From positions 1 through 56,851 of the forward strand of contig JAGXOA010000132.1 of the NCBI GenBank assembly GCA_019894715.1: DNA of 56,851 bases, in the 5' to 3' direction. This DNA is from Promethearchaeota archaeon (GTDB lineage Archaea > Asgardarchaeota > Lokiarchaeia > Sigyniarchaeales > SOKP01). The position numbers and the translations under genes were made by a program. Positions within the stretch are counted from its first letter, which is position 1; each line of letters begins with the position of its first letter. Under the pieces are notes generated by a model that was not told the origin of the DNA, searched no databases, and saw nothing but the letters and a program-made list of their open reading frames with translations. Shown here in pieces: positions 1 to 56,851 of the stretch.

Positions 1-60
1 GGTGACGAGCGAACAGCCTGATAACCTTAGGGTTGGTCTTTCCTCTACAGGAAAGATTGA
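1..60. other. Edge segment with two short hairpins, possible end of an RNA gene
   Basis: The first 60 bases are clearly richer in G and C than the DNA that follows. They contain two short inverted repeats: AACC-ttag-GGTT near 23-34 and CTTTCC-tctaca-GGAAAG near 38-55. A TGACGA/CTGAT pair upstream resembles box C/D or kink-turn elements. This could be the 3' end of a structured RNA cut by the window edge, or the end of a transposon. I cannot name it. Confidence 0.2.
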
Positions 61-219
61 TAATTGGAATAAATTTTGGAATTTTATAGAAATTACCAAT
101 TTTTTATAAATAATTTGAAGGTTATATGGTTTTATATACTATCCACATTTGTCTAAAAAATTGTCAACAATAATTCATTCATAAATTTTAAAAATCTTAA
201 CATAAACTAAACAATTAAA

Positions 220-450
220 ATGGATAAAGAAATAGAAAAACTAAAAAGATTATTAAAACATTGGAAAGAACATAGTAGCTCACATAAAGATTCCTACATA
301 AAATGGAAAAATGTTGCTAAAGAAAGAGGATTTGTAGCTGTTGTTCAGAATCTTAATAAAGCGATTGAAAAGCTTGATGAAAGTACATCATATTTAGATA
401 AAGCTTATGAATTTTTGAACTACAACACCTTAAAAGATCCAGATTCGTAA
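220..450 (+). CDS. Small helical, His-containing protein of unknown function
   Basis: A 76-residue protein that is charged and almost entirely predicted helix. It begins with a Lys/Glu-rich amphipathic stretch containing KHWKEHSSSHKDSYIKW (residues 13-29), where histidines and tryptophans are spaced as on one helical face. It resembles small helical proteins of methanogenic and Asgard archaea with a similar HW-EH pattern, but I do not know a function. No membrane segment or signal peptide is visible. It stands alone, with AT-rich DNA on both sides and the next gene convergent. The ATG start is the only reasonable one. Confidence 0.55.
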   Translation: MDKEIEKLKRLLKHWKEHSSSHKDSYIKWKNVAKERGFVAVVQNLNKAIEKLDESTSYLDKAYEFLNYNTLKDPDS

Positions 451-760
451 TTCATTGAAAATTGCTTATCGAAAATAAGACTTACATTTTCTCCAAACTC
501 ATTAACCTTAGTCCCTATGATAGTTTCATTAGGATCAACGATCTTGATATTCTTATAGGATTCTTAATCCTTAATTTATAGTATGTTCTCTACTCTAAAA
601 TTTCATATATAAATTATAGACGTATAAATAAGAAGAGATTTTTAATTTATAGAATAATATATGTGATTCATCGCACCAAAGGAGAATGTTTTTTCGCATT
701 TAAATGCTAAAATAGCAATATTAAGAACTAAAAAATAGATTAGATATTAGAACTATATTA
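451..760. other. Intergenic region with a possible minus-strand coding remnant
   Basis: No complete gene is seen. On the minus strand, roughly 450-575 is open for about 45 codons and reads like protein (for example IKIVDPNETIIGTKVNEFGE), but it has no start codon and runs into the opposite-strand gene. It may be a gene remnant. The rest is AT-rich and probably holds transcription signals. Confidence 0.25.
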
Positions 761-1966
761 CTATATGAATAAATTGATTAAGGGTAATAATTGTTGTTTA
801 AAATATTCAATATTTTCATCAATTAAAGATGGATCATCTAATAAAACCCAAAAATACACCGGAATTTGTAGATTAGAATATTCGAATAATTTTTCACCTT
901 GAATTGTGATTCCATTCATTGGAAATTCCAATTTTATTAATTTTTCTCTGATTAAACCAATGGAATTATGAAAATTTGAGAGTGTTTGCAATAACAAAGC
1001 AGTATTATTTATTAACATTTCATCTGTATTAGTTTGAAAGTAACTTCCAAAGATTAATCCATCCATAGATATAAGGCTTGCAGCTTTACCATTAACTATA
1101 TACAAAAATTCTTGAAGGATATGTTCTATTATCTCAGATGTATCGGAAACTTTCTTTAGAGCAATGCTAAACATTTGCATAATTGTTTCCTTTTGAAAGA
1201 TTGTAGTATCATAATAATCTATTTCAAATGTATCAAATTTAATTAAAACAGGAGATAAAACTTCTTTTATTGCATTTATATTTTTCTGCCACTCGATTGT
1301 TTTGCGAAAATCTTGATCACTTTTATTTAGAACAATCAAAATGGGTGCATTTTCTCCAAGATCAGATAAAGCTTCTAATACTTGGGAAAAATATTCTGCG
1401 GATTCTTGGAATCTATTTCTATCTTGAACATCTATTACATACAGAATTAAATCAACTTCAGTAAAGAATATTTCAGGTTTATTAAAATAATATTTTTCTC
1501 TATATTGAACTTGTCCACCTAAATCCCAAGATACAATTGGAAACCCAAAAAATTCTAACTTTTCTCTTCTTACTCCCTTTGTTGGTAATAATGATTTAAT
1601 AATTGAAAATTTATCTTGAAGCACAGATAATATTGATGTTTTTCCCCCGTTGTCCAAACCAATCAATAGTAGTTTTTTTTGGGTTCTTAATTGTTCAGTA
1701 ATTTTTTTCTTTATTAACTTTGAAATTTTTATCCATTTTATAATTATATTTGGTAAAATTCCTTTAATTTCTAGAGGGGTATCTTTGCTTAAGTTTGCTA
1801 GATCATCAAGATTGTTAATCCCTACCTTTCTTAATTCCTCCGAGGATATTTGATCAATACCAATTAAAGTATCTGGCTTAAACCGTAAGATCTCTTCAAA
1901 ATCAGAAATAATAACATTTCTTTTAAAAAATTCCTTGATCTTCGCTAATTCATCTTCCAATAACAT
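761..1966 (-). CDS. Arf-like small GTPase with N-terminal HhH and C-terminal roadblock-like domain
   Basis: A 401-residue protein in three parts. Residues about 25-75 look like a helix-hairpin-helix segment (IDQISSEELRKVGINNLDDL). Residues about 97-265 form an Arf-type GTPase with P-loop GLDNGGKT (103-110), switch-I threonine in LPTKGV (T129), WDLGGQ (147-152) with catalytic-type Gln152, and NKSD (214-217). Residues about 290-401 resemble a roadblock/LC7 domain (AASLISMDGLIFGSYF). Roadblock domains in Asgard archaea and eukaryotes bind and regulate GTPases, so self-regulation within one chain is a reasonable inference. There is no obvious lipidation signal or membrane segment. The gene is single and lies back-to-back with the vWA-RING gene. 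The GTPase assignment is secure; the two flanking domains are less certain. Confidence 0.85.
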   Translation of the reverse strand: MLLEDELAKIKEFFKRNVIISDFEEILRFKPDTLIGIDQISSEELRKVGINNLDDLANLSKDTPLEIKGILPNIIIKWIKISKLIKKKITEQLRTQKKLLLIGLDNGGKTSILSVLQDKFSIIKSLLPTKGVRREKLEFFGFPIVSWDLGGQVQYREKYYFNKPEIFFTEVDLILYVIDVQDRNRFQESAEYFSQVLEALSDLGENAPILIVLNKSDQDFRKTIEWQKNINAIKEVLSPVLIKFDTFEIDYYDTTIFQKETIMQMFSIALKKVSDTSEIIEHILQEFLYIVNGKAASLISMDGLIFGSYFQTNTDEMLINNTALLLQTLSNFHNSIGLIREKLIKLEFPMNGITIQGEKLFEYSNLQIPVYFWVLLDDPSLIDENIEYFKQQLLPLINLFI

Positions 1967-2248
1967 TATTTATCAAAATAATTAATTAAACAATTATATA
2001 AATAATCTTTAGTATCATAGATATAAAAAGTTCTATTTATAAATATGGATTAATTGTTTTTTTTAAGAAAAAGGATATAATATTTTGTAAGAATGACTTT
2101 AAAGAGAAGTTATCAAGAACTGAAAAATAATAGAGATTTATTATATTAATTTTTACAGTTTTTCATAATAAATAATTAAATAAATAAGAAATATATTAAT
2201 TTATTAAGATTAAAATCTAACTAATGATAAATACTAAGGTTTAATAGT

Positions 2249-3445
2249 TTGTCTAATCGGTATGCTGAAAATATTATCATTTGTATTGATACTTCACGTT
2301 CAATGTTTAGGAGTGATTATTCGCCATCTAGATTAGTATGTTGTATATCAGCATTAAAAAAATTAGTTAAAGAAAGATTCCGTATCGATCCATCAAGTTC
2401 ATTCGCGATCATTAGATTTTCGAATAATGCTGAAAAATTATTAAATTTTACTAACATTGAGGAAGATATTTTTAAAATTCTTGACTCATTATCAATTAAA
2501 GGAACATCAGCAATAGGAGAAGCCCTCGCTCTTTCAATAAAATTAATTATAGAAGAATTAAGAAAAATAGCTGCAAAAGTTCATAAAATTCTTTTAATAT
2601 CAGATGGAAATTATACTAAAACAGCAGTAGATCCTCTAAAAATGGCAAGGATAGCTCAAGGTCTGAGTATAAAAATAGACACATTCAGACTTAGTAGTGG
2701 AGGAAAGTTAAATATTCTCAAAAGGTTAAGTGATGTCTCTAGTGGGAAATATTATTATAATAATGATGAAATAACTCTTATAGACTCAGCTGTTGGTTTT
2801 GCTAATTCAAACATAAAATCAAGTGGAAAGATTGTAAACAGTGTTCAAAATCCAGCATTTTTAAGAAAAATAGCAGCTAATTTATTAAGAGTTCAAGATT
2901 TAACAAAAGATCAAGAACAAAGAGTAAAACAAATAAAAGGTTTGGCAGACTATAAGAAGTGCTCTATTTGTTTTTCAGATAAAGATATAGTTACGAAAGG
3001 ATCTTTTTATTTAACAGGAAGATATTGTCCAAATTGTCAAACACCATATCATATTCATTGTTTATCCCAATGGGCAGAATCATCAGGTAATGCAAAATTA
3101 AGGAGTTCAGGAACGTGTAGATGTCCACATTGTTACTATCTATTAAAAATACCTACAGAAGTATCCCAAGCACAAAGATTAAAAATATTAACAGAAATGC
3201 AATCTAGCACAGTTCCTGGCCCAAAATCTATAGAAGTTGTTTCTGCCCTTAAGATTAAAGCGTCATTTTTAGGGGATGAAGCACTCTATAATTCTTGTCC
3301 TGTTTGTAATATGATTTTTGAAGAAAATCAAGAAATTGTAAAATGTGGAAAATATAAATGTGGAATGTTATATCATTTTGATTGCTTTTCAAAACTACAT
3401 AACAGTATTTGTAAGAATTGTGGTTCTAAATTAGAAATAAGATAA
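2249..3445 (+). CDS. von Willebrand A domain protein with RING-type zinc fingers
   Basis: A 398-residue protein. Residues about 8-185 are a vWA domain with an intact MIDAS start (DTSRS, 14-18) and a later LLISDG. Residues 238-295 form a RING-like cluster: CSIC, then CPNC, then YHIHC, then CRCPHC. Residues 350-391 form a second zinc cluster: CPVC, CGKYKCG, YHFDC, CKNC. The vWA domain is a protein-binding module and RING domains typically act in ubiquitin ligases, so an E3-type adaptor role is plausible, but no ubiquitin, E1 or E2 gene is in this window. Translation starts at TTG, with AAGGT about nine bases upstream. The MtrH-like gene follows after 50 bp on the same strand. Confidence 0.82.
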   Translation: MSNRYAENIIICIDTSRSMFRSDYSPSRLVCCISALKKLVKERFRIDPSSSFAIIRFSNNAEKLLNFTNIEEDIFKILDSLSIKGTSAIGEALALSIKLIIEELRKIAAKVHKILLISDGNYTKTAVDPLKMARIAQGLSIKIDTFRLSSGGKLNILKRLSDVSSGKYYYNNDEITLIDSAVGFANSNIKSSGKIVNSVQNPAFLRKIAANLLRVQDLTKDQEQRVKQIKGLADYKKCSICFSDKDIVTKGSFYLTGRYCPNCQTPYHIHCLSQWAESSGNAKLRSSGTCRCPHCYYLLKIPTEVSQAQRLKILTEMQSSTVPGPKSIEVVSALKIKASFLGDEALYNSCPVCNMIFEENQEIVKCGKYKCGMLYHFDCFSKLHNSICKNCGSKLEIR

Positions 3446-3495
3446 AAAAACAGTAAACTCAAAATTTATTCTTAATAACTAGATCACCATAAAAT

Positions 3496-4371
3496 ATGTA
3501 TGAAAATAATTTTTCTTATGGAGATATAAAATTAGGGATAGGTAACTTTAATTTACCCCCTGTACTAATTGGTACTATTTTTTATATGGGAGAATCTATT
3601 ATTGATAGAAAAAATCCCTCATTATTCAGTGTAGAAAAAGCAAAAAAACGGATTGATACCCATAAGAAAATTGCATCTCAATATAAGATACCAGAAATGA
3701 TCGAGATCTCTGCCAGTGATTCAAAATCTATGATAAGATATCTTGAATTTTATTTAGATAATTATAAACCTCCTTTTGTATTAGGTGGTACTTTTAATGC
3801 TCGAATTGCAGGTATAGAATATTTAAATGAAAGGGGTGTAAAGCCTGCAGAATACATTTATAATTCAATCTCAAATCTGAAGAATTTAAAAGAACTTGAA
3901 TTGATAAAAAATAATAATATTGAATCTATAATAATTCTTATTCTTGGATCTGAAGCTATGACATCTACACAAAGATATAATTATCTTATTAAAAAAGAAG
4001 AACCAAATAGTAAAAATCTAATTGAGAATATAAAAGACCTTGGAGTAAAAAAAATCTGGATTGATGGAGGAGTTATTAATTTAGAGAGTTTAGCAAGTAT
4101 ACTCGAAAATCATCATTTAGTAAGTAAATCACTAGATTTACCAGTTGGAACGGCTCCTAATTTATTTCTTTTTAGATATTCATCACCTAGATTAAATAAA
4201 AAATATCATACTCGATATAGAAGAGCAAGTATAATGTTTATATCTACTTGGGTCTCAAATTTTATTTTCTACGGAGCTATAGAAGATGCAATAGAGTCTT
4301 TTGCATCTACATATCAAGCTTTTGAATTTAAAAAAATTATTAAAAATAAGAATATAAAATTATTTGATTGA
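3496..4371 (+). CDS. MtrH-like methyltransferase
   Basis: A 291-residue homologue of MtrH, the methyltransferase subunit that moves a methyl group between a pterin and a corrinoid. Family landmarks are VLIGTIFYMGESI (residues about 23-35), the FS-EKAKKRID region, the strand ending in RIAGIEYL, and the late LPVGTAPNLFLFRYSS region. In methanogens MtrH belongs to the membrane MtrA-H complex. Here no other mtr gene is present, so this is a solitary MtrH. Solitary MtrH-family proteins are known to serve methylamine- or betaine-type methyl transfer with a corrinoid protein; that role is inferred. No corrinoid protein gene is adjacent. Confidence 0.78.
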   Translation: MYENNFSYGDIKLGIGNFNLPPVLIGTIFYMGESIIDRKNPSLFSVEKAKKRIDTHKKIASQYKIPEMIEISASDSKSMIRYLEFYLDNYKPPFVLGGTFNARIAGIEYLNERGVKPAEYIYNSISNLKNLKELELIKNNNIESIIILILGSEAMTSTQRYNYLIKKEEPNSKNLIENIKDLGVKKIWIDGGVINLESLASILENHHLVSKSLDLPVGTAPNLFLFRYSSPRLNKKYHTRYRRASIMFISTWVSNFIFYGAIEDAIESFASTYQAFEFKKIIKNKNIKLFD

Positions 4372-4496
4372 AAATTATTTAAGTCAATAATTTTAAATAT
4401 TAATTTCTTTTTAAGGTATACAAGAATAATATAACTCATTCAGAAAGAATTAATTAATATGATAGTAATTTTCTATATATAATAATGTGAGAAAAT

Positions 4497-5618
4497 ATGA
4501 TAGAAGAACAAGATGAGAAAACAATTGAAGCTTTAAGATTAATTGATCTTGCAGAACAAGCTGCTTATAAGGAAGATGGAAAAAAGGCAATAGATTTTTA
4601 TGAGAAAGCTGCTCAACTTTACTTAGATATTGGGAGTTATCTAAAAATTGATGAGATCTATATAAGGATAGCATCAATTATTTCACAATTTAAGAACCAT
4701 ATTCAATCTGTATATCGATTAAAATCAATAATTCGAAAAACAGAAAAACTAAAGTTGGATGAAATTTCAGCAAAATTATTATTGCAACTTGGAAATATTT
4801 CATTTAGAATGAAGGATTATGAAACTGCAGGTGATGCTTGGGAATCCGCATCTAACTATTTTTATAATCTTGATCCTGAAGAATTTTATGCTCTATCATC
4901 AGAACTATTATTAAAAGCAGGTCAAGCTTTAGAGAAAACACATTCAAATAAAAATAAAGGAGAACAACTCATACTTAAATCAGTAATGATAATGAACAGG
5001 TTTGAAGAAGTACTTGATTTAGAAGAAAAAAGAGGTATTCAATTACTAGAAATGGAAAGATATAAGGTAGCAGCAGATAAATACTTAGAATTATCGAATT
5101 ATTACAGAAAAAGCATAGAAAAAATAGATCAACTAATCGAAACTTCAGAAGAAATAGAGATTATGAAAAATGCTAAGAGTCGATTAATACATATTACTGC
5201 AGAATATGAAACTATCGCAATCTTATGTTTAAGAGTATTAGATGATAAAGAAAATCATAAAGAAATTCTTTCTATGGGAAAAGATGTGATTGATCTTCTG
5301 AAAGATGCAATCTCAATTCTAAAGGAATTGTTCCATTCAAAAACAATTGAAAAAGATAAAGAAGACATATTAAGAATGACATTTGATGTACTTCTTATTT
5401 CTATAATCCAAAACATAATAGAGAAAAAAGAAATAAAACCATTAGATTATCTATTTGAAAATCTTGATAATATATCTTTTATTAAAAAGATAAAAGAAAC
5501 TTCATATTATTCTCTAATTGAGAGAATAGAAAAAGTAGGTTTTACAGAATCTTTAAAAATCATTAATGAGACAAATTTAGGTAGAATAGACAAAATAAAA
5601 GAATTTTTAGTTATTTAA
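4497..5618 (+). CDS. TPR-like helical-repeat protein, alpha-SNAP-like architecture
   Basis: A 373-residue, nearly all-helical protein. The N-terminal 200 residues carry tandem helix pairs of TPR type, for example AEQAAYKEDGKKAIDFYEKA (20-39), then repeats around AKLLLQLGNISFRMKDYETA and ALSSELLLKAGQALEKT. The repeat spacing (about 38-40 residues) and the pattern A-x-K-Y-x-E-A-A followed by a Y-Y-L or Y-x-D motif recall eukaryotic SNAP family adaptors, but ordinary TPR scaffolds look similar. The C-terminal third is helical without clear repeats. No signal peptide or membrane segment is visible. It is monocistronic. SNAP kinship is a hypothesis; the TPR assignment is firm. Confidence 0.65.
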   Translation: MIEEQDEKTIEALRLIDLAEQAAYKEDGKKAIDFYEKAAQLYLDIGSYLKIDEIYIRIASIISQFKNHIQSVYRLKSIIRKTEKLKLDEISAKLLLQLGNISFRMKDYETAGDAWESASNYFYNLDPEEFYALSSELLLKAGQALEKTHSNKNKGEQLILKSVMIMNRFEEVLDLEEKRGIQLLEMERYKVAADKYLELSNYYRKSIEKIDQLIETSEEIEIMKNAKSRLIHITAEYETIAILCLRVLDDKENHKEILSMGKDVIDLLKDAISILKELFHSKTIEKDKEDILRMTFDVLLISIIQNIIEKKEIKPLDYLFENLDNISFIKKIKETSYYSLIERIEKVGFTESLKIINETNLGRIDKIKEFLVI

Positions 5619-5624
5619 TATCTA

Positions 5625-5807
5625 TTATTCTACATTTACTTTATAGGAATTTTTTATTCTACTCAATTCTATAGTTAGAATTTTTTTTAAATTTTGAATT
5701 GGTTTTAGAGATTTTGGTATTTTAATTTCTTTATCATTGGTGATTTCTGCGAAAGGAATAATTAATTTATTGATATCATTAAAAATATCATTAGGATTTT
5801 TTTTCAT
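5625..5807 (-). CDS. Small protein of unknown function
   Basis: About 60 residues if translation starts at the ATG preceding KKNPNDIFNDINKLIIP; a longer version from 5876 adds an aromatic-rich N-terminus that looks like translated non-coding DNA. The body (DKEIKIPKSLKPIQNLKKIL) reads like a small folded protein with basic and hydrophobic alternation. It is convergent with the TPR gene, with only six bases between stop codons. I do not recognise it, and chance cannot be excluded. Confidence 0.4.
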   Translation of the reverse strand: MKKNPNDIFNDINKLIIPFAEITNDKEIKIPKSLKPIQNLKKILTIELSRIKNSYKVNVE

Positions 5808-5970
5808 AATAATCATTTTAATTTTTGTAATATCATAATAGATATAGAATTTTAATTTAAAATAGAATAGTCTCAAAGTTTAATGATTTTTGAAAGAATT
5901 AATCACTATACCTATTAAAGTTAAAATTTAGAAAGGATTTTTATTTATTGTTTGGTTAAAAAAATAATTT

Positions 5971-6309
5971 TTATAGAAATTTCAATAACATTTGGTTATA
6001 TTTTATAAAACTGATTTTTCTAACCCCATGTTTTCCAGAACAATATTCACATTTTATTAGATCTGCTTCCTCTAGTATCTTTATTTGGGCTGAAATGTTT
6101 GCTTCAGTCATAGATAAATTAGATGCAATTTTTGACACATCCATTGGTTCTAATTTAATATTTTTTAGTATTCTACGTCTCGTTTTTGATGATAACGCTT
6201 TTAATATCAATTCAATTTTTTCATCTATTTCAATAACCTTTAAATTAGAAGAATTTTGTAATAATTTAACTTCTATAACTTCGCTTTCAGTCATTTCGCT
6301 AATCTCCAA
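5971..6309 (-). CDS. ArsR-type winged-helix transcriptional regulator
   Basis: A 112-residue protein with a winged helix in residues about 30-105. The core reads ILKALSSKTRRRILKNI, then PMDVSKIASNLSMTEANISAQIKILEEADLI, which is the typical ArsR/MarR-like order of helix 1, the L-x-x-x-x-R-R-x-I-L motif and the recognition helix. EYCSGKHGVRKISF would form the wing. One Cys and one His lie near the wing, so metal sensing is possible but unproven. The protein ends soon after the wing, as usual for minimal archaeal regulators. A long AT-rich region precedes it, which could hold its own operator. The target is unknown. Confidence 0.8.
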   Translation of the reverse strand: MEISEMTESEVIEVKLLQNSSNLKVIEIDEKIELILKALSSKTRRRILKNIKLEPMDVSKIASNLSMTEANISAQIKILEEADLIKCEYCSGKHGVRKISFIKYNQMLLKFL

Positions 6310-7135
6310 TACATATTCATTAATAACTTATATTATTTTTATTACAATAACAATTTTACTAAGTTTTTTTACACTTTTATATCTTAGGTATAAGTTTAAA
6401 CGTAATAAATTGTTGGAAATGATGACATTTACATAAATTGATTACATAAACAACATTTTAATACATAATTTTTGTTACTTTTATGTATATTGAAAAATAT
6501 AAATAAATGTTTGACTAAAATATCTAAGGTTTTTATTTAATTAAGAAAATATTATTAATCTATATAATAAATTTAATTATTAAATTTATCAAAATTTAGT
6601 TTTTAATTATATTCCTTTAATTTTTTTATATTATAAGAGATTTCTTAATAATAATATTGATATGATAGAATTAAATAAAAATGTATATTTCCAAAAATCA
6701 ATGAAATCAAAGGATAGGAAGAATTTAATAATAAGATAACTTTTAGAAAATAATCAATTTCGAGAATTTTCCCCTATATATGTTATATAATTTTAATATA
6801 AGATTATCTGAAGGATAATGAATTAATTTTATGATATTTATAATATTAAGGGGAATAGATAAGTGAATATTAGGATCATATAAAGTAAATCATCTTATTA
6901 TTAAAAAGATCATTTAATTATTATATTTTTTAACCAGATTATCAACAACTTTAATCTTTCTTTCTTATTTAAAAAGAATGAGTCTCAAAAGGATAAAAAA
7001 AAGTAATTATTTTTATTTATTGATTACTTTTATTACAAATAATGAAAATGATTATTTTAATTACAAAAAGAAAGATATGATTTTTTAAATAATAACTACA
7101 TTAAAAAACTTAAAATTAAGATAGGTATTATATAA
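6310..7135. other. Long AT-rich intergenic region
   Basis: About 825 bp between two divergently transcribed DNA-binding protein genes. I see no open frame with protein-like content on either strand, no RNA-gene-like GC-rich island and no long repeat. Several TATA-like stretches occur. Its position between two regulator genes suggests it holds their promoters. Confidence 0.5.
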
Positions 7136-7726
7136 ATGAAGAAGTCCTCAAGTATATTAACTGTTCGTATTCATGGAGATCTTGACGAGAGTATAAGTGA
7201 TATTTGCAAAACACGAGGTCTTAAAAAAGCAGTAGTAGTAAGAGAATATTTAGAAAAAGCCAAATTCTTTCTAATTGATCATAACTCGATTAAATCAAAG
7301 AATGAGAATAATCTTATTTTGTTAAAAAGAACTTACTTTAGAAATCTTCTTGAAAAAATAGATGAAATTAATCAAATAGAATTAGGTACAGAATTAGCAC
7401 AATTCATTAATGATCTTGCTAGATTAGAAGGAAAAATAGATGATATTCAATATAAGATTGACATTTGTGAAGAATATGGGATGTTTCCAAAATTTATAGA
7501 CAAAGAAAATTATATTTTATTTTCTAAAAAATTTGGACCTCAAAAATTCGTAGAGGCTTTTGTATGGATTCTAATTACTAAAGGAGATAAAGGTGATTTT
7601 GATAAACAATTTATTAAAGATGATTTATTAGATAGCAGTAAATTAAATAAAAGATATGAAGAAATAATTCAACCAATAAAGAGGGATTCTTCATATTTTG
7701 CATTTGAATATGCCAAAATTCTATGA
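7136..7726 (+). CDS. Ribbon-helix-helix-like protein with an uncharacterised C-terminal domain
   Basis: A 196-residue protein. Residues about 5-48 fit a ribbon-helix-helix DNA-binding fold: a short strand (SILTVRIHGDLDES), helix A (ISDICKTRG) and helix B (KKAVVVREYLEKAKFFL). The remainder is charged and helical with a central coiled-coil-like stretch (ARLEGKIDDIQYKIDICEEY) and ends in FAFEYAKIL. The C-terminal part is not one I recognise. The order suggests a dimeric DNA-binding protein with an effector or oligomerisation domain. It is a lone gene, convergent with the maltokinase-like gene. Confidence 0.55.
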   Translation: MKKSSSILTVRIHGDLDESISDICKTRGLKKAVVVREYLEKAKFFLIDHNSIKSKNENNLILLKRTYFRNLLEKIDEINQIELGTELAQFINDLARLEGKIDDIQYKIDICEEYGMFPKFIDKENYILFSKKFGPQKFVEAFVWILITKGDKGDFDKQFIKDDLLDSSKLNKRYEEIIQPIKRDSSYFAFEYAKIL

Positions 7727-7795
7727 ATTTTTAAGCTATAATTCAATTATTTTTAAACATTTTTTAAATCTTCAAATAATTTGATTTATTATGTT

Positions 7796-9439
7796 TTATT
7801 CATTCAAATATTCTTTAAGACCAAGTAAAGGGATAATAACTTTGAAAGGTCTAAACTTAATTTCATAATTTATTTCATGTATTATTCTATCAATTAAAAA
7901 GTAATTAATTAATTTATTATCATATTCCGAATTTTTGATAATCCTTTCTGTATGTAGAGTTTCCCAAATATTTAATAATTTTATTAAACCATTTAATTCT
8001 TTTTTATAATTCTCTAATTTATCTGTAAAGAATAGATCATGAAGAATTTCTTCAGAAATTTTATAATTTTTTCTTGAAAACTTATCTATAATGATCCCTA
8101 ATAAGGTATTATATTTAATATAGCTAAATGATCGTAAAAATGATGCTATATCTCTTTCTTTAGGGAATTTTCCTTTCTTTTCTTCTGTAGAAAAACTCGG
8201 ATCCCCTTCAAGATCAGTCATATGAAATAGAAAACTCTTTCCTTTTCTACTATATAGAATTTGTTCCATATGGAGATCCTGATGGATTGCCTGAAGTCTT
8301 ATCTCACTTTTTTCAATACTAGAACAGATATCTTGAATCCGATTAGAAGTCTTATTAAAGAGAGATTCAATTTCTGAAACTTTAAAAAAAGGCATTTTTT
8401 CTTTATTTTCAATGATTTCTGGAATAATTAACATTAATTTTTGAGAAAAATTTCTTAGAAAATAATCCTTTTCAATTACAACTGAAGAATATAGATCATT
8501 ATCTTCCAAAATCATTGCTTCATGGAATTTTTTAAAAAATTCATAAATATCGTCTGTAATTGCAAATGAATCTGAACACTTATTTTCAATTAGATCTTGA
8601 AGAAAACTGTTATTGTCGAAATCTAAATTTGATTTATCTTGATTGGTTGAAATAGTATAGATCATATCATTAATTTCATTCCAATAGACTTCACCAATAT
8701 TACCTTCATTTTGAATGTAATCCATCAAACTAATAATTGTTCTGTTTTTAAATTCAATTTTAGCATTTAAATTAGGGATGCCTAAAAATTGATTAGATGC
8801 CAATATTTTTAGGGTTGATGGTTCTAAATTTTTTGAAAATCCTCTATATGATTTAAATACATATGAATTAAAAGCCATTTTCTTAGAAGATATTGTAAAT
8901 TTAAAAATAAGATTTGTTGTATTACCTTTACCTAATTGTTCTAATTCTATATTATAATTATCTATATCGTTTAATGATAATTCACTAAATTTCCTTTTCA
9001 GGTCTTCATTTTGATATACTATAGATAAATCTGGGATATTATCATAAATATCCTTATTTAGGAATAGAGCATTCCAAAAATTATTTGTAAATTCTGCTTC
9101 TAATAGAACAAGAGAGAGAGATTTCTTTTCATTTTCTTCTATAAATGTGTATGTTATTTCAAAAATGTTTTCACTTAGGTCTAATATTTCATTTTTATCT
9201 TTAAAATAAGCCAACGGTAAAAAATATTGTTTTTCATACTCAGAGTCTATAATCTTAATAATTGTAAGGGAAATATTTTCAGATAAAAACTTAAAAAACT
9301 CTATTGAAATTTTAAATTTTAAATTTGATAATTGAGATTTGTCTCCAAACCATCTTTTTGAATATAGCCAATTCTTAAATTCCTTTGAATTCATCAATTT
9401 TTCAATTGATTTCTTGTTAATATATTTTAGAAATGACAT
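7796..9439 (-). CDS. Maltokinase-like sugar kinase
   Basis: A 547-residue protein of the maltokinase / aminoglycoside-phosphotransferase-like fold. The N-terminal cap contains FKNWLYSKRWFGDKS, the typical maltokinase opening (W-x-x-x-x-R-W-F-x-x-K). The catalytic region has HQDLHMEQIL, where the family usually has HGDLHLGQ, followed by TDLEGDPSF, matching the metal-binding DFEGEP segment. KERDIASFLRSFSYI matches the family RDVAGMLRSFDY. The predicted reaction is phosphorylation of maltose (or another glucose-type sugar) to the 1-phosphate with a nucleotide donor, feeding alpha-glucan synthesis. The GH57 hydrolase lies about 700 bp away in divergent orientation, which supports a glucan role. 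The substrate is inferred. Confidence 0.8.
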   Translation of the reverse strand: MSFLKYINKKSIEKLMNSKEFKNWLYSKRWFGDKSQLSNLKFKISIEFFKFLSENISLTIIKIIDSEYEKQYFLPLAYFKDKNEILDLSENIFEITYTFIEENEKKSLSLVLLEAEFTNNFWNALFLNKDIYDNIPDLSIVYQNEDLKRKFSELSLNDIDNYNIELEQLGKGNTTNLIFKFTISSKKMAFNSYVFKSYRGFSKNLEPSTLKILASNQFLGIPNLNAKIEFKNRTIISLMDYIQNEGNIGEVYWNEINDMIYTISTNQDKSNLDFDNNSFLQDLIENKCSDSFAITDDIYEFFKKFHEAMILEDNDLYSSVVIEKDYFLRNFSQKLMLIIPEIIENKEKMPFFKVSEIESLFNKTSNRIQDICSSIEKSEIRLQAIHQDLHMEQILYSRKGKSFLFHMTDLEGDPSFSTEEKKGKFPKERDIASFLRSFSYIKYNTLLGIIIDKFSRKNYKISEEILHDLFFTDKLENYKKELNGLIKLLNIWETLHTERIIKNSEYDNKLINYFLIDRIIHEINYEIKFRPFKVIIPLLGLKEYLNE

Positions 9440-9540
9440 AAAATTTTTACATCTTCATAGAATAATATGGATGTTTTGAAATATTGTCTATTTATTATTT
9501 TAGAGATTATTCTTCCCTAAAAAATTTTTTGAATATCAAA

Positions 9541-9791
9541 TTAATTTTTACACAATTCTTTTATCAGGTGTATTTTCTTATCTAATATATCTAGATGAGG
9601 GGGAAGATTAAATATAAGTACTATATTCAAAGGATGTTTAAGAGATAATCTAATTGAATTTTCCTGTAAGTTATAACCAGATTGATTATAGCAGAGTGTT
9701 GTGAAATATTTCTTCCCTCTAAATCGTGGGGGTCTTGCATGTTTATCTCTCTTTTTCCAGAGAGAGAAAAAGGGAAAGAGTGTGGCGGTTT
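9541..9791 (-). pseudogene. tnpB: TnpB transposase-associated nuclease fragment (middle part)
   Basis: Minus-strand translation reads LWKKRDKHARPPRFRGKKYF, then TTLCYNQSGYNL, then IRLSLKHPLNIVLIFNLPPH, and ends at TAA (9541-9543). This is the characteristic ARPPRF(R/K)G-YF-TL-YNQSG segment of IS200/IS605-type TnpB, upstream of the RuvC core. Both the N-terminus and the whole RuvC/zinc-finger half are missing, so it is dead. The terminal-type hairpin at 9807-9861 lies just upstream in the same orientation. Confidence 0.8.
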
Positions 9792-9806
9792 ACCTGTTTT
9801 TTTACC

Positions 9807-9861
9807 ATGCTCAATTCATCCCCTCCCTAAAGGGAGGGATCTTCTTGAGCAATTATGATAA
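9807..9861 (-). repeat. IS200/IS605-type terminal hairpin
   Basis: Read on the minus strand, an outer inverted repeat TGCTCAA/TTGAGCA encloses a perfect GC-rich stem ATCCCTCCC-ttta-GGGAGGGGAT, followed by GAATT. An almost identical block occurs at 38424-38478, where it adjoins a different part of TnpB. The repeated block marks one end of a TnpB element family. Confidence 0.75.
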
Positions 9862-10134
9862 AATATTTTAAAACCTTATTTTTTATAGAAAGCAGAGGTT
9901 CTATAGGATCATAGATAAAATAGTTCTTAATCATAATACATTTTTATTATTTTTATTAGAATTTGATTTTTTTTGTAGATATAAGGATAAAAAAAAATCG
10001 AAAATTACATTTAAAGATATTTTAAACTATAAGAGATTTTTATTTAAAATAAATGGATTTTTAAAATCTAAATAGTTCATTGTATTTATATTTTATAAAA
10101 TTATTTTTCCATAAATTAAAAAGAGGTTTTAAAA

Positions 10135-12309
10135 ATAGAACAAGAAAAAAGCATAAATCTTCCAATAGTATTTCATTTCCATCAACCTGTTGGAAATTTT
10201 ACATGGGTTATCGAAGATTGTTATAAAAAGTCATATAAACCATTAATAGAGAATATTTACAATAATCCAGAAGTAAAAATAACACTTCATTTTTCAGGTA
10301 ATTTATTAGAGTGGCTTATCAAAGAAAAACCTAATTTAATTGAAAAAATTAAGCAAATGGCTAAAAGAGGACAAATTGAAATAATTGGAGGGGGATTTTA
10401 CGAGCCAATATATGCTATTATCCCAGACCGTGATAAAATAAACCAAATGAAAAAATTATCTAAATTAATAAAATTAGAATTTGGACTAGATGTTAAAGGT
10501 GCGTGGCTTTCAGAAAGAGTTTGGGAACCTAATTATCCATCATTTTTAGATAAAGTTGGGCTAAAATACGTTATTGTTGATGATAATCATTTCAGATCAA
10601 CTGGAATCACTCAAGAAGATACACTCTATTCCTATATTACTGAAGATAGTGGTAAAACAGTAAGAATTTTTCCTATTAACGAAGAATTAAGATATCTTAC
10701 ACCATGGAAACCAACCTATAAATCTATTGATTATCTTAAATCTGTTGCTGACAAGAATGGAGATAGAATGGCTCTTTTAATTTCTGACGCTGAAAAACTG
10801 GGTGTTTGGGGTTCCACGCATGAATTTTGCTATATTGAAGGAAAAGGGCATTATGAGGGAGATAATGGAAAACCATTTGTATCCGCATTTTTTGAGCAAA
10901 TAACTAATAATAATTTCATAAATTCATTAACATTATCAGAATATATGGATAAATATCCAGCAAAAAGTTTAGTTTATTTACCAACTGCAACTTATGATAA
11001 AATGGAAGAATGGGTCTTACCAACAGATATAAGAATCATTTTTAAAAACCAAAGAAGTAAACTAAGGAAAGATAAAGCCAACCAAGATTTATATTTATTC
11101 TTAAAAGGGGGATTTTGGAGACATTTTCTTGTTAAATATCCTGAATCCAATAATATGCATAAAAAAATGATATATGTCAGAGAAAAACTGATCCAAGTAG
11201 AAAATAAGGTTCGAAAAGTTAGTGATAAAACCCTACATGAAAAATTCGAAAGAAAAATTGAGCTAGCATGGGAAGAAATATTTAAATCTCAATGTAATGA
11301 TCCTTATTGGCATGGTCTTTTTGGAGGTGTATATATTCAATTCCTTAGATTTTCTATTTATAGTTCACTAATAAATGCTGAAAACATTATTGATGAGATA
11401 AATTCGTTATTATTTCCAAAATTAGATTCTTATGTGAGCATAATTCCAATTGATTTTAATAAGGATAGTAAAATGGATTTAATTGTAGAATCAAATAACC
11501 TTAATGTTTATATAAGTCCAAGTGCAGGAGGTACTATTTTTGAATTAGATTACAAACCAAAATCATATAATCTCTTAAATGTATTAACAAGATGGAAAGA
11601 AGCATATCATGAAATTGAAAAAATTGAAGAAAATGAAATTTCTATAGATAGGTTTAGGAGGAGTTTACTCCGTATTAGATTCATACATGAAGATATTTCG
11701 TTAGAAAAGTTGGCAGCTGATAATTATTATGAGTTTTCTGATTTTATGAATGGAGATTATGAAATATCTAAAAATGAAAAATCTAATAACAAAGCTATAA
11801 TCATATTATCAAAAGAAGGATATTTAAAAGATATAGAATCAGACGAAAAAATCATATGTAAACTTACTAAAGAATTGACAATACAAGATAATAAGATAAT
11901 TACTACAATAACAGGAACACTTCTAAATGACCCTAATAAAAAGGAAATTCTTCAAAGTCTAGTTAAACACCTCAATATTGGAATTGATATTCCTTTCTTC
12001 TTTAATGGAGATCCAAAAGAGTTCAAATGGGAAAGTAAGCAAGTTGATAGTAGCACAGTTGAGTCCAATTCTATAATAGATAATTATGTTTTTTTAGGAA
12101 ATCATTTTAAAGCTTATGATAAATCTTATGATTTTTCATTCGAGATAAATATAGATTCTGATTTAGAGTCAAAGATAGCAAAGTTTCCATTAATTACAAA
12201 TACCTTTACTGATGAGGGTTATCAGAATATTTTCCAAGGAATTAATGTAATAGCCATGTTTAAAATTAGAGAGAACTTTAAAATTACCTTAGAATTAATA
12301 ATTAATTAA
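10135..12309 (+). CDS. Glycoside hydrolase family 57 alpha-glucan enzyme, non-standard start
   Basis: A protein of about 724 residues of the GH57 alpha-amylase / 4-alpha-glucanotransferase family. The N-terminus LPIVFHFHQPVGNF is the diagnostic first GH57 motif. IEIIGGGFYEPIYAIIP, AWLSERVWEP (carrying the catalytic-type Glu) and later motifs follow. Residues about 375-724 look like the beta-rich C-terminal domain of amylases. The first in-frame ATG, at 10357, would delete the HFHQP motif. The frame is open back to 10120 with no ATG, GTG or TTG; AGAGGT at 10122-10127 is followed after seven bases by ATA (10135), the best candidate start. Either an AUA start or a mutated start codon is implied. 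It pairs functionally with the maltokinase-like gene. Confidence 0.85.
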   Translation: MEQEKSINLPIVFHFHQPVGNFTWVIEDCYKKSYKPLIENIYNNPEVKITLHFSGNLLEWLIKEKPNLIEKIKQMAKRGQIEIIGGGFYEPIYAIIPDRDKINQMKKLSKLIKLEFGLDVKGAWLSERVWEPNYPSFLDKVGLKYVIVDDNHFRSTGITQEDTLYSYITEDSGKTVRIFPINEELRYLTPWKPTYKSIDYLKSVADKNGDRMALLISDAEKLGVWGSTHEFCYIEGKGHYEGDNGKPFVSAFFEQITNNNFINSLTLSEYMDKYPAKSLVYLPTATYDKMEEWVLPTDIRIIFKNQRSKLRKDKANQDLYLFLKGGFWRHFLVKYPESNNMHKKMIYVREKLIQVENKVRKVSDKTLHEKFERKIELAWEEIFKSQCNDPYWHGLFGGVYIQFLRFSIYSSLINAENIIDEINSLLFPKLDSYVSIIPIDFNKDSKMDLIVESNNLNVYISPSAGGTIFELDYKPKSYNLLNVLTRWKEAYHEIEKIEENEISIDRFRRSLLRIRFIHEDISLEKLAADNYYEFSDFMNGDYEISKNEKSNNKAIIILSKEGYLKDIESDEKIICKLTKELTIQDNKIITTITGTLLNDPNKKEILQSLVKHLNIGIDIPFFFNGDPKEFKWESKQVDSSTVESNSIIDNYVFLGNHFKAYDKSYDFSFEINIDSDLESKIAKFPLITNTFTDEGYQNIFQGINVIAMFKIRENFKITLELIIN

Positions 12310-12444
12310 GTATATTCAATATAATTAGCTATTTTTTTATTATTTTTTATAATTTTTGCCATTATAGTCGAGATTAAAAATCTTTAAATAGTATTAAGGA
12401 GAATATTAAAATAAATAGTATAAATTTTTGATATGTAAAATTTT

Positions 12445-12588
12445 ATGAAAGATTATAGATACTTGAGAGAACGAACTTTTTGGTCATTTAATAATAATAA
12501 ATCTTTTCGAGAGAACCTCGATCGAAATAAAATTTTAAAAAATATTCGAAATCAACTTATTGAAAAAAAGTTTGATAAAAAATTATAG
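12445..12588 (+). CDS. Possible small basic protein
   Basis: A 47-codon open frame starting MKDYRYLRERTFWSFNNN and ending in a Lys-rich tail. It is strongly basic with aromatic residues at the start and fills most of the 300 bp gap between GH57 and the PCMT gene. I do not recognise it and see no convincing ribosome-binding site, so it may be a remnant or chance. Confidence 0.25.
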   Translation: MKDYRYLRERTFWSFNNNKSFRENLDRNKILKNIRNQLIEKKFDKKL

Positions 12589-12608
12589 AATTCTTCTTTT
12601 ATATAGAT

Positions 12609-13292
12609 TTATTCATCATCATTTGAAAATCCATATTTTCCTATAAGAGGTACAAATCTAACACTTGTTATTGCTTTTACTCTAAATTCACATTCTAACT
12701 TTTGAATTTTGTATAATTTTTGTATGTAGTTTTTTGTACCAGCAGGTATACACAAAATTCCTCCCATTTGTAATTGCGTTTTCAATGGAGTTGGAATTTT
12801 TTCTGGTGAAGCGGCAGTTACTAGGATTTTATCATACGGTGCTTTTTCAGGATACCCTAAGGTTCCATCACCTATGATAACAGTTACACGGTTTTCATAT
12901 CCTGTTTTTTTCAAGTTTTCTTTAGCTTTCTTTGCTAATTCCTTGTGTCTTTCGATTGTATATACATGTCCTTTAGATTCTTTATTTTCAATAGATATTA
13001 ATTCTGCACACAAAGCAGCATGATATCCAGATCCAGTTCCTATTTCTAGAATTTTATCATCCTTTTCGATATTTAGAATTTCACACATCATTGCGTTCAT
13101 ATGAGGTGCACTAATTGTTTGATCAGAACCTATAGAAATGGGAGAATCAATATAAGCAGAAGATTGGGCATCTTCTGAGAGAAAATCCTCTCTTGGTACT
13201 TTTAACATAGCTCTAATAACATTCTTATTCGTCAAGATATTTCTTTCTATTAGACTTTTTACAAGTGTTTTTCTTTTTTCAATATAATTCAT
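12609..13292 (-). CDS. pcm: Protein-L-isoaspartate O-methyltransferase
   Basis: A 227-residue PCMT that methylates L-isoaspartyl residues in aged proteins using S-adenosylmethionine. Family motifs are VPREDFL (33-39), the SIGSDQTISAPHMNAMMCE region that contacts substrate, SAM motif I ILEIGTGSGYHAAL, and post-I and later motifs VYTIERHKELA, IIGDGTLGYPEKAPYDKILV and LKTQLQMGGILCIPAG. Length is typical of the family. The ATG start precedes the family's N-terminal helix directly. It is monocistronic, with about 280 bp of featureless DNA separating it from the U32 peptidase gene upstream. Confidence 0.93.
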   Translation of the reverse strand: MNYIEKRKTLVKSLIERNILTNKNVIRAMLKVPREDFLSEDAQSSAYIDSPISIGSDQTISAPHMNAMMCEILNIEKDDKILEIGTGSGYHAALCAELISIENKESKGHVYTIERHKELAKKAKENLKKTGYENRVTVIIGDGTLGYPEKAPYDKILVTAASPEKIPTPLKTQLQMGGILCIPAGTKNYIQKLYKIQKLECEFRVKAITSVRFVPLIGKYGFSNDDE

Positions 13293-13574
13293 ATTTTTTT
13301 ACATTCCATATGCTAAGATTATTTTTTATAATTCTATAATCATCTTTGACTATTTTTGCATTATTATGAGGAGATTTATAATATTTAAGCTTATTAAAAA
13401 AATAGTTATCAAACTTATTATAATTATTATTTTTATCTGATTTAAAGTTCTCAAGACCTTTGAAAATCGAATTAATCCTTCTTTTTTAATCATAAATTAT
13501 GATTGTTTCTATAGAAAACAATTTCAATGTGTGGAAAAATTGAACTGATACTCACTCAGACTAATTTAAAAATA

Positions 13575-14822
13575 TCAAATTTTTGAAATAATATAGATTT
13601 TATCATTAATTTTTACTTTATTTCTTAAAATCATATCAATTTGAAGAGGGTACTCATCTTTTTCTCGTTTTATAGATATAATTTCATCATTATTTATTTT
13701 CATTTTAGTAATTTTTTCTGTTGAGTAAGTATTATTCCCAATTATTATAATTTCATCTCCAAGTTTAAGAGATATTCTGGTAGTCTCTAATAGAATCTGA
13801 GTAATTTTAGTTGCTTCGTTACAATTTAAAACTTTGCCAATATAATGTTTTTTAAAAGGAGAAACATTACCTCTATTATTCAGTTGAATTTCACTAATAG
13901 TAGGTTTCTTAAAATAAAATCCAGTATGAAATCCTCTATTATATACTTTTAATATTCTTTCAAGCCAATTGTTTATTTTTTCTTTATTATAATTTCCATT
14001 GAAATAGCAATTAATCGCTTCTTTATAACATTGAGTAATTGTTTTTACATAGAATGGATCTTTCATACGTCCTTCTATTTTAAAAGCATCAATATTGGAA
14101 TTAATTAATTCAGGGATATGTTCAATCATACAAAGATCTTTGGAATTTAGAAATAATTTGCCATCATAGATAATCTCATGATTTTCATCATCAATCATCT
14201 TCCATTCTCTTCTACATGGTTGTACACATAAACCTCGATTCGCAGAAAATCCTTCAGACTGACAAATAGTTGCAGACAGATAACATCTTCCACTAATAGC
14301 AGTACACATTGAACCATGGATAAAACATTCTATTTCTGTATTCTTCAGTTGATCTTTGATTTCTTTAATTTGAATAAATGATAGTTCTCGAGCTAAAACT
14401 AATCTCTTTGCACCTAAATTTTCATAAAATATAGCACTTTTAATATTTGAAATATTTGCTTGTGTGGATATATGAAAATCCAAATTATATTTTTTAGCTA
14501 ATGATATAGCGGCAATATCATGAGCGATTATTGCATTTACATTTGCTTCTTTTGCTTCTCTAATTAGATTTTCCAAGTCATCTAATTCAGAATTATAAAT
14601 TAGTATATTCGTACATAGATATGCTTTGATTTGTGGTTCTTGACTATGACAATAATCTGTTATTTTAGATAGATCAGATCTTTGGAAATTATTTGCTTTC
14701 AATCTCATATTATATTTGTCTATCCCAAAATAAATAGCATCAGGAAGATTTTTAATATAATTTAGAGATTTCCAATCTTGGATAGGGACTAATAATTCTG
14801 GTCTGTTTCTTTCTAAATTCAT
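13575..14822 (-). CDS. Peptidase U32 family protein
   Basis: A 415-residue U32 protein. The family signature lies around residues 165-205: ECFIHGSMCTAISGRCYLS, then NRGLCVQPCRREW. Its four cysteines are the set that binds a [4Fe-4S] cluster in characterised members. Members such as TrhP, RlhA and UbiU/V work in RNA hydroxylation or quinone hydroxylation rather than proteolysis. The N-terminal TIM-barrel-like part begins RPELLVPIQDWKSL and includes the family YFGIDKYNMR region. The C-terminal 100 residues form a small beta domain. The exact substrate cannot be read from sequence. It is divergent from the adjacent flavoprotein gene, with about 90 bp between starts. Confidence 0.85.
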   Translation of the reverse strand: MNLERNRPELLVPIQDWKSLNYIKNLPDAIYFGIDKYNMRLKANNFQRSDLSKITDYCHSQEPQIKAYLCTNILIYNSELDDLENLIREAKEANVNAIIAHDIAAISLAKKYNLDFHISTQANISNIKSAIFYENLGAKRLVLARELSFIQIKEIKDQLKNTEIECFIHGSMCTAISGRCYLSATICQSEGFSANRGLCVQPCRREWKMIDDENHEIIYDGKLFLNSKDLCMIEHIPELINSNIDAFKIEGRMKDPFYVKTITQCYKEAINCYFNGNYNKEKINNWLERILKVYNRGFHTGFYFKKPTISEIQLNNRGNVSPFKKHYIGKVLNCNEATKITQILLETTRISLKLGDEIIIIGNNTYSTEKITKMKINNDEIISIKREKDEYPLQIDMILRNKVKINDKIYIISKI

Positions 14823-14915
14823 TATAAATCGAAGATAACTTCTTTAATATATTTAAATTTAAAAAAAATATAATCATTTTTATTTATTTTATAAAATTTA
14901 TCAAATTGAATTATT

Positions 14916-15488
14916 ATGAAAGCAATATTATTTAATGGCAGCTCTAGAAAAGAAGGAAATACATATCACAGTCTAAATATCATTATGGAAGAACTAAAAA
15001 AGGAGAGTATTGAATGTGAATATGTTTGGATAGGTGGAGAAAATTTACAAGGATGCAAGGCATGTGGAAAATGTAAAGAAAATAAAGATACTAAATGTGT
15101 TTTTTCTAACGATAATATGAATGATTATATCCAAAAAATGATTAGTGCTGATTGCATAGTTCTAGGTTCTCCTACATATTTTGCGGATATGACATCTAAT
15201 ATGAAATCACTTATAGAACGAGCAGGTTATGTCTGTAGAGCAAATGGTAATTTATTAAGACGTAAGATTGGAGCTTCAATAGTTTCTGTAAGGCGAGGTG
15301 GAGGTAATCATGTATTTTCCTCAATGAATTATTTCTTTTTAATTGCGGAAATGATTGTTGTAGGATCAAGTTATTGGAATTTAGGTATCGGAGGAGCAAT
15401 TGGAGATATTCTAAATGATGAAGAAGGAATAAGAACTTTTAGAACTTTAGGAGAAAATCTAGCTTGGAGTCTTAAGAAATTAAAATAA
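14916..15488 (+). CDS. Iron-sulfur flavoprotein / NADPH-dependent FMN reductase family
   Basis: A 190-residue flavodoxin-fold protein. The N-terminal FMN phosphate loop is ILFNGSSRKEGNTYHS. A compact cysteine motif CKACGKCKENKDTKC follows (spacing C-x2-C-x2-C-x7-C), typical of archaeal iron-sulfur flavoproteins (Isf) that bind FMN and a [4Fe-4S] cluster. SPTYFADMTSNMKSLIERAG is the usual FMN-contact region. It probably transfers electrons between ferredoxin and an unknown acceptor. Start and length fit the family. It is divergent from the U32 gene, which also carries an iron-sulfur motif. Confidence 0.85.
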   Translation: MKAILFNGSSRKEGNTYHSLNIIMEELKKESIECEYVWIGGENLQGCKACGKCKENKDTKCVFSNDNMNDYIQKMISADCIVLGSPTYFADMTSNMKSLIERAGYVCRANGNLLRRKIGASIVSVRRGGGNHVFSSMNYFFLIAEMIVVGSSYWNLGIGGAIGDILNDEEGIRTFRTLGENLAWSLKKLK

Positions 15489-15696
15489 TTCTCAGAATTA
15501 TATACTCTTCCAAGAATTTATAATTGATAGAATCTAGATTCTTATTTAAAATATATTCGAATTAGATTTATAACATTGGTTTTTAAATATTTTAATATTA
15601 TGAAATAATAAAATTAAATAAAAAAGAAGAAAGCGAAATAATTATTAAATATGATTTTTATTTAATTTATAAATTTCATAATAATAATAAAAGGGT

Positions 15697-15972
15697 GTGG
15701 TGAAGATAGGTAAAGGTGAACTCTTCGTAAAACGAGTTTTTGAAATAATAAATGAATTAAAAATTCCTTTGATCGATGAGAGAGTTTATGATAAGGTAAA
15801 AATTAATGCTGCAGAAGCAATAGCTAATGTTATTTTCAAATTTGAGGAAGATGAAAGTGTTATTCGAGGATTCCTTGGATTAGCAGAATATTTCCATACA
15901 GTTATTATAAAAAGAGAAGATAAGTTCTTTGTACCTCATGATAACATGTTATTTATTTTAGAAAATGTCTAA
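15697..15972 (+). CDS. Small conserved-looking protein of unknown function
   Basis: A 91-residue protein beginning at GTG (a second GTG follows immediately). Its content is protein-like: an N-terminal amphipathic helix (GELFVKRVFEIINELKIPL), then VKINAAEAIANVIFKFEEDE and a hydrophobic C-terminal strand region ending MLFILENV. No metal-binding or membrane motif is visible. I cannot assign a family. It precedes a longin/roadblock-like gene on the same strand by about 160 bp, which is the only contextual hint. Confidence 0.55.
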   Translation: MVKIGKGELFVKRVFEIINELKIPLIDERVYDKVKINAAEAIANVIFKFEEDESVIRGFLGLAEYFHTVIIKREDKFFVPHDNMLFILENV

Positions 15973-16134
15973 AAATAACCATTATTTTTTCTTTATTTTT
16001 TTTTCATTTAAAAAATATTTTTAATGAATGTTAATTTAACACAAAAATTCAAATGCTATTGTTCTTATTCTTACTAATACTTAAATGAATGAATTTTTTT
16101 TATTATTTTATTAAATTATATCGATTTTAACCTA

Positions 16135-16887
16135 ATGAATATACATTCTCTCTTTATCTTAAAAAAAACTGGTGCTTGTATCTATAGTAGGAGTTTTACG
16201 GATGAAATTCATTATGATATTAATTTGATGACACCTTTTTTTTCCGCTATCTTTAGTTTTACAGAAAACGTTATTTCTCGAAAGATTGAGGTATTAGAAA
16301 TGGGTGGTTTACGATTTCTTTTTAAAATAAAAGATGATTTTATATTTGTAATATTATCAGATTCAAATGTAAGTATTTTATTTGTTGATACTAGATTAGT
16401 TAGGACTTCCGAAGTGTTTTTTGAAAGATTTCCTAACACAAATGTTATTGTAGATTATCAAGAAATAGAGGATAATGAATTTGATCTAATTATAGATCAA
16501 TTGATTACAGGAAAAGATGTTATTTTTGAAAGCGAATTATTATATGGAAAAATAATAAAAATATTTCGAGATCTAGTATCAAAAAATGAAATAATTGGAG
16601 CTGCTGTTTTATCAACAGATGGACATGTGATTTATTCAATACTTCCAGATGAGATTTTAGCACGATCACTTAAAGAATTAGAAATAAGATTTAAAGTAGG
16701 AACTGTTAAACTTCCAGAACTATTCTATAGTCTTGAAAATGGGCAAAAAGTATTCTCTAAATTGGTAGAAATATCTTGGAAACGAGATAATTTCATTATT
16801 GTCATGTTGTTTGAAAATAGTGTCCCTTTAGGAATGGCTGAAATAACTTTAAATAAAGTTTCTAAGGCGATAATAGGAATGATATAA
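16135..16887 (+). CDS. Longin-like plus roadblock-like GTPase-regulator protein
   Basis: A 250-residue protein in two halves. Residues 1-110 begin IHSLFILKKTGACIYSRSF and continue as alternating strands (GGLRFLFKI, FIFVILSDSN), the pattern of a longin-type profilin-like fold. Residues about 140-250 read IIGAAVLSTDGHVIYSIL, then KVGTVKL, then DNFIIVMLFENSVPLGMAEITL, matching a roadblock/LC7 layout. Eukaryotic longin and roadblock proteins form platforms that regulate Rag/Rab/Arf GTPases; a similar role is inferred here because the window holds several such GTPases. No membrane segment is seen. Domain calls rest on pattern, not search. Confidence 0.65.
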   Translation: MNIHSLFILKKTGACIYSRSFTDEIHYDINLMTPFFSAIFSFTENVISRKIEVLEMGGLRFLFKIKDDFIFVILSDSNVSILFVDTRLVRTSEVFFERFPNTNVIVDYQEIEDNEFDLIIDQLITGKDVIFESELLYGKIIKIFRDLVSKNEIIGAAVLSTDGHVIYSILPDEILARSLKELEIRFKVGTVKLPELFYSLENGQKVFSKLVEISWKRDNFIIVMLFENSVPLGMAEITLNKVSKAIIGMI

Positions 16888-17064
16888 AAAAATTTATTAA
16901 ATTCCATTTCATATTCAAAAATTCAAATCTAATTAATAATCATGAATTTAAACATGCCAAAAGAAACGATAATTCTATGTTATTAATATTGTTTAATAAG
17001 AGAAAATTCATTATTCGATAGTTCAGTATTTTAATTAAGGATTATTATTTTATAGATTATAAAA

Positions 17065-17457
17065 ATGAAATTCGATATGATTGGTATATTTGTAGAAGAT
17101 CTAGCTAAAATGGTTGATTTTTATACAAAAGCTATTGGTCTAGAAGTTAATTGGAGCGGTAAGGATCCATACGCAGAGTTTAAACATGAAGGAATTAGAT
17201 TTTCTATGTATGAAAGAAAAAAATTACCAGAGTTATTAGGTCAAAAACCTTCTTTTCCAAAAGGTTTGAATGGAACTTTTGAATTAGCAATAAATGTAGG
17301 AAAACCTGAAAATGTAGATTTAATGTTTGAGAAACTGGTATCAAAAGGAGCAACTCCTATATATAAGCCAAGAAATGAACCTTGGAAAATGAGATCCTCA
17401 ATGATATCTGATCCTGAAGGAAATCTTATTGAAATTGGCTCTGATTTCTGGGATTAA
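17065..17457 (+). CDS. VOC family (glyoxalase/bleomycin-resistance-like) protein
   Basis: A 130-residue vicinal-oxygen-chelate fold protein. It has the two beta-alpha-beta-beta-beta modules: DMIGIFVEDLAKMVDFYTKAIGLEV (residues 3-27) with IRFSMYER, and then GTFELAINV with FEKLVSKGATPIYKP and MRSSMISDPEGNLIEIGSDF. The final DPEGNLIEI is the canonical metal-ligand region (Glu). Members act as lyases, isomerases or dioxygenases, or bind antibiotics; the substrate cannot be inferred. It sits 66 bp upstream of the geranylgeranyl-reductase-like gene on the same strand, so co-transcription is possible. Confidence 0.85.
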   Translation: MKFDMIGIFVEDLAKMVDFYTKAIGLEVNWSGKDPYAEFKHEGIRFSMYERKKLPELLGQKPSFPKGLNGTFELAINVGKPENVDLMFEKLVSKGATPIYKPRNEPWKMRSSMISDPEGNLIEIGSDFWD

Positions 17458-17523
17458 GAATTTGAATACTATTCAGTAACAAATATGCTGTAAAACTAAA
17501 TATCTTTAAAATATAATAAACTC

Positions 17524-18786
17524 ATGTATGATATTATAATCATTGGTGCCGGAATATCTGGAGCAAGTTTTGCAAGAAAAATATCAAAATATGCAAAAAC
17601 TTTACTTATTGAATCTAAAAAAGAACTTGATGTAAAAACTAACATATTTCCAGAACATAATAATCCATATCTTAAAAATATAAATCTAAATAATGATGAG
17701 ATTTTCCCTAAAGAACATATAAAAACCAATTATTTAGGAAAAAAGGTTAATGGAATAATAGATTCCAAGGAATTTGGAAACTCACTTGGAAAAATCGTAT
17801 ATACTGAAATTCTTATAGATTCATTGATTAAAGATTTTCTAGATAATGGTGGAAATATCAAATTTAATGAGAAGGTAAAGCTGGTAAATCGAACTACAAA
17901 TAAAATGGAGGTAATAACATCAAAAAATATTTATTATTGTAAATTATTAATTATTGCGACGGGTTCTAGTGATTTTAAATTACAGAGATCACTAGGATTT
18001 AGCGTACCAGATACGTTCTCAGGGATTTTTACTCATATTTATGGAGATGAGGATATCATTAATGAGAATTTCGATTTTAGTTATCTTTTCCATTTAAATC
18101 CCCAAATAAGTAATAATGGACCTTTTTTCTTTAATGTGGGTAAAAGAAGAATTAGTACGGGTTTTTTAGGTAATATTGATGAATCTGAAGAATCATTAAG
18201 AAAAAAATTAAATAGAATTTTAGAAAATTATAAACCTATAGAACCTTATCTTAGAAATCTAAAATGGAGCAATTCATCCTTTATCACTTGTAAAATATCA
18301 AAACATCCAATTAACAATTTCTCTCAAGATAGGGTATTAGTTCTTGGAGAGGCTGCTGGATTAGTCACTGCTTTTTTCTATGAAGGATTTCTTTCAGGAC
18401 TCCTCTCAGCAGAATTCGCGATGAAAACAATTAAGTCTATAATAGATAATGATCATGATTTCTCAAAAATGGAACTTGAATATTATGATAAGAAAATAAA
18501 TAAGAATCTGTTGGAAAATTATTATAAAAATGGCTTAGCTTGTGAATATCTTTTTTATAATCCAAATTCAAAGGTAATGAATGTAATTTGGGATACATAC
18601 ACAAAACTAATAAAAGAAAATAAAAGATTAAGAAAAGAAATTTGTGAAGCTTATTGGTTACAAGATATTACTAGCTATGATACAAATAGAGACAAATGGG
18701 CTGGAGAACAATTGTTTAAAAAATTGCCTACTGTTTCAAAAATAACTTTAGGACCAAAATTTATAAAAGCTCTCATGAAATTTTAG
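17524..18786 (+). CDS. FAD-dependent geranylgeranyl reductase-like oxidoreductase
   Basis: A 420-residue flavoprotein with a Rossmann FAD motif at the extreme N-terminus (IIIGAGISGASFARKI), a second FAD contact LLIIATGSSDFK, and the late motif RVLVLGEAAGLVTAFFYEGF (residues about 277-296), equivalent to the GD-AG-v-P-GEG segment of geranylgeranyl reductases. In archaea these enzymes saturate isoprenoid chains of membrane lipids or quinones. The family also includes other FAD monooxygenase-like enzymes, so lipid reduction is likely but not proven. The ATG start directly precedes the first beta strand. It is convergent with the hypothetical cluster that follows, with only 11 bp between stop codons. 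Confidence 0.72.
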   Translation: MYDIIIIGAGISGASFARKISKYAKTLLIESKKELDVKTNIFPEHNNPYLKNINLNNDEIFPKEHIKTNYLGKKVNGIIDSKEFGNSLGKIVYTEILIDSLIKDFLDNGGNIKFNEKVKLVNRTTNKMEVITSKNIYYCKLLIIATGSSDFKLQRSLGFSVPDTFSGIFTHIYGDEDIINENFDFSYLFHLNPQISNNGPFFFNVGKRRISTGFLGNIDESEESLRKKLNRILENYKPIEPYLRNLKWSNSSFITCKISKHPINNFSQDRVLVLGEAAGLVTAFFYEGFLSGLLSAEFAMKTIKSIIDNDHDFSKMELEYYDKKINKNLLENYYKNGLACEYLFYNPNSKVMNVIWDTYTKLIKENKRLRKEICEAYWLQDITSYDTNRDKWAGEQLFKKLPTVSKITLGPKFIKALMKF

Positions 18787-18797
18787 TTTTAAGATCA

Positions 18798-19958
18798 TTA
18801 ATCTGTAAAGTATAAATGCTCATCAAAGCCTGTCTCTGCTATAAGATCTTGACCAAGTTTTTGAATTTTCTTTTTTGATGGATTTTGAAGTAATCTTCTT
18901 GCTATTTTTACTATTTTTAATAATTTAGAATCAGAAAATCCCTTTATTATTTTATCATAACGAGAAAAAGAGACTCCAGCAGTATAAACTCCAGCGGCCC
19001 CATGTGATGCATGTGTTGAGATTTGCCAATGCTCTACTTTAAATTCTATGTTTTCTAAGAGATGAGTACTGAAAAACCAATCTAAATAACTATCCATTCT
19101 TTTATCTTTTCTTTTAGTTTCTTTTAAGAAATTTAATGCTCTTTGGAGTCTATCGGGATGTAGTTGTTTAAAGACTTTCTCATAATTATCTGTCATTTTA
19201 TCTTTAACATGCAATTTTATCTCATCTAATATTTTATTTACTTTTTGTACTCTTTCATTACTTATTTCATGTTGAATTGATTGAATATGTTGGTCAATAA
19301 TTGCTTGTCCTTCTTCAGTTAAATCTTCTTCACCATCATCAAGATTTTGTCCACTAATAGAAGATGATCCTTGAAGCTCGGGAGGTAAATTAATTATTTC
19401 TTTAGGTGGTAAATTAAATAATTCATTTATCTTTAAGGGATCTTTTCTTACAATTTCAATTCTTTCATTAATCTCTTTCAGAGAGTATCCTATTTGCTTA
19501 AGATAAAATTGTGCAGAATATATTTGATTTTCAAGTGCTTGATTTTGTGTATATCCCATATCATCATTCCCAAATTCCTTTTGTAAAAGCTCATCAGCAA
19601 TTAAATTTATTTTATCTTCATTAATATCATCTAATTTAAAATTATCCAGTTGATCTAATATATAATTGATTTGTTCTGGTAATAAATAATATAAATTACC
19701 TGTTGGCCCAATAAAATGAGAGATTTTCTCCATTTTCTTAAGATCTATAAGAGTTTCTTCTTTATTCTTCGAAATTAAGGAATTTAAAAAGTGTGATAAA
19801 AGATATTCATTAAAACCTGCTATGATATTAAGGATATTTTCATTAAAGGACACTAAATATGTTTCAAATTTTAGGTATTCCTTCAATTCCTCAGGTAAAT
19901 TTAAATTAAAAACACTGACGTTATCGATTATAAAGTGTATAAGATCTTGTTTTTCCAT
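18798..19958 (-). CDS. Hypothetical protein, helical N-terminus and basic C-terminal domain
   Basis: A 386-residue protein that I do not recognise. Residues 1-170 are predicted helix. Residues about 195-225 form an acidic, low-complexity linker (GQNLDDGEEDLTEEGQ). Residues 226-386 hold a basic segment (FKQLHPDRLQRALNFLKETK) and a Gly/His/Ser-rich stretch VEHWQISTHASHGAAGVYTAG. No metal, nucleotide or membrane motif is clear. It appears to be the last gene of a minus-strand cluster with two small proteins; 28 bp separates it from its upstream neighbour. Confidence 0.7.
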   Translation of the reverse strand: MEKQDLIHFIIDNVSVFNLNLPEELKEYLKFETYLVSFNENILNIIAGFNEYLLSHFLNSLISKNKEETLIDLKKMEKISHFIGPTGNLYYLLPEQINYILDQLDNFKLDDINEDKINLIADELLQKEFGNDDMGYTQNQALENQIYSAQFYLKQIGYSLKEINERIEIVRKDPLKINELFNLPPKEIINLPPELQGSSSISGQNLDDGEEDLTEEGQAIIDQHIQSIQHEISNERVQKVNKILDEIKLHVKDKMTDNYEKVFKQLHPDRLQRALNFLKETKRKDKRMDSYLDWFFSTHLLENIEFKVEHWQISTHASHGAAGVYTAGVSFSRYDKIIKGFSDSKLLKIVKIARRLLQNPSKKKIQKLGQDLIAETGFDEHLYFTD

Positions 19959-19986
19959 TTGAATCTAAAATTTTCATTATTCTTAT

Positions 19987-20301
19987 TTAAAAAATTAATA
20001 TTCTCAAATCTAAATAATCTATAAAACTTTTATAATAAATATTTTTCATTTTAAAAGTGTTAAAATTATTATAAAAAGAATTAATGAATATATTGAATTT
20101 TTGTATGCATAATTCTTTTTCCAATATATCATTATTATATTCCATCAAGTATTTTGTTATATTCTCATGCAGGTCTATAAAATCATACTTTTCTGAATCT
20201 TTTAGAACTTTAATTAGAATATCAATAGTTTCTTGTGAATATTGTTGATTCTTTACTTTTTTTATCTCTATATTTTCTTCACATTTTAAGATTTGTTCCA
20301 T
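19987..20301 (-). CDS. Small hypothetical protein, middle gene of a cluster
   Basis: A 104-residue, mostly helical protein beginning MEQILKCEENIEIKKVKNQQ and rich in Asp, Glu, Lys and Asn, with a hydrophobic/aromatic C-terminus ending YLDLRILIF. No family is recognised. Its ATG lies inside the 3' end of the upstream single-pass membrane-protein gene (23-bp overlap), which suggests translational coupling. It may be a cytosolic partner of that membrane protein. Confidence 0.55.
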   Translation of the reverse strand: MEQILKCEENIEIKKVKNQQYSQETIDILIKVLKDSEKYDFIDLHENITKYLMEYNNDILEKELCIQKFNIFINSFYNNFNTFKMKNIYYKSFIDYLDLRILIF

Positions 20302-20461
20302 GATGATAAAGAATAAATCCTGAAACTACAATGAGAAAGACTATAACAATAATAATAACAGTAAATATTATAAGATCTAATAGAAAGCCTCCACTAGTAT
20401 TATTAGAAAAATTAATATTTGTCTCAAATAAATTAAATTCTTCAAGAGATTGAAATTCCAA
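20279..20461 (-). CDS. Single-pass membrane microprotein
   Basis: A 60-residue protein with one strong transmembrane segment at residues about 26-50 (LLDLIIFTVIIIVIVFLIVV), an acidic and Asn-rich N-terminal part of about 25 residues, and a short basic tail (HHGTNLKM). The first gene of the minus-strand cluster, it overlaps the next gene by 23 bp in a different frame. The first 50 bases upstream hold the divergent Nudix promoter region. No homologue is known to me. Confidence 0.55.
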   Translation of the reverse strand: MEFQSLEEFNLFETNINFSNNTSGGFLLDLIIFTVIIIVIVFLIVVSGFILYHHGTNLKM

Positions 20462-20510
20462 ATATCCATTTAGAAAATAATAAAGAATATGATTTTTTAT
20501 ATTATTTATA

Positions 20511-20975
20511 ATGGTAAAGAATAATGATAATTATAAAAATCATAGACATTATCCAAATTTTCCTCATATTGGTGTTGGAGGATTATTAATTAGAAATAAT
20601 CATCTTTTATTAATCAGACGAAAATACGAACCAGATGCAGGATTTTGGAGTATTCCAGGAGGTCATTTGAAATTAGGGGAAAAAAACAAAAGAGCTGTAG
20701 AAAGAGAGTTTCTTGAAGAAACGGGTCTTGAAGTTCAAGTAAGGAGTCTAGCAGGTATACTTGATAAAATCATGTATGATGAAAATAATAAAATAGAATA
20801 CCATTATATCCTAATAAATTATTATGTTGAGCAGATAGAAGGTGATCCTAATAAACAACCTATTGCTGATGATGATGCATTAGATGCTCGTTTTGTACCC
20901 ATAGAAGAACTTTCTAATTACAAGTTACCAGTTTCTTTGGTGGAACTTTTAAGTATAATAAAACTCAAATCCTAA
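20511..20975 (+). CDS. Nudix hydrolase
   Basis: A 154-residue Nudix protein. The Nudix box is complete: GHLKLGEKNKRAVEREFLEE followed by TGLEV (residues about 49-73), with every catalytic Glu and the Arg in place (G-x5-E-x7-R-E-x2-E-E-x-G). The preceding strand HIGVGGLLIRNNHLLLIRRK and FWSIPGG are typical of ADP-sugar or nucleoside-diphosphate hydrolases. It cleaves a nucleoside diphosphate linked to another moiety; the substrate is unknown. It ends shortly before transposon-like debris. Its start overlaps the divergent promoter space of the small membrane gene. Confidence 0.92.
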   Translation: MVKNNDNYKNHRHYPNFPHIGVGGLLIRNNHLLLIRRKYEPDAGFWSIPGGHLKLGEKNKRAVEREFLEETGLEVQVRSLAGILDKIMYDENNKIEYHYILINYYVEQIEGDPNKQPIADDDALDARFVPIEELSNYKLPVSLVELLSIIKLKS

Positions 20976-21057
20976 TTTTTAATATTTCTTCTTTTAGAGA
21001 TGCAATTTCTAAATATAACAATTATTTCTTTATTATATTTTTTAATATAAACAAATG

Positions 21058-21310
21058 AAAACCCATTCCTTTAGGGATGGGATGAATTTTGTTATAAAAT
21101 GATAAAAAAATCACTTATCGATATCACACCCTATTTTTAAATAGAGGAAAAACTCTACATTAAGTATTGATGATGAATTATTGGTTATCTAATTTATCAA
21201 CATACTATCGTAGGGACTACGGAATGTCAAGCGTTTGGAGAAACTGTAAGACTCAAGTAATCTATTATACTCGTTTCGATGAATTACGAGTCCAACACCT
21301 TTAGATAATG
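21058..21310 (+). mobile_element. Probable remnant of a TnpB-type element (ends only)
   Basis: At 21058-21095 a hairpin CCCATtCCTttAGGgATGGG followed by ATGAATTTT resembles the terminal hairpins at 9807 and 38424. At 21269-21295 a second inverted repeat ACTCGTttcgatgaattACGAGT precedes CCAACACCTTTAG. No TnpB frame remains between them. I read this as a heavily deleted element lying between the Nudix gene and thiC. It may also contribute leader sequence to thiC. Confidence 0.4.
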
Positions 21311-21410
21311 GTAGTTCAATTAATTCATTATCTAAAAATAAGCGAAAAAGATATAATTTCAAATACATTATATATTGAGAATATAAATTATTTTTTGAGG
21401 ATTATATGTT

Positions 21411-22715
21411 TTGTCGACTTTAATGAAACTAGCGAGAACTGGAAAAATAACAAAAGAAATGCAAACTGTTGCGGAAAAAGAATCTGTAGATGTCGAATTT
21501 ATAAGAAAAGGTATTGCTAAAGGAAGAATTATAATACCGAAATCTAATAAAAGGGATCTAGAATCGCCAATTGGAATCGGTAAAGGATTATTTATAAAAA
21601 TAAATGCTAATATTGGTTCAAGTAAAAATGTATTTAATATTGATGAAGAATTAGAAAAAGCGAAAATTGCCGTCAAGTACGGAGCAGATACAATAATGGA
21701 CCTAAGTACAGGAATTACAGAATCAGATGTTAGAGAGATAAGAAATAAAATCTTAAAAAATATTAATGTTCCTATAGGAACAGTACCAATATATCAATCC
21801 GGATTGAGAGCTTTAGAAAAAAAAGGAGCAATCATTCATATGGATGAAGATGATCTATTTAAGGTTATTGAAGAACAAGCAAAAGAAGGAGTGGATTTCT
21901 TTACAATTCATGCAGGATTAACAAAAGAAATAACTGATTTTTTAGTGGATCATCCACGTATAATGGGAATTGTTTCTCGAGGAGGTACATTTTTAGCAGC
22001 ATGGATGCTACATAATGAAAAAGAAAATCCTTTCTACAAGAAATTTGATTATTTAATTGAGATGGCAAAAGATTATGATTTTACACTTTCATTAGGAGAT
22101 GGCTGTAGACCTGGTTCTATTTTTGATTCTACAGACTATATCCAAATAAGGGAATTAATGGAAATATCAAAACTGGTCAAAAGAGCTTGGAAATCAGACA
22201 TACAAGTTATGGTAGAAGGCCCCGGTCATGTACCTGCTAATCAAATCGAAGAAAATATAAAGATTCAAAAATCATTATGTGAAGAAGCACCATTCTATGT
22301 ATTGGGGCCTTTGGTCACAGATATTGCACCTGGTTATGATGAAATTGTAAGTGCAATAGGCGGTACAATAGCAGGATTATCAGGAGCAGATTATTTATGT
22401 TATGTAACTCCTTCAGAGCATTTAGGACTTCCAAACAGAGAAGATGTGAAGAGAGGTGTAATCGCTTCAAGAATAGCGGCTCACGCAGTAGATATAGCCA
22501 AATATGGAAAGCGAGCATCAAAATGGGATTATGAAATGGATTTAGCTAGAAAGAATTTAGATTGGAAAAAAATGATAAAATGCGCAATAGATCCAGAATT
22601 AGCTGAAAAAATACATTTTAGAGATGGAAAATCAGAAAATACTCAAGTTTGTAGTATGTGTGGGGAATTTTGTGCAATTAAACTCCTTGATGATTGTTTA
22701 AAGCACAAAAAATAA
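21411..22715 (+). CDS. thiC: Phosphomethylpyrimidine synthase ThiC
   Basis: A 434-residue ThiC, the radical-SAM enzyme that rearranges 5-aminoimidazole ribotide to hydroxymethylpyrimidine phosphate for thiamine synthesis. Landmarks are LESPIGIGKGLFIKINANIG, YGADTIMDLSTG, NVPIGTVPIYQ, GVDFFTIHAGL, SLGDGCRPGS, MVEGPGHVP, YVLGPLVTDIAPGYDEI, IGG and the C-terminal cluster motif CSMCGEFC (three Cys for [4Fe-4S]). A TTG start at 21411 has GAGGAT nine bases upstream; ATG 21423 is an alternative. Length fits short archaeal ThiC. ThiN lies about 400 bp away on the other strand, and a YjbQ gene is at 49060. Confidence 0.95.
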   Translation: MSTLMKLARTGKITKEMQTVAEKESVDVEFIRKGIAKGRIIIPKSNKRDLESPIGIGKGLFIKINANIGSSKNVFNIDEELEKAKIAVKYGADTIMDLSTGITESDVREIRNKILKNINVPIGTVPIYQSGLRALEKKGAIIHMDEDDLFKVIEEQAKEGVDFFTIHAGLTKEITDFLVDHPRIMGIVSRGGTFLAAWMLHNEKENPFYKKFDYLIEMAKDYDFTLSLGDGCRPGSIFDSTDYIQIRELMEISKLVKRAWKSDIQVMVEGPGHVPANQIEENIKIQKSLCEEAPFYVLGPLVTDIAPGYDEIVSAIGGTIAGLSGADYLCYVTPSEHLGLPNREDVKRGVIASRIAAHAVDIAKYGKRASKWDYEMDLARKNLDWKKMIKCAIDPELAEKIHFRDGKSENTQVCSMCGEFCAIKLLDDCLKHKK

Positions 22716-22799
22716 TAATCAATATTTCATATATCATTCAATTCAGTTTTAAGAAGAATAATTAAGAACTAGTTTATAATTATTCTCAAAAATATATCA

Positions 22800-22985
22800 G
22801 TGAACTACACACGGCCTAAAGGTCGTGGCTTCCTACGAGTGCACAATCGCTTCTAGTACGGATTGGTCTGTATGTCGTAGAAAACCATCCCAATGCTTTT
22901 GGAATTTATTCAATAGAGGTAACTGGTTTTGGCCTGTACGAATAAGGGACAAGATCCAAACTTCGTATGAACAAATTACAGTAAA
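22800..22985 (-). mobile_element. TnpB element remnant: right end and last codons
   Basis: Positions 22800-22905 are almost identical to 38121-38226: right-end hairpin ACGGCCtaaaGGTCGT, then minus-strand codons ending in [13 protein letters not shown] and a stop codon. Upstream of FQKHWDGF the similarity to the other copies stops, and an open stretch of about 25 codons of unclear origin continues to about 22985. It lies in the gap between thiC and thiN and has no functional TnpB. Confidence 0.75.
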
Positions 22986-23127
22986 AAATGTTAATATTAT
23001 TTAACATTTTTACTATTTTTGATAACCTAAATATAGACAACCATAGAAAGACAAAAAAATTTATATTGTCAAAAAAGGAAGAAAAAATGAATTATGAACA
23101 AATAAATAGATTTTTTTTTAGTTAATT

Positions 23128-23697
23128 CTACTCTATTATTTCTAATATTAAAGTTAGAATTTGAATTATATCATCAGATAATTTTCCAAATAATCGGATC
23201 ATTGGTTCTTTTCCTATTGCACCTTTATCATGTATTATATCAGGTATTCTACCTATTTTTTTCATACACTCTTGTATTAACCATTGCATTGTAGAATCTT
23301 CTTTTTCTCTAATTTCAAGAGATTGATTATTTCGGGGGATTTCTTCTATCTCTAATTCAGTAGTTTTTAATTTTTCTATTAATTCTGGAATATATTTTAT
23401 ATTCATAACAATATTTATGGAATCATCAAATTTCTTTGCTGTAAGTAATAATCTTGCAGTATGATTAGACATTCCAAATTTAATTTCACCACAAGCTTTA
23501 GGATACCCATTAATAATCGTAATTCTTCCTTCTATTGCAGCTATATCATTTTTATTGATTGCATCTGGGAGTCCCGCAGAAATATTTGTTCTTACTTCCG
23601 GTATTAATCTACTAAAGGATTTTTCACTCGAAAAATAGTCATAAATTTTCTTAACTTCGTCTATAACATTTGATTTATCTTTTTCTGTATTTTTCAT
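23128..23697 (-). CDS. thiN: Thiamine-phosphate synthase, ThiN type
   Basis: A 189-residue stand-alone ThiN domain, the archaeal alternative to ThiE that condenses hydroxymethylpyrimidine diphosphate and thiazole phosphate into thiamine phosphate. Landmarks are FSRLIPEVRTNISAGLPDA, AAIEGRITIINGYPKACG, IKFGMSNHTARLLLTAKKFD, NIKY, and EKEDSTMQWLIQE and PDIIHDKGAIGKEPMIRLFG. In many archaea ThiN is fused to ThiD or to a DNA-binding domain; here it is free, so either enzyme or a split form of the fusion is possible. It follows the RING-TPR gene by 9 bp, suggesting co-transcription. ThiC is the next gene across. Confidence 0.85.
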   Translation of the reverse strand: MKNTEKDKSNVIDEVKKIYDYFSSEKSFSRLIPEVRTNISAGLPDAINKNDIAAIEGRITIINGYPKACGEIKFGMSNHTARLLLTAKKFDDSINIVMNIKYIPELIEKLKTTELEIEEIPRNNQSLEIREKEDSTMQWLIQECMKKIGRIPDIIHDKGAIGKEPMIRLFGKLSDDIIQILTLILEIIE

Positions 23698-23706
23698 AAT
23701 CTTTTG

Positions 23707-24282
23707 TTACTTTTTTGCTCTTTTAAAAGCCCATTCAGCTTGATCATCAAGACCTAGTGCTTTATATGACTTTCCTAAATAAATAAAAGCTTCAGAATAA
23801 TTAAAATTTTCTTTTACTAGTTTAAATAAATAACTGATTGCTAAATCGTACTTTTCTCTTAAAAAATTAATTTTTCCTCTGAAAAACATAATTGTATGCA
23901 TATCAATTACTTTTGTTTTATCTTCAAAATTATTTAATTTATCCAATGCTTTTTCATAATCTTTATTATTTATCAGATGTTTTATAGATTCTATTAATTT
24001 TAAGAATGCAAACTTTTCTCCTATTTTTTGAATCTTTTCAATATTTTCTTGTTGAGTTTGCAACTCTAATTCTTTTTGTTTTTCTTTTTGTATTTCTTTT
24101 TGATATAATTTAAATTTACTAATTATATCTTCATTATATTGATTATTACATAATGGACAATGAAAGGATCGATCTAACCATTTCTTCAAACAATTTTTAT
24201 GTATTTGATGACCATTTGGACATTCTTCATGTAAATTTAGGTTTTGATCAATTAATTCATGGCAAATTATACAAGAGGGCAT
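23707..24282 (-). CDS. RING-H2-type zinc finger protein with TPR-like C-terminus
   Basis: A 191-residue protein. Residues 4-44 fit the RING-H2 pattern: CIIC, then C-PNG-H-QI-H-KN-C, then CPLC, with eight metal ligands in the right order. A charged Lys/Glu/Gln coiled-coil-like linker (about 58-85) follows. Residues about 90-191 show TPR-like helix pairs (DYEKALDKLNNF, KYDLAISYLFKLVKENFNYS, EAFIYLGKSYKALGLDDQAE). RING domains of this type recruit E2 enzymes in eukaryotes; a ligase function is a hypothesis, because no ubiquitin-system gene is adjacent. It sits 9 bp upstream of thiN, so the two are probably co-transcribed for reasons that are not obvious. Confidence 0.78.
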   Translation of the reverse strand: MPSCIICHELIDQNLNLHEECPNGHQIHKNCLKKWLDRSFHCPLCNNQYNEDIISKFKLYQKEIQKEKQKELELQTQQENIEKIQKIGEKFAFLKLIESIKHLINNKDYEKALDKLNNFEDKTKVIDMHTIMFFRGKINFLREKYDLAISYLFKLVKENFNYSEAFIYLGKSYKALGLDDQAEWAFKRAKK

Positions 24283-24419
24283 TTTATCGTTAAACCGATT
24301 TTTAAAATTTTAAGATATATATAACTTATAATAGAAATAACTATTTTTAATAGTGTTTTTTTAATAAAATTGTGATTTTATTTATTATAGAAAATTTATA
24401 GAAAAGAGGATAAAAAAAA

Positions 24420-25976
24420 TTGTCTGGCAATTTAACGCTGATGTTTAAAGAATTATGCGAAAATTTCTTCAATGTAAATCAAGATGTTGAGGCTATAATC
24501 GTTTCTGATGTTGACGGTTTAATAATTTTTGGTGAAAAAAGAGAAGATATTGATATTGAAATAATTTCTGTTCTCACATCAGTAGTCAATCCAGTTCTGG
24601 AAAGGATAAGAGACGAATTTGCATTTCAACAATTTGGAACTGCCAGTTTTGATACAAAAGATCATAGATTGTTATTTATTTCTGTAGTTCAAAAAGCTAC
24701 TTTAAGTCTTGTTATTAATCCAATGGCATCAATAGATAAAGTCACTTCATACGCGTACTTTTTAGCAGAGAAAATTGCTCAAATGCTTATTGCTGAAGAA
24801 GATGATGTTATTCAATTAGATATTCCAAATTTTGAATATGAAGCAAAAAAAACAGATAGATTGAAGAATCAAATATATCAACTAAGACTAGATCGTGGGG
24901 GAAAATTCCGATTTAAATTTATTATTATAGGTCAACATGAAGTTGGTAAAACTTCAATTGTCAGAAGATTTGTAGAAAATAAATTTTCTCATGATTATCG
25001 AGCAACAATTGGATTAAATATCTTATCTCACTCTATAGATTTCTTAGGTAATGCTGTAAAGTTTTCAATATGGGATATTGGAGCACAAAAATACTTTAAA
25101 AGATTTAGGAAGACATATTACTTAGGTGCCCAAGCTGCCTTTATAGTGTTTGATTTGACTAATAGAGAATCATACAATAATATTATTGAATGGTTTAATG
25201 AAATAAATGAATTTCTTAATACTAAAGAACTTCCAATTATAATTGTAGGAAATAAATCAGATCTTAAAGAAGAAAGAGTAGTTGATTATCAAGATGGGGT
25301 TAAGATTACAAATGAACTAACTGAAAAAGGCGTGAGTACAGTTTCATATATAGAAGCAAGTGCTTTAACGGGAGAAAATGTATCCGATGCATTTAGATTG
25401 ATTTCTTATCATTATATTATAAAAAACAAAGAACTTGAAGAAGAAAGGCTACAAAAAGATATAATTATGGAAATTAATTCAATATTAGAGCAAAAAAATA
25501 AATTAAAAATAACCTTTATAACTGAAAATCAATATTGGAGCCCTGGTTTACAAGTTTTAAATTCAATTGCAGCAATTCTTAAGCTTAAAGATTCAATAGA
25601 AGACTCAGATAAGCGATTATATGAATATGATAATGGACTTATTCTTAATAATTATATTTATAGTAATTTGGAAGTTAATGACTCAGATGGAGTTTTCTGT
25701 ATATTTGATGCCAGAAACAGATCAACTATAGACATTCAGTGGAGAGAAACTGTGATAAAAATAATAGAATTAATTCAAGAAAAGAGAGTCGTTTTAGTTG
25801 GAATAAGGGTAAACGAAACTACAGATTGGTCAAATTTACTAGAAGAATTTAATATTAATGAATATCTTGAAAGAAAAATGATTTCTCTTTTATTTTTTAA
25901 AATAGGAAATGAATATCGACTTGAAATTTTCGATCAGTTAAAAGTAATGTTTAGCACAATAGGAAGTATTATGTAA
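24420..25976 (+). CDS. Roadblock domain fused to a Rab/Ras-like GTPase
   Basis: A 518-residue, three-part protein. Residues 1-125 match a roadblock/LC7 domain (EAIIVSDVDGLIIFGEK, then FQQFGTASFDT, then LLFISVVQKATLSLVINP). Residues about 165-335 are a Ras-superfamily GTPase: P-loop GQHEVGKTS (171-179), switch-I threonine in RATIGLN, then WDIGAQ (normally WDTAGQ; glycine and alanine are swapped, glutamine kept), NKSD and EASAL. Residues about 345-518 lack nucleotide motifs but show strand-helix alternation (VVLVGIRVNETTDW) that could be a degenerate second GTPase fold. Translation starts at TTG. It is a lone gene, convergent with the LeuB-like gene. A relative with the same architecture is at 40297. 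Confidence 0.85.
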   Translation: MSGNLTLMFKELCENFFNVNQDVEAIIVSDVDGLIIFGEKREDIDIEIISVLTSVVNPVLERIRDEFAFQQFGTASFDTKDHRLLFISVVQKATLSLVINPMASIDKVTSYAYFLAEKIAQMLIAEEDDVIQLDIPNFEYEAKKTDRLKNQIYQLRLDRGGKFRFKFIIIGQHEVGKTSIVRRFVENKFSHDYRATIGLNILSHSIDFLGNAVKFSIWDIGAQKYFKRFRKTYYLGAQAAFIVFDLTNRESYNNIIEWFNEINEFLNTKELPIIIVGNKSDLKEERVVDYQDGVKITNELTEKGVSTVSYIEASALTGENVSDAFRLISYHYIIKNKELEEERLQKDIIMEINSILEQKNKLKITFITENQYWSPGLQVLNSIAAILKLKDSIEDSDKRLYEYDNGLILNNYIYSNLEVNDSDGVFCIFDARNRSTIDIQWRETVIKIIELIQEKRVVLVGIRVNETTDWSNLLEEFNINEYLERKMISLLFFKIGNEYRLEIFDQLKVMFSTIGSIM

Positions 25977-25996
25977 AATTTCAAAAAAAAGATTAT

Positions 25997-27064
25997 CTAG
26001 GATTTTAGTTCTTGTTTTAATTTATTAGCAATTAGATCTCCCATTTGTGATGTAGAAAGAGTTTTTAATTTGTAATTATCAATATCTTTTGTTCTACCTT
26101 CATCTAGAGCCAATTCAACTGCCTTTTCTATTTTTATACCTATTTTAGGTTTTCTAATCGATTCTTCCATCATTAATTTTATACTTAAGATTGTACCAAT
26201 AGGATTAGCTATTTCTTTACCAGCAATATCTGGAGCAGAGCCATGAATTGGTTCATACATCGACACTTTTCCAGGATGAATATTACCACTTGAAGCCATT
26301 CCTAAACTCCCTACAAGAAATGCAGCTTCATCACTAATGATGTCTCCAAAGAGATTCCCAGTTACAACTGTCTCAAATGCATATGGTTTTCTGATTATCC
26401 ATTGACAAAAAGCATCTATATAATAATTTTCTTGTTCTAAATTAGGATATTCATCTCCTATTTGTTTAAATATATTTCTCCACATTTGACTCGGTTTTAA
26501 AATATTAGCTTTGTCAACAGAAGTAATTTTTGTATGCTTATGTGTTTTTGCAAATTCATAAGCATATCTTAAAATTCTTTCACATCCATTTTTAGTATAA
26601 ACCATACTGTTAACTGCAACTTCATCTTTTAAAAAACCTCCAACATTAGCATAAAGACCTTCTGTGTTTTCTCTTATTATCGTAAAATCTATCCCTTCTC
26701 CAACAAATTCATCCTTAAGGGGACATTGCTCTTTTAGAGATCTATAAAGTTTAATAGGTCTTAGATTTACAAATAGATCTAATTCTTGTCTTAATCTCAA
26801 GATTGCAGATTCGGCTACACCTTGGGGAATATTTGGGAGCCCTATAGCACCAAAAAGTAGTACATCTGAATTTTTAATAATATCAATTGATTTTTTTGGT
26901 AGACTTTCTCCTGTTTCTTTCCAAACATTTCCTCCTGCAGGAGCTTCTTGGAATTCAACTTCTAAATCTGTATAATCAGAAATTACTTTTAGTATTTTAA
27001 TACCTTCATTTACAACTTCAGGACCAATACCATCTCCTTTTGTTAACGCAATTTTTATTTTCAT
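25997..27064 (-). CDS. Isopropylmalate/isocitrate dehydrogenase family enzyme, LeuB-like
   Basis: A 355-residue beta-decarboxylating dehydrogenase. It starts IALTKGDGIGPEVVNEGIKI, has the substrate-binding RLRQELDLFVNLRPIKL (arginine pattern of isopropylmalate dehydrogenase), FTIIRENTEGLYA, the lysine helix SVDKANILKPSQMWR, ETVVTGNLFGDIISDEA (metal-binding Asp residues) and MYEPIHGSAPDIAGK. NAD preference is suggested by the family. 3-Isopropylmalate (leucine pathway) is the best guess; related tartrate or homoisocitrate substrates are not excluded, since no leuA/C/D is adjacent apart from a broken synthase at 53732. The ATG start and length are standard. Confidence 0.85.
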   Translation of the reverse strand: MKIKIALTKGDGIGPEVVNEGIKILKVISDYTDLEVEFQEAPAGGNVWKETGESLPKKSIDIIKNSDVLLFGAIGLPNIPQGVAESAILRLRQELDLFVNLRPIKLYRSLKEQCPLKDEFVGEGIDFTIIRENTEGLYANVGGFLKDEVAVNSMVYTKNGCERILRYAYEFAKTHKHTKITSVDKANILKPSQMWRNIFKQIGDEYPNLEQENYYIDAFCQWIIRKPYAFETVVTGNLFGDIISDEAAFLVGSLGMASSGNIHPGKVSMYEPIHGSAPDIAGKEIANPIGTILSIKLMMEESIRKPKIGIKIEKAVELALDEGRTKDIDNYKLKTLSTSQMGDLIANKLKQELKS

Positions 27065-27281
27065 TGTTTGACCCTCAAATCGTTATATGTATTTTTTAAA
27101 TGATTGTCTATCTTTAATTTCTCTAAATTAAAAATCCTAAAATAAATTTATGGAACAAATTTACATTTTATTGTCCAAAATAAAAAAAGAGTATAAATTT
27201 TTAAAATATAGACGTTAAACTCTATTTATTCTTTTTTTTTCCAATTTATTCAACTCTCAAATAATGATAAATTCTTATTCT

Positions 27282-27875
27282 TTAACCAAAAAGTAGTCCT
27301 GCTAATTTTTTAGGACCTGGGGCATTTGTATTTAATGGGAATCCTTTATGTTTAAATACCTTCTGATTTGCTAAATCTATTACCAAAGACCTTGAATATT
27401 TTACAGCTTTCACTTTTTTATGAGCCCCTAGCACTTTAGGTCGTATGTCTTCAGAAATTCCATTCTTATAAATACATGCAAATGTATATGTAATCCAATA
27501 AGCTCCACCTTTAGCTTGTTTTACTGATTTCTTAGGGAATCTTTTTTTTTCTATTTCTACAAGAGTGTCTTCCACATCTGCCATAAGATCATAAATATTT
27601 TCAATTGATAATCCATCTGCTTTAATCCCTGTTAGATAATCAACATTTTGTTGTCCTATTGATTTTTTTTTTAATACTGCTACAAGTGGATATTTATTTT
27701 GCCATTCATTAAGGAATTGACTCACATCTGGAGGAAGCCCCTCACCCCTCTTTTTTGGATAATACCATGGTTCTAATTGGGCTTTTTGCCCTTCTTTATG
27801 TTCATAACCTAAAATATTATATCCTAATTCTGCTAAAATATCTTTTATTTTTTTTAAACCATCTTCCCAATTCAT
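27282..27875 (-). CDS. Hypothetical protein
   Basis: A 197-residue protein that I do not recognise. It begins MNWEDGLKKIKDILAELGYN and contains LEPWYYPKKRGEGLPPDVSQ, an acidic helical middle (IYDLMADVEDTLVEIEKKRF) and a basic C-terminal half with VKAVKYSRSLVIDLANQKVF, ending GPKKLAGLLFG. Composition and clean boundaries argue for a real gene. There is no membrane segment or cysteine cluster. It is divergent from the histone gene, sharing a 470-bp upstream region. Confidence 0.65.
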   Translation of the reverse strand: MNWEDGLKKIKDILAELGYNILGYEHKEGQKAQLEPWYYPKKRGEGLPPDVSQFLNEWQNKYPLVAVLKKKSIGQQNVDYLTGIKADGLSIENIYDLMADVEDTLVEIEKKRFPKKSVKQAKGGAYWITYTFACIYKNGISEDIRPKVLGAHKKVKAVKYSRSLVIDLANQKVFKHKGFPLNTNAPGPKKLAGLLFG

Positions 27876-28222
27876 TTTAAATCAGTTTTTCAATTTTTTT
27901 AGTATTTCTATTTAGAAATTTAAAAAATTTATATATAGTAGTATGGGATTTATATATAAATAATATGAAATTTTATCTCGATATTATATCTTATCTTTAA
28001 GAAAAGCTTATTTAGCTTTTTGGTTAATAATCCACCATAATCCAAGGAATGAGATTAATAATTAAACATTTCTTATATTTAGGAATATAAAATTGAAAAT
28101 AAAAAAAGATCTCTGATCTAATCACCCAAAACAACTCTTCCCACATTTCTTAAATGAGTTCGAATTTATGTCGATTTATTGAATTTTATAAAATTATTAA
28201 TCCTATTATATATTTTGGAGGA

Positions 28223-28244
28223 TTTAGCGCAATCTTTATATATT
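28223..28244 (+). promoter_or_regulatory. Probable archaeal promoter of the histone gene
   Basis: A TATA-like box TTTATATAT (28236-28244) preceded by a locally GC-richer tract (TTTAGCGCAA) that could act as a BRE. It would start transcription about 25 bp downstream and leave a leader of roughly 85 nt before the histone start, in which GGAGG lies close to the ATG. Confidence 0.45.
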
Positions 28245-28347
28245 TGTAATAAGTAATATAATATAAGGAAGTTTTTTGTAGAAATTATAACTTCTATAAA
28301 AAAAAAGATTTTTTCAAAAAAATATAATTATGGAGGAATAAAAAAAA

Positions 28348-28563
28348 ATGGCTAAAAAAGTTTTTGCTTGGTCACCAATTCGTAAGTTAATGAAAGATAA
28401 TGGTGCTGAAATGGTTGCTAGAGATGCAGTAGATGCTTTAATTGATTATTTAGAAAAGACTGCTAAAATAATGACCAATAAAGCATTAGAAATGACCAGA
28501 CATGCACAAAGAAAGAAATTAACTGACATAGATATGGATTTAGCAATGAAATTACTACTATAA
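28348..28563 (+). CDS. Archaeal histone
   Basis: A 71-residue histone-fold protein. It shows the three-helix pattern WSPIRKLMKDNGAEMVA, then RDAVDALIDYLEKTAKIMTN, then ALEMTRHAQRKKLTDIDMDL. The key loop residues RKKLTDIDMDLA match archaeal HMf-type histones, in which this RKT-D region contacts DNA; here the residue order is RKKLTDID. The N-terminus is short, with only MAKKVFAWS as an extension. GGAGGAAT lies just upstream of the ATG. It forms dimers and polymers that wrap DNA; being the only histone gene in this window, it is likely the main chromatin protein here or one of several paralogues. Confidence 0.92.
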   Translation: MAKKVFAWSPIRKLMKDNGAEMVARDAVDALIDYLEKTAKIMTNKALEMTRHAQRKKLTDIDMDLAMKLLL

Positions 28564-28746
28564 AAGAATAATCTTGTTTGCTAAATCTATTTTTTTTATT
28601 TTTTTATAAGATATGAGTTTTTTTTAACCTGTAAAATATCCAATCTATATAATTCTATGAGAAGATCTCTCATTAAATAAAATTAATTTAAACTATACCA
28701 ATTTCAATTTTTCAAAATTCAAAAACTATAGGTTTACTCTTAACCT

Positions 28747-29209
28747 TTAGCTTAAAATAGCATAAGAAAATAAAACTGAAAATTGTAAACACCAAATCAG
28801 AATAGATTTAATATCTCCAAAATCTGTATTTGTTGGAATTTCAACACTAAATCTTCCAGAGTTATATGGTAATATACCTAAATTAATAAAATCACCTGAA
28901 GTATCATAAAGTCCAATAAAAAAGGATTTATTCGATAAGTATATATATAAATCAGGTCCATTTGCAATCTCAACATCAACAAATTGCGCTTGAAGATTAG
29001 GATTTGTTAATTGTACAATTTGTACATTTCCTGTACCCCAATGTGAAGAATTAAGCTCTACAAGTATACCTTCAAAAAGTATATCTCCTTGTTCAAGATC
29101 TTCATTTCCGGGACCAAGAGGATTTAATCAATAAAAAATCCCTATCCCTGTACCAATACTTATCATATATCGTTGATATAAAAATAGGTAGAATACCTTT
29201 TTTATTCAT
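28747..29209 (-). pseudogene. Degenerate DM13-domain lipoprotein-like or anchored protein
   Basis: The C-terminal 120 codons read as a DM13 domain: VELNSSHWGTGNVQIVQL, then DVEIANGPDLYIYLSN, then FINLGILPYNSGRFSVEIPT, then KSILIWCLQFSVLFSYAILS. DM13 domains bind redox cofactors or act as electron-transfer modules in eukaryotes and are used as extracellular modules in archaea. Upstream, an apparent membrane anchor MNKKGILPIFISTI is in a different frame from SIGTGIGIFY, and an in-frame TGA separates it from LNPLGPGN. A frameshift plus a stop is needed to explain the N-terminus, so I call it a pseudogene; an assembly error is an alternative. Confidence 0.6.
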
Positions 29210-29381
29210 AATTAGAGATTATAATTCAAATTATTAAATAAAATGATTATAAAAAATCCTGAGAATATATCTCTATCTTTCTAAATATTTGAAAGAAAAA
29301 TGATTATTTTATAATTTATTGAGTAAATTGATTTTAAATAACTAACATTAAAAATTTTATAATGTTTGTAATTAAATAAAA

Positions 29382-29639
29382 ATGAATAAAGCAAAACCTA
29401 AATGTTTTACTTGTAAGCATAACTTAACAAATAGTTCAAATGGTCCTTGTGCAAGTAAGGGAGTAAACATACTTAATAAGATATCAAATAGTTTAGGAAT
29501 TGAAATATCAGATCCTAATGAAGAGATTAATGAATTAAAACATTTCTGCAAGATTATTAAGAAATATCCAGAGGATTATGATATCCTTAATCCATATAAA
29601 TGTATTTATTATTTTCCTTCTTATTATAGAATGTTTTAA
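29382..29639 (+). CDS. Small cysteine-containing protein
   Basis: An 85-residue protein. It carries four to five spread cysteines: CFTCKHN (positions 8 and 11), CASKG, then HFCKIIKK and YKCIYYFPSY. The spacing (C-x2-C, C, C, C) could bind zinc or an iron-sulfur cluster. The body is charged and helical (ILNKISNSLGIEISDPNEEI). I do not recognise the family. It lies directly upstream of the tRNA gene on the same strand and is preceded by the DM13 remnant on the other. Confidence 0.5.
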   Translation: MNKAKPKCFTCKHNLTNSSNGPCASKGVNILNKISNSLGIEISDPNEEINELKHFCKIIKKYPEDYDILNPYKCIYYFPSYYRMF

Positions 29640-29751
29640 TTATTAAATTCTATAAATTTCTTTCTTAGGTTTGAGAAATGATATTCGATCAATAATAAAA
29701 ATTTAATATTCTAATAAATTTATATGTTTAACATAGTTTTTTTCTTAAATA

Positions 29752-29856
29752 AGGCTCGTGGCCTAGACTGGATAGGGCGGTAGCCTCCTAAGCTAATGGT
29801 CGAGGGTTCAAATCTTTAGAAAAATCTTCCTAAGAGAATAAATCCCTCCGGGCCTG
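29752..29856 (+). tRNA. tRNA-Arg(CCU) with a 30-nt T-loop intron
   Basis: A full cloverleaf can be drawn by hand. The acceptor AGGCTCG pairs with CGGGCCT; the D stem is GCCT/GGGC with GG in the loop; the anticodon loop is CTCCTAA with anticodon CCT (29787-29789); T stem is GAGGG/CCCTC; the discriminator base is G. A single G-A mismatch closes the anticodon stem. The T-loop TTCAAAT is broken by a 30-nt insert (29812-29841). After removal the arm is normal. CCA is not encoded. A run of T follows immediately, serving as the terminator, and a TATA-like AATTTATATG lies about 27-35 bp upstream. Confidence 0.85.
29812..29841 (+). other. BHB-type intron in the tRNA T-loop (position 58/59)
   Basis: The 30-nt intron folds into a bulge-helix-bulge: exon GTTC pairs with intron GAAT (one G-U), bulges AA|A and AA|A hold the two splice sites, and the inner helix TCTT(T)AG/CTAAGA carries one unpaired T. 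Because AAATC is repeated at both junctions the cut could slide by a few bases, but only this register gives a regular BHB. Noncanonical tRNA introns in the T-arm are known in archaea. Confidence 0.75.
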
Positions 29857-29868
29857 CTCTTTTTTTTT
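29857..29868 (+). terminator. Oligo-T terminator after tRNA-Arg
   Basis: CTC followed by nine consecutive T residues right after the discriminator base. Archaeal RNA polymerase stops at such runs. Confidence 0.5.
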
Positions 29869-29972
29869 AATTTGTTAATATTATTTTTATCAAAAACTTC
29901 TAACGTAATATTTTTTTTAAATTATTGTTGAATGTTAATAAATAATAATTTTACATCTGACAATTGATTTTT

Positions 29973-30461
29973 ATGGTTAGACCGTGGTATTGGCCCAAGA
30001 ATGGTATGCCAGAACGTACAGAAGACTTTACATGGATAGTAAAGGATAAAATAGCTGCAAGTTGGTGGCCAGATCCACCAGTTTTTAAGATATATAAAGA
30101 AGAAGGAATTCGAGTAATTATAAATTCAAGTGAGTTTGATAATAGAACTCTTGTTCCTAAGGAATTTATATATTATCATATTAATATACCAGATTATGGA
30201 ATTCCCACTAATTCACAAATAAAAAGGTTTTTAGAGATTACTAATATACATAATAAAAGAAAAGAACCAATTGTAGTTCATTGTGTAGCAGGATGTGGAA
30301 GAACAGGGCAATTAATAATTATATGGGCGGCTAAAAATGGATATATCCCACAAGGAATGGACCCAATAAAATGGATAAGAATAAAAAGAGCGTGTTGCTT
30401 AGAAACTAAAGAACAAATGGAATTTGCGCGAAAAATGGTCAAGAAATACAATAATAGATAG
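29973..30461 (+). CDS. Dual-specificity / tyrosine protein phosphatase
   Basis: A protein of 162 residues with the active-site signature HCVAGCGRTG (C-x5-R-T) around residue 100 of the chain; the general-acid Asp is likely in NIPDYGIPT, which sits in the right place before the loop. The N-terminus has an unusual aromatic and proline-rich stretch (VRPWYWPKNGMPERTEDF). It should remove phosphate from Tyr, Ser/Thr or RNA 5' ends; the family is mixed, so the substrate is open. A TTG three codons upstream is an alternative start, but ATG at 29973 is preferred. A small zinc protein gene is convergent downstream. Confidence 0.88.
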   Translation: MVRPWYWPKNGMPERTEDFTWIVKDKIAASWWPDPPVFKIYKEEGIRVIINSSEFDNRTLVPKEFIYYHINIPDYGIPTNSQIKRFLEITNIHNKRKEPIVVHCVAGCGRTGQLIIIWAAKNGYIPQGMDPIKWIRIKRACCLETKEQMEFARKMVKKYNNR

Positions 30462-30477
30462 AAAATAGGATATTTAT

Positions 30478-30627
30478 TTAAAAATTCAAGAAACTTCGAT
30501 AATATGCTACCCCACATATGCTGCAAAAATATTTATCATTAATATTTATAGCCTCATGTATGGGAATTTCTTTTTGACAATTTTTTACGTAGCATCTTAC
30601 ATTTCCTATATCATTCTTCTCGGACAT
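30478..30627 (-). CDS. Zinc-ribbon-like microprotein
   Basis: A 49-residue open frame that begins MSEKNDIGNVRCYVKNCQKE and continues with DKYFCSICGVAYYRSF. Four cysteines in two pairs (C-x4-C and C-x2-C, about 22 residues apart) fit a small zinc ribbon or treble clef. It has a clean ATG start and a good codon pattern, and lies convergent to the phosphatase gene, with 16 bp between stop codons. Its function is unknown; such proteins often assist transcription or translation complexes. Confidence 0.55.
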   Translation of the reverse strand: MSEKNDIGNVRCYVKNCQKEIPIHEAININDKYFCSICGVAYYRSFLNF

Positions 30628-30743
30628 TTTCTTGAAATTTAATATTTTTAAACTTTATCGTTAGTATAGAAATAATCATAAGGTTTTAATGTCTTCTTAT
30701 GATATTTAATTTATTAATATAATTTTATTTCAGTGTTTTTTGT

Positions 30744-31025
30744 ATGGAAAGAAGACAACAATATAGAGCTCAACAAAGACCTATTGATTATCTTAAAAAT
30801 TCAGTTACTAAAATAATCTTAATTAAAGTTAAAAGAAATAGATTATTTAGAGGGCGTCTAGAAGGTTTTGATGAACATTTAAATCTTTATCTTGAAGAAA
30901 CAAGTCAATTGTTTGAATATCAAGATGAAGAAGGAAATATCAAAGAAGAACACGAAGATTTAGGTTCTATAGTCGTTCGTGGTGATAATGTTATATTTGT
31001 TAATCTAGCAAATGTAGATGAATAA
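30744..31025 (+). CDS. Sm-like (Lsm) archaeal RNA-binding protein
   Basis: A 93-residue Lsm protein. The Sm1 motif is VTKIILIKVKRNRLFRGRLE followed by GFDEHLNLYLEE (residues about 21-53); the Sm2 motif is LGSIVVRGDNVIFV (74-87). The spacer between Sm1 and Sm2 is acidic (QDEEGNIKEEHE), as in many archaeal Sm proteins. These proteins form heptameric or hexameric rings that bind U-rich RNA and take part in tRNA and RNA processing. It is a lone gene. A TATA-like stretch and an A/T-rich leader precede the ATG. Occurrence close to an intron-containing tRNA is interesting but not evidence of a link. Confidence 0.92.
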   Translation: MERRQQYRAQQRPIDYLKNSVTKIILIKVKRNRLFRGRLEGFDEHLNLYLEETSQLFEYQDEEGNIKEEHEDLGSIVVRGDNVIFVNLANVDE

Positions 31026-31198
31026 AATTATCTACTCATAATTATATCCCTCTTATTATCCTGTTAATTAATATAATAGCTAAATCAATCATAAAAATTA
31101 TTGATATAAATAGGATTTTTTAAAATTTTAGTAATATTTTGATACAATAATTTTTTAATAGCACCATCTATAGATCATTAATTAAGCTTTCTTTACTT

Positions 31199-33232
31199 AT
31201 GAGTATCTTAGATATGAATACAAAAGAAACAATAATACCCAATAAATTAATTTTTATTGATCCAAATTTGGGTCATCCAAAATTTATAACTTTTAATCCT
31301 AAAAATTCTAAAGAGAATATTACTGCAAATTTATTATTTATATCAAATATTAGCAGCATTGAAGACTTAAAAAATTTTATTGAAGATAAAATTACCCTTA
31401 TTCCAATTTTAGACTATAAATGGAAATTAAAAGAAATTTTACTAAAAGAACGAAAAAAACACTCACTTGGGTTAAGAATATCACTATTTTTTAAAAGAAA
31501 AAAGAAACAAGAAAGGATTGAAGATATTATTAAGAAATTAAGACCAAGAGGATTTAGAGGAGATACAATTACCCCATCTATTGTGGATATAAAAAAAATT
31601 AAAAGTGAGTCGATTAGTGATTTAGAATATTTAGAGGCTAATTATTTTATTCCAAAACAATTTCTAGATGATATTAAAGTTTCTAGTGAATCTGATATTT
31701 ATTATCAAATTATAATAAATTTTTCTCTTTCAAAAGAAGTCTTAGATTTATTTAAGGATAGAAAATTTATCATGTTCGATATTAAAGGCCCTTTGGATCG
31801 AGTAAATTCTCATTCACTTGTCATTACGAAGCAAAATTGGAAGAAATTTTCTTTTATTCAAATAACAGACACACATTTAGCCGAAAGAAATGATAGAATT
31901 TATGAGATTGTAACTAAATGGTTTAAATCTTCAATTAGAAAAAACGCAGACAAATTCTACAAAACAATAAGAAAAAAAATTAGTACATCTATTAAAAAAA
32001 GTTCTAAAGAAGATATTAAACGAATTAAAAAACCATTGCGTAAAAGATTAATAAATCCAAACAATCAATTAAGAAAATTTATTAAATTGGCTAATAGAGA
32101 AGTAATACAAAATAATTTGGATTTTATTGTTCTTACAGGTGATATTGTTGATTATGTTATTAAAACAAAACATAAACAACAAGTTCTAGATATCAAAAAA
32201 TTAGAAATGGAACATAGTAATTGGAGTTTTTTTAAAGATATTATTCTCAACAATAAACCAAATATAAAATATAAGGGGGTACTTTCAGGAGAAGAATTAT
32301 TATGTCCAATAATTACTATTTTAGGAAATCATGATTATAGACCAAACCATTATGATCTTACTTGGGGGGGTTTATACAAAAAAATGGGTTTGAATTCATC
32401 AGAAGCATTAGCACTAAATGAGCTTCTTTCAGCATCTCCAATCTCAGCAATCATAAAATCAAAATTAGCTTTAAAAAACTATCTCACTGAAATTAGTTGT
32501 GTATTAGATTTTTCTCTAATTTTAGGTGACTTTCATCTTATATTCCTAAATAGTGGTTCTGATTCATTCAAGAATATACGTGACTTTCTTAAAGGGCATC
32601 CATCTGTTACTGGGCTTAAAAGAAATCAAATAAGATTCTTAGAAAGATTAATTAACGATAAAAAAGAAGATATAGATAAAATAATTTTATTGCTGCATGG
32701 TCCTCCTATTAATATTGGAAAAAAACCTTATCTAAAAGAGAGAATTAAAGTTTGGAGTAGAAAAGATAAGAAAAAAAGTACAGAAGAGATAAAAGATTCC
32801 AAAATAATACAAGAAAGAAAAAAAGAAAAATCCAAACGGATAGATAATTTGTACAATGTAAAACATGGGACAATATCATCTAATTGGGAAAAGTTGATTG
32901 ATTTTTGTAAAAACTATACAATTTTAACCCTCTCTGGACACACTCATGCTTTAAAAGAGTTTAAATTGGGAACAACTACAGATAGATCAACTGTTTTTAA
33001 TGCTCCTCCTTTTATACTCAAGAAGATAGAAAATCCAGCAGCAATTTATCACGATATTTATTCTGAAAAGCATACAAATGCAAAAGAAATAGAAAAAAAT
33101 CTACCATACATCACTCAAACACCAGCATTAGGATTAGGTAATTTTAAAAATCCTAAATCTGCTGGAGCATATCGTATTATGAAAATTAAGAATAATTATT
33201 TGTGCTCATTTAAAGTAAAGTATCTAAAATAG
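31199..33232 (+). CDS. Large calcineurin-like metallophosphoesterase
   Basis: A 677-residue protein with the complete metallophosphoesterase signature spread over residues about 220-620: ITDTHLAE (D-x-H), LTGDIVDYV (G-D), ILGNHDYRP (G-N-H-D), LLLHGPP (H) and LSGHTHALKEF (G-H-x-H). The first 215 residues are an N-terminal extension with strands and basic stretches that may bind a substrate or partner. A long Lys/Arg-rich insert lies between the first two motifs (about 235-300). The enzyme should use two metal ions to hydrolyse a phosphate ester; the substrate is unknown. There is no signal peptide or membrane segment, so a cytosolic location is likely. Confidence 0.85.
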   Translation: MSILDMNTKETIIPNKLIFIDPNLGHPKFITFNPKNSKENITANLLFISNISSIEDLKNFIEDKITLIPILDYKWKLKEILLKERKKHSLGLRISLFFKRKKKQERIEDIIKKLRPRGFRGDTITPSIVDIKKIKSESISDLEYLEANYFIPKQFLDDIKVSSESDIYYQIIINFSLSKEVLDLFKDRKFIMFDIKGPLDRVNSHSLVITKQNWKKFSFIQITDTHLAERNDRIYEIVTKWFKSSIRKNADKFYKTIRKKISTSIKKSSKEDIKRIKKPLRKRLINPNNQLRKFIKLANREVIQNNLDFIVLTGDIVDYVIKTKHKQQVLDIKKLEMEHSNWSFFKDIILNNKPNIKYKGVLSGEELLCPIITILGNHDYRPNHYDLTWGGLYKKMGLNSSEALALNELLSASPISAIIKSKLALKNYLTEISCVLDFSLILGDFHLIFLNSGSDSFKNIRDFLKGHPSVTGLKRNQIRFLERLINDKKEDIDKIILLLHGPPINIGKKPYLKERIKVWSRKDKKKSTEEIKDSKIIQERKKEKSKRIDNLYNVKHGTISSNWEKLIDFCKNYTILTLSGHTHALKEFKLGTTTDRSTVFNAPPFILKKIENPAAIYHDIYSEKHTNAKEIEKNLPYITQTPALGLGNFKNPKSAGAYRIMKIKNNYLCSFKVKYLK

Positions 33233-33331
33233 TCTTAGGTACCATTAATTAAATTATACCCTAAATTTAAAGCTTGAATATTTTTATATAGATTTTTAAA
33301 ATTATTATTTATTACACTATTAAACAATTGT

Positions 33332-33912
33332 TTAGAAAAAATGAGCGTAATATCTTACAGCAACCCCCAAATTGATAATATTACCATATAGAGGGCTATC
33401 TAATTCATCCAAACTAATCTGATTAAAATTAAAAGAAATTATTTTTCCAGCATTTTGATTGAGAATCTCAATAATATTTTTTATTAGAGGATATTTTTTA
33501 TCCTTTTCAGAACCAATAATAACATTTTTTGGATATTTCTTATGTAGATTTAATATAATAATAGTCTTTTTTGAAATATATTTTAAATGCCTAATAGTTT
33601 CCAGAGGTTCTAATCCTAATAATAAATCAACATCATTGATTGGTATTTTTGGCGATATTAAGTCTTCTAATTTATATTTTTGATCAATATTATCCATTTC
33701 CTCTATAAAATACCGTGATGTTGCCATGACTGAGCCTTCTTTACAGATATATCCTATTTGGATAATATTCTCTGTGATACGCCTCTTGTCTCAGTTCCAA
33801 CAACATTCTTAATTAGAGGAGAAATAAATCCATATTGACGTAATATATTACCTAGTAATAATACACCTTGTCCCCCTACACCTACAATAAGAATATTAAA
33901 AATGTTTCCCAT
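33332..33912 (-). CDS. IorB-like 2-oxoacid:ferredoxin oxidoreductase subunit, interrupted by a 29-nt insert
   Basis: The first frame (from ATG 33912) reads NILIVGVGGQGVLLLGNILR, then NVVGTETRGVSQR and hits TAG. The second (from about 33740 down to 33332) continues EGSVMATSRY, then DVDLLLGLEPLETIRHLKYI. Together they give the conserved GTETRGVSQREGSV and LLGLEPLE of IorB, the gamma-like subunit of indolepyruvate ferredoxin oxidoreductase. A 29-nt insert separates the halves. Removing it gives a continuous 183-residue protein, near the family length. No iorA gene adjoins. If the insert is not spliced, the gene is a pseudogene; if it is spliced, the gene is intact. Confidence 0.8.
33741..33769 (-). 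other. Candidate BHB mRNA intron (29 nt) in the iorB-like gene
   Basis: Read on the minus strand, exon ACAG pairs with intron CTGT; the 5' bulge is AG|A and the 3' bulge AA|A; the inner helix is ATA(T)TATCC / GGATATAT with one unpaired T and loop AAATA. Excision joins CAG AGA GAA GGC TCA, restoring QREGS. Same layout as the inserts at 29812 and 47969. Confidence 0.7.
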
Positions 33913-33997
33913 AAAGCATCACCATTATAAATTTCAAATATAAAATTATAAAAAGAAATAAAAGAAATAATTCTAATTATTATATGATTTAGAGACA

Positions 33998-34660
33998 TTA
34001 AGTCTCAACATTAACACCTACAGATAGATGACTCAATAATTCATCAATTTTTTTTGCTTTTTTATTTACATTAAGAATTGTAGGCAAATGAATAATCTCT
34101 CCTTTAGCTCCGGGTATTAGCTCAATTAATCCAGCACGTAAAAATAAGAATTCAAAAACATCAGGAATTGATTTTCTGATTCTTAGATTATATATAGGAT
34201 ATCTTTCAGAATCACTGAACAACCCTTTTTTATGATATATTTCATTTCGTTCAAGTATCCAATAATTAAGCCGTGTATTTAAGAAAGCAATAATTAGTAT
34301 AAAAGCAAGTATAACAGCAATTGATAAATAGAATTCTGTTGATAGCTCCATATTAAATAATTGAATTTGTGGAAGTTCTATTATAGGTAATACTAGAACC
34401 ATAATAAATATAAACACAATAGCAAATATTAAAATCATAATAAACACCCTAGTTAATGGAAAATCAAATGAGATAATAAAGATGTTAATAAAAAACATCC
34501 CTACCCAAAAATAACCAAACATGCTTATTGTACTATCTATAATTAATTGAATCATCCACAATATGATAGATATAAACAATAGTGGCCAAAAAAAGATCAC
34601 TTTAGAATAATTTCTTAAATATATCATATCTTTTTTATCTGAATCAACCATTTTTATCAT
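33998..34660 (-). CDS. Polytopic membrane protein with a possible PH-like C-terminal domain
   Basis: A protein of about 221 residues. Hydrophobic segments lie near residues 18-38, 48-66, 73-95 and 115-135, so it should span the membrane three or four times. The C-terminal part (LNYWILERNEIYHKKGLFSD, YPIYNLRIRKSIPDVFEFLF) resembles the bacterial PH-like domains found after membrane segments: ERNEI(Y)-KG and YPI-NL-I. Function is unknown. GTG 34663 and ATG 34660 are both possible starts; the GGAG four bases before the ATG favours the latter. Confidence 0.6.
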   Translation of the reverse strand: MIKMVDSDKKDMIYLRNYSKVIFFWPLLFISIILWMIQLIIDSTISMFGYFWVGMFFINIFIISFDFPLTRVFIMILIFAIVFIFIMVLVLPIIELPQIQLFNMELSTEFYLSIAVILAFILIIAFLNTRLNYWILERNEIYHKKGLFSDSERYPIYNLRIRKSIPDVFEFLFLRAGLIELIPGAKGEIIHLPTILNVNKKAKKIDELLSHLSVGVNVET

Positions 34661-34854
34661 CACACTCCATATTTTTTATTTTATTCAAATATACTCCAAT
34701 ATAATAATATATAATTAGATATTTAAATGTTATGAGAAAATAGTATTTTACAATTAGAAGAGCTCAAATAATAAAATATTCCTAAAGATATTTGTTAAAA
34801 AGATTAAAATATATAAAAAAAAGAAAGATCTGAATATTAATAGATTAGAAAAAA

Positions 34855-36339
34855 TTATACAAAACGTGGTCTTCCTCGACGATGAATAGCCATTCCAAAA
34901 ACATCTTCAGCACCTTCTAATACCATTTCGGAAATAGTTGGATGAGAGTGAATAACTGATCCAATATCATGGGCTGTCAAGCCATATTTCATAGCTAAAG
35001 CAATCTCAGCAATGAGTTCTGGAGCTTCAGCACCAATACAAGAAGCACCTATAATTTTTCCATTTTCTTTATTCGCTAAGATCATTATAAATCCTTCTTC
35101 TTCACCCATACATTTTGCTTTTCCCAAAGATGAATAAGTGAATCGTCCCATAGCAACACTTATATTCTTTTCTTTAGCTTCTGCTCTTCTTATACCTACA
35201 GAACCGATATTTGGACTTGTAAAAATGGTCGCTGGAACTACAGAATAATCTGTTGTAGCGGGCTTTATTGGAAATCCCCCAATACTTGAGAGCGCATTTG
35301 CAATAGCAACATTTCCTTCATAACTAGCAACATGAGCTAACATAAGTCCTCCAGTGACATCTCCAATAGCATAAATTCCTTTTACATATGTCTCAAGAGT
35401 ATCGGGATTTACATTTATCGCACCCCGTACTGTTTCAATACCTAATTTTTCTAAACCTAAATTAAAGATTTCTTTTTCTCTGCCTATTGAAACTAAACAA
35501 TAATCTGCTTCGAAAACTTTTTTCTCTATACTTTCGATTTCATCTTTTGGAATGTTTGCAGGACAAGTTGTTGCTTTTACTCCATTTGCAGTTTTTTCGA
35601 TAGATAAAACATTTTGAGAAATATGTAGGTCAATTTCTGATTTTTCAAATTTATTCATAATAGCCCTGATGATCATTGGCTCTTCAGTTGCTATAGGTAG
35701 AGGTAAATATTCTAATACAGTTACTTTACTTCCAAAAGTGGCGAAAATATTTGCGAATTCACATCCAATGACACCAGCACCAATAATTAATAAGCTTTTA
35801 GGGATTTCTTTAAAATCAGGATGTAAAATATCAGAACTTGTTAATATTTTTTGATGATCGATATTAAAAGAGGGTATTAATTTAGGAAATGACCCTGTTG
35901 CTATTATTACTCTTTTGGCTCTAATTGTTTTTTCTCCATTATCTCCTTCTATTGCTAAATCAAAACCGTTATTTATATCTCCACCAATAATTTTTCCAAA
36001 ACCATTAAAAACATCATTTTTCCATGATTTTTGTAATCCTGCAATTCCATCTACTAATTCTCTAACTATTCTGTTCTTTCTCTCGACTGCATTTGAGAAA
36101 TTAGTTTTAAGCTCACAAGACACACCAAATTCTTCACCATGTTCTCTTATTTGTTGTATTAGTTTGGTAGATGCATATAATGCTTTAGTAGGAATGCATC
36201 CCACATTCAAACAAGTACCACCTAAACTTTCTTTCTCAATTAAAGCAACTTTTGCTCCATATTGGGCAGCTCTAATCGCAGCATGATAACCCCCCGGACC
36301 GGCTCCAATAATAGCTAAATCATAAACCTCATTAATCAT
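34855..36339 (-). CDS. lpdA: Dihydrolipoyl dehydrogenase
   Basis: A 494-residue FAD-disulfide oxidoreductase. The FAD motif is YDLAIIGAGPGGYHAAIRAA, the redox-active pair is GGTCLNVGCIPTKAL, the NAD motif is LLIIGAGVIGCEFANIFATF, and the C-terminal active site is HSHPTISEMVLEGAEDV (His and Glu of the interface). The enzyme reoxidises lipoamide in 2-oxoacid dehydrogenase or glycine-cleavage complexes; neither is encoded in this window. AGGTG lies nine bases before ATG 36339, which is preferred over the GTG four codons upstream. Cytosolic, expected homodimer. Confidence 0.95.
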   Translation of the reverse strand: MINEVYDLAIIGAGPGGYHAAIRAAQYGAKVALIEKESLGGTCLNVGCIPTKALYASTKLIQQIREHGEEFGVSCELKTNFSNAVERKNRIVRELVDGIAGLQKSWKNDVFNGFGKIIGGDINNGFDLAIEGDNGEKTIRAKRVIIATGSFPKLIPSFNIDHQKILTSSDILHPDFKEIPKSLLIIGAGVIGCEFANIFATFGSKVTVLEYLPLPIATEEPMIIRAIMNKFEKSEIDLHISQNVLSIEKTANGVKATTCPANIPKDEIESIEKKVFEADYCLVSIGREKEIFNLGLEKLGIETVRGAINVNPDTLETYVKGIYAIGDVTGGLMLAHVASYEGNVAIANALSSIGGFPIKPATTDYSVVPATIFTSPNIGSVGIRRAEAKEKNISVAMGRFTYSSLGKAKCMGEEEGFIMILANKENGKIIGASCIGAEAPELIAEIALAMKYGLTAHDIGSVIHSHPTISEMVLEGAEDVFGMAIHRRGRPRFV

Positions 36340-36616
36340 GTGTAATAACACCTAATTTAAATTAGAATATCTATAATTTTCTTTTTATCAAAAACCAACA
36401 ATTAAATAATTTTTTCAATAGTCTAATTATCAAAATTGTACAATAGATATTAACTTTGATTTATTGTTCCTTTTTTTGAAATTCACTTGTATTTATTGAT
36501 TATATTATGTATTTTTAATTTTTTTATTAAATATTTGTAATTATTTGTACATTTCTAAAAAAGCAAGAGGATTTTAGAATAAATTTTCAAAAAATAAACA
36601 TTGAAAGAAAAATTAT

Positions 36617-37045
36617 TCATGAAAAATAATCTTCCAAATCCTTCTTGAAATCTTGAAATTTCTGTATTTCAGTAAAGTCTTCTCCTGTATATTTTTGTTT
36701 AAAGTATTGCATTATAAACTCTAATTTTTCATAAAATTTCTTTACAAATTTATCAGAGTTTCGTTTTCTTTTAGAAAGACCATACATAATAAATGGTTCT
36801 TTCATATTACTGTCACCTGCTAGAATTTCCCCAATTTTAAAAATAAATAAGAGATTTTGCATTTCTAAATATTCTAATGAGCAATTATTAAATGTTGATT
36901 TTGCAAAACTATTTATAGCATCAATAAAAGCCCCTCTTAAGTCCTCCGCTGAACTTGAGGGATTCATATCTGGGATTGAAGTAAATTTATGATTTACGAT
37001 TACAAACCCTCTAAACACAATTCCAATTTCAAATAAATTTACCAT
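36617..37045 (-). CDS. Longin-like small protein
   Basis: A 142-residue protein. It begins with LFEIGIVFRGFVIVNHKF, followed by DLRGAFIDAINSFAKSTF, LEYLEMQNLLFIFKIGEI and an amphipathic helix. The strand-strand-helix order and the DLRGAFxxAI motif recall longin/roadblock-like proteins common in Asgard archaea, where the helix after the second strand carries this motif. The same LRGAF motif occurs at the extreme C-terminus of the roadblock-GTPase at 40297. A GTPase-platform role is inferred. Lone gene. Confidence 0.6.
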   Translation of the reverse strand: MVNLFEIGIVFRGFVIVNHKFTSIPDMNPSSSAEDLRGAFIDAINSFAKSTFNNCSLEYLEMQNLLFIFKIGEILAGDSNMKEPFIMYGLSKRKRNSDKFVKKFYEKLEFIMQYFKQKYTGEDFTEIQKFQDFKKDLEDYFS

Positions 37046-37377
37046 ATCAATTTCAATTATAAAAGATTGAATTATTGAATTTTCTTTTACCTAATACATT
37101 TAATGAAATTACTCATCTTAATAATTTTTACGTACTTTGATAGATAATACATGATTATTTTTACCAGTAATATTGTCTTTTGGTTGGTATTGATTTTTTT
37201 TAAAAAGTTTTTTTTTTCAATCTAATACAATTTCAATAATCAGATATTTTAAATAGAATTAATTCTAATTTTTTAATAAGTAAATTTTTAATTAAATAAT
37301 CAAAAAAATTCATAATTGATAAATAATTTAGTTTAATAAATTTTCTTGATAAATATCACGAAATTAGGTAATAATTT

Positions 37378-37626
37378 ATGAGCGAAGATGAAGAAAGAAT
37401 AACTAAATGTCCTTATTGTGGTCTAGAACTTAGACATCCTTATTGGGCTCATGTTCAACAAGAACATCCTGAAGAATATAAAAAAAAACAAACATGGATT
37501 AGTCTATACAAAGACTATCAAAGTATGGGGATGGATAAATCTATATGTTTTACTGTAATTGGGGAATTATTTAATGTCGAACCTAATGAAGTAAAATTTT
37601 TCCTTAAAAAAAATAAGGAATTGTAA
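37378..37626 (+). CDS. Small C2H2-type zinc finger protein
   Basis: An 82-residue protein whose N-terminal half has a C2H2-type finger: CPYCGLELRHPYWAHVQQEH (C-x2-C-x12-H-x4-H, residues 11-30). The C-terminal half is helical (WISLYKDYQSMGMDKSICF) and ends in a basic KKNKEL tail. Single-finger archaeal proteins may bind nucleic acids or proteins. The ATG follows an A/T-rich leader. It is convergent with the small acidic helical gene. Confidence 0.65.
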   Translation: MSEDEERITKCPYCGLELRHPYWAHVQQEHPEEYKKKQTWISLYKDYQSMGMDKSICFTVIGELFNVEPNEVKFFLKKNKEL

Positions 37627-37738
37627 ATCTTTTTTAAAATCTGGATTCTTTTAATTTCCTTTATCTAATATTTCATTTATTCCAATTTTTAATAAAAAAA
37701 TTAAAAATAAAAAAGTACTTGAAAAAAATTAAAAAGTT

Positions 37739-38026
37739 TTAAAAATCGTCTTCTTCATGTTGATCTTTTAAAAAACCAGCTTGTTTTAAAAGATCTTCAA
37801 TGGTATCTTTTGCTTTAACTACTTGATCGTTTTCAGAAAGATTTAACTTTGTCAATATAGAATCTGTGAATTCCATAAACTTCTTTACAGATTGAGAGGA
37901 AAAGTCTTTAACTTTTTCTTGAGTTTTTTCAATGAAATCTTTTCCAGAATCACCAAAAACTTTCGCAACAAGATCAACAAGAGATTTATTTAATTTTTCA
38001 ATGATATTTTCTTTTTCTTCACTCAT
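37739..38026 (-). CDS. Small acidic helical protein
   Basis: A 95-residue, highly charged and predicted all-helical protein with amphipathic repeats (NKSLVDLVAKVFGDSGKDFI, KVKDFSSQSVKKFMEFTDSI) and an acidic tail (HEEDDF). No cysteine, metal motif or membrane segment. The composition resembles apolipoprotein-like or coiled-coil proteins. GGAGT lies just upstream of the ATG. I cannot assign a function. It lies next to the TnpB element at 38121 but does not belong to it. Confidence 0.55.
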   Translation of the reverse strand: MSEEKENIIEKLNKSLVDLVAKVFGDSGKDFIEKTQEKVKDFSSQSVKKFMEFTDSILTKLNLSENDQVVKAKDTIEDLLKQAGFLKDQHEEDDF

Positions 38027-38120
38027 ATTAATTTACTCCTTTGTTAAAATACACTTGTTTAAAATAATTACCAATTTTTAAATAACTTTTTCAAAAAGAA
38101 TATTTAATAATAAAAAATAA

Positions 38121-38478
38121 GTGAACTACACACGGCCTAAAGGCCGTGGCTTCCTACGAGTGCACAATCGCTTCTAGTACGGATTGGTCTGTATGTCGTA
38201 GAAAACCATCCCAATACTTTTGGAATGATTCCTCGTTCACAGAGGATTGATGCGATAGGAAATCAAAGATATCCTTTAAGTCAAGAAAATATACCATAAT
38301 ATTAATCGCTGAATTAAGATCTCGATCAATATGACTTCCACAGTCACAATTAATAATTCTCTCGAAAATTGATCTTTTTTTAGACTTTCCACATTTACAG
38401 CAGACTTGTGTTGTCTTATTACTATGCTCAATTCATCCCCTTCCTAAAGGGAGGGGTCTTCTTGAGCAATTATGATAA
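38121..38478 (-). mobile_element. Internally deleted TnpB element with both ends
   Basis: Complete ends are present. The terminal hairpin block at 38424-38478 matches 9807-9861. The right end at 38121-38156 has the hairpin ACGGCCtaaaGGCCGT. Between them minus-strand codons encode only the TnpB C-terminus: KTTQVCCKCGKSKKRSIFER, then NCDCGSHIDRDLNSAINIM (zinc ribbon plus the RuvC-III motif RDLNSAINI), ending at [13 protein letters not shown] and TAG (38154-38156). The N-terminal three quarters are deleted. At 358 bp it is a non-autonomous, MITE-like derivative. Confidence 0.82.
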
Positions 38479-38700
38479 AAATTGTTCAAAATAAGAGAAT
38501 TTGGATTTTTTTTCACCTTTTTTTTTAAAAAGAATATTTTAAAAGAAAATAGTTGTCCTATATGCTATGGACAATGATAATAAAATTGAATTTTATAAGT
38601 TATTATTATTACTTATAGAATTGTAATAGGGATTTTATAGGTATTTTATAGGTATTTTAAACATATATATTGGAAAGCATAAAAAAAGATAGTACAGATT

Positions 38701-39264
38701 ATGACAGAGTTAAATAAGATTTTTATGAAAATATCAGCTAAACAAGGAAGTAAAAATGCTAAATTTGCTTTAGAAATACAAAAAGAAGAAAATAAAGAAA
38801 AATTAACAAATTTAGTTGAATTTATTGTCTTTAATCTTCAAGCAGAATCAAACAGATTATCCAGTTGTACTTTAGGTCAAATAAAAACAAACGAAATTGG
38901 GAGTCATATTGTACTTATCATTGAAGAACATCTGAATAAAGTGTTATATCTTTTGGAAATAGAAAAAGAAGAAGGTCCATACCTTAAAGATTTTCTATAT
39001 GAATTGATAAAAATTTATAAAGAAAAAATCGAGATTGATAATTCTACAAAATATATTATACAGAGATTTTCTGATCTTAATTTAGTCCATGATTTCCATT
39101 TGATTATCTCTGATTTATGTGATTTTGATTTAAGTATGAAAAATAGAATCCTTACGTATTTAACTCTCTTAAATATTACGAGAAGAATTGAAAGAAGACT
39201 TTTTTTACCAAGTGCTAGAAAAAAAATATCTGATGTACTTGAAAATAAGATCTTTAAAAAATAA
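38701..39264 (+). CDS. Hypothetical protein
   Basis: A 187-residue protein, mostly helical with a central strand region (EIGSHIVLIIEEHLNKVLYL). The C-terminal part is basic (TRRIERRLFLPSARKKISDV). I recognise no family motif, no cysteine cluster and no membrane segment. The ATG is preceded by a long A/T-rich stretch with a TATA-like element. It lies between the deleted TnpB element and a convergent QueG-like gene. Confidence 0.6.
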   Translation: MTELNKIFMKISAKQGSKNAKFALEIQKEENKEKLTNLVEFIVFNLQAESNRLSSCTLGQIKTNEIGSHIVLIIEEHLNKVLYLLEIEKEEGPYLKDFLYELIKIYKEKIEIDNSTKYIIQRFSDLNLVHDFHLIISDLCDFDLSMKNRILTYLTLLNITRRIERRLFLPSARKKISDVLENKIFKK

Positions 39265-39334
39265 AATCAAATAATTAAATTATATTTTAAAATTCAATTT
39301 CTTTCAAATTAAATATGCAAATAATATTTATTAT

Positions 39335-40111
39335 TTAGATTATCTTCGAATTTGGAGAATTTATGAATGTATTTTTGCAAATACGATTATTGATACATGC
39401 TTTTATGCATTTTCCACATACGTTAGAATTCAAACATAAACTAAGAATGTATTTCCTACAATTTTCTCTATAATCTTTTAAATTATGTTTGTTATTTAAA
39501 AATTTACATACATCAAGACAAGCCCTACAATCCCCACATTTGCGTCTCATCTTTTCTCCTTGAATTAATGGCATATTCATAAGAATTGAAGTGAGTCTTA
39601 AAGCTGGGCCATATTTTTCAGTGATCAAGAGCTCATTTTTTCCTCTCCATCCAATACCCGCAAATTCTGCAACAAGTCTATGTGATATTGTTTTCAAAAA
39701 ATAATCAGTAAAGTTATTAATTTCATGTGAAGGTGTTTCTGTTGTTGGAGGAATAGCAATTCCATTGAATTTTAAAGCAATTTCTGAACTAATATCCTTT
39801 AATAATCTGTTTATATGTTTGTATTCGCTACCATACATATCCCAACGTTCCTTATCAATAACACTTTCATTGATTTGATTGATGTAATCAATTATCTTTA
39901 GATCATAACATATTCCAAGGGAAATAATAGTTCCTTTTTCTTCAAATTCATTAAATTGATCTTGAAGTATTTTCTTCAATTTTTCTTGTTGTTCATCAAT
40001 GAGGTGATTATAAACAGAATAAAAATTAGCAACTCCAAAAAATCCTTTATAATTAATCTTATCCAGATACTTTAAAAAATAATCTTTAATCTCTGCTGTT
40101 TTTTTACTCAT
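39335..40111 (-). CDS. QueG-like iron-sulfur protein
   Basis: A 258-residue protein (from the ATG preceded by AGAGGA; a longer TTG version starts at 40153). The C-terminal part has two ferredoxin-like clusters: CGDCRACLDVCKF and, later, CLNSNVCGKCIKACI. The middle has FAGIGWRGKNELLITEKYGP, typical of the epoxyqueuosine-reductase/corrinoid-type family (A-x-x-G-W-x-G-K-N-x-L). QueG uses a corrinoid and two [4Fe-4S] clusters in queuosine synthesis; the resemblance is to the family, which also has reductive-dehalogenase-like relatives. The second cluster has a non-standard spacing. Substrate unknown. Confidence 0.7.
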   Translation of the reverse strand: MSKKTAEIKDYFLKYLDKINYKGFFGVANFYSVYNHLIDEQQEKLKKILQDQFNEFEEKGTIISLGICYDLKIIDYINQINESVIDKERWDMYGSEYKHINRLLKDISSEIALKFNGIAIPPTTETPSHEINNFTDYFLKTISHRLVAEFAGIGWRGKNELLITEKYGPALRLTSILMNMPLIQGEKMRRKCGDCRACLDVCKFLNNKHNLKDYRENCRKYILSLCLNSNVCGKCIKACINNRICKNTFINSPNSKII

Positions 40112-40296
40112 ATTTCCTCTATTAATAATATTTTTTTTCATTATTATTGACAATTGACAGTTAATATTTATTTTTTATAAAATAAATTCTAAAACAATTC
40201 TATAAGATATTTTTTCTTTTAATAAATATCTTTATTAATATTATTGGAAATATTAAAGAACGGAGATTTGAATCTTGTTTCATTTTCTAAGTGAAA

Positions 40297-42324
40297 TTAG
40301 TACAAATAATCATTAAAAGCCCCTCTTAGAGAATTCATAGCATCAATCATATTTATTTGAATTTTATCCCAATTTTGTTTATTTTTTAATCCACCATCAG
40401 AAAGAGTGAATCTAATAAATTGAAATTCTCTTTTCTCTTCAAAATTCCAATCTAGAATTTTGGAAAATTGCCATGCTATTTCTTCAAATCTTTTTTGAAT
40501 TTCATCTTTTTTAGCTTTTAGTAAATTAAATTTATCAATAATTTGTTTATTTTTTTCTTTACAATCTAAGTATAATTCTACACAAGCTAATTTTTCTTTA
40601 ATTATATATCGATATTCAATATTATCAAGGGTAATTGGTTCAGAGATCCAATACTCTTTTCCAATCTTTAGATTTGAATGTTCTGGTACATTATGATCTA
40701 ATTTTATATTGAGCTCAATCCAGAAATTGATTCTATCTATCTCAATTTTTGTAAGTGTCTTGTCTATATTTAATTTCCTTTTAGCTAATAATATTTGGAG
40801 AGGTTCGACAATAATATTAAATTTTGGAATTGGAGGATAATCTTTAACTTTTATTACTTCTATTACAATAAGATAAAATAGTATATCCCCTATAGTAAAT
40901 TTATTCAACCATTCAATAGCATTAATATATTCTGGTAAAGCTTCTTCACAAATCCATATTACATTTTTTACTTCATATTTTGCTATTTTTGATATAATTG
41001 TACCGAGATGATAATAATCTGTTTGCTGGAATTGATTGATTATAAGCGTTTTATTTCCTAATTCATCATATGCCAGGAGATCTAATTTTGAAAGTACATC
41101 ATTTTCTTCTTCAGGTTCGAGATGAAGATCTATACTTTCATTTAGTATATCAATATTTTCTCTTAACCATGGAATTAGGTCTCTATCTAAATTTTCCCAA
41201 ATTTGTTTTATTGGCACTTTCTTATATTTCAAATTTTTTATTTCAGATGAGGGGATGTTCTTTCTCTTATCTAATATTATCTTTTCTGAAGACTTAGAGA
41301 TTATTTGATATACATCTTCAACCTCCATAAATCTTTGAATTAGTTGAAGAGCTAACATCTTAAAAGCTTCATTTATATTTTCTCCATTTTTTGCAGAAGT
41401 TTCAATATAAGAAATCCCTAATTCATTAGCTAATTGTTCTCCTTCAGTATGAGAAACAACTCTTGTATTATCTAAATCTGTTTTATTACCTGCAATTATT
41501 AAGAAGATATCTTGAGGTGCTGATTTTATAATTTCACTATGCCAATTTCTTATTTGTTCAAATGATTCCCGATTTGAAACATCAAAAACAAGTATTCCAG
41601 CACCAGATTCTGCTAGATAACTAGGTCTAATTCTTTTGAATTGTGCCTGACCTGCAAGATCCCAAATTACAAATCTCACAAGAGAATCTAAACCATCAAA
41701 TTTACATTCTTTTTTTGAGATAGAAGTTCCTATAGTTGCTTTATAATTATCTTTAAATGTACCTACCGTAAATCTTTTAACAATACTGGTTTTTCCAACT
41801 GCACCCTCGCCCCCCAGAATTAGTTTATATACATTTTCTTTTGAATGTATTTTTATTTTTTGCAATGTGGATACTTTCCTTTCAATTAATTGAAGATGTT
41901 TATCAACAATAATCTTGGGTATAACGGGACTTACTAATTCCCCATCAAAAATTCGAGCTATTTTTTCGGCAGCAAGATAGGAATAAGCAAAATAAGGATC
42001 AATCATTGCTAATGCGTTCAAGACAGTTACTAGTATATATTCGCTTCCAGCTTCACAAAAGATAAACCTATACTTATCGGTATCAAAAGTACCCGCTCCA
42101 AATGTACCCAAATCAAAATCATGTGTTATTTTTTTAAGAACTAAATCTACTAATGCCCCAAAAGCACCAATAAATTTCTTTTCTATATTATCTTCTCCAT
42201 CTTTTGAGACCGCCTCAATAAGTAAACCCTCTCTATCAACAATTAAAACAGCTATAAGATCATCTCCAACCTCATATTTATACCATTTTAATAAAACCCC
42301 TAATCTTTTTTTATCGACGATCAT
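40297..42324 (-). CDS. Roadblock domain fused to a Rab-like GTPase with a long C-terminal region
   Basis: A 675-residue protein. Residues 1-130 are roadblock-like (LIAVLIVDREGLLIEAVSKD, then GTFGAGTFDTDKYRFIFCEA). Residues about 165-335 are a Rab-type GTPase with P-loop GGEGAVGKTS (171-180), switch-I ATIGTS, an intact WDLAGQ, NKTD and ETSAK. Residues about 345-675 are a long, mostly helical and strand-rich extension; its first part includes ENLDRDLIPWLRENIDIL and a domain with LDLLAYDELGNKTLIINQ that resembles an uncharacterised nuclease-like fold. It ends with LRGAFNDYLY, a motif shared with the longin-like protein at 36617. Divergent neighbour at 42557 is longin-like as well. Function: signalling or membrane-trafficking switch, inferred. 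Confidence 0.85.
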   Translation of the reverse strand: MIVDKKRLGVLLKWYKYEVGDDLIAVLIVDREGLLIEAVSKDGEDNIEKKFIGAFGALVDLVLKKITHDFDLGTFGAGTFDTDKYRFIFCEAGSEYILVTVLNALAMIDPYFAYSYLAAEKIARIFDGELVSPVIPKIIVDKHLQLIERKVSTLQKIKIHSKENVYKLILGGEGAVGKTSIVKRFTVGTFKDNYKATIGTSISKKECKFDGLDSLVRFVIWDLAGQAQFKRIRPSYLAESGAGILVFDVSNRESFEQIRNWHSEIIKSAPQDIFLIIAGNKTDLDNTRVVSHTEGEQLANELGISYIETSAKNGENINEAFKMLALQLIQRFMEVEDVYQIISKSSEKIILDKRKNIPSSEIKNLKYKKVPIKQIWENLDRDLIPWLRENIDILNESIDLHLEPEEENDVLSKLDLLAYDELGNKTLIINQFQQTDYYHLGTIISKIAKYEVKNVIWICEEALPEYINAIEWLNKFTIGDILFYLIVIEVIKVKDYPPIPKFNIIVEPLQILLAKRKLNIDKTLTKIEIDRINFWIELNIKLDHNVPEHSNLKIGKEYWISEPITLDNIEYRYIIKEKLACVELYLDCKEKNKQIIDKFNLLKAKKDEIQKRFEEIAWQFSKILDWNFEEKREFQFIRFTLSDGGLKNKQNWDKIQINMIDAMNSLRGAFNDYLY

Positions 42325-42556
42325 AACAATCCAAGTATAATTCCTAATGCAAATCTTTGGAAAAAAAAGTTTTCAGTAAGAATATAATATTTTTTGTTTT
42401 TATGAATATTTCTATATAAAATTAAATAAAGTAAAAATGAATTTTTTTTATTTTCTATGAGTGCAGTATTGAAAAGAAAATTTTTAAATATGTCAATTTA
42501 TAAATAGTGGAACTTAGTTCTTTATTTTAGTATAAGAAAAAATTATCTATCAAATA

Positions 42557-42964
42557 ATGTTAGATCTAATTTTAATTCAACATTTAAATTCAGGAGTAAA
42601 TTTGATTGAATATCATGAAGAAAATTCTCCTTTAAATACAAATCATTCAAGTATTTTTAGTGGATTCCTCTCAGCTATACAGGCAATGTCTAATGAATTA
42701 GAAATAGGAAAAATTGTATTAATTTCAACTGAAGGTGTTAATGCTCATCACTGTATAATTGTTTCAATTCACCCCATTAGTATAATAATCATAGTTGATA
42801 AAAGTGATTCAATTGAGTCATGGAGAGAAATCGGTAATAATATTGCAAATGCCTTTTTTAAATTATATGGTAAAGATTTTGATCCCCATGAAATTTCAGA
42901 ATTCACTGATTTTAGGTTTATTATGAAAGAAATATGTGATATACATAAGGAATCTCTGTATTAA
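42557..42964 (+). CDS. Longin-like protein
   Basis: A 135-residue protein. It shows the longin-type order: strand (LDLILIQHLNSGVNLIEYH), loop, helix (IFSGFLSAIQAMSNEL), strand (GKIVLISTEG), strand (HHCIIVSIHPISIIIIVDKS) and helix (SWREIGNNIANAFFKLYG). FSGFLSAI is typical of Asgard longin/roadblock-like proteins. It is divergent from the roadblock-GTPase at 40297 with about 230 bp between starts, so it may be a partner. Confidence in the fold class is moderate. Confidence 0.6.
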   Translation: MLDLILIQHLNSGVNLIEYHEENSPLNTNHSSIFSGFLSAIQAMSNELEIGKIVLISTEGVNAHHCIIVSIHPISIIIIVDKSDSIESWREIGNNIANAFFKLYGKDFDPHEISEFTDFRFIMKEICDIHKESLY

Positions 42965-43042
42965 ATAAAAATCTATTGCTTGAAGATAAGATCTTTCAGC
43001 TTTCGAATATTTTTTTATTTAATACATTTATAAAATAATTTT

Positions 43043-43204
43043 ATGGTCAAGAGAATAAAATTATCAATTATCGGTGATTTTAATCCAAAATCAGAAACAC
43101 ATTTAGCAACCAATGAAGCAATTTTACATAGTAAAAATTTACTCCAAAATTATAATAATATTTTTCATTATCACCTTAAATTTTACTTTGATGATTGTCA
43201 TTAG
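43043..43204 (+). pseudogene. N-terminal fragment of a glutamine-amidotransferase / CTP-synthase-like protein
   Basis: A 53-codon frame beginning MVKRIKLSIIGDFNPKSETH and LATNEAILHS. The IGDFNP-S-THLATNEA opening is that of CTP-synthase-like class-I glutamine amidotransferases. After NLLQNYNNIFHYHLKF it stops. The rest of the enzyme, including the catalytic Cys, is absent, so this is a truncated remnant. Confidence 0.55.
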
Positions 43205-43309
43205 ATAAGTTAGAAATTTCTGTATTTTATATTTTTTAATCTTTTTAAAAAATAATATCTAATTGAAAATAATAAAAGAAATATAAAAATAAAAAAAAAG
43301 ATAATGGAT

Positions 43310-44122
43310 TTAAAGAGAGGTCTTTTTCTGAAAGATTTTTACTCCTATAATGATAAATAACGATGTGAATACGATTATCATCAGAAGTCCACCCCATATC
43401 GGCATAGCAGTTGCATTTGAAGTGGGTAAAATTATAGAACCCCGATACATTAAATCAGAGAAGGAATTCCCTACAACAGTTAATTGGAGATAAACTTGTT
43501 TGATCCAATATTGAGGAGTAAAAAACACACCATTATTATCTAATGGAAAAAATGCTCCTGATATAAACATTAATGTCATATGAGTTAACATTCCAAATCC
43601 ATTCGCTGCTTCAGGAGATCTAAGAAAGCTTGCAATAATAATTCCTAATCCAATTGCTCCAACTCCATAAATCATTGCAAACATATATCCTAAGGGTAAC
43701 ATTGCAAGTTCAAAATGAGCCCCTAATACACCATAACCAAACACAAATACTATGATCAACTGAAGATTCATAAAAATTGTTTCAGATAATACGGCCCCTA
43801 GAAATACATTTCCACGACTCACAGGCATACTATCAATACGTTCTAATGTTCCATTTTTTTTACTCATAGAGAACATAACAGCACTTGTTACTGTTGACAT
43901 ACCAATCGTGTATACAACAATTCCGGGAAATTCTACATCAAAAGCGGTTAAACCATTTATCATTCCACCTACATCATCACCACTCTCTGAAAAGGCTAAT
44001 TTATAAACTAATAACATCAAAATTGGAAATGCAACCGTCCAAAACATTGAGCCATAATTTTTAATCTTTTCTTTTACATTCTTCCTAGCAATATGCCACG
44101 CTTTTAAATCAATTGAGTTCAA
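43310..44122 (-). CDS. ABC-2 type transporter permease
   Basis: A 270-residue integral membrane protein with about six hydrophobic segments, for example WTVAFPILMLLVYKLAF, IVVYTIGMSTVTSAVMFSM, LQLIIVFVFGYGVLG and LLMIIVFTSLFIIIGVKIF. It also has the ABC-2 signature region around KKNGTLERIDSMPVSRGNVF and MLTHMTLMFISGAFFPLDN. These proteins form the membrane part of exporters for drugs, lipids or polysaccharides. Its start overlaps the stop of the ATPase gene by four bases (ATGA type), so the two are one operon and one transporter. The cargo is unknown. Confidence 0.9.
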   Translation of the reverse strand: MNSIDLKAWHIARKNVKEKIKNYGSMFWTVAFPILMLLVYKLAFSESGDDVGGMINGLTAFDVEFPGIVVYTIGMSTVTSAVMFSMSKKNGTLERIDSMPVSRGNVFLGAVLSETIFMNLQLIIVFVFGYGVLGAHFELAMLPLGYMFAMIYGVGAIGLGIIIASFLRSPEAANGFGMLTHMTLMFISGAFFPLDNNGVFFTPQYWIKQVYLQLTVVGNSFSDLMYRGSIILPTSNATAMPIWGGLLMIIVFTSLFIIIGVKIFQKKTSL

Positions 44123-45132
44123 TTATCTCGTAACCCCCTACCTGTTAATTTTAAAAATATATCTTCAAGACTATCTTCTCGAAAATGCAATGTTTTGAAT
44201 GAATCTAACCAACTTAAAATCTCTTGTTTGAATGTCTTAATCCCTCCAGTAAAGGAGATAACTAATTTATTATTCTCTAATTCTTTGATTTCTTTCACAT
44301 TATCTATTTCTTCCAATTTATTTTTAGTCTTAATAAGTTCTTCATTGGAATAGAAACTGAAATCAAGAATATTTCCATTATTTGACCCTTTTTTTAATTC
44401 ATTTAAAGTTCCCATAGCAATAATTTTACCATGATCCATAATCGCAATATGATCACTTAAAGCATCGGCTTCTACCATATCATGAGTAGTAAGGATGATT
44501 GTCATTCCAGTTTTTTTAAGTTCTTTAATAAATTCCCATACAAGACGTCTTGCTTGAGGATCTAATCCTGCACTTGGTTCATCAAGAAATAAAATTTGTG
44601 GTTGATGAATAAGGCTCATTACAAGATTTAACCGTCGTTTCATTCCTCCAGAAAAGGTTTTTGCAGCCTTTTCACGACCAGCAATATTCATTTTCTCTAA
44701 CAAAGCTTTTGTGCGTAATTCATTCTCAACACGATCCATTCCATGCATTTGACCAACAAATTGCACATTATCCTCTGCGGTTAGAGCTTCAAAAATCACA
44801 TTATCTTGAGGACATACACCAATAAGTGGTTTAATTTTATTTTTATCATTGATTAAACTAATATTATTTATTATTGCATCTCCATTCGTGGGTTTTAATA
44901 CAGTAGTAAGCATTCTAATTGTTGTAGATTTTCCTGCTCCATTAGGACCTAAAAGTGAAAATAATTCACCTTTCCGAACTTTAAGACTAATACCATCAAC
45001 TGCTTTAAAACCATCAAATGATTTCTCCAGACCTTCAATTTCTATAATAAATTCATTTGAATTTTTACTATTATTGAATTGATCATTATCTGAATAAGTA
45101 TTTCCTACTTCTTCTTTTATTGATACATTCAT
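44119..45132 (-). CDS. ABC transporter ATP-binding protein (DrrA-like)
   Basis: A protein of about 337 residues. Walker A is GPNGAGKST, the Q loop is CPQDNVIFEALTAEDN, the signature is FSGGMKRRL, Walker B is ILFLDEPSAGLDP, and the H loop is TTHDM. The C-terminal 100 residues form the accessory domain of DrrA-like exporters. About 35 N-terminal residues are low complexity (Asn, Ser, Asp) before IIEIEGLEKSFDG. ATG 45132 is favoured over a TTG four codons upstream. It is translated before, and overlaps by 4 bp, the permease gene. It powers export by ATP hydrolysis. Confidence 0.93.
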   Translation of the reverse strand: MNVSIKEEVGNTYSDNDQFNNSKNSNEFIIEIEGLEKSFDGFKAVDGISLKVRKGELFSLLGPNGAGKSTTIRMLTTVLKPTNGDAIINNISLINDKNKIKPLIGVCPQDNVIFEALTAEDNVQFVGQMHGMDRVENELRTKALLEKMNIAGREKAAKTFSGGMKRRLNLVMSLIHQPQILFLDEPSAGLDPQARRLVWEFIKELKKTGMTIILTTHDMVEADALSDHIAIMDHGKIIAMGTLNELKKGSNNGNILDFSFYSNEELIKTKNKLEEIDNVKEIKELENNKLVISFTGGIKTFKQEILSWLDSFKTLHFREDSLEDIFLKLTGRGLRDN

Positions 45133-45144
45133 ATTTATAATCAA

Positions 45145-45621
45145 AATTTATTTCAATAAGATTCTTCTGGAGACCAATTTTTAATTGATGCTAGAAATTG
45201 TAACTTGAGATTTATTGTCTTTTTCTTCTTTTCTTAATCACATTTTTTATTGGTTTATATTTAAATATCATGATGTCTATTAAAATTGAAAATTAATGAT
45301 ATAGTATCTGATATGAAAAGTGGATTTTTATTATAAAAATACCAATGATAAAGAATAAGACATTTATAAATTCTTAATTTTGTTGTAGAAAAAAAAGAAT
45401 ACTTTAGAAAAGATCTTCTAAATAAAAATGTCAAGTTTAATCTAGATAATTAAATTCTAGGTAATAATTTATTTTTTAATTATAAAACTCTTCTGTAGGA
45501 TATTGGTACTAATTTTCTATAATTTCTTCGCTTTCAAGAATATAATTTCTATTCATTAAATTAAAATTTTTTATTACATTGTTTAAATCAATTTATTTTA
45601 AAAATATAAAATTGAATTAAT
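45145..45621. other. Intergenic region upstream of the por operon
   Basis: About 475 bp of AT-rich DNA between the divergent ABC transporter and por operons. I see no protein-like frame, RNA gene or strong repeat. Promoters for both operons must lie here; TATA-like stretches are too frequent to choose one. Confidence 0.5.
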
Positions 45622-46611
45622 ATGTTAACTAAAGAAGAACTTCAAAACACTCTAAAGGATAACTGTATTAATCTTCGCTTCCATGCTAGAGGTGGACAAG
45701 GAGGTGTGACTGCCTCTAACCTCTGTGTTGAGGCATTCCATGGATTTGGTGTTTGTCAACCAAAATTTGGTGCGGAGAGGATGGGTAGTCCAACAGAGAG
45801 TTATGTAAGACTAAGTCTTAATGATGATTTAGTAAGAAATAATGAGCAGGTGTATGCCCCTCATGTTGTTTCCGTATTAGATCCATCTCTTCTTGGTGAA
45901 ATTGATGTTGCTGCAGGACTTGCCCCAGGAGGATGGTTAATAGTAAATACCACTATAGATCAAGTATCTTTACAAGAAGTAATTGGTAGAAATGATATTA
46001 ACATAGCCACAATAGATGCTTTAAATATAGCTATGGAAATATTAGGAAGAAATATTACCAATACAATTATCTTAGGCGCAATATTGCGAGTAATGCCAAT
46101 GTTTACCGTTGATGCTCTAAAAGATGCTGTCATGGCGAGATTTAAAGGATCATTAGCAGGAAAAAATATCGAAGCAATCAAGAGAGCATATGATGATACT
46201 TGCATCTATGAAACTCTAGATGCTCCAAAACTTGATTTTTCAAAAGATACAAAAATTCCTTGGCAACAAATATCTCTTGGTTTACCAGGTTATAAAGAAT
46301 TGGATAAAGCAGGAGTATGGTATTGTGATGAAACTGTAATTGAAATGGGGAGTAAATTAGTCAATACAGGTTCTTGGGGAGAATGGGATATGATCTGGGA
46401 TAAAGAAACATGTACAGATTGTGCTCAATGTTGGTTTATCTGTCCTGATTTTGCTATTCTAAGAGAGAAAAATGATGATGGTCTATGGCACATGGTTGGT
46501 ATTGATCAAGGTCATTGTAAATCATGCCAAAATTGTCTAGAAACATGTCCTGTAAAAGCAATTACAAAACAATTAAAACAAGGACCGGCCTCATGTGCCG
46601 CTCCACAATAG
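45622..46611 (+). CDS. porGD: 2-Oxoacid:ferredoxin oxidoreductase, fused gamma-delta subunit
   Basis: A 329-residue fusion. Residues about 15-195 form the gamma subunit (LRFHARGGQGGVTASNLCVE, FGAERMGSPTESYVRLS, then FTVDALKDAVMARF). Residues about 245-325 form the delta ferredoxin with two [4Fe-4S] motifs: CTDCAQCWFICPD and CKSCQNCLETCPV, plus the usual TGSWGEWDMIWD lead-in. The enzyme oxidises pyruvate (or a related 2-oxoacid) to acyl-CoA and CO2 while reducing ferredoxin, or runs in reverse for carbon fixation. It is the first gene of the por operon, followed by the alpha gene after 15 bp. Gamma-delta fusion is known in other lineages. Confidence 0.92.
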   Translation: MLTKEELQNTLKDNCINLRFHARGGQGGVTASNLCVEAFHGFGVCQPKFGAERMGSPTESYVRLSLNDDLVRNNEQVYAPHVVSVLDPSLLGEIDVAAGLAPGGWLIVNTTIDQVSLQEVIGRNDINIATIDALNIAMEILGRNITNTIILGAILRVMPMFTVDALKDAVMARFKGSLAGKNIEAIKRAYDDTCIYETLDAPKLDFSKDTKIPWQQISLGLPGYKELDKAGVWYCDETVIEMGSKLVNTGSWGEWDMIWDKETCTDCAQCWFICPDFAILREKNDDGLWHMVGIDQGHCKSCQNCLETCPVKAITKQLKQGPASCAAPQ

Positions 46612-46626
46612 ATGAGGTGAAAAAAA

Positions 46627-47856
46627 TTGTCAGTAGAACCAATGAAAATATTTTTTAAGGAAATAAAAGAACCAATAGAAACAGCTATGATTGGAAATTA
46701 TGCTGTCGCAGGAGGTATTACTCAAACAGATCCCGATGTTATATGTGCATTTCCAATTACACCACAAACTCAATCAGTTGAGGGATTATCTGATGTTGTT
46801 AATCAGGGAAGATTGATAGCTGCTTTTGTTAATGTTGAATCTGAGCTTGCTGCTATAAGTTATGCTACAGCTGCATGTGCTTCAGGAGCAAGAACTTTTA
46901 CAGCTACAGCTAGTCAAGGTTATTTATTAATGACAGAAGGGCTTCCTATGCCAGTTGGATGGAGATTACCTTTAACCATGTTGATTAGTGCTCGAGCTTT
47001 TAATGCTCCTAATCTAAGCATTTGGAATCAATGGGAATATACCCAAGTAAATGCAGAACTTGGTTGGAATATTTTTGTTTCTGAAAATGTTCAAGAAACA
47101 TATGATGCTGCAATTCTTTCTACAATGATTGCTGAAGATACATTATTTCCAACTATATTTGTTCATGATGGATTTATCATTTCTCATTCTGTACAAAAAT
47201 TAACTTTAATTCCAGATGAAACTGTTTTACGTATGACTCCTAAAAAACCACGACATATAATTGATACTGCTAAACCAGGTACTTGGGGAGGTATAGTCAC
47301 CCCAAATTATTTTATGGAAGGACGAGCTAATCTTGAAAATGCAAAAAAACCGGTTTTAGGCCAAATGCAAGCTGCTTTTGATCGATTCAAATCAGAAACA
47401 GGTAGACAATATAATTTAATAGAAACATACAATTTAGATAATTCATCGAAGACTGCTTTTTGCACAATGGGTTCGATGAGTGGAAACATTATTAGTTGGA
47501 TGACCAAAAATAAAGATGTTGGTTTAATAAAATTAAGAGCTTATAGACCATTTCCAGTTGAAGAATTAAGGAAAATTGTTGAAGAACATAATATAGAAAA
47601 ATTAATTCTTTTAGAGAAAAGTGATGCTCTTAATGGTTTATTACCTCCTTTCGCAATGTCAATTGCCAGTGCTCTTTATCCACTTGGGACTATATTTAGA
47701 AGTTTTATTGTTGGTTTAGGTGGTAGAGATGTAACTCGTGAGGAATTTACTGTTACCAAAAAGAAAATGGAATTGGTAAATGATATGAAAGGTCCACTTT
47801 ATTCCTATCTTGGAGTAAGAGAGACCAAACAAAAAATAGAAGGAGTTGATCAATAA
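46627..47856 (+). CDS. porA: 2-Oxoacid:ferredoxin oxidoreductase, alpha subunit
   Basis: A 409-residue alpha subunit. Landmarks are GNYAVAGGITQTDPDVICAF and PITPQTQSVEGLSD near the N-terminus, FVNVESELAAISYATAACAS, ARTFTATASQGYLLMTEGLP, and the CoA-domain region LGQMQAAFDRFKSETGRQYN. The C-terminal half has LIKLRAYRPFPVEELRKIVE and LLEKSDALNG. PITPQT and the VESE-A pattern are pyruvate-enzyme-like, though the substrate is not certain. Translation starts at TTG, with GAGGTGA eight bases upstream. The stop codon TAA is immediately followed by the ATG of the beta gene. Confidence 0.92.
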   Translation: MSVEPMKIFFKEIKEPIETAMIGNYAVAGGITQTDPDVICAFPITPQTQSVEGLSDVVNQGRLIAAFVNVESELAAISYATAACASGARTFTATASQGYLLMTEGLPMPVGWRLPLTMLISARAFNAPNLSIWNQWEYTQVNAELGWNIFVSENVQETYDAAILSTMIAEDTLFPTIFVHDGFIISHSVQKLTLIPDETVLRMTPKKPRHIIDTAKPGTWGGIVTPNYFMEGRANLENAKKPVLGQMQAAFDRFKSETGRQYNLIETYNLDNSSKTAFCTMGSMSGNIISWMTKNKDVGLIKLRAYRPFPVEELRKIVEEHNIEKLILLEKSDALNGLLPPFAMSIASALYPLGTIFRSFIVGLGGRDVTREEFTVTKKKMELVNDMKGPLYSYLGVRETKQKIEGVDQ

Positions 47857-48973
47857 ATGTCAAAACCAGAAAGAAATGTTATAGATTTTGAGGAAATTCT
47901 CAAAAGAGAAGGAAAAAGTAATGTTCTGTTCTTTAATTATGACAATGAGGCGTTCATGAATACTGGAAATTATAGAAAGTCTTCCTTTCTAAACTAGAAT
48001 TCAAGAATCAGGTTCAACACCTCCATTTGCCAGTACAACTACAGGACCAGCAGGAGAAAAGATTCCAGGAAAGATAGGTGTAAAACAAGACCTAGTCACA
48101 CCATTTGCTTTCTTTGGGACTAAAAAGCTTTTTCTAGCGACTCTCAATCCTTCATACCCTATGGATTTCATGGGTAAAGTTGCAGATGCTTTAAAGTCAG
48201 ATGGATCAGCCTTTCTTCAAGCCTATTCAGATTGTATGAGAGGATGGAGACACGGAGCCTCAGCAGCAGTAAGAATCTCTAAATTAGCAACTGATTGTGG
48301 ATATTGGCCATTATATACGATCCGAGTAGAAGACGGAATCCCCAGATTTTCATACTATAGAGGATTAGATATTGACAAAGAAAAATTTATTGAATATCTT
48401 AAATCAATGGGAAAATTCAGACACCTTTTTAAACCCGAATTCAGAGAGAAAGAGATTGATGAGATCATATATATGACAGAACAGAGAAATAAGAAACTAA
48501 GAAAGCTTATTGAAATATTCCCAGCAGATAAACCAATTGATTTCTATAAAGTTAATAGAAAGAAATTAGAACCTCAAAACCACTTACAACCAGGACATGG
48601 ATTATGTCCGGGATGTGGAGCAGGTATGGTTTTAAATCAATTAGCTACAGCCGCTCAAGCAATCGCAGGAAAAAATATTGTTTATGTAAATAACACAAGT
48701 TGTTCTGAAGTATCAACCTCTAAAGATAATGTTACTTCATGGAATGTCCCTTGGGTACATCATCTTTTTGAATCAGGATCAACCGTAGCAGATGCAATTT
48801 CTACTACTAAGAAAATCCTGAAAACTAAGGGATTAACCAATCAAGAGGTACCTTATGTTATTCATATTGCTGGAGATGGTTCCACTTATGATATTGGATT
48901 CCAATTCCTTAAAGCAGCTTTAATTAGAACAAGCAGTTTCCTTGAAATGAATGAATATTTAAATGTAAAATGA
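47857..48973 (+). CDS. porB: Circularly permuted 2-oxoacid:ferredoxin oxidoreductase beta subunit with a 31-nt insert
   Basis: After removal of 47969-47999 the frame encodes 361 residues. The first part starts MSKPERNVIDF, then VLFFNYDNEAFMNTG, IQESGSTPPFASTTTG, and runs through DCMRGWRHGAS and GKFRHLFKPEF: the normal C-terminal half of the beta subunit. The second part, from NHLQPGHGLCPGCGAG (CPGCG at about 240-244), contains TSCSEVSTS, SWNVPWVHHLFE and AGDGSTYDIGFQFLKAALIR, the normal N-terminal half, then a short tail. The thiamine-diphosphate motif is thus split between the two ends. The linker between halves is open (EIFPADKPIDFYKVNRKKLE). The cysteines expected to bind the [4Fe-4S] cluster are all kept. 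Unspliced, the frame ends at TAG 47995. Confidence 0.82.
47969..47999 (+). other. Candidate BHB mRNA intron (31 nt) in porB
   Basis: Exon CTGG (47963-47966) pairs with intron CTAG (47994-47997) with one G-U; bulges AA|A (47967-47969) and AA|T (47998-48000) hold the cuts; the inner helix TT(A)TAGAAAG/CTTTCTAAA has one unpaired A and loop TCTTC. Excision joins ACT GGA ATT CAA GAA, giving MNTG-IQ, the family motif, and restores the frame. Confidence 0.72.
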
Positions 48974-49059
48974 ATTTTTAATTTTTATTTTTACTTTCTT
49001 TTTTTTAATTATATAATTCAAACATTATTTTTTAAAATAACAATAATTTATGATGTCAC

Positions 49060-49461
49060 ATGTGGATATTTGAGGAATTAGAAATTAAAACATTGGAAAG
49101 AGAAATTTTAATTGATATAACAGAAAAAATTCAGGATATTCTAAAAAAATCTAGTATTTCTGAAGGAATCTGTAGAATTTTTATCCCACATACAACAGCG
49201 GGAATAACTATTAGTGAAAATGCTGATCCTACTGTTAAGATAGATCTTATAAAATACCTAAAACAATTAATACCAAAAAGTAGTGAATTTTTGCATTTAG
49301 AAGGAAATTCAGATGCCCACATTAAGAGTAGTCTAACAGGATTATCTTTAGAGGCGATAATACATAATAATAAGTTAATGTCAGGGGCATGGCAAGGTAT
49401 ATTTTTTGCAGAATATGATGGTCCAAGAAATAGAAAAGTCTATATTCAAATTCAAGGTTAA
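49060..49461 (+). CDS. YjbQ family protein (UPF0047)
   Basis: A 133-residue YjbQ-family protein. Landmarks are CRIFIPHTTAGITISENAD, the His/Glu segment HLEGNSDAHIKSSLTG, and GAWQGIFFAEYDGPRNRKVY near the C-terminus. The conserved His, Glu and Asp residues line an active-site pocket. Members have a weak thiamine-phosphate synthase activity and may work on phosphoryl or ubiquitous side reactions; the true role is unsettled. It follows porB by 86 bp on the same strand. Together with ThiC and ThiN it is a third thiamine-linked gene in the window, at some distance. Confidence 0.88.
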   Translation: MWIFEELEIKTLEREILIDITEKIQDILKKSSISEGICRIFIPHTTAGITISENADPTVKIDLIKYLKQLIPKSSEFLHLEGNSDAHIKSSLTGLSLEAIIHNNKLMSGAWQGIFFAEYDGPRNRKVYIQIQG

Positions 49462-49694
49462 TAATTGGTATTATTTTTTCAATTTTCTGATTTTATATTT
49501 AAAATAAAGTTCAGTACTACGTACATTGTACATTCGTGCTATTTACATTATATATTAATATGTTAATTGAATTGCTTTTATTTTAAAAAAATTATATTAT
49601 TGATGACAGTGTTTTAATTTATTTCCAATTTAATAACAAAGAATTAAAATAAGTAATCTAAATTAAATATAATAAGAAAAAATAAAGCCATTAT

Positions 49695-50264
49695 GTGGAA
49701 ACCTTGAATTATATATCGAATAATAAAAATCAAGAGAATATTAATAACACTTGTTGGGACATTATTGAAGTGTCAAAGGTTAACGACATAATTATTAAAA
49801 ACCTAATTGATAAGCTAAATTTAGGTATAAGTGATGATTTTTTCATATCCTTCGAAAGTTTAATAAAATTAGGTAAAAGAGCAAAATCGGGTATAATAGC
49901 TTATATTGAAAAAAAAGAATTAGATTCTTTTATTAAAAACGTGTTAGTATATATTCTTTATTATATTGATAACCAAAAATTTGATTTACCTCTTGTTATT
50001 AATTTATACCACACTGATTTCATAATTAGGGCTAAAACAATTATGAGTATTGAAGAAGAAGGAATTACTCACTATATAAGCTTTATTTTACCATTAATTA
50101 ATGATCCAGATGATTCCGTTCGTTGGGCAGTTATAAAACTACTAATCACACAAGATTTAATTAAAAATCCCTTAGTAAGAGAACATTTGGATAATCATTT
50201 AAAACAAGAACTAAATCCAATTATTAGAAAGAATATTCGGGGTTTTTTAGAAAACCATAATTAA
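49695..50264 (+). CDS. HEAT-repeat-like helical protein
   Basis: A 189-residue, all-helical protein starting at GTG. The C-terminal half shows HEAT-type helix pairs: FIIRAKTIMSIEEEGITHYI, SFILPLINDPDDSVRWAVIK (with the typical D-DD-VR-A motif) and NPIIRKNIRGFLEN. The N-terminus is a polar helix-rich region without a recognised motif. HEAT repeats act as protein-binding scaffolds; the partner is unknown. Lone gene, 60 bp upstream of a TIM-barrel gene on the same strand, possibly co-transcribed. Confidence 0.65.
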   Translation: METLNYISNNKNQENINNTCWDIIEVSKVNDIIIKNLIDKLNLGISDDFFISFESLIKLGKRAKSGIIAYIEKKELDSFIKNVLVYILYYIDNQKFDLPLVINLYHTDFIIRAKTIMSIEEEGITHYISFILPLINDPDDSVRWAVIKLLITQDLIKNPLVREHLDNHLKQELNPIIRKNIRGFLENHN

Positions 50265-50324
50265 TTTTAGTATGATTTTAAAATGATATTTTTAAAACTT
50301 ATAATGTATTCTATTTAATCTAAT

Positions 50325-51131
50325 ATGTTATTAGGATTAAATCAAAATTCGTATGAGAATTTATCAATAATAGAATTTATAAAAAAAGCAAAGAGATTTC
50401 AAGGAATTGAACTTGATTTTAAAAAATTAAAAAATGAATTATCTAATAATCTTACTTTTAAAACTCTATTAGATTATTTTGAAATGTATAATACCAAATT
50501 AATTAATATTTTTCAATTAGAAGATTTTTCACTTTGCTCGGAAAAAGATTTTAAAAAAATTAAAATCCCTATTCTAAAAAAAATATTATATTATAGTTAT
50601 AAATTAGAATGTGATTTGGTTACAATCGCACCTTCTTTTGAATCAAGAGATATTCCAAAATGGAGGATTATTAGAAAAACAGAGAAAAGAATTCAAGAAA
50701 TAATGAGAATCATTAAAGAAACAGATGTTAAAATAGGTTTTGAATTTATTAATCACCCAGATTCATCAATTCAAACTCTTTCAGAGACCAAGGAATTATT
50801 AGATTTATTTATTTCTAATGCCAACGTGGGTTATGTTATTGATACATATTACTTAGGAAAAAGTAAAGAAGATTTTGGAAAAATTAAAGATATTTCTGAT
50901 GCTATCTTTTTGATACAATTAAGTGATTTTTCCCAAAAACTTGAAGAAACAGAAGCCATAGATGGAGAAAGTAAAAGACTTTTTCCAGGTGATGGAGAAT
51001 TTGATTTTAAAGAGTTTATTAATACTATAAAAAGCTATAGATACAAAAGATTTTATTCCATTGAGATAGACCATTCTGAAAATGAGTATGATTGCTATAA
51101 AAAATTTAAGAATATGAATATATCTAATTAG
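50325..51131 (+). CDS. Sugar-phosphate isomerase/epimerase-like TIM-barrel protein
   Basis: A 268-residue protein of the AP-endonuclease-2 / xylose-isomerase-like TIM-barrel group. Landmarks are FQGIELDF (E near the start), LECDLVTIAPSF, RIQEIMRIIKETDVKIGFEF, NVGYVIDTYYLGKS, IFLIQLSDFSQ, GDGEFDFKEFINTIK and FYSIEIDH. The spaced Glu, Asp and His residues would bind a divalent metal. Members isomerise sugars or inositols, or cut DNA at abasic sites; this one looks closer to the sugar isomerases, but the substrate is unknown. Confidence 0.78.
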   Translation: MLLGLNQNSYENLSIIEFIKKAKRFQGIELDFKKLKNELSNNLTFKTLLDYFEMYNTKLINIFQLEDFSLCSEKDFKKIKIPILKKILYYSYKLECDLVTIAPSFESRDIPKWRIIRKTEKRIQEIMRIIKETDVKIGFEFINHPDSSIQTLSETKELLDLFISNANVGYVIDTYYLGKSKEDFGKIKDISDAIFLIQLSDFSQKLEETEAIDGESKRLFPGDGEFDFKEFINTIKSYRYKRFYSIEIDHSENEYDCYKKFKNMNISN

Positions 51132-51430
51132 AACTAGTTCCATAAACCTATATTGATCCATAAATAACATAATTGAATATCTTTTTTTTAATAAAAAGTA
51201 AAAAGTTATAATAAAAATGCCCATTAATTAATTATAAAGAGTAATTTATGATAAAAACACATGAAAATATCAAAAAATATAAGAAATAATTTAAATTATT
51301 TTTATATTTGATATTGAATTAAATAACAACATCTGAAACAGAAATATCATACATAAGAAAAATAAGATTGTTCTATGTATTAAGCGTTAGAATAAAATAA
51401 TAACAAAAAAAAAAATATTTCCATAGGTGA

Positions 51431-51982
51431 TTGCAAATTCCTAATTATGATTATACATTTAAGATTCTATTACTAGGGGATGCGAGTGTAGGTAAAACAT
51501 CATTTACAAAAAGATATTGTTATAATATTTTTAATCCTAGTGAACGTTTAACGATAGGAGTAGACTTTCATGTCAAAACAATAGAATTAGATCATAAAGG
51601 AAGTACAAAAAAGATTAAACTTCAAATATGGGATATAGGAGGCGAAGAAAGATTTCGTTTTTTACTTCCTACTTATTGTTTAGGTGCAAATGCTGCATTC
51701 CTCCTATATGACATTACCAGACCTTCTACATTAGACAATATTCCAGCATGGACAACAATTGTTAGACAAAAAGGCGGGGCTATTCCAATTATGTTAATTG
51801 GTTCTAAAGCAGATTTAGCTCCTGAACAACGTAAAATACCTCTTGAACAAGGAGCACAAATTTCAGAGAAGAATAAATTATCTGGTTTTAAAGAAATATC
51901 TGCTAAAAATGATAATAACGTTAATAAGGCATTTGAAAAGCTATCTAATTGGACTTTAGAGAAAATGGAAAGTAAACTTTAG
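51431..51982 (+). CDS. Rab-like small GTPase with non-standard switch-II and G4 motifs
   Basis: A 183-residue single-domain GTPase. P-loop GDASVGKTS (16-24) and switch I TIGVDFHVKTIEL are Rab-like. Switch II is WDIGGEERF (67-75), where the normal WDTAGQERF glutamine is glutamate (E72), and the G4 motif is GSKAD (124-128) in place of NKxD. ISAK (G5) is present. The Q-to-E change would lower intrinsic hydrolysis and the G4 change would weaken guanine specificity, so an altered nucleotide cycle is likely. No C-terminal cysteine for prenylation is seen. Translation appears to start at TTG 51431. The TrmB-like gene follows after 10 bp, so the two are co-transcribed. Confidence 0.85.
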   Translation: MQIPNYDYTFKILLLGDASVGKTSFTKRYCYNIFNPSERLTIGVDFHVKTIELDHKGSTKKIKLQIWDIGGEERFRFLLPTYCLGANAAFLLYDITRPSTLDNIPAWTTIVRQKGGAIPIMLIGSKADLAPEQRKIPLEQGAQISEKNKLSGFKEISAKNDNNVNKAFEKLSNWTLEKMESKL

Positions 51983-51992
51983 GTGATATATA

Positions 51993-52958
51993 ATGGGAGA
52001 GGATATATTTTTAGCCCTAAACCAAGTATTTGATTCAATTGGGATTATAGAGAAAGGAATTGAAAGATTGTATCATTATCTTTTATTAAATAAAAGAATA
52101 GATAATCTTAAGGAAGTTTGTACTCAATTCAATCTTACTTTAAAACGGGGGTATAAAATTTGTTCGGTTTTGTCAGATTTAGAGCTTGTCCAAATCTATG
52201 ATCGTCCTATGAAAATCATTTTACAAACACCTGTTATACCTATTTGGCAAAGGTTAATAAATAATCGAATTGAAGCATTAAAAAATAAGCTTAATGAACA
52301 GGTTGATTATTGTGAGAATACATTTGAAAAATTCACAAAATTATATGATCTTAAAAAAGATGAAGTTGAACAAGAACCTGTAGAATTTCTTAGCTATAGT
52401 TTAGATCATATTGAAGATCTATTTTACCCCTTTTTAGCGAATAAAGAGTGTAAGATTGCTATAGGAATCAGATATGAAAATATTCTTATATCTTCGATAA
52501 AGGATGAAGCAATTGATAATATACATCAAAAATTTAAAACTCAATTCTCTAAAGCAATAAACAGTATTATAAATAATCTTCAAAATGTAAATATCCAAGT
52601 TATTTTTAATCAAGAAATTATAGAAACGTTATTAATAAGTAGAGAATACAGAATTATCTCAAGTATTCTAGAGAAAGTAGATTTTAAATTTCAGATTTTT
52701 GATGTCAGAGTTACTGAGGAAGATTTTAGTAACTTTAGTATTATTGATGATGAACTTGTTCAACCAAGTTTTGATCCATCAAATAAATTAATGGGTGCTT
52801 ATATTTCAAGAAATAAAAATATTTATGATATTTTTGCTGATAAATATACAGAATTATTTAATAAAGGCACTCCAATTAATCAATATATCGAACGAAATAA
52901 AAATCTTAATTCTGAATCTCTATCTGATTTTCAACGCTTCGTTTTATGTTTATTATAA
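51993..52958 (+). CDS. TrmB-like winged-helix regulator-type protein
   Basis: A 321-residue protein. Residues about 15-75 look like a winged helix (IEKGIERLYHYLLLNKRIDN, then ICSVLSDLELVQIYDRPMKI), the arrangement of TrmB-type archaeal regulators. A helical linker follows (about 85-130). Residues about 150-300 are an alpha/beta domain (CKIAIGIRYENILISSIKDE, VNIQVIFNQEIIETLLISRE) like the TrmB effector domain, though I see no clear sugar-binding signature. AGGTGATATATAATG places a strong ribosome-binding site just before the ATG. Close linkage to a Rab-like GTPase is unusual: it might control, or be controlled by, the switch. Confidence 0.6.
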   Translation: MGEDIFLALNQVFDSIGIIEKGIERLYHYLLLNKRIDNLKEVCTQFNLTLKRGYKICSVLSDLELVQIYDRPMKIILQTPVIPIWQRLINNRIEALKNKLNEQVDYCENTFEKFTKLYDLKKDEVEQEPVEFLSYSLDHIEDLFYPFLANKECKIAIGIRYENILISSIKDEAIDNIHQKFKTQFSKAINSIINNLQNVNIQVIFNQEIIETLLISREYRIISSILEKVDFKFQIFDVRVTEEDFSNFSIIDDELVQPSFDPSNKLMGAYISRNKNIYDIFADKYTELFNKGTPINQYIERNKNLNSESLSDFQRFVLCLL

Positions 52959-53056
52959 CTGAAATTTTGTAATATTAAAAGATTCTATTTTTAAAAATAA
53001 TCAAATTACTAAAAAGAAAAAAAAATAAAATTAGTTTTTTTATTCATAACATCCAT

Positions 53057-53473
53057 TTAGTCATATCTCTTTCTAGTAACAAGTAACCAGAGAAATCCTA
53101 TGACACCGATAATGGTTGCTATTAATGGAATATAACTTACCCATTGGGTAAACCAATCTGTAACTTGTACTATTGAGTAAAGTTGTTGAACACCTACAAC
53201 TGCCATAATGCTTAAAACAACAAGAGCTTGGCCCATTGCCCATTCCTCTTCCTTAAACATTCCTATTCCAGATATAAGCGCCCATACACCAATAACTATG
53301 GAAACTAACCATGTGGATCCAAATACAATAGTAAGTTCATAAAGAGCTATGGGTAAGGTAATAGCTATACCAGCATCTATCAATACAGATATAATTCCTA
53401 AGAATATAAACAATCCTCCTAAAGCTATTAGAATGATGTTTAATAATTCATTTGAATCTTTTTTTTCACTCAT
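53057..53473 (-). CDS. Four-segment membrane protein
   Basis: A 138-residue integral membrane protein with four hydrophobic segments: LLNIILIALGGLFIFLGIIS, GSTWLVSIVIGVWALISGIG, LVVLSIMAVVGVQQLYSIV and WVSYIPLIATIIGVIGFLWL. The N-terminus is short and charged, the C-terminus ends KRYD. The pattern fits the many small DUF-type membrane proteins of archaea. There is no catalytic motif. Lone gene; the 260 bp upstream holds its promoter and that of the broken synthase on the other strand. Confidence 0.7.
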   Translation of the reverse strand: MSEKKDSNELLNIILIALGGLFIFLGIISVLIDAGIAITLPIALYELTIVFGSTWLVSIVIGVWALISGIGMFKEEEWAMGQALVVLSIMAVVGVQQLYSIVQVTDWFTQWVSYIPLIATIIGVIGFLWLLVTRKRYD

Positions 53474-53731
53474 TTTTTTATAAACCTTAACATTTATTTT
53501 AATTTAGTTTATAAAAATAAAATGTGTAACGGTTATATTTAAACTTGTTTATATATAATATTGTAGCATATGGATAAATGATTTTAATTTTTTCTTATCA
53601 TTTTATCATTGAATAACTTAAAACAAAAATTAAAATAAGGACAATTATCTATGTAAATTCAAGAGTTTCTTAATCTTATAGGTGTTTTTTAATAAATTTC
53701 TATTGTAGATAAAAAAAGAATCTGAAGAAAA

Positions 53732-54428
53732 ATGGATAATATAATAAGAATAATCGATGTAACGAATCGTGATGGTGTTCAAACTAGTCGTTTAGGATTA
53801 GCTAAACTTGAGAAAACTGTTTTGAATATATTATTAAACCAGATGGGTGTTTTTCAGTCTGAAATGGGATTTCCAACTACTTTGCATGAGAAAAATTATA
53901 TTAATGCTAATTTAGAATTAGCAAAAATGGAAGTTATTTCTCCTATGATTCTTGAAGGTTGGGTTCGTGCTATCGAAGTGGACGTAAATAAAGCAATAGA
54001 ACTTACTAGAGTGGAACATCTCAATCTATCTATATCTACATCCCAACAGATGATACAAGGTAAGTTTCAAGGAAATTATAATGAAGATGATAACATAAAG
54101 ATGATGATAGATGCTGTAAATCGAGCTAGAGATGTAGGAATAAAAACAATTGGTGTAAATGCTGAAGATGCAAGTAGAACAAAAATGGGATATTTGATAA
54201 AATTCTCTCAAGCAGCAAAAAATGCTGGAGCAGATAGAATTCGATATTGTGATACATTAGGTTATGAAACCTCTAGTAAAAGAGGAATTCCTATTTATTG
54301 TTGAATATCCAAAAATCGCAGAAATGATACTGACAATACAACCTCCTAGCATAACAATTTTTCGCCCTTCTCTTGAAAAAAGAAAAGAAAAAGAAGAGAA
54401 TAAAGAAGTTAGTTCAAAAAATATTTAA
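53732..54428 (+). pseudogene. Broken homocitrate/isopropylmalate-synthase-family gene, Re-citrate-synthase-like
   Basis: The first 180 codons are intact: IRIIDVTNRDGVQTSRLGLA, the GVFQSEMGFPTTLHEKNYI region, HLNLSISTSQQMIQGKF, IGVNAEDASRTKMGYL, and ADRIRYCDTLGYET. NRDGVQT replaces the usual LRDGEQ and resembles Re-type citrate synthases of anaerobes. After LGYET the sequence becomes SSKRGIPIYC and stops (54304). Downstream, another frame reads VEYPKIAEMILTIQPPSITI and ends at about 54428. The second half of the barrel, including HCHNDLG-type metal ligands, and the regulatory part are missing. I call it a pseudogene with an internal deletion. Confidence 0.7.
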
Positions 54429-54475
54429 ATTTTTTTATCCTAAATAGACATTTTCTTTTTTAATCAATTCAAAAG

Positions 54476-55714
54476 TTACCTTTTTGAAATCTTGATATAT
54501 TTTCTTTCAAGTTCTCCTACATATTTAAGTCTTGGTCTGATGAGTTTATTGTTAGCTAATTGTTCTATTGCATGGGCAACCCATCCAGTGCTTCTTGAGG
54601 CTGCAAATAGAGGGGTAAAAAGAGGAATAGGAATTCCTAATGAATGTAATAACCCTGCAGAATAAAGATCAACATTGGGATAAATACCTTTTGTTTCAAT
54701 CATATAGTCTTTTAGGATTTCTATCATTTCAAAAGAATAATCGTCATTTTTATGATCATGCCCAGTATCAGATATTTTTTCAACTAATTCACCATTTTTA
54801 GCTTCTTTATAAATTTTCTTTAGAAGATTCCTTAGAATAATAGCTCTTGGGTCCCATGTTTTATAGACACGATGTCCAAATCCCATTATTTTTAAATTAT
54901 TTTCTAATCTCTTTTTTGCCCAAGGAATCACATTTTTTGAGGTTTTTACTTCTGTAATTAATTGATTCATAATTGTTTCATTTGCTCCACCATGTAATGG
55001 TCCTCTAAGTGTACCAATAGCACTTGTAATTCCACTATAAATATCTGATAAAGTTGAAACAGTAACTCTGCAAGAAAGTGTTGAAGAGTTAATAGAATGG
55101 TCTGCATGACAAATTAATACTTTATCAAAAATATCTTCAAATTCTTTGTCTGGTTTTTTTCCAGTCATCATATAATAATAATTCCCTGCAAGAGAAAGAT
55201 CATTAGAGGGTTCTATAAAGGATTGATTTGTTTGGATACGATGTGCGAAAGCTATTAATGTAGGTATTTTAGCAATAATTCGAATACCTTTACGAATATT
55301 TGCTTCTTCAGAATAATCATAATCGTCAGGATCATATAAAGATAGAGCAGAAATAGCAGTTCTAAGGAGTTCTATTCGTGTTGTTTTTCTCGGAAAACTC
55401 TTTAAAATGCTTAAAATATTATCAGGTAAATCTCTTTCTTGAATAAGTAATTCTTTAAATTTATCTAGTTGAGATTTAGTAGGTAAATTTCCATATATAA
55501 GTAAATAAGTAACTTCTTCAAAAGTTGAGTTCTCTACAAGTTGTTCTATCGAATATCCCCGATAAAATAATTTTCCATTAACACCATCAATATATGATAT
55601 GAGAGTCTCATCTATATAGATCCCAACTAGACCTTTATAAATAGTTATTTCATTATCAATATCATTTATACCTTTTTTTTTCATTTGAACGATTTTTCTT
55701 GTATCTCCTTTCAT
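54476..55714 (-). CDS. gltA: Citrate synthase (Si-type)
   Basis: A citrate synthase of about 412 residues. Catalytic landmarks: GPLHGGANE (first His), GFGHRVYKTWDPRA (second His and substrate-binding Arg) and YPNVDLYSAGLLHSLGI (catalytic Asp). The N-terminus has KGLVGIYIDETLISYIDG and FYRGYSIEQLVENSTFEEV. Length and motifs fit the archaeal/bacterial short form (type I). It condenses acetyl-CoA and oxaloacetate into citrate. ATG 55714 has GAGG five bases upstream; ATG 55747, used by longer frames, is an alternative. Adjacent to, and convergent with, the broken Re-citrate-synthase-like gene. Confidence 0.94.
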   Translation of the reverse strand: MKGDTRKIVQMKKKGINDIDNEITIYKGLVGIYIDETLISYIDGVNGKLFYRGYSIEQLVENSTFEEVTYLLIYGNLPTKSQLDKFKELLIQERDLPDNILSILKSFPRKTTRIELLRTAISALSLYDPDDYDYSEEANIRKGIRIIAKIPTLIAFAHRIQTNQSFIEPSNDLSLAGNYYYMMTGKKPDKEFEDIFDKVLICHADHSINSSTLSCRVTVSTLSDIYSGITSAIGTLRGPLHGGANETIMNQLITEVKTSKNVIPWAKKRLENNLKIMGFGHRVYKTWDPRAIILRNLLKKIYKEAKNGELVEKISDTGHDHKNDDYSFEMIEILKDYMIETKGIYPNVDLYSAGLLHSLGIPIPLFTPLFAASRSTGWVAHAIEQLANNKLIRPRLKYVGELERKYIKISKR

Positions 55715-55747
55715 ATTTTCCTCAAACCTATAGGTTCTTAAATTCAT

Positions 55748-56273
55748 ATTAAATGAAACTTTTTTTGTATCTTGATACCTTTAATGAATAAAACCTTTAA
55801 ATAATTTCTTTCACATGAACATTTCTATATTAAATTATAAATAATCTGAACTTTGTAAAAAATTATTATTAAGTTATTTAAAGTTTATCTAAGAGAATGA
55901 ACAACTTTTAGATATATAATAATCATTTATTCAGATTAAAAAAAAAAAAACTATCTAATGATAAATAAATGTGAGTAAAACTTAAAAATTAATTTAGTTT
56001 TTTTATTAAAATTTTATTCATCTATGTAATAATATATATTAGTTAAGAAACTTATATTTAGTGTTATTTATGTTAGAATTTTTTTTATCTCCTATTTATA
56101 TATCTTAACAAAAAAACTAGGTTATCAAATTTATTTAAAATGTTATATAATATTCATACATTTTAATAAAAATGTGTATAATATACTTTTTCCTGAATTC
56201 ATTAGAAATCTAAATTTTAGTGTTTATTTAATATTATAATAAAATATGAATATAAGAAATACTTCTAAAAACT
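55748..56273. other. AT-rich intergenic region
   Basis: About 525 bp between the divergent citrate synthase and cupin genes. No protein-like frame, tRNA-like fold or repeat is visible. A run of A residues near 55938 and many TATA-like elements are the only features. Promoters of both genes should lie here. Confidence 0.5.
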
Positions 56274-56621
56274 ATGTTCCTAAGAAAAAGTGAAAATGTT
56301 AAAAAAGAAATAGTTACAAAAGCAAGTTCCACAAAGACAACTATTCAATGGTTAATTAGTAAAGAAGATGATTCTAATAATTTTGCGTCAAGGCGTTTTG
56401 AAATACAAGCAGGTGGAGAAGTAGGACTTCATCAACATCCAGAAGAACATCATATCTACATTCTGGAAGGAGAGGCAAAATTTATCAACAAAGAAGGAGA
56501 AACAGAATTCATAGCAGTAAAGGATGATGCTATTTTAATACCCTCAAATGAATTTCATAGGATAAAAAATGAATCTAATGATCTATTTATATTTCTATGT
56601 GTTATTCCTTATCTTAAATAA
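56274..56621 (+). CDS. Cupin-domain protein
   Basis: A 115-residue cupin. Motif 1 is GLHQHPEEHHIYILEG (H-x-H-x4-E-like, residues about 51-66 with His and Glu metal ligands), motif 2 is DDAILIPSNEFHRIKN (P-x-x-x-x-H-x-x-x-N). The fold binds a metal ion; functions range from isomerases and dioxygenases to storage. The substrate is unknown. It is divergent from citrate synthase and followed by a TnpB-element remnant. Confidence 0.85.
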   Translation: MFLRKSENVKKEIVTKASSTKTTIQWLISKEDDSNNFASRRFEIQAGGEVGLHQHPEEHHIYILEGEAKFINKEGETEFIAVKDDAILIPSNEFHRIKNESNDLFIFLCVIPYLK

Positions 56622-56675
56622 TAATTCTTGATAGTTTAAAAAAAAAAAAATTATTACAGAAATATCTTTTTTCAT

Positions 56676-56851
56676 GTGAATTACACACGGCCTAAAGATT
56701 GTGGCTTCCTACGAGTACACAACAGCTTCTACTACGGGTTGGCCTGTTTATCGTAGAAAACCATTCCATCATATTTGGAATGATTCCTCGTTCACTGAGG
56801 ATTCATGCGATAAGAAATTGAATTTTTAACTGTAATCAATTTCCTTACTAA
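56676..56851 (-). mobile_element. TnpB element remnant at the window edge
   Basis: Positions 56676-56810 match the right-end part of 38121 and 22800: ACACACGGCC, the ACTAC/GGTTGG segment and GGAATGATTCCTCGTTCA. The C-terminal codons are out of frame relative to the copy at 38121 and the hairpin has lost part of its stem. Upstream TnpB sequence, if any, lies outside the window. Confidence 0.7.

Follow-up and report, generated by a model that had tools for sequence, protein, structure and literature searches.

A 31-nt insert interrupts porB, the gene for the beta subunit of a 2-oxoacid:ferredoxin oxidoreductase, in a lokiarchaeal genome. Comparative sequence evidence indicates that the insert is very probably a bulge-helix-bulge (BHB, tRNA-type) mini-intron, presumably spliced by EndA and RtcB and belonging to a probably mobile family of ~30-nt introns in Lokiarchaeia. 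The window, the whole 56,851-nucleotide stretch analysed, is contig C127 of the metagenome-assembled genome G000 (3.36 Mb). In it porB (47857-48973, + strand) lies 3' of a porG-porD fusion encoding the gamma/delta subunits (45622..46611, +) and of porA for the alpha subunit (46627..47856, +), two ORFs named from reading the sequence that supply the operon context. Matches to the same gene in our genome collection were nearly all Lokiarchaeota or Lokiarchaeia by name.

The insert in porB and its predicted splice register

Unspliced, the porB frame ends at a TAG at 47995, inside the insert (ATTATAGAAAGTCTTCCTTTCTAAACTAGAA, 47969..47999, +). Exon 1 (47857..47968, +) has 112 nt, or 37 codons plus 1 nt, and aligned to codons 1-37 of relatives without the intron, placing the insert at codon 37 of a porB that is circularly permuted. 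Exon 2 (48000..48973, +) encodes the rest of the C-terminal half and then the N-terminal half, where the CPGCG and GDG motifs are found. Deleting 47969-47999 yields a single 361-aa frame joined at MNTG/IQESGSTP (a slash marks the junction here and below), as a sequence-only reading of the window had reported.

The same reading had drawn a BHB around the insert, and its central helix and bulges were found. The exon strand CTGG (47963..47966, +) pairs with the intron strand CTAG (47994..47997, +), flanked by the 3-nt bulges AA/A (47967..47969, +) and AA/T (47998..48000, +). The inner hairpin h' (47970..47993, +) exists as well, but the seven pairs given to it were too few: it comprises TT(a)TAGAAAG, a TCTTC loop and CTTTCTA-AA, forming 9 bp with one bulged A. 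Under the canonical rule, a 3-nt bulge, a 4-nt central helix and a 3-nt bulge are cut after the second nucleotide of each bulge, which predicts splice sites at 47968/47969 and 47999/48000.

The gene is uninterrupted in about 55 lokiarchaeal genomes among the related loci, all of them reading DNEAFMNTGIQES. Three others carry diverged inserts: 30 nt at the identical site in G023 (isolate BC1) and G028 (BC3), and 31 nt located 6 nt downstream in G017 (YT6_002). With ~55 copies lacking the insert and three more carrying one, neither chance nor faulty assembly explains it. The four inserts have their position in common, or nearly so (6 nt off), and little sequence. In genus g3, every member for which that part of porB is present has an insert; the window belongs to genus g1. 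The only other genome of that genus, G001 (99% complete), has no permuted porB, just a 39%-identical paralog. One further locus was rejected as an intron case. In isolate E44_bin85 (SOKP01000182, L091 4001-4120), a second porA-porB copy is truncated at MNT, adjoining the intron site, and is followed by a hairpin and a T-run; an intact copy (L076) is in the same bin.

In all four insert-bearing genes, the canonical cut on both bulges gives the invariant MNTGIQESG exactly. The residue in the canonical register is I in G023 and G028 and E in G017; in these three, V, L, or K/G results from any other register that restores the frame. Register tables were computed for G000, G023 and G017, and the G028 register was taken by hand from the sequence. 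Of 20,000 shuffled versions of the window insert, 9 formed a 4-bp helix plus an inner helix of 8 bp or more in the register that restores the ORF. Among eight inserts found by homology, seven gave the structure in the right register in 5-39 of 20,000 shuffles; in the eighth, from the G028 CoA-transferase (CoA-T), a bulge defeated the simple helix counter. The minimum-energy fold of the G017 porB precursor is a complete BHB including the outer exon-exon helix. That outer helix is weaker in the window copy and the central helix of some family copies has 3 pairs, not 4, so the BHB motif is partly relaxed, the window copy being one such relaxed form. Two ab initio scans combining BHB geometry with ORF joining returned mirror decoys about as often as real geometries (345 vs 362 and 452 vs 482). 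As such a scan cannot separate the two, structure alone is no proof of an intron.

A family of related, probable mini-introns

A protein-versus-DNA homology search across G017 (about 1.2 Mb), G037 (0.8 Mb) and G000 (0.24 Mb) returned the window porB insert and, in a G017 family III CoA-transferase, an insert of 30 nt that contains a stop. Roughly 200 conserved genes of G017 covered in this way gave only one intron, which supports no claim that such introns are abundant. The CoA-transferase site, KVE/PPPFGE, is also split in G023, G028 and G008; the genes of G003, G015 and G037 have no insert there. The G008 gene has a second insert at DCSQ/FISG. About 0.7 kb upstream of this intron-bearing gene lies a truncated, intronless CoA-transferase 5' fragment that ends in DCSQFISG (L263, about 765-830).

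The porB and CoA-transferase inserts align gap-free as 37-mers. Five of these 37-mers, picked without use of structure, were examined for covariation. Double-sided changes occur in 11 of 13 pairs and 92.3% of cells pair; none of 500 shuffles reached the observed pairing, and slid versions paired at 29-55%. Covariance models were built on 37-mers only, since an alignment including 38-mers misaligned. The first model, R1 (five 37-mers), recovered both held-out introns, the window porB intron at 29.0 bits and that of the G028 CoA-transferase at 30.9. R1 also detected an intron in the window's own genome, in rnhB for RNase HII (G000:C100), at GIDEAG/RGPVLGPM. Once spliced, the protein matches PF01351 over 1-199 of 199 residues. 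Further R1 introns split the Walker A motif GEPG/TGKT of a MoxR-type ATPase in G017 and a LURP-like protein in G037. The later models R2 and R3 added PFK introns at GG/DDT in four genomes (G029, G016, G008, G002), as well as introns in an E2 ubiquitin-conjugating enzyme (G060), a proteasome alpha subunit (G009), POR-gamma (G007), a LURP-like protein (G021) and the CoA-transferases of G034 and G031. They also found a 30-nt BHB insert in the SAH hydrolase of G115 (L332) at TKWE/FDNLWGTGQS. Because this genome is from another Asgard family, outside Lokiarchaeia, the intron family, or something similar to it, may extend beyond that class.

The porB insert is thus not the isolated case it had been taken for: one covariance model joins homologous introns at different sites in more than 10 genes. 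Several introns can occur per gene: MoxR has three or more, each 30-31 nt long, and PFK, E2 and CoA-transferase have two each. The 24 catalogued introns measure 30 nt (16), 31 nt (6) or 29 nt (2) and have central helices of 3-4 pairs. Exon 1 mostly ends in TGGA/R, most have an NNNTC loop, and AACYAGAA is the common 3' end. The family consensus is approximately ATTTAAAANNC-NNNTC-GNNTTTTAAACYAGAA, 3' of exon YTGGA/R. The introns are almost only in family f1; model searches scored part of each genome's candidates, making this distribution provisional and the intron counts lower bounds.

Other model matches were rejected as introns. The reading frame is open through L291, L324 and L328; L286/L294 are, on inspection, seemingly antisense to a coding gene; and excision brought no ORF gain at L313/L317, L314, L319, L320 and L329 or at 28647, 34369 and 52807 in the window. 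L318 and L321 were counted neither as introns nor as rejects.

Alternatives to splicing and the putative splicing enzymes

Ribosomes could instead hop over the hairpin-containing 30 nt with no splicing, as in the translational bypassing of T4 gene 60 and the yeast mitochondrial byp elements. The inserts resemble byp elements in size and in having a hairpin, and every one of them introduces either a stop or a frameshift. However, take-off and landing codons differ (GGA and AGA in three porB copies, CAA and GAA in G017), in the G023 CoA-transferase the triplet ahead of landing is a stop codon, and a codon-wise hop would give V, L or K, not the invariant I or E. The helix that covaries is one between exon and intron, and an untranslated RNA, tRNA-Sec, carries the same element. 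We found tRNA-Sec introns in G023 with R1 and in G034 and G009 with later models. Exact excision gives a standard Sec tRNA whose acceptor stem is a perfect 9 bp and whose D stem is 7 bp, and this perfect fold appears only once the intron is exactly removed. Given this evidence, bypassing is highly improbable. The unspliced tRNA-Sec gene is misread by ARAGORN and Rfam; at L301, L327 and L333, where the mini-intron of the porB-intron family sits in the D arm, ARAGORN misplaces or misses the gene.

Insertion of a short repeat or hairpin element at the DNA level, with splicing incidental, would account for one observation. Genera g2 and g8 share an identical 30-nt PFK intron although no more than 57-59% of their third codon positions agree, and its identity despite such diverged exons makes movement or transfer likely. 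Movement and splicing are compatible with each other, however, and the stop-containing inserts lie in catalytic motifs of essential genes under purifying selection, which only removal from the RNA explains. We consider incidental splicing of a DNA element very unlikely. The mini-introns are recurrent, and the family is probably mobile.

A dead gene bearing a lesion, or an error of assembly or sequencing, might be suspected as all the genomes are metagenome assemblies and the G031 CoA-transferase copy has an extra 1-nt frameshift. Such an origin is strongly contradicted, and we give it hardly any weight. Insert sites are identical in independent genomes, and the inserts have diverged with compensatory changes. 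The split genes retain a dN/dS of about 0.02-0.03, the value for porB between G017, G023 and G028, whose synonymous sites are near saturation, so the split porB is functional. A group I or II self-splicing intron needs a conserved catalytic core of hundreds of nt and is excluded for an insert of 31 nt (an Rfam scan of 46600-49500 found no match up to E=1), as is a cbf5-type intron by homologous position, the catalytic Asp codon of cbf5, since the gene here is porB.

For a BHB intron, the genome also encodes candidate processing enzymes. Two paralogs of the splicing endonuclease EndA were found in all 10 genomes tested. The two PF01974 genes of G000 are G000:C39 and G000:C177. Paralog 1 has the catalytic Tyr-His-Lys triad and 3p1z (A. 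pernix) as its best PDB match, and paralog 2 has lost the catalytic His. G000 also has a gene for the ligase RtcB (G000:C238); searches of G023 (72% complete) and G001 gave no RtcB. The pair of EndA paralogs corresponds to the (alpha-beta)2 type, which accepts relaxed BHBs (PMC6379350), and hetero-oligomeric EndA has been linked to cbf5 pre-mRNA splicing (PMC2738675).

The BHB-intron reading first made from the window letters now has behind it a helix between two bulges, restoration of the frame by the canonical cut, diverged copies with compensatory changes, purifying selection on split genes, endonuclease and ligase genes in the genome and a tRNA-Sec interrupted likewise. In the proposed mechanism, the porB pre-mRNA would fold into the 4-bp central helix (exon CTGG with intron CTAG), the two 3-nt bulges and the 9-bp intron hairpin. 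A heteromeric EndA would cut after the second nucleotide of each bulge and RtcB would join the exons, so that full-length beta subunit would be translated from spliced mRNA only. Across Lokiarchaeia, the homologous ~30-nt elements would have spread to both mRNA genes and tRNA-Sec, probably by intron transposition.

Known archaeal introns and the permutation of porB

A BHB intron in the cbf5 pre-mRNA is known from Desulfurococcales and Sulfolobales, and as of 2009 cbf5 was the sole archaeal gene with confirmed pre-mRNA splicing (PMC2738675). The cbf5 intron is likewise a BHB in an mRNA with its boundary between the second and third bulge nucleotides, is gained and lost by lineage and needs a hetero-oligomeric EndA (PMC2738675). 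Unlike it, the lokiarchaeal introns are in other genes and another phylum, are 29-31 nt long, conserved in sequence and almost invariant in their stem-loop, and occur in many unrelated genes, several per gene, and also in a tRNA gene. Near-identical BHB introns at many sites, described as transposed tRNA introns of Thermoproteales (Fujishima 2010, via PMC4090602), offer another parallel; their near-identity suggests transposition guided by BHB pairing. Those introns are in tRNA genes, whereas the Asgard sites are nearly all protein-coding. The archaeal tRNA introns cut by (alpha-beta)2 EndA (PMC6379350, PMC12397907) share the relaxed BHB, a two-subunit endonuclease and RtcB. In contrast, the lokiarchaeal substrates are mainly mRNAs and the tRNA-Sec intron is in the D arm. 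No report of Asgard mRNA introns was found in the open-access literature searched.

It is likely that ~30-nt BHB introns are actively spreading in Lokiarchaeia and that a set of core enzymes there is expressed only through tRNA-type mRNA splicing of an origin independent of the spliceosome. If so, enzymes of glycolysis, the proteasome, the ubiquitin system and pyruvate oxidation would depend on such splicing, and relatives of eukaryotes would have an archaeal mRNA-intron system independent of the spliceosome. An archaeal lineage related to eukaryotes could then tolerate introns in essential genes with no spliceosome, and the family would offer a natural setting in which introns are gained, lost and moved via tRNA-splicing enzymes. 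Since split genes read as broken or missing, a multi-gene intron family alters gene prediction for Asgard genomes.

The porB gene is itself circularly permuted, with its C-terminal half ahead of its N-terminal half (47857-48973; L032-L089). In a profile comparison with Methanosarcina PorB (9bt4_C), profile positions 228-348 correspond to chain residues 5-116 and profile positions 22-196 to chain residues 118-285. The breakpoint is inside the TPP-binding motif, and the permuted order divides the thiamine-diphosphate motif (GDG ... DNEAYMNTG) between both gene ends. This order is common to members of the family, order and class, while the other Asgard classes have the normal order. The permutation was seen by profile search; Foldseek, which is order-dependent, gave no clean signal, and an AlphaFold2 model of the permuted protein was of moderate quality (pLDDT 70, pTM 0.80). 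We found no paper on a permuted porB in the open-access literature. In several genomes, the last ~50 codons of the permuted gene (GDGSTYDIGFQFLKAA...) are present a second time as a short copy 0.7-2 kb downstream (L003 565-717; L034 6123-6275; L072 2939-3091; L025/L057 2082-2231; L007; L038). These copies are possibly a relic of the tandem duplication that led to the permutation.
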